Source: Megamonas hypermegale (GTDB lineage: Bacteria > Bacillota > Negativicutes > Selenomonadales > Selenomonadaceae). From it: 30,922 nucleotides of DNA. The notes under the pieces were generated by a model that saw nothing but the letters and a program-made list of their open reading frames with translations, was not told where the DNA came from and ran no database searches. Where the stretch lies: contig DCFC01000001.1 of the NCBI GenBank assembly GCA_002314325.1, positions 26,870-57,791 on the forward strand, read 5' to 3'. Positions 1 to 30,922 of the stretch are shown here, one piece after another; within the stretch, counting starts at the first letter, position 1, and each line of letters starts with the position of its first letter. The position numbers and the translations under genes were made by a program.

Positions 1-245
1 CTTTATCTTATATTGCGCCGAACAGCACTTTCTATTATGCAGAATTTTATAGTACATATAAATTTTTCTTTATAAAATCAGCAAATACATTCATTTATTA
101 ACAAAAGATACCCATAACTTGTGCAGTATATTAAAGGTAATTTTCTCAAAATTTTATATAATATTAACTGTAAGAACAAAGAATTTAATCTACAACAAAT
201 AAAATCACAAATGAACAATACGAAAAATGAAAGGATGTTTTTATC
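1..245. other. AT-rich leader region without a gene
   Basis: No convincing coding sequence is seen here. The stretch is very AT-rich. A TATAAT at 157-162 could be a -10 element for the dehydrogenase gene at 246, but no good -35 lies at the right distance. The ribosome binding site AAAGGATG sits just before the ATG at 246. No terminator or riboswitch fold was recognised. Confidence 0.4.
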
Positions 246-1409
246 ATGTATTACGGACAAAGAAAAATTGAAAATCCAATTCGCTGGGCTATGGTCGGCG
301 GCGGTATCGGCAGCCAAATCGGCTATATTCACCGCTCCGCAGCTCTCAGAGATTTTAACTTCCAGCTCGTTGCCGGCGCTTTCGATATCAATCCGGAACG
401 TGGCAAAGCATTCGGTAAAGAACTGCATATAGCTGAAGACCGCCTTTATCCTGATTATAAAACCATGTTCGCCGAAGAAGCAAAACGCGCCGACGGCATT
501 CAGGCCGTATCCATCGCTACACCGAACGGTACTCATTACGAAATCACTAAAGCGGCTCTGGAAGCAGGACTGCACGTTGTTTGCGAAAAACCGCTCTGCT
601 TCACGACAAAAGAAGCCGAAGAATTGGAAGCTCTCGCTAAAAAACAAAATAAAGTGGTCGGTATTACTTACGGCTATGCCGGTCATCAAGTGATTGAAGA
701 AGCCCGCCAGCTCGTAGCAGAAGGCAAACTCGGCAAAATCCGCATCATTCAGCTTCAGTTCGCTCACGGTTTCCATAATGTTGCCGTAGAAAAAAATACA
801 GCTTCCACCAAATGGCGCGTAAATCCGAAAATGGCCGGTCCGTCCTATGTACTCGGCGATGTCGGCACACATCCGCTCTATCTGTCCGAAGTAATCTGCC
901 CTGACATGAAAATCAAACGTCTCATGTGTTCCCGCCAGTCTTTCGTTGAATCGCGCGCTCCGCTCGAAGACAACGCCATGACTATCATGGAATACGACAA
1001 CGGCGCTATCGGTTATGTCTGGTCCTCCTGCGTAAACTGCGGTTCCATGCACGGTCAGAAAGTACGCATCATCGGTGAAAAAGCTTCCATCGAATGGTGG
1101 GATGAACGTCCTAATCAACTGACTTTTGAAGTTCAGGGCGAACCGGTACGCATCCTCGAACGCGGTATGGGATACCTTGCTCCGTCGGCTCTTGCTGATG
1201 ACAGAATCGGCGGCGGTCATCCGGAAGGATTATTTGAAGCATGGAGCAATCTCTACAGCCGCTTTGCTCAGGCTATGGTAGCAGCCGACAAAGGTGAAAC
1301 AGTCGACTTCTGGTATCCGAACATTCACGCCGGTGTAGAAGGCGTCCGCTGGGTGGAAAACTGCGTCCGTTCCGCCGACAACGGTGCAACATGGGTTGAA
1401 TATAAATAA
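246..1409 (+). CDS. Gfo/Idh/MocA family NAD(P)-dependent oxidoreductase
   Basis: A 387-residue sugar or polyol dehydrogenase of the Gfo/Idh/MocA family. It has an N-terminal Rossmann fold with GGGIGS at residues 18-23, the family CEKP motif at 113-116 (the Lys is the usual catalytic lysine) and GDVGTH at 204-209, supplying the Asp and His of the active site. The C-terminal half is the alpha/beta substrate domain. The ATG follows AAAGGATG at a normal distance. Its neighbours are a sugar-porter transporter and, further on, iolB, which makes myo- or scyllo-inositol or a related cyclic polyol a reasonable substrate guess. It is longer than typical IolG (about 340 residues), so a different sugar or sugar acid is equally possible. 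The family call is firm; the substrate is inferred. Confidence 0.9.
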   Translation: MYYGQRKIENPIRWAMVGGGIGSQIGYIHRSAALRDFNFQLVAGAFDINPERGKAFGKELHIAEDRLYPDYKTMFAEEAKRADGIQAVSIATPNGTHYEITKAALEAGLHVVCEKPLCFTTKEAEELEALAKKQNKVVGITYGYAGHQVIEEARQLVAEGKLGKIRIIQLQFAHGFHNVAVEKNTASTKWRVNPKMAGPSYVLGDVGTHPLYLSEVICPDMKIKRLMCSRQSFVESRAPLEDNAMTIMEYDNGAIGYVWSSCVNCGSMHGQKVRIIGEKASIEWWDERPNQLTFEVQGEPVRILERGMGYLAPSALADDRIGGGHPEGLFEAWSNLYSRFAQAMVAADKGETVDFWYPNIHAGVEGVRWVENCVRSADNGATWVEYK

Positions 1410-1416
1410 TTTTATT

Positions 1417-1860
1417 GTTCATTTTTCTTTTGAGATTAAAAGAAAAACGAACCAAAAAGAAAAAATCTTTTAACGTTTCGCTTTCGCTGCACTGGGCAAG
1501 CCTTCGCAACTTTTCTTTATGAACATACAGTACAACGGTTCGAAACATTTGGAATTTGGCTCGTGCCTTCTATTTCCAGCAGGAACCTAATTTGAGCTGT
1601 TGATACTGTAATTAGCTAGTCATACTAAATTTTTGTCTGCGTTGAATATTTTCACGGTAGCTTTAGCTATTAAGAAAACAATTTTTTAACTCTGTTTTTA
1701 GTTCAAATGTTTGAGCGAAGCGAGTTTTTGAACGTTAGAGTTAAAAAATTGTTTTCTTAAAGTGAAAATATTTTAGCAGTGCGCGAACTTAAGAGTTTCT
1801 TTTTGGGTACTTCTTCTTTGCTCAACAAAGAAAAAGTACCTGGTGCAATTACATTGCACC
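1417..1860 (+). repeat. Family A structured dispersed repeat, copy 1
   Basis: A 444-bp non-coding element between the dehydrogenase stop and the transporter gene, also found at 13003-13501 and from 30576 to the window edge. In order it holds: a hairpin GTTCATTTTTCTTTT/AAAAGAAAAACGAAC at 1417-1452; a conserved central block with GCACTGGGCAAGCCTTCGCA and AATTTGGCTCGTGCCTTC; a long perfect 24-bp stem (1670-1693 with 1737-1760) capped by an inner GTTCAAA/TTTGAAC stem and a GAGCGAAGCGAG loop; a hairpin GGTACTTCTTCTTTG/CAAAGAAAAAGTACC at 1806-1840; and a last hairpin GGTGCAAT-tac-ATTGCACC at 1842-1860. Compared with the other copies it lacks a roughly 45-bp module carrying one extra hairpin. Its function is unknown. 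Confidence 0.9.
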
Positions 1861-1914
1861 AAACTAATAAATTTAATATTTATAATATTATTATTTTTTA
1901 GAGGAGGATATTTT

Positions 1915-3309
1915 ATGACTGCGGAACAAATAAATCCTAACGCCAAGCGGACTATGGTTTTCATGGGGCTGCTTGCTACATTCGGCTCTTTATTATTCGG
2001 TTACGACACCGGTGTTATCAACGGTGCTCTGCCTTATATGGCCCGTCCCGACCAGTTGAACTTGACACCGGCGCTGGAAGGTCTTGTCGGCAGTGCCATC
2101 TGTATCGGCGCCGCCATCGGTTCGTTTCTTTCCGGCCGCCTTTCTGATGCTTACGGCAGAAAAACCACACTTTCTTATTTATCCATACTGTTCTTTTTAG
2201 CCAGCCTCGGCTGCGTACTTTCCATAAACGCACAAATGATGATTGTCTGCCGCTTTTTCCTGGGTCTTGCTGTCGGCGGTTCTTCCACCATTGTACCGGG
2301 TTATCTGGCGGAAATCGCCACCAGCCAGTATCGCGGACGCATGGTAGGCTTGATGGACCTTGTCGTTGTTTTCGGACAATTTCTCGCTTATATTGTCAAT
2401 GCCATCATCGCCATCAATCTCGGTCATGACCCGCACGTATGGCGCTATATTCTGGCCGTTACTTTAATCCCTGCCGTTTTACTGTTTTTAAGCATGTTAA
2501 TCGCTAAGGAATCTCCGCGTTATCTCGTTGCCAAAGGCCGTATTTCGGAAGCGCTTGAAGTTTTAAAATGCACGCATGAAACGCAGGCTCAGGCGATTGC
2601 CGAATTAAACAGTATCAAAGACGTACTGGCAGAACAAAGTGCCGCCAAAAATCTTTCTTTCAAAGATTTTACCGAACCGTGGATGAAACGCATCTTCTTC
2701 CTCGGCATCGCTTTAGCCGTTACACAGCAGGTAACGGGCGTGAACAGCATCATGTTTTACGGCTCGCAAATTCTCACGCACTCCGGGTTCAGCACCGATG
2801 CTGCACTTGTCGGCAATATCGGCAACGGTCTTATTTCCGTAGCCGGTGCTCTGTTTAGTCTGTATATCGTCGGCAAAATCGGCCGCCGTACTATGCTCAC
2901 CATCGGTCTTTGCGGCGTACTCACCGCCAATATCCTCATCGGCGTAATTTCCTCCACACTCGAAGGTTCACCGCTTCTGCCGTATTTCATTTTGACACTC
3001 ACCGTAATTTTCTTAGGCTTCCAGCAGTCATGCGTTTCTCCTGCTACATGGCTGATGATTTCCGAAATTTTCCCGACAAGAATGCGCTCCACCTGCATGG
3101 GTCTGACTATTCTGTGCTTATGGTGCACGAACTTTATCGTAACTTTGGTTTTCCCGATACTGCTCGGCATTGTAGGCATTTCCAACACCTTCTTCATTTT
3201 CGGCGCGCTGTGCATTTGCTCGCTGATTTTCGTCAGAACCTCCATGCCGGAAACGAAGCATTTGTCCATTGAAGAAATTGAACGCAAATTCCGCAATGAA
3301 ACAAAATAA
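1915..3309 (+). CDS. Sugar porter family MFS transporter (IolT/AraE/XylE-like)
   Basis: A 464-residue, 12-helix major facilitator of the sugar porter family (TC 2.A.1.1), a proton-coupled importer of a monosaccharide or polyol in the inner membrane. Signature motifs are visible: GYDTGVINGA at residues 29-38, GRLSDAYGRK at 74-83 after helix 2, ESPRYLVAKGR before the central loop, QQVTGVNS in helix 7, a GRR motif after helix 8, and a PETKHLSIEEIE tail. The frame is open further upstream into repeat A, but the ATG at 1915 is chosen because AGAGGAGGA lies 6 bp before it. The gene is followed after 21 bp by a PTS EIIA gene, so both are probably cotranscribed. Myo-inositol is a candidate substrate from context (iolB nearby); arabinose, xylose or galactose cannot be excluded. 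Confidence 0.9.
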   Translation: MTAEQINPNAKRTMVFMGLLATFGSLLFGYDTGVINGALPYMARPDQLNLTPALEGLVGSAICIGAAIGSFLSGRLSDAYGRKTTLSYLSILFFLASLGCVLSINAQMMIVCRFFLGLAVGGSSTIVPGYLAEIATSQYRGRMVGLMDLVVVFGQFLAYIVNAIIAINLGHDPHVWRYILAVTLIPAVLLFLSMLIAKESPRYLVAKGRISEALEVLKCTHETQAQAIAELNSIKDVLAEQSAAKNLSFKDFTEPWMKRIFFLGIALAVTQQVTGVNSIMFYGSQILTHSGFSTDAALVGNIGNGLISVAGALFSLYIVGKIGRRTMLTIGLCGVLTANILIGVISSTLEGSPLLPYFILTLTVIFLGFQQSCVSPATWLMISEIFPTRMRSTCMGLTILCLWCTNFIVTLVFPILLGIVGISNTFFIFGALCICSLIFVRTSMPETKHLSIEEIERKFRNETK

Positions 3310-3330
3310 TTTTATGAAAGGTTGATTACA

Positions 3331-3639
3331 ATGAACACTGAAAAAATCGCATTTGATATCATCTCTCTGGCAGGCGACGCTAAAGCTGAACTGCAAAAAG
3401 CACTGAAATTTGCCCACGAAGGAAAATTCGACAAGGCGCGCGAACAAATCGACAAAGCTGCGCCGCAGCTGCAAAAAGCGCACGAATTGCAGACACAGGA
3501 GCTTTTAACACGCGAAGCCAACGGCGAAAAACTTTCCTTCAATGTGCTTATCTCTCATGCACAGGATTATTTGATGACCACGTATATCATGAAAGATATG
3601 GTTGTGGAAATTGTCAATTTGTATAAACAGTTGAAATAA
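3331..3639 (+). CDS. PTS lactose/cellobiose-type EIIA protein (orphan)
   Basis: A 102-residue helical protein of the PTS IIA Lac/Cel family (PF02255), which normally passes phosphate from HPr to a IIB partner. The phosphorylation site is the conserved ISHAQDYLM segment, with His76 as the predicted phosphohistidine and Asp79 at the position that binds metal in the trimer core. The length matches the family. The ATG at 3331 is chosen over an in-frame TTG at 3322 because GAAAGG lies 9 bp upstream of it. No EIIB or EIIC gene is present; the gene instead sits 21 bp behind a non-PTS sugar porter. It may serve a PTS encoded elsewhere or have a regulatory role on the transporter. The second option is speculation. 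Confidence 0.88.
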   Translation: MNTEKIAFDIISLAGDAKAELQKALKFAHEGKFDKAREQIDKAAPQLQKAHELQTQELLTREANGEKLSFNVLISHAQDYLMTTYIMKDMVVEIVNLYKQLK

Positions 3640-3660
3640 TTACATCTATTTTTCTCCTTC

Positions 3661-3689
3661 TTGTATGACTACTTGGATTGTAGTATGAT
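3661..3689 (+). promoter_or_regulatory. Predicted sigma-70 promoter of the cytidylate kinase-like gene
   Basis: TTGTAT at 3661-3666 and TATGAT at 3684-3689 are separated by exactly 17 bp. The predicted transcript start, near 3696, precedes the ATG at 3740 by about 45 nt. No terminator is obvious between the upstream EIIA stop and this promoter. Confidence 0.55.
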
Positions 3690-3739
3690 GATAGCAGTTT
3701 GGTAGTTCAATCAAGCTTTTCTACAGGAAGGAGTTTACT

Positions 3740-4354
3740 ATGAAAGACAATACAAATATTGTAATCATTCGACAATACGGCAGCGGCGGCCGAGAAGTTT
3801 CTTCTATCTTAGCCAAAAAACTCGGTTTTCACCGCTATGACCGCACCATCGTTCAAATGGCGGCTGAAAAACTCAGCCAGCAGGAAGGCTACGATATTGA
3901 TGTCGACGAACTTCTCAAAGACTCGTACGACCTGCCGCAAAATCAGCTCGGCAATCTCGGCGATTTTGCTTTTGAACGAATTCCGTATTTCAATAAAATG
4001 TATCGTCAGCAGGCTGTTGCCATGCTCAAACTTGCGCAAAAAGGCAAGGCAGTATTTTTGGGCAGATGCGCCGATTTCATTTTAAAAGATGTACCGAACA
4101 CATTTTTCTTCTTCATCTATGCCGATGACGAATTCCGCGCCGCCCGCGCCAAAGACCATTACGGCAGCCACTCTTTAGCTGACCTGGACAAAGAAGCCAA
4201 AAACCGTGAAAAATATTACGCTTACTACACAGGTGAAAAATGGGGCGACCCGAAACATTTCCATATGATGATTAACACCAGCCAGATTTCTCTGGAAAAA
4301 GCTGCCGACTTAATCATTGATTACATTAAAACGCATCAGAAAACAGAAGCATAA
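3740..4354 (+). CDS. Cytidylate kinase-like family protein
   Basis: A 204-residue protein of the cytidylate-kinase-like family (PF13189), P-loop nucleotide-binding proteins widespread in Firmicutes whose substrate is mostly untested. The N-terminus has a P-loop-like segment YGSGGREV at residues 13-20, and the C-terminal part has the family signature KNREKYYAYYTG, then WGD, then a MMINTS strand. True Cmk proteins are somewhat larger and have a different CMP-binding insert, so this should not be named cmk. The start is set by AGGAAGGAG shortly before the ATG. A consensus-like promoter lies at 3661-3689 and a strong terminator at 4377-4407, so it looks monocistronic. Confidence 0.85.
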   Translation: MKDNTNIVIIRQYGSGGREVSSILAKKLGFHRYDRTIVQMAAEKLSQQEGYDIDVDELLKDSYDLPQNQLGNLGDFAFERIPYFNKMYRQQAVAMLKLAQKGKAVFLGRCADFILKDVPNTFFFFIYADDEFRAARAKDHYGSHSLADLDKEAKNREKYYAYYTGEKWGDPKHFHMMINTSQISLEKAADLIIDYIKTHQKTEA

Positions 4355-4376
4355 TTTAAAATCAAAATCCTATCAT

Positions 4377-4407
4377 AAGCCGCCCGGTGAAAATCGGAGC
4401 GGTTTTT
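4377..4407 (+). terminator. Rho-independent terminator
   Basis: AAGCCGC pairs with GCGGTTT (one G-T wobble) and an inner CCG pairs with CGG around a GTGAAAAT loop; the stem runs straight into a T-rich tract. It follows the cytidylate-kinase-like gene by about 20 bp. Confidence 0.85.
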
Positions 4408-4499
4408 ATTTTACCAAAAAATCATTACATAACTCTTAAAACTTAATCAAAATATAATAAAAAAATACAAAAAATATATCCAAAATTTCGTATTTAATA

Positions 4500-4528
4500 T
4501 TTACGTTTGGTATTTTTTGGTTTATAAT
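4500..4528 (+). promoter_or_regulatory. Predicted promoter of iolB
   Basis: TTTACG at 4500-4505 and a perfect TATAAT at 4523-4528 with a 17-bp spacer. A loose dyad overlaps the upstream side (CCAAA near 4480, TTTGG near 4506), which could be a regulator site, but nothing comparable was found before the dehydrogenase gene. The leader to the ATG at 4598 is about 60 nt. Confidence 0.55.
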
Positions 4529-4597
4529 ACAATCATAAAGATAAATAAACGCTAAATCATATACATTCATTTTCATTATATAAAGGAGAGGTTTTTC

Positions 4598-5386
4598 ATG
4601 ACTAAAAAAGTTTTTGGTTATCCTGAATTTGACGCTTCCGGCGAAAAAATTCTCACTACTTACGACAACGAATACAGCGATATGCTGATGGACATCCGCG
4701 TCTACAAAATGAAAGCCGGCGAAGAAAGAACATTCTGCCGTGAAGGCGAAGAAGTTGCCGTACTGCTTCTTTCCGGCAAAATCACATACATTTTCGACGG
4801 ACAGGAAAAAGCTGTAACGAGAAAAGACGTATTCACTGAAGGACCTTGGTGCGTTCATGTATGCGGCGGTACGAAAGTCATCGTAAAAGCAGATGCTGAC
4901 GCTGAAATTCTCGTTCAGTGCACGAAAAACGACAAACAGTTCCCTGCTAAACTGTACGCTCCGGAAGATGCTCCTTGGGGATATTCCTGCGTAGGCAAAT
5001 TCGGCAACGTGGCAAAACGCCGTGTAAACACTATCTTCGACCACGACATCGCTCCGTACTCCAACATGGTTCTCGGCGAAGTATTGAACGACCGCGGCAA
5101 CTGGTCCGGTTATCTGCCGCACAGACATCCGCAGCCTGAAACGTATTACTTCAAATTCGACCATCCGGAAGGATTCGGCGCAAGCTTCGTCGGCGACCAG
5201 GTATTCAAGAGCACGGACGGCAGCTTCTCCGCTATCCCTGGCGGCGAACTCCATCCGCAGGCAGTAGCTCCTGGCTACCAGATGTATACCTGCTGGATGA
5301 TACGCCACCTCGACGGCAATCCTTGGCTCCAGACGGACCGCTGCGAAGACGAACGCTATGTTTGGCTGCATGACGCTAAATTTTAA
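4598..5386 (+). CDS. iolB: 5-deoxy-glucuronate isomerase (IolB)
   Basis: A 262-residue bicupin of the IolB family (PF04962), close to the usual 265-270 residues. IolB isomerises 5-deoxy-D-glucuronate to 2-deoxy-5-keto-D-gluconate in myo-inositol breakdown, in the cytoplasm, with a bound metal. The diagnostic C-terminal cupin is clear: NDRGNWSGYLPHRHPQPETY provides the metal-binding His-x-His and Glu, followed by GGELHPQAVAPGYQMYTCW and the family signature HLDGNPWLQTDR. The ATG follows AAGGAGAGG. It has its own promoter and stands alone: iolC, iolD and iolE are not in the window, so the rest of the pathway must lie elsewhere if it exists. The dehydrogenase and MFS transporter 1.3-4.4 kb upstream are plausible partners. 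Confidence 0.93.
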   Translation: MTKKVFGYPEFDASGEKILTTYDNEYSDMLMDIRVYKMKAGEERTFCREGEEVAVLLLSGKITYIFDGQEKAVTRKDVFTEGPWCVHVCGGTKVIVKADADAEILVQCTKNDKQFPAKLYAPEDAPWGYSCVGKFGNVAKRRVNTIFDHDIAPYSNMVLGEVLNDRGNWSGYLPHRHPQPETYYFKFDHPEGFGASFVGDQVFKSTDGSFSAIPGGELHPQAVAPGYQMYTCWMIRHLDGNPWLQTDRCEDERYVWLHDAKF

Positions 5387-5394
5387 TTAAGCTC

Positions 5395-5423
5395 TTGTTA
5401 AAAAAATGATTTAGGCTTATAAT
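5395..5423 (+). promoter_or_regulatory. Predicted promoter of the TPP riboswitch-thiC unit
   Basis: TTGTTA at 5395-5400 and TATAAT at 5418-5423 with a 17-bp spacer, placed only 8 bp after the iolB stop. The transcript would start near 5430, about 25 nt before the aptamer. Confidence 0.65.
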
Positions 5424-5454
5424 AATAACAACACATATATACACTATTAAAAAA

Positions 5455-5535
5455 CCACTAGGGGAACCGTACGGTTGAGAAGTTAGAAACTGACCCTTAG
5501 AACCTGACATGGCTAATACCAGCGTAGGGAAGTGG
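5455..5535 (+). promoter_or_regulatory. TPP riboswitch (THI element) aptamer
   Basis: A canonical thiamine pyrophosphate aptamer. P1 is CCACT (5455-5459) with AGTGG (5531-5535). The conserved core segments ACTAGGGG, TTGAGA, ACCCTTAGAACCTGA, ATACCAGCGTAGGGAAGT are all present in the right order. An expression platform follows. AAGTGGCAAAC (5530-5540) can pair with GTTTGCGACTT (5555-5565) at 10 of 11 positions as an antiterminator that consumes the 3' strand of P1. When TPP stabilises P1 the terminator at 5550-5585 should form, so this is a transcriptional OFF switch for thiC. Confidence 0.97.
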
Positions 5536-5549
5536 CAAACGGAAATCAC

Positions 5550-5585
5550 AGCCGGTTTGCGACTTGCAGACCGGCTTTTTATTTT
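5550..5585 (+). terminator. thiC leader: Riboswitch-controlled intrinsic terminator
   Basis: AGCCGGT (5550-5556) pairs perfectly with ACCGGCT (5570-5576), extended inward by TTGC/GCAG around a GACTT loop, followed by a T-rich tract. Its left half overlaps the antiterminator partner, which makes the two folds mutually exclusive. Confidence 0.93.
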
Positions 5586-5619
5586 CCCTACATACATTAA
5601 TTTTTTAGGAGGACATCTC

Positions 5620-6924
5620 ATGACAATGACGCAAATGCAGGCTGCCAGAGCCGGCAAAATCACTGATGAAATGAAAATCGTGGCACAGGAAGAAAAAATG
5701 GATATCAATGTTCTGAAAGAACGTGTAGCTAACGGAACAATTGCCATCTGTGCCAATATCAACCATAAAAATCTGCATCCGTACGGCGTAGGTGAAGGCC
5801 TTTGCACGAAAGTAAATGCCAACATCGGCACATCGAGCGCCTTTCCCGACCCGGAACCGGAAATTGAAAAACTCAATATCGCCATAGCTGCCGGTGCTCA
5901 TTCCGTAATGGACTTAAGTACGGGCAACAATATCGACGCTTCTCGCCGCGCCATTTTGGATAATTCCACTGTCATGGTCGGCACAGTGCCGATTTATCAG
6001 GCAACTGTTACAGCCATTAAAGAACGCGGTGCCGTTGTCAAAATGACGGAAGACGACCTGCTTCACACAATCGAAAAACAGGCTAAAGACGGCGCTGACT
6101 TCATGACCATTCACTGCGGCGTTACGATGGACGTCATCAACCGCATGCGCGCCGAAGGCCGCTATATGGACGTTGTCAGCCGCGGCGGTTCGTTTATCAC
6201 CGGCTGGATGCTCTACAACGAAAAGAACAATCCGCTTTATGAACGCTATGACGATATCCTCGATATCTGCGCCAAATACGACGTAACCATGAGTCTCGGC
6301 GACGGTCTGCGTCCAGGCTGCCTTGCCGACGCTACCGACCATGCGCAAATTCAGGAGCTCCTAAATCTCGGCGGACTCGTAAAACGCGCCTGGGACAGAG
6401 GCGTTCAGGTAATGGTGGAAGGCCCGGGCCACGTGCCGTTTGACCAGATTGCCACTAATATGAAATTGCAGAAAAGCCTCTGCCATAATGCTCCGTTTTA
6501 TGTACTCGGCCCGCTCGTAACAGATGTTGCGCCGGGATATGACCATATCACGGCCGCTATCGGCGGAACAATGGCTGCCGCTAACGGTGCTGATTTCCTC
6601 TGCTATGTAACTCCGGCTGAACATCTTGCCCTGCCGAATAATCAGGACGTAAAAGACGGCGTAATCGTAACACGCATCGCCGCTCATGCCGCTGATATCG
6701 TCAAAGGCGTACCGGGTGCTAAAGATTGGGATTTGCAAATGGCAAAAGCCCGCAAACAGCTCGACTGGGAAGCTCAGCTCAATCTCGCCATCGACCCGCA
6801 GACAGCCCGCGAAAAACGCGCCTCCCGCAATCCGGAAGGTACGACCGCATGCTCCATGTGCGGCGACTACTGCGCAGTGGAAATCGTCAACAAATATCTC
6901 GGTTCGACTATCGAGCACTGCTAA
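5620..6924 (+). CDS. thiC: Phosphomethylpyrimidine synthase ThiC
   Basis: A 434-residue ThiC, the non-canonical radical SAM enzyme that converts aminoimidazole ribotide to HMP phosphate for thiamine. This is the short form without the N-terminal extension of proteobacterial and plant enzymes. Conserved blocks include NANIGTS, the MDLSTG segment, [28 protein letters not shown] and the C-terminal cluster motif. The cysteines are C411, C414 and C418 (CSMCGDYC), a CX2CX3C spacing, one residue shorter than the CX2CX4C described for the long-form enzymes. The ATG at 5620 follows AGGAGGA at 6 bp; an upstream in-frame extension would run through the riboswitch and is rejected. It is controlled by the TPP riboswitch and ended by a strong hairpin at 6961. 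Confidence 0.97.
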
Positions 6925-6960
6925 TTAAGCCTTCTATTTTAATCACATATCATATAAACA

Positions 6961-6992
6961 AAAAGAGAAGCATTTATATGCTTCTCTTTTTT
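6961..6992 (+). terminator. Rho-independent terminator after thiC
   Basis: GAGAAGCAT and ATGCTTCTC form a perfect 9-bp stem around TTAT, extended by A-T pairs and followed by a T6 tract. The A-rich left flank may also let it work for the convergent flavoprotein gene. Confidence 0.92.
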
Positions 6993-6996
6993 CATG

Positions 6997-7527
6997 TCAT
7001 AAATTTGCACCAAGATTATACGCCTGATTAGGATAATCCGTTTTTTCTATCACATCTCTTGTCGGACAGCCGGGCGCTAATACTCTGCCGCTGTCGTCCC
7101 ATTCCATATACCGCACCAATGTATCATAATGGCTCGCAATCGCCCGCATGGTTAAATCCGTATCACTGCCTGCCGCCGTTAAAAGCACCGATTTTTTGCC
7201 GTGCAGTCTGCCCGTGCGTGAATAGAAACGGTCAACTATCGTCTTAATCTGTGCCGTCATCGCAAAAAAATACACCGGCGTAACGAGTGCTATCAAATCC
7301 GCCTGCAACAGCTGCGGCATAAGTGTATTCTGGATAGCGTCATTTTGAATGCAGTCGCCGTCCATGCCGCATCTGTCGCAGCCCAGACACGGATGAATGT
7401 CTTCAAACGCCGCATTGAAACGGTATACTTCATGGCCCACACTTTGCGCTCCTTCAATAAATCGTTCCGCCAAAAGCGCCGTTGTTCCGTCCTTATGCGG
7501 ACTGCCCGTTATCACTGCTATTTTCAT
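6997..7527 (-). CDS. Flavodoxin-fold iron-sulfur flavoprotein (cytoplasmic, Isf-like)
   Basis: A 176-residue NADPH-dependent FMN reductase/flavodoxin-fold protein. GSPHKDGTTALL at residues 8-19 is the FMN phosphate loop, and Cys47, 50, 53 and 59 (CLGCDRC...C, CX2CX2CX5C) match the compact cysteine motif that holds a [4Fe-4S] cluster in archaeal-type Isf flavoproteins. TPVYFFAMTAQIKTIVDRFY is the typical dimer and flavin segment. The ATG follows a GGAGAAGGGG-type site. It has no signal sequence. A close paralogue with an exported N-terminus is encoded just upstream (7692-8357), separated by repeat B copy 1. Its likely job is electron transfer or reduction of small electrophiles or quinones; the substrate is unknown. 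Confidence 0.88.
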   Translation of the reverse strand: MKIAVITGSPHKDGTTALLAERFIEGAQSVGHEVYRFNAAFEDIHPCLGCDRCGMDGDCIQNDAIQNTLMPQLLQADLIALVTPVYFFAMTAQIKTIVDRFYSRTGRLHGKKSVLLTAAGSDTDLTMRAIASHYDTLVRYMEWDDSGRVLAPGCPTRDVIEKTDYPNQAYNLGANL

Positions 7528-7562
7528 TTTCCTTACCCCTTCTCCAACATATTATTATCCAT

Positions 7563-7682
7563 TGTATTAGTCGATATTCTAAAGCAGAATAATAATTTAT
7601 ATTTAGTGCGGTTAAGTGACAATATCAAACGAATATAAACTATTATCCTGCCGGTTATAGGCTGAATGTTTTACTAGCACAA
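7563..7682. repeat. Family B palindromic repeat, copy 1
   Basis: About 120 bp between the two flavoprotein genes. Imperfect arms (near 7583-7603 and 7631-7650) form a long AT-rich stem around a loop with GGTTAAGTGACAA, nearly identical to the loop of copy 3. The ends resemble short terminal inverted repeats (TAGT on the left, ACTAGCACA on the right). It begins about 10 bp past the stop codon of the minus-strand gene ending at 7692. Confidence 0.8.
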
Positions 7683-7691
7683 GAGATTATA

Positions 7692-8357
7692 TTATAAACT
7701 TGCTCCCATCTGATAAGCCTGATTAGGAAATTCGCTGCGCTCTATAGCAGAGCGGTAGCCGCAGCCGACAGCCAGAACTTTTCCCACATCCTGCCATTTC
7801 AGATACTGCACCAGCGATTCATAATGGTCTACAAGCGAAGTCATTGTCCAATCAGCGCTGTTCCATGCCGTCGCCATCAAAATGGATTTTTTATTGCGCA
7901 ATTTGTCCATGCGTGCATAAAAACGGTCGATTACTGTTTTTATCTGCGTGGACATGCCGTAATAATAAAGCGGTGTAATCAATACAATAAGGTCAGCTTC
8001 TAAAAGCTGCGGCATTAAATTCTTTTCAATCGCATCATTTTGAATGCACGCTCCGTCTCTGCCGCAACGGCCGCAGGCAAGACACGGATGCGTTTCTTCA
8101 AATGCCGAATTAAAGCGGTATACTTCATGCCCCGCGCTTTGCGCCCCTTCAATAAATTTGTCCGTCAGAAGCGCCGATGTACCGTTTCGATGCGGGCTCC
8201 CCGTTATTACGACGATTTTCATGTTTCCACCTTCCGATACTGCATTAGCTTTGGCATTGTCCGCATTTTCACCTGAAAACATGGACAAACCGCAGCCGCT
8301 TAAAAATAATGTAAATAAACCGGCTCCGCCGACTTTGATAAATTCCCGTCTATTCAT
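7692..8357 (-). CDS. Tat-signal lipoprotein iron-sulfur flavoprotein
   Basis: A 221-residue fusion of an export signal to a flavodoxin-fold Fe-S flavoprotein. Residues 1-22 contain a twin-arginine start (NRREFIKVGG) and a lipobox LSGC with Cys22, so it is predicted to be folded with cofactors, exported by Tat and lipid-anchored outside the cytoplasmic membrane. Residues 46-221 match the neighbour at 6997-7527 almost end to end, including the GSPHRNG FMN loop and Cys92, 95, 98 and 104 (CX2CX2CX5C). Met46 (codon at 8222-8220) is preceded by GGAAGGTGG, so internal initiation could also yield a cytoplasmic form. It is the last gene of a unit with the DUF4405 cytochrome and the cyclophilin-like lipoprotein. 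An extracytoplasmic electron carrier is the likely role. Confidence 0.87.
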   Translation of the reverse strand: MNRREFIKVGGAGLFTLFLSGCGLSMFSGENADNAKANAVSEGGNMKIVVITGSPHRNGTSALLTDKFIEGAQSAGHEVYRFNSAFEETHPCLACGRCGRDGACIQNDAIEKNLMPQLLEADLIVLITPLYYYGMSTQIKTVIDRFYARMDKLRNKKSILMATAWNSADWTMTSLVDHYESLVQYLKWQDVGKVLAVGCGYRSAIERSEFPNQAYQMGASL

Positions 8358-8370
8358 ATTACCTCACTCT

Positions 8371-8904
8371 TTACTCAACTTTTTCCACGGTAATCGTACC
8401 TGACAGCTCGCCAATCAGCTCTCCGCCTGATACTGCCTGACCGAGTCTGTACAGACTGCTGTTGGAGCTGAAATCTCTGTAAAACATTACGACATTGCCC
8501 CACGGCGCATAATAGGCAAGCGTACCGACGCCGGAGCGCGCCAGCGGCGTATCTTTTGTGCTCAATTCATTTGCCGGATAAAAAATTTTTTCGTTATTGC
8601 TGAAATTTTCCACTTCCACCGTGAGCGGCAGCTGATTGTACAGTCCTTCCGCCGCCGGAGTATTATTCAGTTCAAATACGATTGTTTCGCCGTTTGCACC
8701 GGTAACTTTAATCTGTCTGTTCATTTTTTCATTACTTCCTTCCTGTTCGACAGTACCTTCTTGCGCTGCCGTTTCATTTTCCGCCGCTGCCGCCGAAGTA
8801 TTTTCACTTACATTTTTCTCACTCTCATTTACTTGCGCACTGCATGCAGTCAGGGAAAATACCATCAGAACGGAACAGATTAGTCCTATCCACTTTTTCA
8901 TCAT
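8371..8904 (-). CDS. Cyclophilin-like fold lipoprotein
   Basis: A 177-residue secreted protein. The N-terminus is a lipoprotein signal (MMKKWIGL..., lipobox LTAC), followed by a low-complexity Ala/Glu/Asn-rich linker to about residue 60 and a C-terminal cyclophilin-like domain (PF18050 type): a QIKVTG strand, then LPLTVEVE, FYPANEL, a GTLAYYAPWGNVVMFY core, LYRLG and a terminal ITVEKVE strand. This small beta-barrel lacks the catalytic residues of peptidyl-prolyl isomerases, and such domains are often found next to or fused with flavodoxins. Its ATG overlaps the stop of the upstream DUF4405 gene (ATGA), so translation is probably coupled. The flavoprotein follows after 13 bp. It probably acts with these two as an extracytoplasmic redox set; the precise function is unknown. 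Confidence 0.83.
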   Translation of the reverse strand: MMKKWIGLICSVLMVFSLTACSAQVNESEKNVSENTSAAAAENETAAQEGTVEQEGSNEKMNRQIKVTGANGETIVFELNNTPAAEGLYNQLPLTVEVENFSNNEKIFYPANELSTKDTPLARSGVGTLAYYAPWGNVVMFYRDFSSNSSLYRLGQAVSGGELIGELSGTITVEKVE

Positions 8905-9590
8905 TCCATACCGCCCTTCACTTTCATCTGCCTGTTTACTTTACAGACAGATACTCTGGAAAATACACGCATGATACTGTAACCGATTAAGGCAAAAAAA
9001 CTCATCATGGCAATATAATCAATACAAAAACCGATTAGCGACGAGCCGCTAAAATCGACAAAATGCTGCTGTAAAAACATATATGACAGTATTTTCTGCC
9101 GCATAAAGGCAAATACGCCCCAAAAAACCGCTATTATGCCAATAAAATGGAAAATATCCTGATAAACGGATTTTTTTATAATTGCACCGGAAAACATACT
9201 TAAATTTATGCCCAAATGCACAGACAGCAAAACAAAGCACCAATATGAACATAGCATATGCAACTGCCCCGCCAAATATATACTGTCGGCCGTCTTGATA
9301 AAATTCGGCGTATAAGTGGCGAAAATCATGCCGCTAAACATAAGTCCCAGCATTAAAATAAATATGACCAGATTAAGTCCCGTGCGAAAAACGCGCACCG
9401 CTGAATATTTTCCCTTAAATATGCTCAGAAACCATTTGCGGTTCAAATACACATGAACGAAGAACAAAACGAAAAACGCTGTTCCTACCCATTCATGATT
9501 GTCTATGCCGATTAATAAATATGCCATGGATAAAAGCAAGGCTGTTATAAGCATAATATCCACAACAATTCTGAAATTCACACTGCGCAT
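8901..9590 (-). CDS. DUF4405 family membrane cytochrome b-like protein
   Basis: A 229-residue membrane protein with about five or six helices, resembling DUF4405 (PF14358) di-haem cytochrome b proteins. The candidate haem ligands lie inside helices: His32 (NHEW), His46 (FVHVYLNRKW), His111 (GQLHMLCSYW) and His125 (LSVHLGINL), the four-histidine pattern expected for two b haems. The ATG at 9590 is chosen over one at 9611 because AGAAAGGGAG precedes it. The gene starts a three-gene unit with the cyclophilin-like lipoprotein and the exported flavoprotein, which suggests that it passes electrons from the membrane pool to an extracytoplasmic flavin centre. This is inferred from gene order. Confidence 0.8.
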   Translation of the reverse strand: MRSVNFRIVVDIMLITALLLSMAYLLIGIDNHEWVGTAFFVLFFVHVYLNRKWFLSIFKGKYSAVRVFRTGLNLVIFILMLGLMFSGMIFATYTPNFIKTADSIYLAGQLHMLCSYWCFVLLSVHLGINLSMFSGAIIKKSVYQDIFHFIGIIAVFWGVFAFMRQKILSYMFLQQHFVDFSGSSLIGFCIDYIAMMSFFALIGYSIMRVFSRVSVCKVNRQMKVKGGME

Positions 9591-9638
9591 TATAATTCTC
9601 CCTTTCTCCATGACATACTTAAATCAAAATTTTCTTGT

Positions 9639-9702
9639 TGTATCAGCTAGTTCATCAAAGCAGTATAATACTTTATATTCGTTCGATGTTTTACTAGCAC
9701 AA
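9639..9702. repeat. Family B palindromic repeat, copy 2 (half-element)
   Basis: About 64 bp that keeps both ends (TATCAGCTAGTT on the left, TTTTACTAGCACA on the right) but only one arm of the stem (GCAGTATAATACTTTATATT at 9660-9679) with part of the loop inverted relative to copy 3. It looks like an internal deletion of the full element. It starts 11 bp past the stop of the CMD gene and lies in the upstream region of the DUF4405 gene. Confidence 0.75.
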
Positions 9703-9712
9703 TAAGCATGAT

Positions 9713-10468
9713 TTATTTGCAGACGGCGCTGATACAGCCGATTGCATTCAGCGTGCGCGGAAAACCGATAAACGGCAGGCATTGGGTCGCCGCTTCAATG
9801 AGCATTTCCTTCGTATTGCCGACGCTTATATTGGCACCGGCATGAGCTTTTGCCTGCGGTTCACAGCCGCCCAGACAGATTATCGCACTGAACGTAATCA
9901 GCTCGCGCATTTTCAAATCGAGCGTGCCCCGCGTGTAATAATCGCCGAAGCAGTATGCCGATAAATAATCCTGAATATGCTTCAATTCAGCCGGTGCATT
10001 AACTCTCATATTATTTATATTATCCGCACCGAAAATCTGCTGCTGCACGGCAAGACCTTTAGCAAAGCGCGTCGTTTCATCAACGCTTGCCTGTCCTTTG
10101 AGCGGATAGGCTATATTTTCCTGGGCAAATACGCCGTTCACTGCCTCAAGCGCAGCTTCCACGCGGGAGATACCGATATACGGAGCGCATTGATACAGCG
10201 TTTCCGTTATTTCCTCCGGCGAAGCTCCCGCATTTAAAGCCGCCTTTGTATATTTAGCCAGCGGTTTTAACGTCTGCACCGTCGTAAGCGCCGTTAAGAT
10301 AACGAGCATTTTCGCTTTATCCGTGAGTACATCTCTTGCCAGTGTATCGCCGCAGATGAAATTTTGCGCTATCGCTTTAAATTCTTCATCTGCGTTATTG
10401 TTTTCAGCATAAAATTCCTGATTGAAAAATTTAGCACCGATTTTTTCTGCTGTTTTCGTTCTATCCAT
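9713..10468 (-). CDS. Tandem carboxymuconolactone decarboxylase (CMD) family protein
   Basis: A 251-residue protein built of two CMD (PF02627) all-helical repeats, roughly residues 40-115 and 150-245. The first carries LTALTTVQTLKPLAKYTKAA then GASPEEITETLYQCAPYIG; the second carries FSAIICLGGCEPQAKAHAGA then LIEAATQCLPFIG. The AhpD-type CXXC pair is absent, so peroxidase activity of that kind is unlikely. Real lactone decarboxylation is also doubtful, since most such proteins in anaerobes sit in stress operons. The gene is monocistronic with its own promoter (10498-10528), whose 19-bp spacer and dyad mark it as a MerR-type target, and it lies next to a MerR/aldo-keto reductase operon. CMD and cupin domains are often found together or fused, and the cupin at 16832 shares the promoter type. 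Confidence 0.88.
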   Translation of the reverse strand: MDRTKTAEKIGAKFFNQEFYAENNNADEEFKAIAQNFICGDTLARDVLTDKAKMLVILTALTTVQTLKPLAKYTKAALNAGASPEEITETLYQCAPYIGISRVEAALEAVNGVFAQENIAYPLKGQASVDETTRFAKGLAVQQQIFGADNINNMRVNAPAELKHIQDYLSAYCFGDYYTRGTLDLKMRELITFSAIICLGGCEPQAKAHAGANISVGNTKEMLIEAATQCLPFIGFPRTLNAIGCISAVCK

Positions 10469-10497
10469 AATATTACCTTCTTTAAAAGTTTTTCTTC

Positions 10498-10528
10498 AGC
10501 ATACACCATTAAGTACACTCAAAGTCAA
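10498..10528 (-). promoter_or_regulatory. MerR-type promoter of the CMD gene (19-bp spacer with dyad)
   Basis: Read on the minus strand: -35 TTGACT (10528-10523) and -10 TATGCT (10503-10498) separated by exactly 19 bp. The spacer holds TTGAGT-GT-ACTTAA, an inverted repeat with one mismatch. Long spacers with a dyad between -35 and -10 are the hallmark of promoters untwisted by MerR-family activators. The promoter at 17352-17382 has the same -35, the same spacer length and a related dyad. Confidence 0.7.
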
Positions 10529-10533
10529 TATCA

Positions 10534-11550
<1,017 letters not shown>

Positions 11551-11919
11551 TTATTTCTTCAAATTTCTGTTGATTTCATAACGGAGATAATCCAGTCGTT
11601 CCAGCTGTTTTTCCCGAAAATGAATTCGGTCCAAAATAGCATCTCTTTTCTGATTGAGCATTTCCAGCTGTTTCTTGTCCATGCTTTTGCCGTCGAGCAG
11701 AAGGCGCATGTATGTTTCTACTTCTGCCGAGCTGAAACCGATATCGTGCAGCGTCATAATCATGCTCAACTTTTCCAAATCACTGTCGTCGTACTTCCAG
11801 TTGCCCATGACTTTTTTCACAGCGCCGCACAAGCCCCAGCTCTCATACTCGTTCAATATTTCTATCGGTATGTTGAAATGCTCGCTTGCTTCCTGTTTCG
11901 TCATAAGATGTCCTGTCAT
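11551..11919 (-). CDS. MerR family transcriptional regulator
   Basis: A 122-residue MerR-type regulator: an N-terminal winged helix-turn-helix (TKQEASEHFNIPIEILNEYE, then GNWKYDDSDLEKLSMI and LHDIGFSSAEVETYM) and a C-terminal antiparallel coiled-coil dimerisation helix rich in Lys, Glu and Arg from about residue 80. The start at 11919 follows AGGGGA; an ATG at 11943 has no such site. The recognition region departs from the usual GLLxPxR pattern: GLCGAVKK places Cys31 next to the wing, and there is no C-terminal metal-binding cysteine pair, so a metal sensor is unlikely. Placed before an aldo/keto reductase, it probably activates 19-bp-spacer promoters, such as those of the CMD and cupin genes here. 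The targets are inferred. Confidence 0.86.
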   Translation of the reverse strand: MTGHLMTKQEASEHFNIPIEILNEYESWGLCGAVKKVMGNWKYDDSDLEKLSMIMTLHDIGFSSAEVETYMRLLLDGKSMDKKQLEMLNQKRDAILDRIHFREKQLERLDYLRYEINRNLKK

Positions 11920-11945
11920 CGTATCTTCCCCTGTTATATTCATTT

Positions 11946-12977
11946 TTAGTCAATACTAATCAGTTTGTATTTATCATTGCCCATTTTAAGTTCACGCATA
12001 GCCGACAGCTGACGCAATCCCTTGCGGCTTTCAATACGTTCCACTAAATCATGGCGGTATCTTTCCGGCTGAGCATAGACTAAATCAACGCTCGCCTGGT
12101 CGATAGCCAGCAAATCGGTCGAAGCCAGTATGCCGATATCCGGAATGGTCGGCTCTGCCGCACTCGTTCCCGTGCAGTCGCAATCGACCGACATGCGGCG
12201 CATTACGTTAAGATAAACTATATGCTTGCCGAAATAATCAATCGTACCTTTGGCCGAGTCCGCCATATTTTCCATGAAACGCTCTTCACCCGGCCATTCA
12301 GCCGAAGTTTTCGGCAGTACCTGCCCTACTCCGTGCACCATACGCTTGCCGATTTGTCCGTCAGCGCAGCCGATAGCCAGATTTTTCATCGAACCGCCGA
12401 AGCCGCCGCGCGGATGACCTTTGAAATGCGTTAATACCACCATTGAATCGTAATTCAGCATATTTTTCCCTACGGAAATTTCCTTCAGGTGCATTCCGCC
12501 GCGAACCGGAAGCATTGCCGTGCCGTCCTCATCCATGATATCCACCGGACAGAACATCCAGCCGTTCACGCGCAGCGTTTCGCGGTGTTTTTCCGTCGTA
12601 TCCCTGTCGCCTACATACAGCGTATTCGTTTCCACTATATTGCTGTTTGGGACATGCGCCTGAAACGCCTGCACCATATCGCGCGGCAGAATATTCGGCC
12701 CGTGCTGTTCACCCGTATGCAGCTTTATCGCCACTTTGCCGTAAATGCCTTCATTGATTAAATCGTATAATTTGATTAAATGCTGAGCATCAATGTGCTT
12801 TGTAAAATAAACTTTGGCATATGAACCGTTTATATCGGCTGTATGCGTAAAATCCGTACTGCCGATTACCGGCGCCTGCGCCAAAGCCGATTTAAAACCG
12901 GTAAACTGCGAAGCCGCCAATCCCACAGCAACAGTTCCTGCCATCTTGAAAAAATTACGCCTTGTAAGATTTTCCAT
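11946..12977 (-). CDS. Tat-exported DUF362 domain protein
   Basis: A 343-residue DUF362 protein (PF04015) with a twin-arginine signal at the N-terminus (TRRNFFKMAG, hydrophobic stretch, ALAQA cleavage region). The DUF362 core is recognisable: KIALKLH-like strand near residue 80, THFKGHPRGGFGGSMKNLAI, and CDCTG followed by PDIGILASTDLLAIDQASVD. The ferredoxin domain often joined to DUF362 is missing. Such proteins are thought to be redox-linked, but no reaction is established. The ATG at 12977 follows AGAGGAG at 10 bp; a TTG two codons earlier is possible. It leads the MerR-AKR unit. Only about 25 bp separate the ATG from repeat A copy 2, so its promoter probably lies inside the repeat. Confidence 0.87.
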   Translation of the reverse strand: MENLTRRNFFKMAGTVAVGLAASQFTGFKSALAQAPVIGSTDFTHTADINGSYAKVYFTKHIDAQHLIKLYDLINEGIYGKVAIKLHTGEQHGPNILPRDMVQAFQAHVPNSNIVETNTLYVGDRDTTEKHRETLRVNGWMFCPVDIMDEDGTAMLPVRGGMHLKEISVGKNMLNYDSMVVLTHFKGHPRGGFGGSMKNLAIGCADGQIGKRMVHGVGQVLPKTSAEWPGEERFMENMADSAKGTIDYFGKHIVYLNVMRRMSVDCDCTGTSAAEPTIPDIGILASTDLLAIDQASVDLVYAQPERYRHDLVERIESRKGLRQLSAMRELKMGNDKYKLISID

Positions 12978-13002
12978 AATCAATCATCTCCTCTTATTTG
13001 CT

Positions 13003-13501
13003 GTTCATTTTTCTTTTGAAAGGTCAAAAGAAAAACGAACCAAAAATCACCTAAAGGTATAACAGGCTCTAATTACTAAAGTAATAAGAGTCTGTAAAAA
13101 AATCCTTTTAACGTTTCGCTACCGCTGCACTGGGCAAGCCTTCGCAGCTCTTCATAAAAATAGACAGTACAACGGCTCAAAATATTCGGAATTTGGCTCG
13201 TGCCTTCTAATTTCAGTTGAAAACCAAATTGAGTTGTTGCTATATTAATTTGCTAATCATGCTAAAATTATCATCCACATTTAGAGTATTTTCACGATAG
13301 CTTTAGCTATTAAAAATAAAATTTATTAGATGTGCTTTTAGTTCAAATGTTTGAGCGTAAGCGAGTTTTTGAACGTTACAGCTAATAAATTTTATTTTTA
13401 AAGTGAAAATCTCTAGTGGGCTACGAACTAAAGCGTCTTCTTTTTGGGTACTTTTTCTTTGCGCAACAAAGAAAAAGTACCTGGTGCAATTACATTGCAC
13501 C
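13003..13501 (+). repeat. Family A structured dispersed repeat, copy 2 (complete)
   Basis: A 499-bp complete copy in the spacer between the LysR terminator and the DUF362 gene. It has the 5' hairpin (13003-13040), an extra hairpin module absent from copy 1 (13062-13095), the conserved central block, a long stem (13310-13329 with 13382-13401, perfect over 20 bp), a perfect 15-bp hairpin GGTACTTTTTCTTTG/CAAAGAAAAAGTACC (13447-13481) and the GGTGCAAT-tac-ATTGCACC hairpin (13483-13501). At least six positions of the long stem differ from copy 1 on both strands so that pairing is kept. Short reading frames crossing it are not conserved as proteins. Confidence 0.92.
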
Positions 13502-13505
13502 AAAT

Positions 13506-13541
13506 AAAAAAAATAGGTGTTATCTTCTAACACCTATTTTA
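13506..13541 (-). terminator. Rho-independent terminator of the LysR gene
   Basis: A perfect 12-bp stem AAATAGGTGTTA/TAACACCTATTT around a five-base loop, followed on the minus strand by a run of eight T. It lies about 50 bp past the LysR stop codon and directly abuts repeat A copy 2. Confidence 0.9.
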
Positions 13542-13591
13542 AGCCATTTATCTTATTATATCTAATACCTATATTCTATTACAAAAAATGC

Positions 13592-14458
13592 TCAATCTGT
13601 ATTTTTTATAAAATCAATAAACCGCTGCGTTGCCTTGGACAGCATATTATTGCGCTTCCATACAAGCACTGCGCCCGTTTCCAGCGCCGGCTTGAGCGGC
13701 ACGAGCTGTAAATCTTCATAGATATTGCCGAGATTAAAGCCCAAAGCAACGCCGACATCGTTTTTGACCATATTGGCGGCATTTAAAATCAGATTATACG
13801 TAGCGATGAATTTTGCCCGTTCACCATACTCGCCGAACCAGTTCAGCAGTTCATTGCGCACTTCTTCGCGTCTGCCGATAAGCAGCGGCACATCCGCTAA
13901 ATCCTCCGGTGTAACGAACTCTTTTTGCGCAAGCGTGCTGTCTTTGCGCACAAGTACGCCCCACTGTTCCTTTTCCGGCATGCGGATAAATGCGTATTTA
14001 CCGATATCGACAGGTTCGGTCAAAAGCCCCATGTCGAGAATGCCTTTTTCCAAATCATCCTTGATATCATCCGCTGTAGCGCTGTAGATTTCGTATTTTA
14101 CGCGCGGATACATTTTATGAAACGCTTTTATATGCTTGGATAAAAACGACATATTTCTCGTTTCGCCGCAGCCGATAGCAATTTTTCCCGCCAGCTCTTT
14201 ATCCTCTGCTACGAAATCCTGCTTCGTTTTTTCCACCAGCGCCATAATTTCCTGCGCTCTGCGCTTCAGCATCATGCCGTCATCAGTCAGAATAATTCTG
14301 TGCTTGCTGCGCTTGAACAGTTTTACGCCGAGTTCATCTTCCAGCTGCATGAGTTGGCGCGACAGTGTCGGCTGCGTTATATGCAGCCAATTTGCCGCCC
14401 GCGTGATATTTTCCTCACGCGCCACGATTAGAAAATATTTCAATAAACGAAATTCCAT
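13592..14458 (-). CDS. LysR family transcriptional regulator
   Basis: A 288-residue LysR-type regulator. The N-terminal winged helix-turn-helix is classic (MEFRLLKYFLIVAREENITR, then ITQPTLSRQLMQLEDELGVKLFKR), followed by the linker helix and a periplasmic-binding-protein-like effector domain from about residue 90 (GKIAIGCGETRNMSFL...). The ATG at 14458 follows GGGAGG; an upstream extension lacks a site and does not match the family. Regulators of this subtype are often found beside flavodoxin, cupin, CMD and aldo/keto reductase genes in gut anaerobes, which fits the island downstream. A terminator separates it from csp upstream, and no strong promoter of its own was seen. The effector is unknown. 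Confidence 0.93.
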   Translation of the reverse strand: MEFRLLKYFLIVAREENITRAANWLHITQPTLSRQLMQLEDELGVKLFKRSKHRIILTDDGMMLKRRAQEIMALVEKTKQDFVAEDKELAGKIAIGCGETRNMSFLSKHIKAFHKMYPRVKYEIYSATADDIKDDLEKGILDMGLLTEPVDIGKYAFIRMPEKEQWGVLVRKDSTLAQKEFVTPEDLADVPLLIGRREEVRNELLNWFGEYGERAKFIATYNLILNAANMVKNDVGVALGFNLGNIYEDLQLVPLKPALETGAVLVWKRNNMLSKATQRFIDFIKNTD

Positions 14459-14483
14459 AATAGCGCCTCCCTGATTTATGTAC

Positions 14484-14514
14484 AAAAAAAGAGCAACCTG
14501 GATTGATTGCTCTT
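14484..14514 (-). terminator. Rho-independent terminator of the cold-shock gene
   Basis: On the minus strand AAAGAGCAA pairs with TTGCTCTTT around a ten-base loop and is followed by a run of T. It lies about 15 bp after the csp stop. Confidence 0.85.
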
Positions 14515-14527
14515 TCATCGGCTTAGA

Positions 14528-14743
14528 TTATTTTACTACTGTTACGTTTACAGCGCGCAGTTTGCTTGCATCGCGGCTGTCTGCTTCCGTATCGAAAGTT
14601 ACTTTCTGGCCTTCTTCCAAAGTTTTGAAGCCTTCGGAGTTGATAGCGGAGAAATGAACGAATAAATCGCCCGAACCGTCATCATTAGTGATAAAACCAT
14701 ATCCTTTACCAGAATTAAACCATTTAACTGTACCTGTTCCCAT
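14528..14743 (-). CDS. Cold-shock protein (CspA family)
   Basis: A 71-residue single cold-shock domain, slightly longer than the usual 66-70. The RNA-binding motifs are intact: RNP1-like KGYGFI at residues 13-18 and RNP2-like DLFVHFS at 26-32, plus KWFNSGKG at the start. Such proteins bind single-stranded RNA or DNA and act as RNA chaperones or antiterminators. AAGGAGGC lies 10 bp before the ATG. A consensus promoter at 14883-14911 predicts a 5' leader of about 130 nt, longer than needed for translation and in line with the structured leaders of csp genes. Confidence 0.96.
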
Positions 14744-14882
14744 TATTGAGAAGCCTCCTTGTAAATAAAATGTAAATCAGTGCGGAGAGTAAACTAAAAA
14801 ACAAATAAAATCTTCCACACATTGGTATTTGAGAGGAGGACTTAAACGTTACTTTAATTGTATTCCAAAACTGAATAGCTCA

Positions 14883-14911
14883 ATCATAGCATGAGTTATA
14901 TTTTTTGTCAA
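14883..14911 (-). promoter_or_regulatory. Consensus promoter of the cold-shock gene
   Basis: Minus strand: perfect -35 TTGACA (14911-14906) and -10 TATGAT (14888-14883) with a 17-bp spacer. It is one of the best sigma-70-type promoters in the window. Confidence 0.8.
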
Positions 14912-14947
14912 TTTTGCGCATCGAGTTTACATATTTACATTTTTTAA

Positions 14948-14976
14948 TTGACGCTAATCAGTGATAATGCTATACT
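14948..14976 (+). promoter_or_regulatory. Consensus promoter of the CstA-type transporter gene
   Basis: Plus strand: TTGACG (14948-14953) and TATACT (14971-14976) with a 17-bp spacer, giving a leader of about 100 nt. Confidence 0.75.
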
Positions 14977-15086
14977 AAATATTCGACGACTGCTGTATAT
15001 TTCCCATATCTTATCCATACGGACAAATATATCAAATATTTTAGCAGAAACAATATGAATAATACAACTTGAAAGGAAGATTTTTT

Positions 15087-16769
15087 ATGAACGGTATAAT
15101 GCTTGTCGGCTCTGCCATTATAATTTTTTTCTTAGCTTACCGTCTTTACGGCCGCTGGCTTTTAAAAACATGGGGCTTTGACCCAAACGCCAAAACACCT
15201 GCCTACAAATATGAAGACGGTCAGGATTTTACGCCGGCATCGAAATTCACTGTATTCTCTCATCAATTCACTTCAATCACAGGTGCAGGACCTGTAACCG
15301 GTCCGATTATCGCCGCCATGTACGGCTGGCTGCCTGCTTTCCTCTGGATTATCTTTGGCGGAATTTTCTTCGGCGCAGTGCAGGATTTCACAGCACTGTA
15401 CGCTTCCGTCAAAAATCAGGGCAAATCCATGGGCATGCTGATTGAACAGTACATAGGCAAAACGGGACGTCGGCTTTTTCTTTTGTTCTGCTGGCTGTTC
15501 AGCCTGCTCGTCATTGCTGCCTTCGGCGATATCGTCGCCAACACATTCAATGGATTTGCCGCTGACGGAACGCTTGTTACGCCGAACGCCGCAGCAGCTT
15601 CTATTTCCATGCTGTTTATCTTCGTAGCCGTAGCATTCGGTATTTTCACGAAGAAAGTCAATCCGAGCGAAAAACTACGCTTTGTCATCGGTATCGTGCT
15701 CTTACTTATCATGCTCGCCGTCGGTATTGCCTTCCCGATTTACCTCGACCGCATGAGCTGGCTCTATATTGTATTCATTTATATTTTCGTCGCCGCTGTC
15801 ATGCCGATGTGGATTTTAAAACAGCCGCGCGACTATTTAAGCGCCTTCTTGTTGCTCGCCATGATTTTAGGTGGCGTTGTCGGCGTTCTTGCCGTAAATC
15901 CTACTATCAACATGCCCGCATTTGTCGGCTTCACCGTCGGCGGCAAAGATTTATTCCCGATTTTATTCATAACCATCGCCTGCGGCGCCGTTTCCGGTTT
16001 CCACAGCCTCGTATCTTCGGGAACGTCCTCCAAAACGATTTCCAACGAAAAAGATATGCTGTTCGTCGGCTACGGTTCCATGCTCGTTGAGTCCGTACTC
16101 GGCGTTGTTTCCCTCGTAATCGTCTGCTCGGCGGCAACGGGCGGTCATCTGCCGGAAGGTACGCCGTTTCAGATTTTCTCCACAGCCGTTGCCGGATTTT
16201 TCTCCCTGTTCGGCATGCCGCACGATATCGCCAACTGCATAATGACGATGTGCGTATCGGCGCTTGCGCTCACCACGCTCGACGCCGTTGCCCGTATAGG
16301 CCGCATGTCCTTTCAGGAACTGTTCACTGTTGACAATACGCAGGAAATGAACACCGTGCAGAAAATATGCACCAACAAATATTTCTCCACGATTATAACA
16401 CTCGTTTTCGGTTATCTCCTCTGTCTCGGCGGCTATATGAACATCTGGCCGCTGTTCGGTGCAGCCAACCAGCTTCTTTCCGCACTCGTGCTCATTTCTC
16501 TTGCTGTATTTTTAAAAACGACCGGCCGCAAAGGCTTTATGCTCTACATTCCGATGATTGTAATGTTCTGCGTAACGCTCACGGCACTCGTTGAAGCCGT
16601 ATACGGCATTTTCGTAAAACTTTCCGCCGGTCAGTTTACATTCACCGTTGACGGACTGCAACTTATCGTAGCCATTGCCTTAATGGTGCTCGCCATATCC
16701 GTTGCCCTGCACTGCGGCAAGGAACTTATAAATCCCAAAGAAAAAGTTAAAGCTGAATTAAATCACTAA
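15087..16769 (+). CDS. cstA: CstA-type carbon starvation / peptide-pyruvate transporter
   Basis: A 560-residue CstA-family (TC 2.A.114) membrane protein with about 15 helices, which takes up peptides or pyruvate in characterised members. The N-terminal CstA domain is clear: YRLYGRWL, FSHQFTSITGAGPVTGPIIA, then GAVQDFTALYASVKNQGKS, GFHSLVSSGTSSK and a later LFGAANQLLSAL block. It is shorter than E. coli CstA (about 700 residues), as is common in Firmicutes and related anaerobes. The ATG at 15087 follows GAAAGGAAGA; a TTG at 15069 in the same frame is less likely. No LytTR-type two-component system is adjacent. The assignment to the family is firm, the substrate is not. Confidence 0.93.
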   Translation: MNGIMLVGSAIIIFFLAYRLYGRWLLKTWGFDPNAKTPAYKYEDGQDFTPASKFTVFSHQFTSITGAGPVTGPIIAAMYGWLPAFLWIIFGGIFFGAVQDFTALYASVKNQGKSMGMLIEQYIGKTGRRLFLLFCWLFSLLVIAAFGDIVANTFNGFAADGTLVTPNAAAASISMLFIFVAVAFGIFTKKVNPSEKLRFVIGIVLLLIMLAVGIAFPIYLDRMSWLYIVFIYIFVAAVMPMWILKQPRDYLSAFLLLAMILGGVVGVLAVNPTINMPAFVGFTVGGKDLFPILFITIACGAVSGFHSLVSSGTSSKTISNEKDMLFVGYGSMLVESVLGVVSLVIVCSAATGGHLPEGTPFQIFSTAVAGFFSLFGMPHDIANCIMTMCVSALALTTLDAVARIGRMSFQELFTVDNTQEMNTVQKICTNKYFSTIITLVFGYLLCLGGYMNIWPLFGAANQLLSALVLISLAVFLKTTGRKGFMLYIPMIVMFCVTLTALVEAVYGIFVKLSAGQFTFTVDGLQLIVAIALMVLAISVALHCGKELINPKEKVKAELNH

Positions 16770-16773
16770 CAAT

Positions 16774-16822
16774 AAAAAGCCTCTGTCTATCAGTTCTAAA
16801 AGCTGACTTCAGAGGCTTTTAT
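16774..16822. terminator. Bidirectional terminator between the CstA and cupin genes
   Basis: AAAAGCCTCTG and CAGAGGCTTTT form a perfect 11-bp outer stem with an inner TCAG/CTGA pairing. The T-rich right flank and A-rich left flank allow it to serve both convergent genes. Confidence 0.9.
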
Positions 16823-16831
16823 ATTTATTTT

Positions 16832-17320
16832 CTATTTTCCGTGATACTGTTCATCGGATACCTGTTCCAGCCAGTTTACATTAGCACCGTCCACCGCTTC
16901 ACAAAGCGAAATATGCGTCATTTTCGTATTATATCCGGCACCGTGCCAATGTTTTACACCCGGCGGGCACCAGATTACATCGCCCGGATTGATTACCTGG
17001 ATAGGCTGTCCCCATTCCTGCGTGAGCCCCTGACCTTCCGTCACTACCAGCACCTGTCCTTTCGGATGGGTATGCCAGGAAGAATGTGTGCCCGGTTCAA
17101 ATGTTACATACGCACCGCCGATATTTCTATCATCGATATTATTAAACAACGGCTCAATTATTACATTGCCGTTGAAAATATCCAGCGAGCCCTTCACTGC
17201 CGCTTGTTCGCCGTTTTTCGTGATAACCTGATGATTTGCCGTATCCGCCGCAAAACCAACTGCACCCGTCAGGCAGGTCGAAAGAGCCAGTGCTCCTGCC
17301 ACCAGTAATTTCTTATACAT
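16832..17320 (-). CDS. Exported cupin domain protein
   Basis: A 162-residue small cupin with a Sec signal peptide ([16 protein letters not shown]..., predicted cleavage after VGFA near residue 24). Cupin motif 1 is [20 protein letters not shown] with His83 and His85 as metal ligands; motif 2 is [17 protein letters not shown] with His124. The segment after it ([11 protein letters not shown], then [12 protein letters not shown]) is typical of the cupins that accompany or are fused to CMD domains. The usual motif 1 Glu is Gln89 (KGQ). The ATG at 17320 follows GAAGGCGA. The promoter at 17352-17382 is of MerR type, matching that of the CMD gene. An extracytoplasmic metal-dependent enzyme acting on a small ring compound is plausible, but no reaction can be assigned. 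Confidence 0.9.
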
Positions 17321-17351
17321 GAAATCGCCTTCTTTCGTAATTTTTTTCTTT

Positions 17352-17382
17352 AGTATACTAATTGAAGTTGACTTCAAGTCAA
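17352..17382 (-). promoter_or_regulatory. MerR-type promoter of the cupin gene (19-bp spacer with dyad)
   Basis: Minus strand: TTGACT (17382-17377), 19-bp spacer, TATACT (17357-17352). The spacer start overlaps a perfect inverted repeat TTGAAGT-CA-ACTTCAA, and a second overlapping one, GTTGACT-TGA-AGTCAAC, covers the -35. This is the architecture of MerR-family (AdhR/NmlR-like) activated promoters. It matches the CMD promoter at 10498-10528. Confidence 0.78.
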
Positions 17383-17491
17383 CGTGTATATTTTAATTTT
17401 AGAGATACTTTATAAGCATTTTTTAAAATGAAATCTAAGTATTAGACAGCCTTTTCCGTCGAATTTTATACTATATATAGAAAATCCATTA

Positions 17492-17606
17492 TGCTAGTTG
17501 ATTTTCTATAGCAGTATAACACTTTATATTTAGTGAGGTTAAGTGACAACATCGAGCGAATATAAAGTATTATACTGCTGGCTACAGACTCAATATTTTA
17601 CTAGCA
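17492..17606. repeat. Family B palindromic repeat, copy 3 (complete)
   Basis: A 115-bp element between the divergent cupin and ABM-protein genes. The ends are inverted repeats TGCTAGT (17492-17498) and ACTAGCA (17600-17606). Inside, a 20-bp arm beginning GCAGTATAACAC at 17511 pairs with the arm ending TATTATACTGC at 17579, with one mismatch, around a loop containing GGTTAAGTGACAACATCGAGC. The sequence ATATAGAAAAT occurs on both sides (17475-17485 and 17616-17626), not directly abutting the ends. Confidence 0.85.
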
Positions 17607-17645
17607 ACAGGTTAGATATAGAAAATTTAACGGGAGTGTTTCATT

Positions 17646-18374
17646 ATGAAATTAAATTTAAAAAAATTGTCAGGTGTTACAGCCGGAATACTGCTGTGCC
17701 TTTCACCATTGCAGGCTGACGCCAAAACCATCACCAATCCCGACGGAAGCGCGCCGCTCATTCACTGGGCAGTCCTGCGCTCTACCGACGGGGAAATGAA
17801 AAATATGCAGAACATGGCTGCCCAATATGTCGCTCCATACTCTGCACAGGAAGACGGAACGTATATCATTTACGGCGGCATTGACAAAAACAATCTGAAT
17901 ATCCAGCGTCTTTTGGAAATCTATAAGGATGAAAACGCCTACCAGGTGCACCGTTCCAGCGAAGGCTTTAAACAGTATCAGATAGCCCGCGCTACTATTT
18001 TGGAAGAACTGCGCATCATAGAAGTGGACCCGGTCATCATGGAAAGCCAGGAAAACGGCACGGGAAATTATCTTATAACGACTAAAATAGATATCCGCCC
18101 GGAAGCACTTGATGATTTTAAAACCGCATTGCAGAATTTAATCACTACTTCCATGCAGAAAAATCCTGATATCCTTGCTTTGATGGTAACGAGCGAAAAG
18201 GAAAATCCTCATGTATTTCACATTCTGGAACTGTATAAAGACGCCGCAACATGCAATGATTTTATCACTTCACCGGAATATAAACAGTACGAACTGCTCA
18301 CCAAATATATGATTAATTCCAAAGTACGCATTGAATATCTGCCTACACAAATAACACTTTCCAATAAACCTTAA
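17646..18374 (+). CDS. Exported tandem ABM-domain (antibiotic biosynthesis monooxygenase-like) protein
   Basis: A 242-residue secreted protein. Residues 1-26 are a Sec signal (positively charged start, hydrophobic core, ADA cleavage site). The mature part holds two ferredoxin-like alpha/beta domains of the ABM/YgiN type (PF03992): domain 1 with LLEIYKDENAYQVHRSS...FKQY (residues 89-111) and domain 2 with LELYKDAATCNDFITSP...YKQY (194-215). The repeated signature shows an internal duplication, so one chain could form the dimer that single-domain members build. Some ABM proteins are quinol monooxygenases; others only bind haem or small molecules. GGGAGTG precedes the ATG. It is divergent from the exported cupin and separated from it by repeat B copy 3. 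A role in quinone handling outside the cytoplasm is conjecture. Confidence 0.78.
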   Translation: MKLNLKKLSGVTAGILLCLSPLQADAKTITNPDGSAPLIHWAVLRSTDGEMKNMQNMAAQYVAPYSAQEDGTYIIYGGIDKNNLNIQRLLEIYKDENAYQVHRSSEGFKQYQIARATILEELRIIEVDPVIMESQENGTGNYLITTKIDIRPEALDDFKTALQNLITTSMQKNPDILALMVTSEKENPHVFHILELYKDAATCNDFITSPEYKQYELLTKYMINSKVRIEYLPTQITLSNKP

Positions 18375-18382
18375 CATACATG

Positions 18383-18417
18383 AAAAATCCCCTGATTAAA
18401 TTCATTAGGGGATTTTT
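18383..18417. terminator. Bidirectional terminator between the ABM gene and deoD
   Basis: AAAAATCCCCT and AGGGGATTTTT form an 11-bp stem (with further inner pairing) around a 13-base interior, flanked by A-rich and T-rich ends. It lies between convergent genes. Confidence 0.92.
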
Positions 18418-18434
18418 ATATTTTTATATGCAAT

Positions 18435-19151
18435 TTAAACTTCGCGTTCGTCAATCGCCGTTTCCAGTGCGATTTTAATCATATCATCAAACGACTGTTC
18501 ACGTTCCTTCGCCGTCGTTTCTTCGCCGGTGAATAAGTGATTGCTTACAGTGAAAATACCGAGCGCCTTTACATTATAGCGAGCCGCCAGCATGTAAAGC
18601 GCCGCCGCTTCCATTTCTACAGCAAGACAGCCGTACTGGATTAATTTCTGCAAATCCACTTCTTCATCGTAGAAACGGTCCTGACAGTATACATTGCCGA
18701 CTTTTACAGGAATATTCATCTTTTTCGCGTTATGATACGCTTTGCCCAGAAGCTCAAAATCGGCAAGCGGCGCATAATGAAGCCCTGCACCGAACGTTTT
18801 GACTACGATACCGCTGTCCGTCGTCGTTCCCTGTGCAATCACCACGTCGCGTACATGCACATCATCTTTCAGTCCGCCGCAGGTACCGACGCGGATTAAT
18901 TTTTTCGCGCCGTAATCGCAGATTAACTCATGCGCATAAATGGAGATGGACGGAATGCCCATGCCCGTTCCCTGCACCGTTATTTTTTTGCCTTTATACG
19001 TTCCCGTATAACCGAACATATTGCGGATGTGATTATAGCACACCGGATTTTCCAAAAACTTTTCCGCAATATATTTGGCGCGCAGCGGGTCGCCCGGCAA
19101 AAGTACAGCTTCCGCTATTTCACCTTTTTTCGCTTCAATATGATTGCTCAT
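18435..19151 (-). CDS. deoD: Purine-nucleoside phosphorylase, DeoD type
   Basis: A 238-residue hexameric-type (class I) purine nucleoside phosphorylase that splits purine (deoxy)nucleosides with phosphate in the cytoplasm. The length and sequence follow E. coli Deo[14 protein letters not shown] phosphate loop at residues 18-30, [16 protein letters not shown] at 61-76, RVGTCGG at 87-93, [12 protein letters not shown] at 175-186. At the catalytic position the family usually has Asp204 (SDH); here it is Asn204 ([18 protein letters not shown]). This substitution, clear in the DNA (AAT), is expected to lower activity on 6-aminopurines and favour inosine and guanosine. The gene starts 2 bp after the yhcH-like gene and is cotranscribed with it. 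Confidence 0.95.
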
Positions 19152-19153
19152 TA

Positions 19154-19618
19154 TTATCCCTCTTTCTTTATGTCAATTTTAAATAGCGCGGCTTTGAACT
19201 TATTCTGCAGCTCCACGTGAATACCCGTTTTATGGGCTTCATTCGGATAACATATGACCAAATCGCCGTATTTTGTCAGCAGATTGATATTGTTCGGCCG
19301 CGTTTCCTCTATCATCATTGTATCACCGTTTCGGTCGTAATGGTACGTTTTCAGTCCGGCCGTATCCTTTACGTCGATGCGCTCCTGCCCATGAATTAAA
19401 ATATAAATATCAATATGGTTCTTATGCGCCTGCCAGTAACGCTCCTGCGCTATCTGCGTTTCATACTCGTCAATGCGCAGACTTATATAATCCTTATCTG
19501 TAGCATATCTGCCCGCCGGATAATTTTCCATATCATGCTTTTGAAAAAAATCCAGACAGTATTTTATATCTTCATTCCACGCCAAATCATCCATATTTTT
19601 TATATTCATGCTAATCAT
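19154..19618 (-). CDS. YhcH/YjgK/YiaL (DUF386) family protein
   Basis: A 154-residue single-domain beta-barrel of the YhcH/YjgK/YiaL family (PF04074), cupin-like proteins linked to sugar and sialic-acid catabolism and probably acting as isomerases or anomerases. Typical segments are [20 protein letters not shown], the [20 protein letters not shown] block carrying metal-ligand His residues, and [11 protein letters not shown] near the C-terminus with another conserved His. The start at 19618 fits the GGAGGTG site 7 bp upstream. It is followed by deoD after 2 bp. No sialic acid gene is present in the window. Its promoter appears to overlap the ATP operon terminator (see 19637-19665). Confidence 0.9.
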
Positions 19619-19632
19619 CTTTTCACCTCCAA

Positions 19633-19673
19633 AACAAAAATAGCGGCTGTAGCTAATGCTATCAACCGCTATT
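19633..19673 (-). terminator. Terminator of the ATP synthase operon
   Basis: Minus strand: AATAGCGG pairs with CCGCTATT (perfect 8 bp) with an inner TAGC/GCTA pairing, followed by TTTTGTTTT. It starts 20 bp after the atpC stop. Confidence 0.9.
19637..19665 (-). promoter_or_regulatory. Predicted promoter of yhcH-deoD inside the terminator
   Basis: Minus strand: TTGATA (19665-19660) and TATTTT (19642-19637) with a 17-bp spacer, both lying within the atp terminator hairpin. Only about 18 bp remain to the Shine-Dalgarno site of the yhcH-like gene, so the leader would be very short. Confidence 0.4.
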
Positions 19674-19692
19674 AATTCATTTATTGACCGGA

Positions 19693-20118
19693 TTAGCCAA
19701 CATCTGTTTTTGTAGCAACAAGACGAGCCTTTGCGCGTGCCATAGCTGCACGGGCACGAAGCGTATCAATGTCAATATGCACTTCCGGATTTTTATTAAA
19801 TTCCTCCAGACGTTTTTTGGCACGTTCATATGCTCTTTTAGCTCTGTTTATGTCAATTTCAATCGGAAGTTCAGCTGCACTTGCCAATACGATGATTTTA
19901 TCCGGCTGCACTTCCATGAAACCGCCGCTGACTGCAATGAGATTTTCCGTTCCGTCAATCAGCGCTTTCATAGCATGAGGCAAAAGCCCAGCCAAAAGTG
20001 GAGCGTGTTTCGGCAGTATGCCGAGGTCGCCGCCGATTGAACGCACGATAAGCATATCTATATCAGCAGAATATACTACTTTGTTGGGAGAAATAATTTC
20101 CAGCTTTATTTTAGCCAT
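19693..20118 (-). CDS. atpC: F1Fo ATP synthase subunit epsilon
   Basis: A 141-residue epsilon subunit with the N-terminal beta-sandwich (IKLEIISPNKVVYSADIDML, then GDLGILPKHAPLLAGL) and a full C-terminal two-helix domain (residues about 90-141, IDINRAKRAYERAKKRLEE and ARAAMARAKARL) that can brake ATP hydrolysis. It sits 3 bp after atpD, is last in the operon and is followed by the terminator at 19633-19673. Confidence 0.97.
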   Translation of the reverse strand: MAKIKLEIISPNKVVYSADIDMLIVRSIGGDLGILPKHAPLLAGLLPHAMKALIDGTENLIAVSGGFMEVQPDKIIVLASAAELPIEIDINRAKRAYERAKKRLEEFNKNPEVHIDIDTLRARAAMARAKARLVATKTDVG

Positions 20119-20121
20119 AAA

Positions 20122-21534
<1,413 letters not shown>

Positions 21535-21546
21535 TTAGAAACCTCC

Positions 21547-22398
21547 TTACTTCAGAGCTTCCGCGCCACCCACGATTTCAGTAATTTCGCGAGTAATGCC
21601 AGCCTGACGTACTTTATTATAATGCAAATCAAGTTTAGAGATGAGTTCTTCAGCATTATCTGTTGCATTGCTCATCGCATTCATACGTGAACTGAGTTCA
21701 CTGGCTGCTGACTGTAACAGCGAAGCATATATCATCGTGACAATATACTGCGGCAGCAAGTAGCCGAGCACTTCCTGCGCATTCGGTTCATAAATGTATT
21801 CAGCAGCAATCTCCGTATGAGAGGTCTTCGGTGCTGTAAACGGCAGTAATTTTATTACCTGTGGCACTGCCGAAATGGCAGATATAAACTTTGTATATAC
21901 CAGATATACTTCTTTATAATTGCCTTCGGCAAAACGTTCGATAACATCAAGCGCTATCTGACGCGCATTCTGATAATCCGGACGTTCCGTAAAGCCCATA
22001 TAGGAATTTACGATGTCAAATCCGCGCGGCGTGAAATATTCCTTTGCACGGCGGCCGACGGTTACAATAGAAGTATTCGCTTTATCTTTAATATGCGCCA
22101 TCGTTTCTTTGAATACATTACTTGCATAAGCACCAGCAAGACCTTTATCCGAAGCTAAAACAATATATAAAGTTTTACCTTCTTCACGTACTTCCAGCAG
22201 AGGATGTGAAAAACTTCCTGCATTAGAGGCTACATCGGCAATAACCTCATACATTTTTTCAGCATAAGGTCGGTTGGATACGGCCGCTTCCTGAGCACGG
22301 CGCAAACGGGCAGCAGCAACCATTTTCATGGCTTTAGTGATTTGCTGTGTGTTTTTTACGCTTTTTATTCTGCGGCGTATGTCCTGCAAACTAGCCAA
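21547..22398 (-). CDS. atpG: F1Fo ATP synthase subunit gamma
   Basis: A 283-residue central rotor shaft. The N-terminal helix is standard (MASLQDIRRRIKSVKNTQQI, then TKAMKMVAAARLRRAQ), as is the C-terminal helix ending in RQAGITREITEIVGGAEAL. The start codon is TTG at 22398, with GCGAGGTGA upstream; the N-terminus produced matches the family exactly, so the rare start is well supported. It sits 17 bp after atpA and 12 bp before atpD. Confidence 0.97.
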   Translation of the reverse strand: MASLQDIRRRIKSVKNTQQITKAMKMVAAARLRRAQEAAVSNRPYAEKMYEVIADVASNAGSFSHPLLEVREEGKTLYIVLASDKGLAGAYASNVFKETMAHIKDKANTSIVTVGRRAKEYFTPRGFDIVNSYMGFTERPDYQNARQIALDVIERFAEGNYKEVYLVYTKFISAISAVPQVIKLLPFTAPKTSHTEIAAEYIYEPNAQEVLGYLLPQYIVTMIYASLLQSAASELSSRMNAMSNATDNAEELISKLDLHYNKVRQAGITREITEIVGGAEALK

Positions 22399-22415
22399 TT
22401 AAATCACCTCGCTGC

Positions 22416-23930
22416 TTATTTATTATATGAATATGTGGATTTAAATTCTTCAATAGATTTATTGATGGATGCTTCCAGCGCATCATCGAGTTTCTTCTGC
22501 TCAGCGATTGTCTGACCGACTTCCGGATGATTGGAATTCATGAATTTGAGGAAATCTCTCTGGAAGTTGACAACCTGGTCAACAGGAATATCCGTCAAGA
22601 AACCGCGTACAGCTGTGTAAATTACAAGCACCTGTTCTTCAACCTTGAGCGGGGAATACTGTGCCTGTTTCAATGTTTCAACCATGCGCACGCCGCGGTC
22701 GAGCTGTTCTTTCGTCGCTTTGTCAAGGTCGGAACCGAACTGCGCAAATGCCGCAAGTTCACGATACTGAGCAAGGTCAAGACGCATACGGCCCGCAATC
22801 TGTTTCATAGCTTTAATCTGGGCGCTGCCGCCTACACGCGATACGGAAAGACCTACGTCGATAGCCGGACGGATACCAGAGTAGAATGCTTCCGTCTGGA
22901 GCATAATCTGACCGTCTGTGATGGAAATAACGTTTGTCGGGATATAACCGGATACGTCGCCTGCCAATGTTTCGATAATCGGAAGCGCCGTAATGGAACC
23001 GCCGCCAAGTTCGTCATTGAGTTTTGCAGCACGTTCAAGCAAACGGGAATGTAAGTAGAATACGTCCCCAGGATATGCTTCACGTCCCGGCGGTCTGCGC
23101 AGAAGCAAGCTCATTGCGCGGTAAGCCGTTGCATGTTTGGAAAGGTCATCATATACGCAGAGTACATGTTTGCCCTGATACATGAAGTGTTCACCCATGG
23201 CAACACCGGAATACGGCGCCATGTACTGAAGCGGTGCGCTGTCAGCAGCCGTTGCCGCTACTACGATTGTATAATCCATTGCGCCGTGGTCTTCAAAAGT
23301 TTTAACAACGCGGGCTACAGTGGATGCTTTCTGACCGATGGCTACATAAATACAGATACAGTTCTGACCTTTCTGATTGAGAATTGTATCTACAGCAATA
23401 GCCGTTTTGCCTGTACCGCGGTCACCGATGATAAGTTCGCGCTGTCCGCGGCCAATCGGCACGAGAGCGTCGATAGCCTTAATACCGGTCTGAAGCGGTT
23501 CTTTAACCGATTTTCTATCCGCAATACCCGGAGCCGGATATTCAACCGGACGAGTCTGCGTCGTGTGAATAGCGCCTTTTCCGTCAATCGGACGGCCGAG
23601 AGCATCGACAACGCGGCCAATCATAGCTTCGCCGACCGGCACCTGCATGATTTTGCCCGTACGTTTTACGATGTCGCCTTCTTTGATTTTCGTTTCGCCG
23701 CCCAATAAAACAGCGCCGACATTGTCCTGTTCAAGGTTCAGGACCATACCATATATATCATTACCAAAGTCGAGCAGTTCTCCTGCCATCGCTTTGTCTA
23801 ATCCATGAATATGTGCAATACCATCACCGATTTCAATAACAGTACCAACATCATCAACATTTAAATCAACATTGTAGTTTTTAATCTGTTCTTTGATAAT
23901 GGCTGTTATTTCTTCTGGATTCATTTTCAT
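22416..23930 (-). CDS. atpA: F1Fo ATP synthase subunit alpha
   Basis: A 504-residue non-catalytic nucleotide-binding subunit. The P-loop is GDRGTGKT at residues 169-176; most alpha subunits read GDRQTGKT, so Gln172 is replaced by Gly. The arginine-finger region is intact ([20 protein letters not shown]), and the [18 protein letters not shown] and [20 protein letters not shown] blocks are conserved. The ATG at 23930 is used; another Met two codons later is possible, and the Shine-Dalgarno site (GGGGTGA) is rather far away. It lies between atpH and atpG. Confidence 0.97.
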
Positions 23931-23958
23931 AACGACTCTGTCACCCCACTTAAATAAC

Positions 23959-24498
23959 TTAATTTGCCATTAACTGCTTTTGTAAAGATTTAATCTTGCT
24001 GGTTACGCTGCCATCAATCAATTTATCGCCTATCTTCACGACGACGCCGCCGATGATAGACTTGTCAATATGCGTTTTCAGCTGAATTTGTTTGCCGGTA
24101 ATAGCTTCTAATTTTGCAGTTAAGGCATCCTGCTGTTTTTCATTCAAAACAGCCGCAGTAGTAACATGAGCTACTGCAATATTTAAAACTTCATTAGACA
24201 GAGCTTGATATTCACCGACGATTTCTTCGATTATAGTAATGCGACGTTTATCCACCAGCAATAATATAAAATTATGCACTGATTTTTCGATATCATCACC
24301 GAAAATTCTGTTTAGCAGTTCCTTTTTCGCTTTCGGCTGAATTTGCGGATTGCCCATAAAAGCTCGCAGTGCCGGCTGATTGGCAAAAAGCTGTCTGATT
24401 TCCTCGAGCTGCTTGCCGTATTCAACTAGTTTGCCTTCTTCCTGAGCAAGCTCAAACATTGCCACAGCGTATTTTTTTGCTAACTGTAAATTCAGCAT
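23959..24498 (-). CDS. atpH: F1Fo ATP synthase subunit delta
   Basis: A 179-residue OSCP/delta subunit, the stator cap joining the b subunits to alpha. The N-terminal helical domain starts [20 protein letters not shown], and the C-terminal domain has the family signature [20 protein letters not shown], then [15 protein letters not shown]. Its ATG overlaps the end of atpF by 7 nt, indicating translational coupling. Confidence 0.96.
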
Positions 24499-24995
24499 GG
24501 CAATCCACCTATTTTATCTTTATCTAATTGGTCAATAAAGTCGCTGACCATTTTTTCATTTGCTTTGTTATCCATATTGGCAGCAATGATTTTGCCGGCT
24601 GCCTGCATGGACAAAGCCACCATTTCTGCGCGAAGCTGCATAGCTGCGCGGTCGCGTTCTCTAGCGATATCTTCTTTTGCGGCTTTCCGCATCTGTTCGA
24701 TTTCACGTTTCGTTTCAGCCACACTGGCATCACGTTCTTCCTGAGCGCGTTTCATTGCTTTGTCCACAATTTCCTGCGCTTTAATGCGTGCGTCAGCCAG
24801 CTGTTTGTTATATTCATCGAGCAATGCTTTGGCCTTTTTTTCATCTGCTTCTGCGGCATCAATGCTCTTAGCGATTTTTTCTTCACGAGCTTTGAGCATT
24901 TTCATAACTGGCTTATATGCCACTGCTCTTAAAATCACTACTAAAATAAGAAAGTTAAGAACCTGAGCCACAAGAGTCATATTGATATCAATCAA
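24492..24995 (-). CDS. atpF: F1Fo ATP synthase subunit b
   Basis: A 167-residue stator stalk subunit. There is one N-terminal transmembrane helix (TLVAQVLNFLILVVILRAVAY), followed by a long charged amphipathic coiled-coil helix rich in Lys, Glu, Ala and Arg. The start is taken as TTG at 24995, 7 bp after AGGGGGC; an ATG five codons later (24980) is the alternative and would still leave the membrane helix complete. The C-terminus overlaps atpH. Confidence 0.95.
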   Translation of the reverse strand: MIDINMTLVAQVLNFLILVVILRAVAYKPVMKMLKAREEKIAKSIDAAEADEKKAKALLDEYNKQLADARIKAQEIVDKAMKRAQEERDASVAETKREIEQMRKAAKEDIARERDRAAMQLRAEMVALSMQAAGKIIAANMDNKANEKMVSDFIDQLDKDKIGGLPC

Positions 24996-25032
24996 TTTAT
25001 TGCCCCCTTATGCCAAACATCAAACACCAAAA

Positions 25033-25284
25033 TTACTGAATGAGCGGGTTAGCATAAAGCATAATCAAGGCAATAACTGTTGCGATGATAGGCATAGCTT
25101 CGATTAAACCTACGGAAATGAGTGTGTTCATGAACAAAGTATTTTTAGCTTCCGGCTGACGAGCGATACCTTCAATGAATTTAGAAGTAACGAGACCATC
25201 ACCAATACCTGCACCGATAGAAGCAAGACCCATCGTAATACCTGCACCAATCAATGCTGCCATAACCATAATTGCGTTTTCCAT
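25033..25284 (-). CDS. atpE: F1Fo ATP synthase subunit c
   Basis: An 83-residue hairpin of two membrane helices that forms the rotor ring. The polar loop is ARQPEAK (residues 41-47). The ion-binding carboxylate in helix 2 is Glu62 (GLIEAMPII). In helix 1 the position that is Gln32 in the Na+-binding Ilyobacter ring is Asp29 here (GIGDGL), so the site appears to have two carboxylates; the Ser that follows the Glu in Na+ rings is Ala63. The coupling ion cannot be settled from sequence. Confidence 0.97.
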   Translation of the reverse strand: MENAIMVMAALIGAGITMGLASIGAGIGDGLVTSKFIEGIARQPEAKNTLFMNTLISVGLIEAMPIIATVIALIMLYANPLIQ

Positions 25285-25319
25285 AGAAATAAATCCTCCT
25301 TAGATTTTAAAAATATTAA

Positions 25320-25994
25320 TTAATGATTTTCATCGTCTTTCATAGCATTAGCTAAGTAAGACATAGAGAGCATAGTAAAAATAAATGCTTGAACTGCACC
25401 AATGAATAAACTGAATGCAAGCCAAACAACACTAGGCACCGGCATCCATATTGGCACCAGCAGAAGCAAGATTATGATTAAGATTTCCCCTGCCAGAATA
25501 TTACCAAATAGACGGAAAGCAAGTGTAATTGGTTTTGCTATTTCTTCAATCAGATTGATAATAACAAACGGAGCTACCGGCTGGAAGAAATGTTTTATAT
25601 AATTGAAACCTTTATAATAAAGACCTAATACATGCAACATTACTATTACCAACAGCGCCAGACCCAAAGTCGTATTCAGATCGTTTGTCGGCGATGCCAA
25701 CGTCGGTATAAGCCCTATCCAGTTGGATACCAATAAGAACAGAAACAGCGTGATTAAAAACGGAGCCACAAGCTGTCCGCGCGAACCGATTGTATTGCCA
25801 ATCTGTTCATTTAGCCAGACAATTACCATTTCGATTACATTCTGCCAACCGGAAGGAACCATTTTCAGGCCTCGCGTCGCCAAAAATGCAATGATGATGA
25901 CGATTGCCATTGCCAGCCATGTCATTTCTAACGTTTGAATGTTAAACTGCATGCCAGCAAAAGTGACTACTTCACGCACACCGATTTCATGCAT
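25320..25994 (-). CDS. atpB: F1Fo ATP synthase subunit a
   Basis: A 224-residue membrane stator subunit that forms the ion half-channels against the c ring. The essential arginine is in the conserved segment KPITLAFRLFGNILAGE of the penultimate helix region, and the last helices carry AFSLFIGAVQAFIFTMLSMSYL. The ATG at 25994 is preferred; an in-frame GTG at 26003 has no binding site. The GGGG close to the ATG is a poor site, but the ATG overlaps the stop of a tiny upstream reading frame (ATGCATGA), which could supply coupling. Confidence 0.96.
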   Translation of the reverse strand: MHEIGVREVVTFAGMQFNIQTLEMTWLAMAIVIIIAFLATRGLKMVPSGWQNVIEMVIVWLNEQIGNTIGSRGQLVAPFLITLFLFLLVSNWIGLIPTLASPTNDLNTTLGLALLVIVMLHVLGLYYKGFNYIKHFFQPVAPFVIINLIEEIAKPITLAFRLFGNILAGEILIIILLLLVPIWMPVPSVVWLAFSLFIGAVQAFIFTMLSMSYLANAMKDDENH

Positions 25995-26105
25995 TTTCCC
26001 CACTGCTGCTTACAAAGTCCATAAGTAACAGTGTCCTCACCTCTCTTTACTTTATATTTTTGCCGGAAAACCGGCTATATGTAGATAATGCCTGACAAAT
26101 AGGCA

Positions 26106-26486
26106 TTATTCCATATTTTTGTGATAAACAAATATCGCCAAGTGTATCATGTATACAATCATCGCCAGGAAAAAACCGCCGACCGCCGCAAAAAACAGTT
26201 CTTCCGAACGCATTATGGCAGCCCGCAAGACTATAAAAATTATTAATAGACGCATTATCAGACTGAGCCACATCTGCCCTTTGGCCTTGCCGACGCTAAG
26301 GTGCGCCGCTTTCCACGTGCGGTAAACCATGACCCAGATACAGATTGCAGCCAGAAGATATCCCGTAAACACTCCCGTCAGGAGGTACAGCTTCTCATTC
26401 ACCGCTAAAGATGCGGCGATTATAATTGTACAAATCAAAATCTGCAGCAGCAGTTTCCTGCCTCGTACAGATAAAAATTCCTTCAT
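26106..26486 (-). CDS. atpI: ATP synthase subunit I (AtpI-like)
   Basis: A 126-residue membrane protein with four predicted helices, first in the ATP synthase operon, matching ATP synthase I (PF03899) in position and topology: LLLQILICTIIIAASLAV, LLTGVFTGYLLAAICIWVMV, MWLSLIMRLLIIFIVL and FFAAVGGFFLAMIVYMIHLA. In other bacteria this protein helps assemble the c ring or import Mg2+. Similarity at residue level is low, as is usual for AtpI. AGGAGT lies 10 bp before the ATG. A -10 TATACT at 26531-26526 (minus) may mark the operon promoter, though its -35 is weak. Confidence 0.8.
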   Translation of the reverse strand: MKEFLSVRGRKLLLQILICTIIIAASLAVNEKLYLLTGVFTGYLLAAICIWVMVYRTWKAAHLSVGKAKGQMWLSLIMRLLIIFIVLRAAIMRSEELFFAAVGGFFLAMIVYMIHLAIFVYHKNME

Positions 26487-26618
26487 TATAATTTATACTC
26501 CTAAAATCGCTAAATTGCCTGTTCAAGTATATCTTATCAAATCTGCACCAAAATAAAAAGACCTATTATCAATATTCTTCATTTATTTTTAACAAAACTT
26601 AATATAAATTTTTTTTAT

Positions 26619-27641
26619 TTATTGATTACTATTTATAATGGTTCTAACCGGGAACGGTATTTCGATATTTTCCTTGCGGAATTCCTTTGTAATAGCCTTG
26701 ATAAACTCATGTTTGACGATGTACTGATTGGTAAATTCGCTCACGTGCATTATCACGTTGAAATTTATGCTGGAGTCGGCAAACAGATTGTAGCGCACGA
26801 CCGGTTCCACGGTCACGGACGGGTCAATTTTGGCCAGAATTTCCTTGCCCACTTTTATGCAGACAGCCTCCACTTTTTCCAAATCGCTGTCATAACTTAC
26901 GCCGATGGCTATGCTGACCGTTATATCCTGCCGCGGCATACTGTAATTGGTGATAATCGCCTTCGATATATTTTGGTTCGGCACGACGACAACATTGTTG
27001 CTCACCGACTGAAGCGTCGTAAATCGCCACGTTATATCCGTTACCTTGCCTTCCTCACCGGTGCTGAGACGCACATAATCGTCCAGACGTATCTGCTTGG
27101 ACAAAATAAGGTGCATACCGGAAAAAACATTGGCAAGCGTATCCTGAAGTGCCAGAGCCACCGCCATACCGCCGACCCCCAAAGCTGTCAGGATAGGTGC
27201 GACGGAAATGCCGTAATACTGCAATACTATCAATACGCCCATAGCATAGATTACAAAATTGATTACATTGTTGAGCAGCGTCGTCTTCGGCATGTTCTGG
27301 TCGGAACGCATTGTATAAAAGTCGATGACACCGGAAAGCGTTCTGGAAACAACGCGCGTCAATGTGAACACAATCACTGCAAACAATAAATATGAAAGCA
27401 GCTTATTTACCGTCGGCGGTATATCAAGTGAATTTATTGTCCAGTATAAACCTACGCCCGAACACCAGGAAATAGGCAGACCTCTGAGCGCATTTACAAA
27501 AATGTATTGCCAAGAGCCCTGATTTATATTACTATGCAGATAGCGGTTAATCAGTCTGTTGAGCAAAAAGCCTATGATTAATGCGCCGACCTGTATACAG
27601 ACAGGAATTAACAATATATCGAACAGATATTCAAAATTCAC
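26619..27641 (-). CDS. Small-conductance mechanosensitive channel, MscS family
   Basis: A 340-residue MscS-type channel that opens under membrane tension to release osmolytes. There are about five helices; the pore-lining helix is GVGGMAVALALQDTLANVFSG with the Gly/Ala packing pattern, followed by HLILSKQIRLDDYVRL, the beta domain (EEGKVTDITWRFTTLQSV, then VVVPNQNISKAIITNYS) and the alpha/beta cytoplasmic domain. It is longer than E. coli MscS (286) at the N-terminus, with extra helices. The start is GTG at 27641 with GGGAGGG 8 bp upstream. It has its own promoter at 27674-27702 and is divergent from the GNAT gene. Confidence 0.93.
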   Translation of the reverse strand: MNFEYLFDILLIPVCIQVGALIIGFLLNRLINRYLHSNINQGSWQYIFVNALRGLPISWCSGVGLYWTINSLDIPPTVNKLLSYLLFAVIVFTLTRVVSRTLSGVIDFYTMRSDQNMPKTTLLNNVINFVIYAMGVLIVLQYYGISVAPILTALGVGGMAVALALQDTLANVFSGMHLILSKQIRLDDYVRLSTGEEGKVTDITWRFTTLQSVSNNVVVVPNQNISKAIITNYSMPRQDITVSIAIGVSYDSDLEKVEAVCIKVGKEILAKIDPSVTVEPVVRYNLFADSSINFNVIMHVSEFTNQYIVKHEFIKAITKEFRKENIEIPFPVRTIINSNQ

Positions 27642-27673
27642 TTATATCCCTCCCAAATTATCATACTAAAAAA

Positions 27674-27702
27674 AGTATACTATAATTTTGGTGAACTGTC
27701 AG
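27674..27702 (-). promoter_or_regulatory. Predicted promoter of the MscS gene
   Basis: Minus strand: CTGACA (27702-27697), 17-bp spacer, TATACT (27679-27674). It lies about 33 bp before the GTG start. Confidence 0.65.
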
Positions 27703-27787
27703 TTAAAAATCGAAAAAGTTAACAAAAAAATTTAATAAACGTAGCTAAAAATGTTAACTGGTTAATTATATTAAAGGTGGTAATATT

Positions 27788-28318
27788 ATGGAAAAAATAA
27801 TAAAAACAGGCAAAAGACTGAGATTTCGTCAGGCAACCGAAGCCGATATGGATTATATCATGCAGGTGGAATACATTCCGGAAAACGCCAAATACGTCAT
27901 TCCCTATACCCGCGAAGTCCACATGCAGACGCTCGATACAAAATCCGCTACACATTTAATCATTGAAACAATCGACGGGAAAGAAAAAGTCGGCTTCCTG
28001 ATGATAGCAGGGCTTGACAATCCGTCCAAAGAAATCGAATGGACACGCATCATCCTCGATGTAAAAGGCAAAGGCTACGGTCAGGAAACGCTGGAAATGC
28101 TCAAATCGTGGGCGTTCGATGATTTAAAATTCCACAGAGCATGGCTCGACTGCAAAGACTACAACAGCCGTGCGCTCCATGTCTACGAAAAAGCCGGTCT
28201 TGTCCGCGAAGGCTTAATCCGCGAAACAATTTTGACCGACGGCGTTTATGAAAATCTCATCATTCTCGGCATACTGGACCGCGAATATTTTGCGCAGAAG
28301 CAGTCCCAGCAAAAATAA
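27788..28318 (+). CDS. GNAT family N-acetyltransferase
   Basis: A 176-residue acetyl-CoA-dependent acetyltransferase of the RimJ/RimL-like (Acetyltransf_3) branch. It opens with RLRFRQATEADMDYIMQVE; motif A with the CoA pyrophosphate loop is VKGKGYGQETLEMLKSWAF, and the C-terminal part is the typical DCKDYNSRALHVYEKAGLVREGLIRE. AAAGGTGG precedes the ATG. The upstream spacer has two GTTAAC palindromes (27718 and 27753) that might be a regulator site. The acceptor substrate (protein N-terminus, polyamine or other amine) cannot be told. Confidence 0.92.
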   Translation: MEKIIKTGKRLRFRQATEADMDYIMQVEYIPENAKYVIPYTREVHMQTLDTKSATHLIIETIDGKEKVGFLMIAGLDNPSKEIEWTRIILDVKGKGYGQETLEMLKSWAFDDLKFHRAWLDCKDYNSRALHVYEKAGLVREGLIRETILTDGVYENLIILGILDREYFAQKQSQQK

Positions 28319-28330
28319 ATCGCAAATGTC

Positions 28331-28359
28331 TTGTCAAAAAATATTTTTTTGTGTATCAT
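28331..28359 (+). promoter_or_regulatory. Predicted promoter of the Mn2+ riboswitch-UPF0016 unit
   Basis: TTGTCA (28331-28336) and TATCAT (28354-28359) with a 17-bp spacer, about 40 bp before the aptamer. Confidence 0.65.
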
Positions 28360-28397
28360 ATCTTTTGTGTATATATGATTTTATTTGGTATATCGGC

Positions 28398-28487
28398 TAA
28401 AAGGGAGTAGCTATTAGAATAAGTCAACATACTGATGCAGCGCATCTGGCTTATTCGTTGATGCAACCATCAACAGCGAGACTTTTG
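28398..28487 (+). promoter_or_regulatory. yybP-ykoY (Mn2+) riboswitch aptamer
   Basis: The hallmark internal-loop segments of the yybP-ykoY family are present: AAAAGGGAGTAGC at the 5' side, AAGTCAACATACTG in the first arm, and GATGCAACCATCAACAGCGAGAC-type sequence on the 3' side. P1 is formed by AAAAG (28399-28403) and CTTTT (28482-28486). The class senses Mn2+, and the downstream gene is a UPF0016 Mn exporter homologue, a classic association. The terminator that follows shares CTTTT with P1, so metal binding should hold P1 and stop the terminator from forming, an ON switch. Confidence 0.93.
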
Positions 28488-28538
28488 GTACAGCTCAATC
28501 ATGCCCGGCATGAAACTGTACTGAAAGTCTTTTCTTTT
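28480..28538 (+). terminator. Riboswitch-controlled terminator before the UPF0016 gene
   Basis: GACTTTTGGTACAG (28480-28493) pairs with CTGTACTGAAAGTC (28516-28529) over 14 positions, including two G-U pairs, with an inner CATGCC/GGCATG hairpin and a tail TTTTCTTTTT. The left arm reuses the 3' strand of aptamer P1. Confidence 0.92.
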
Positions 28539-28578
28539 TGCCTGTGTATATATTTAAATTTAAGGAGAGATTTTCTGT

Positions 28579-29154
28579 ATGGTTATTTTTTCTACAGCTT
28601 TCATCATGGTGGTTCTGGCTGAAATGGGCGATAAGACGCAGCTTCTGGCTATGGCTTTTGCCGCCAAGTATCCCTGGAAAAAAGTAATGCTCGGCGTACT
28701 GTTCGCCACTTTGCTAAATCATTTTGTTGCCATCGCCGCCGGTATTTATCTCAATACGCTCGTACCGCAGCATATTGTGGAAATCGTCGCTTCCGTCGCG
28801 TTCATCGTTTTCGGCTTGTGGATTTTAAAAGACGACGAGCTGGGCAATGAGGCGGAAAAAAACCGCTTCAGCATTTTCTGGACAGTCGCTATCGCTTTCT
28901 TCCTCGCTGAAATGGGGGACAAGACGCAGCTTGCCACCGTAGCGCTTTCCGCACAAATCGGCAGCGACCTTCTCACCATCTTAATAGGCACGACAGCCGG
29001 TATGCTCGTTGCCGACGGCATCGGTATCGCTCTCGGCGCGGCGCTGCACAAATACGTTCCGGATAGAGTCGTTAAAAAAATTGCTTCCGGTATCTTTATT
29101 TTATTCGGTATTTTAGGTATTCTTAATAGTATGGGTATCTTAAATCTGTATTAA
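28579..29154 (+). CDS. UPF0016/GDT1 family Mn2+ exporter
   Basis: A 191-residue, six-helix membrane protein of the UPF0016 (TMEM165/GDT1/MneA) family, cation exporters that remove Mn2+ or exchange Ca2+/Mn2+. It consists of two homologous halves, each with the diagnostic E-x-G-D-K-T motif: EMGDKTQLL at residues 15-23 and EMGDKTQLA at 111-119. TAAGGAGAGA precedes the ATG. The yybP-ykoY riboswitch in its leader points to manganese as substrate and inducer. No terminator is obvious before the DedA gene 41 bp further on, so DedA and LarB may share the transcript. Confidence 0.96.
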   Translation: MVIFSTAFIMVVLAEMGDKTQLLAMAFAAKYPWKKVMLGVLFATLLNHFVAIAAGIYLNTLVPQHIVEIVASVAFIVFGLWILKDDELGNEAEKNRFSIFWTVAIAFFLAEMGDKTQLATVALSAQIGSDLLTILIGTTAGMLVADGIGIALGAALHKYVPDRVVKKIASGIFILFGILGILNSMGILNLY

Positions 29155-29195
29155 GATTAACTCCGTACCATTTTACAAATGAAAGGATAATATTA

Positions 29196-29813
29196 ATGGA
29201 ACAATTTTCAACGATGTTTTTGAGTTTTATCGACACTTGGGGCTATGTCGCCGTAGCCGTGCTTATGGGACTTGAAAATGCCTGCATACCAATCCCGAGC
29301 GAACTTATCCTTGGTTTTGCGGGATATCTGATTTCCGCCGGCAGAATGGAATTTTTCCATGCCACTGTCGCCGGTATGATTGGCGGTATGGTAGGTTCAA
29401 TCGTTACGTACTACGTCGGCTCGCACGGCGGCAGACCGTTTATCGACCGCTACGGAAAATACTTTTTCATGAAAAAATCGCATGTGGATACAGCCCAGCG
29501 CTGGTTTGACCGCTATGGCATCAAGGCCGTATTCTTCAGCCGCCTGCTGCCGGTAGTCCGCACTTTCATCTCTCTGCCGGCCGGTTTTGCCCGCGTCAAC
29601 ATGAAAAAATTCATCGTTTATACATTCATCGGCTCACTGCCGTGGACAATGCTGATTTTATACATCGGCTGGGTACTCGGCGACAACTGGAAAAAAATGC
29701 TCGATGTCGGCCATGAAGCAAGCCTCGCCGTCGCTACTTTCCTCGTGCTTGTCTGCCTGTTTTATTTTATCCGCTACAAACGCAATCAACGCAAGAAAAA
29801 AGGTCTTAAATAA
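29196..29813 (+). CDS. DedA family membrane protein
   Basis: A 205-residue DedA/VTT-domain inner-membrane protein. Conserved features are the re-entrant ENACIPIPSELILGFAGYL segment near residues 27-45, the GSIVTYYVGSHGG helix, and FFSRLLPVVRTFISLPAG, with the family F-x-R-x-x-P-x-x-R pattern, before NMKKFIVYTFIGSLPW. Some DedA proteins recycle undecaprenyl phosphate across the membrane or support proton-motive force. Its stop overlaps the larB start (TAATG), indicating translational coupling. An AAAGGA site precedes the ATG. Confidence 0.95.
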   Translation: MEQFSTMFLSFIDTWGYVAVAVLMGLENACIPIPSELILGFAGYLISAGRMEFFHATVAGMIGGMVGSIVTYYVGSHGGRPFIDRYGKYFFMKKSHVDTAQRWFDRYGIKAVFFSRLLPVVRTFISLPAGFARVNMKKFIVYTFIGSLPWTMLILYIGWVLGDNWKKMLDVGHEASLAVATFLVLVCLFYFIRYKRNQRKKKGLK

Positions 29814-30568
29814 TGAACAACAACGAATTACTCGATTTACTCCATTCCTATAAACAGGGAAATATCAATGAACAAACGGTTCTTGAAAAAATTCAGAACG
29901 ACAGTTTCGAAGATATCGGCTTTGCTAAAGTCGACCACAGCAGAGCTAGCCGCCAGGGTTTTCCGGAAGTCATCTACTGCGCCGGTAAAACAAATCAGCA
30001 GATAGCCGATATCTTCCTCGATTTATTCAATCACAGCGAAAAGAACATCATCGCTTCACGTGCCACACAAGAAAATTATGCCGCCGTTCTGGAAAAAGTG
30101 CCGACTGCACTGTATGATGAAGCAGCGCGCATAATTTACGTACGGCGCGACAATACGCCTGTTGACGATAAACGGTTCATCCTCGTACTGACTGCCGGAA
30201 CAAGCGATATTCCCGTTGCCCGCGAAGCCGGTCTTACAGCCGAACTCATGGGCAATAAAGTCGAATACTGCTTCGATGTCGGCGTGGCCGGTATTCACCG
30301 TCTGCTCGCCCGCAAAAACTTAATCGACAGCGCCAATGTCATCATCGTCGCCGCCGGTATGGAGGGCGCACTTGCCAGCGTCGTCGGCGGTCTTGCCAAT
30401 AAACCGGTAATCGCCGTACCGACAAGCGTAGGCTACGGCGCATCATTCGGCGGACTTTCCGCCCTTTTAGCCATGCTCAACAGCTGCGCCGCCGGAGTCG
30501 CCGTAATGAATATTGACAACGGTTTCGGCGCAGGACGCCTTGCCAGCATGATTAACCATATGAGATAA
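29813..30568 (+). CDS. larB: Nickel pincer cofactor biosynthesis protein LarB
   Basis: A 251-residue LarB. LarB carboxylates nicotinic acid adenine dinucleotide and cleaves off AMP, the first step toward the nickel-pincer nucleotide of lactate racemase and related enzymes. The C-terminal half resembles PurE: VLTAGTSDIPVAREA, DVGVAGIHRLLA, IIVAAGMEGALASVVGGLAN and VPTSVGYGASFGGLSALLAM. The N-terminal part carries the LarB-type DHSRASRQGFPEVIYCAGK segment. Its start shares one base with the DedA stop. larC, larE and larA are not in the window; repeat A copy 3 starts 8 bp after the stop, so they could lie beyond it or elsewhere. Confidence 0.95.
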   Translation: MNNNELLDLLHSYKQGNINEQTVLEKIQNDSFEDIGFAKVDHSRASRQGFPEVIYCAGKTNQQIADIFLDLFNHSEKNIIASRATQENYAAVLEKVPTALYDEAARIIYVRRDNTPVDDKRFILVLTAGTSDIPVAREAGLTAELMGNKVEYCFDVGVAGIHRLLARKNLIDSANVIIVAAGMEGALASVVGGLANKPVIAVPTSVGYGASFGGLSALLAMLNSCAAGVAVMNIDNGFGAGRLASMINHMR

Positions 30569-30575
30569 GAGATAT

Positions 30576-30922
30576 GTTCATTTTTCTTTGAAGTCAAAAG
30601 AAAAACGAACCAAAAATCACCTAAAGGTATAACAGGCTCTAATTACTAAAGTAATAAGGGCCTGTAAAAAACCCTTTTAACGTTTCGCTATCGCTGCACT
30701 GGGCGAGCCTTTGTGGCTCTTATATATGTACAAACGGTAAAACGGCTCGAAACGTTTGGAATTTGGCTCGTGCCTTTTGTTCTCGGTGGGAATTTATTTT
30801 GAGCTGTTGACACTGTAATTTGCAAGTTATGCTAAAATTTTTTCTGCGTTGGAGATTTTTATGGTAGCTTTAGCTATTAAGAAAATAGTTTTTTAGCTCT
30901 GTTTTTAGTTTAAATGTTTGAG
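30576..30922 (+). repeat. Family A structured dispersed repeat, copy 3 (cut by window end)
   Basis: The first 347 bp of a third copy, 8 bp after the larB stop. It has the 5' hairpin, the extra hairpin module (30632-30665) shared with copy 2 and the central conserved block, and ends in the left arm and loop start of the long central stem. In the extra hairpin the stem position that is G-U in copy 2 is G-C here, a pairing-preserving change. The long-stem left arm reads like copy 1 with a few changes; its partner lies outside the window. Confidence 0.9.

Follow-up and report, generated by a model that had tools for sequence, protein, structure and literature searches.

The repeat that begins at position 13,003 of the window (the whole stretch of 30,922 nucleotides of Megamonas hypermegale DNA that was analysed) raises the question of whether it is a structured RNA, a mobile element recognized through its hairpins, or something else. 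A first-pass annotation had described three copies in the same orientation. This was borne out, as the copies could be aligned over their length (alignment A1; Table 1). When the sequence was read directly, the long stem of copy 1 was free of mismatches for 24 bp (1670-1693 with 1737-1760) and that of copy 2 for 20 bp, as had been claimed, and the six pairs that differ between these copies were all compensated. The same annotation had found no terminal repeat. This was wrong, since the left and right terminal hairpins of copy 2 are one module, mutually inverted. It had also overlooked a nested segment that is present in copies 2 and 3 and missing from copy 1.

Table 1. Coordinates of the repeat, its parts and its other copies in the window.
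Feature	Position	Strand	Basis or remark
Copy 2, whole element (the repeat under study)	13003-13504	+	Alignment A1
Left terminal hairpin of copy 2, in inverse orientation to the right hairpin	13003-13040	+	Sequence
Nested small hairpin, copies 2 and 3 only	13063-13094	+	Alignment A1
Three-way-junction unit of copy 2	13277-13432	+	Covariance model R1, pair counts
Outer stem of the copy-2 unit	13288-13295/13403-13410	+	
Small hairpin of the copy-2 unit	13296-13311	+	
Long stem of the copy-2 unit	13310-13329/13382-13401	+	
Conserved tip of the copy-2 long stem	13348-13367	+	Four-base loop GTAA
Right terminal hairpin of copy 2	13447-13481	+	Sequence
Second right hairpin, TGGTGCAATTACATTGCACCA	13482-13502	+	Shared by copies 1 and 2 and G042 (L081)
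Copy 1, whole element	1417-1862	+	Alignment A1; unit 1637-1791, tip at 1708
Copy 3, ends at the window edge	30576-30922	+	Alignment A1; unit from 30844

Each element of the window, and each element of the related genome G042, contains one unit. In this unit, an outer stem and a small hairpin meet a long stem at a three-way junction, and the long stem ends in the near-invariant tip TGTYTGARC-NNN-GYGAGTTT. Thirty-three units were aligned (alignment A2; 2 from the window, 28 from the genome G041 and 3 from G042), leaving out copy 3 as a window-edge fragment, a partial element of G042, and units whose tip diverges further. The covariance model R1, built from A2 with copy 2 included, gave the copy-2 unit 125.1 bits (E 1.4e-29). 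Copy 1, also a training sequence of the model, scored 141.5 bits, and copy 3, whose 3′ end is missing at the window edge, 56.9 bits.

For the 32 named pairs of A2, standard pairs were found in 92.9% of the 1056 cells, and in 37-51% when the partners were slid by 1-3 columns as a control. Both sides had changed in 22 of the 32 pairs, and the covariation score was reached by none of 500 shuffles; these counts are inflated by kinship among the rows. The number of further pair types was not above that of the shuffles (42, where the shuffles averaged 46.1). In the long stem, standard changes on one side only were very rare beside two-sided ones. Covariation of the stem across these units was far above the shuffled and slid controls. 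It may be noted that a tandem G-A/A-G mismatch recurs at columns 56-57/111-112 in many units of G041, and that other units pair normally there.

From the paired substitutions, selection on folding had been concluded in the first-pass annotation. Maintenance of the fold is strongly supported, but compensated changes are no proof of selection in themselves, since template-switch correction of quasipalindromes can also preserve the complementarity of the arms. According to parts of two reports, template-switch mutation increases the identity between the arms of imperfect inverted repeats (PMC7202029, PMC8604942).

Folding energies were compared with those of shuffled sequences. As RNA, the stem region of copy 1 had a z of -6.6 (0 of 200 shuffles equally good) and the whole copy a z of -10.6 (0 of 100). 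The stem region folded as DNA gave a z of -7.2. The opposite strand of the copy folded equally well (z = -10.7), and therefore the strand is not told by energy alone.

The same tip was found in three genomes (G145, G147, and G148) that we infer to be Selenomonas-like because they are listed close to G003, to which the Selenomonas ruminantium locus L005 belongs. Here the tip stands atop hairpins of about 250 nt, composed of several long, nearly perfect stems with short conserved linkers between them; one of these (L267) folds at -153 kcal/mol with a z of -15. At one locus, adjoining the same gene, the element is kept in four genomes (alignment A3). When the pairs of the G148 fold were followed at this locus, 32 of 93 showed more than one standard form among the four genomes, the cells comprising 304 Watson-Crick pairs, 22 G-U, 7 A-C, 34 other mismatches, and 5 gapped. 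Such turnover of pairs indicates that the fold was kept while the sequence changed in place.

The distribution of the repeat was examined among relatives. The AtpG protein of the window shares 71% identity with that of Propionispira raffinosivorans, the highest value among the 80 loci listed, by which the window was placed in the Selenomonadaceae. The closest genome found was G042, with 84% DNA identity over window positions 20001-30568. G042 has four elements, including the partial one, and an element there is 85% alike to copy 2 over its length. G041 has many diverged elements. Its fetched stretches held 18 tip groups, of which 10 consisted of two outward units and 8 of one, a count that would overlook any partner whose tip is degenerate. 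Clusters of units were seen in G041 at ~1.860-1.868 Mb (six tips in 8 kb; L171) and ~2.259-2.267 Mb (five in 7 kb; L172). When copy 2 was used as a DNA query and few candidates were scored in each genome, 46 of 189 genomes of the family had a match (E<=0.001). Among the matches listed, most covered a terminal hairpin only, and most of the 46 genomes have the region of the right hairpin in common. The covariance-model search that had been proposed for the repeat located R1 units in 22 of the 189 genomes (16 candidates scored per genome). In separate observations, a terminal-type hairpin without a tip unit was found in G150 and G145 (L085, L087, ~1500-1700), beside another structured stretch and flanked by the same two genes in both; it is probably a related, simpler repeat.

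Across the class, the exact tip pattern occurred in 62 of 380 genomes, at up to 34 per genome (G157, G303), and the distribution was patchy. The pattern read backwards, as a control, occurred twice in the 380. Among 47 genomes reached through their AtpG loci, 10 of which (G303 included) were already among the 380, three had the tip. The other 37 contributed two carriers, G411 (8 tips) and G401 (1 tip), whose loci (L064 and L052) belong by title to metagenome-assembled genomes of Desulfuromonadales, so that mis-binning is possible. The longest perfect stem run adjoining these nine tips was 5-10 bp, and folds of the three tips with a run of at least 9 bp had a stem below the tip, with a short hairpin of another kind farther out.

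The exact left-half pattern had no match in GTDB r220 contigs or IMG/VR. As it is present in G042, the contig collection searched lacks the nearest relatives of the window. The tip pattern was found in 50 contigs of IMG/VR, four of them with an adjoining perfect stem run of at least 9 bp. These four (L336, L340, L353, L356; runs of 9-10 bp) could be genuine units, perhaps within host-derived DNA. The remaining IMG/VR matches look like chance, and viral carriers are not claimed. Blastn with copy 2 gave no match among plasmids and phages, nor did two related units among plasmids.

We examined the arrangement of the units and their placement relative to genes, using mechanical gene calls on the fetched stretches. 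Wherever a fetched group had two tips less than 480 nt apart, the units pointed outward (19 of 19); same-strand neighbours and runs of three also occur in the genome listings. By gene context, the 92 groups lay between tandem genes in 46 cases, convergent genes in 32, and divergent genes in 6, with 8 undetermined. Single units between tandem genes followed the sense of the genes in 12 cases and the opposite sense in 22. The gene on the outer side turned its 3′ end toward the unit in 70 of 106 cases; among the Selenomonas-like genomes the count was 31 of 38, at a median of 114 nt from the tip. For the inner side the value was 61 of 105, which is not significant.

At the sites of copies 2 and 3, the orthologous loci of G042 are collinear with the window and lack the element. 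In its place, the copy-2 site has an unrelated stretch of ~50-60 bp, and the copy-3 site a terminator-like hairpin. No target-site duplication was found at the six elements for which both ends could be placed (exact junction match 0-3 nt); in four further attempts, one or both ends escaped placement. No clear T run was seen by eye after the outer hairpins.

To decide which strand and which molecule carries the fold, mismatches and loops were counted on the tip strand. Isolated stem mismatches in 109 units of six locus groups comprised 50 G-T, 10 A-C, and 27 others (binomial p 1.6e-7, a value that ignores relatedness). The Selenomonas-like group contributed all 10 A-C and 31 of the 50 G-T; the remaining five groups had 19 G-T and no A-C. 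A count over a wider window in 82 units went in the same direction (G-T 37, A-C 11, other 34). The closing pair of the tip was GC in 95 of 111 cases, AT in 12, GT in 4, and AC in none. The terminal hairpins caught by pattern in the window, G041, and G042, when read outward, had one mismatch in 13 of 14 cases, always G-T, and none in the other. Taken together, the excess of G-T over A-C, the closing pairs, and the terminal hairpins point to the outward strand as the functional one, which fits an RNA or a strand-specific folded DNA.

The loop of the tip was GNA in 89 of 109 units, ANA in 12, and different in 8; copy 2, with its four-base loop, is among the exceptions. The sequence GC-GNA-GC is known to form a very stable mini-hairpin in DNA, as described in one report (PMC4686876), and the commonest loop thus follows a rule of DNA, favoring that molecule. 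The tolerance of G-U itself favors RNA, with which the covariation is also consistent. A single RNA is disfavored by the outward pairing of units and by the lack of a fixed sense relative to tandem genes.

We searched for an enzyme that could mobilize the repeat. Matches to the Y1 transposase family (PF01797) numbered 14 in G041, 4 in G042, and none in G145, which nevertheless has 13 tips. IS200-type mobilization was rejected, the ends being unrelated to the element in the 8 of 18 PF01797 copies of G041 and G042 that were resolved. Likewise, no RAYT (Y1) flanked by the repeat was found in these genomes: G145 had none, and the resolved copies of G041 and G042 had other ends. The search also covered G001, G060, G084, G112, and G113, all without the tip. 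Hence no mobilizing enzyme was found among the carriers examined (G041, G042, and G145, for PF01797).

The Rfam check suggested in the first-pass annotation gave no match at gathering score, either for the element or for any of 11 related loci; at E<=5, copy 2 had 19 matches, all below the cut-off. Over the whole window, the gathering threshold was passed only by a TPP riboswitch elsewhere (RF00059, 76.4 bits, 5450-5547, + strand). It precedes, and overlaps the mechanical start of, a large open reading frame (5509-6924) that we take to be thiC. A second, unrelated inverted-repeat family was also noticed in the window, at 17484-17606 and 9659-9692 (AGCAGTATAA.ACTTTATATT.. with its inverse); the former stretch has blastn matches in G042 at 287677 and 1814308 as well.

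Of the known systems, REP/REPIN/BIME repeats (TnpA-REP/RAYT) resemble the element in that they are non-coding hairpin units occurring in many copies between genes, either singly or as inverted doublets. REP sequences carry a conserved tetranucleotide, in most cases GTAG, immediately 5′ of the palindrome. In A2, the interior of the small hairpin, which is the place counted here rather than the 5′ flank of the outer stem, had GTAG in 18 of 33 rows and GTAA in 15. As in REPINs, close pairs are inverted doublets (outward in every fetched case). In contrast to the 20-50 nt palindrome of REP, the unit is about 150 nt long in the window copies and reaches about 250 nt in G145, G147, and G148, with several long stems of free sequence, and the carriers examined have no linked RAYT. 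Because of its size and of this lack, we did not file it as a REP or REPIN. By analogy, the element may be said to work like a REPIN, its intergenic, non-coding hairpin units being single or in inverted doublets and strand-specific. The folded single strand of REP is recognized strand-specifically, according to parts of two reports (PMC8266576; PMC3116915).

Elements of the IS200/IS605 group have hairpin ends, make no target duplication, and are recognized as single strands. Their non-autonomous derivatives, as part of one account presents them (PMC8266576), are like the repeat in these respects, and differ in that its ends are not shared with the resolved Y1 copies of G041 and G042 and that G145 lacks PF01797. 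MITEs such as Chunjie of Geobacter uraniireducens and QMITE2 of Coxiella are likewise short and non-coding, with inverted ends and stable folds, in the relevant part of one report (PMC10969869); inverted terminal hairpins were found in the window copies and in the elements of G041. Unlike MITEs, the repeat has a conserved tip and covarying stems, shows no target duplication at the six elements, and has no parent transposon that we found. The d(GCGNAGC) DNA mini-hairpin shares the GC-GNA-GC tip of most units (PMC4686876, in part) but is a structural motif rather than a family of mobile elements. In Geobacter, multicopy intergenic sequences also form palindromic families, some paired on opposite strands (PMC2700814, PMC2996986). 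They were rejected as the identity of the repeat, as those named in the parts of these reports that were compared, by description, do not have its tip.

The first-pass annotation had left the choice between a structured RNA and a hairpin-recognized mobile element. Strong support for a maintained fold comes from the covariation within and between genomes, from the locus shared among four genomes, and from the strand-specific preference for G-T/U over A-C. The mobile half of the proposal fits better than the RNA half because of the patchy distribution, the two empty orthologous sites, the outward inverted pairs, and the absence of a fixed sense relative to neighbours. We give about an even chance to the reading that the repeat belongs to a dispersed intergenic family, made of a covarying hairpin unit and a short outer hairpin, and is a REPIN-like, non-autonomous mobile element recognized as a single strand. 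By this mechanism, the folded single DNA strand of the unit is predicted to be recognized by an enzyme acting in trans, and copies would move through the genome as folded single-stranded DNA. The tip and the terminal hairpins would be the recognition signals, and the bias toward 3′ ends of genes would mark where insertion is tolerated. Matching of the stems would be upheld by selection on recognition, perhaps aided by template-switch repair between the arms.

Several results argue against the mobile reading. No mobilizing enzyme was found in the carriers examined, and no target duplication at the six elements; neither an insertion event nor an excised form of the element was seen. The empty copy-2 site of G042 is not clean, and the locus shared by four genomes means long vertical persistence. 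The tolerance of G-T and the covariation also fit RNA, and one genome group supplies all the A-C and most of the G-T mismatches. A bolder form of the mobile reading, which we hold only tentatively, is that the units constitute an undescribed kind of element in Negativicutes and Desulfuromonadales: giant GNA-tipped single-stranded DNA units, moved as outward inverted pairs by an enzyme other than Y1.

The main rival, which we consider rather unlikely, is a structured RNA, either a small RNA or an element of mRNA 3′ ends, transcribed from the tip strand and selected for its fold. It would account for the covariation in A2 and at the shared locus, the one-strand preference for G-T/U, stems far more stable than shuffles, and the position at gene 3′ ends. 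Covarying stems, which are sought in a structured RNA and were found here, are equally expected of a selected DNA hairpin. An RNA is harder to reconcile with outward inverted pairs, in which one unit falls on the opposite strand, and with single units that run antisense to tandem genes more often than sense. Rfam held no match, the element is absent from two orthologous sites, and the commonest loop follows the DNA mini-hairpin rule.

An ordinary MITE of some transposase, no longer selected and with arms matched by template-switch correction of quasipalindromes, is improbable. Inverted terminal hairpins, the absence of a protein, and the intergenic position agree with it, as do the rarity of one-sided changes in the long stem and the extension of arm identity by template switching. 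Yet such an element predicts neither the conserved tip and linkers nor the one-strand excess of G-T over A-C, and no target duplication was seen at the six elements. Least probable is a host element, immobile at present, that serves to end or protect mRNA as a giant bidirectional terminator or 3′-end stabilizer, as the convergent excess, the nearby 3′ ends on the outer side, and the terminator-like hairpin replacing copy 3 in G042 are set against the patchy distribution, the independence of orientation from tandem genes, and the lack of a clear T run.

If the REPIN-like reading is true, the repeat would be a large and elaborate counterpart of REP/REPIN, widespread in a bacterial class and not found described in the open-access literature searched. 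The family would then provide dozens of covarying copies in a genome, both single units and pairs, at sites that are shared as well as at sites that are not. With these, it may be asked how folded single-stranded DNA is recognized, how the arms are kept matched, and which enzyme moves such repeats. If the repeat is an RNA instead, it would represent a new family of multi-copy RNAs whose covariation is very strong.
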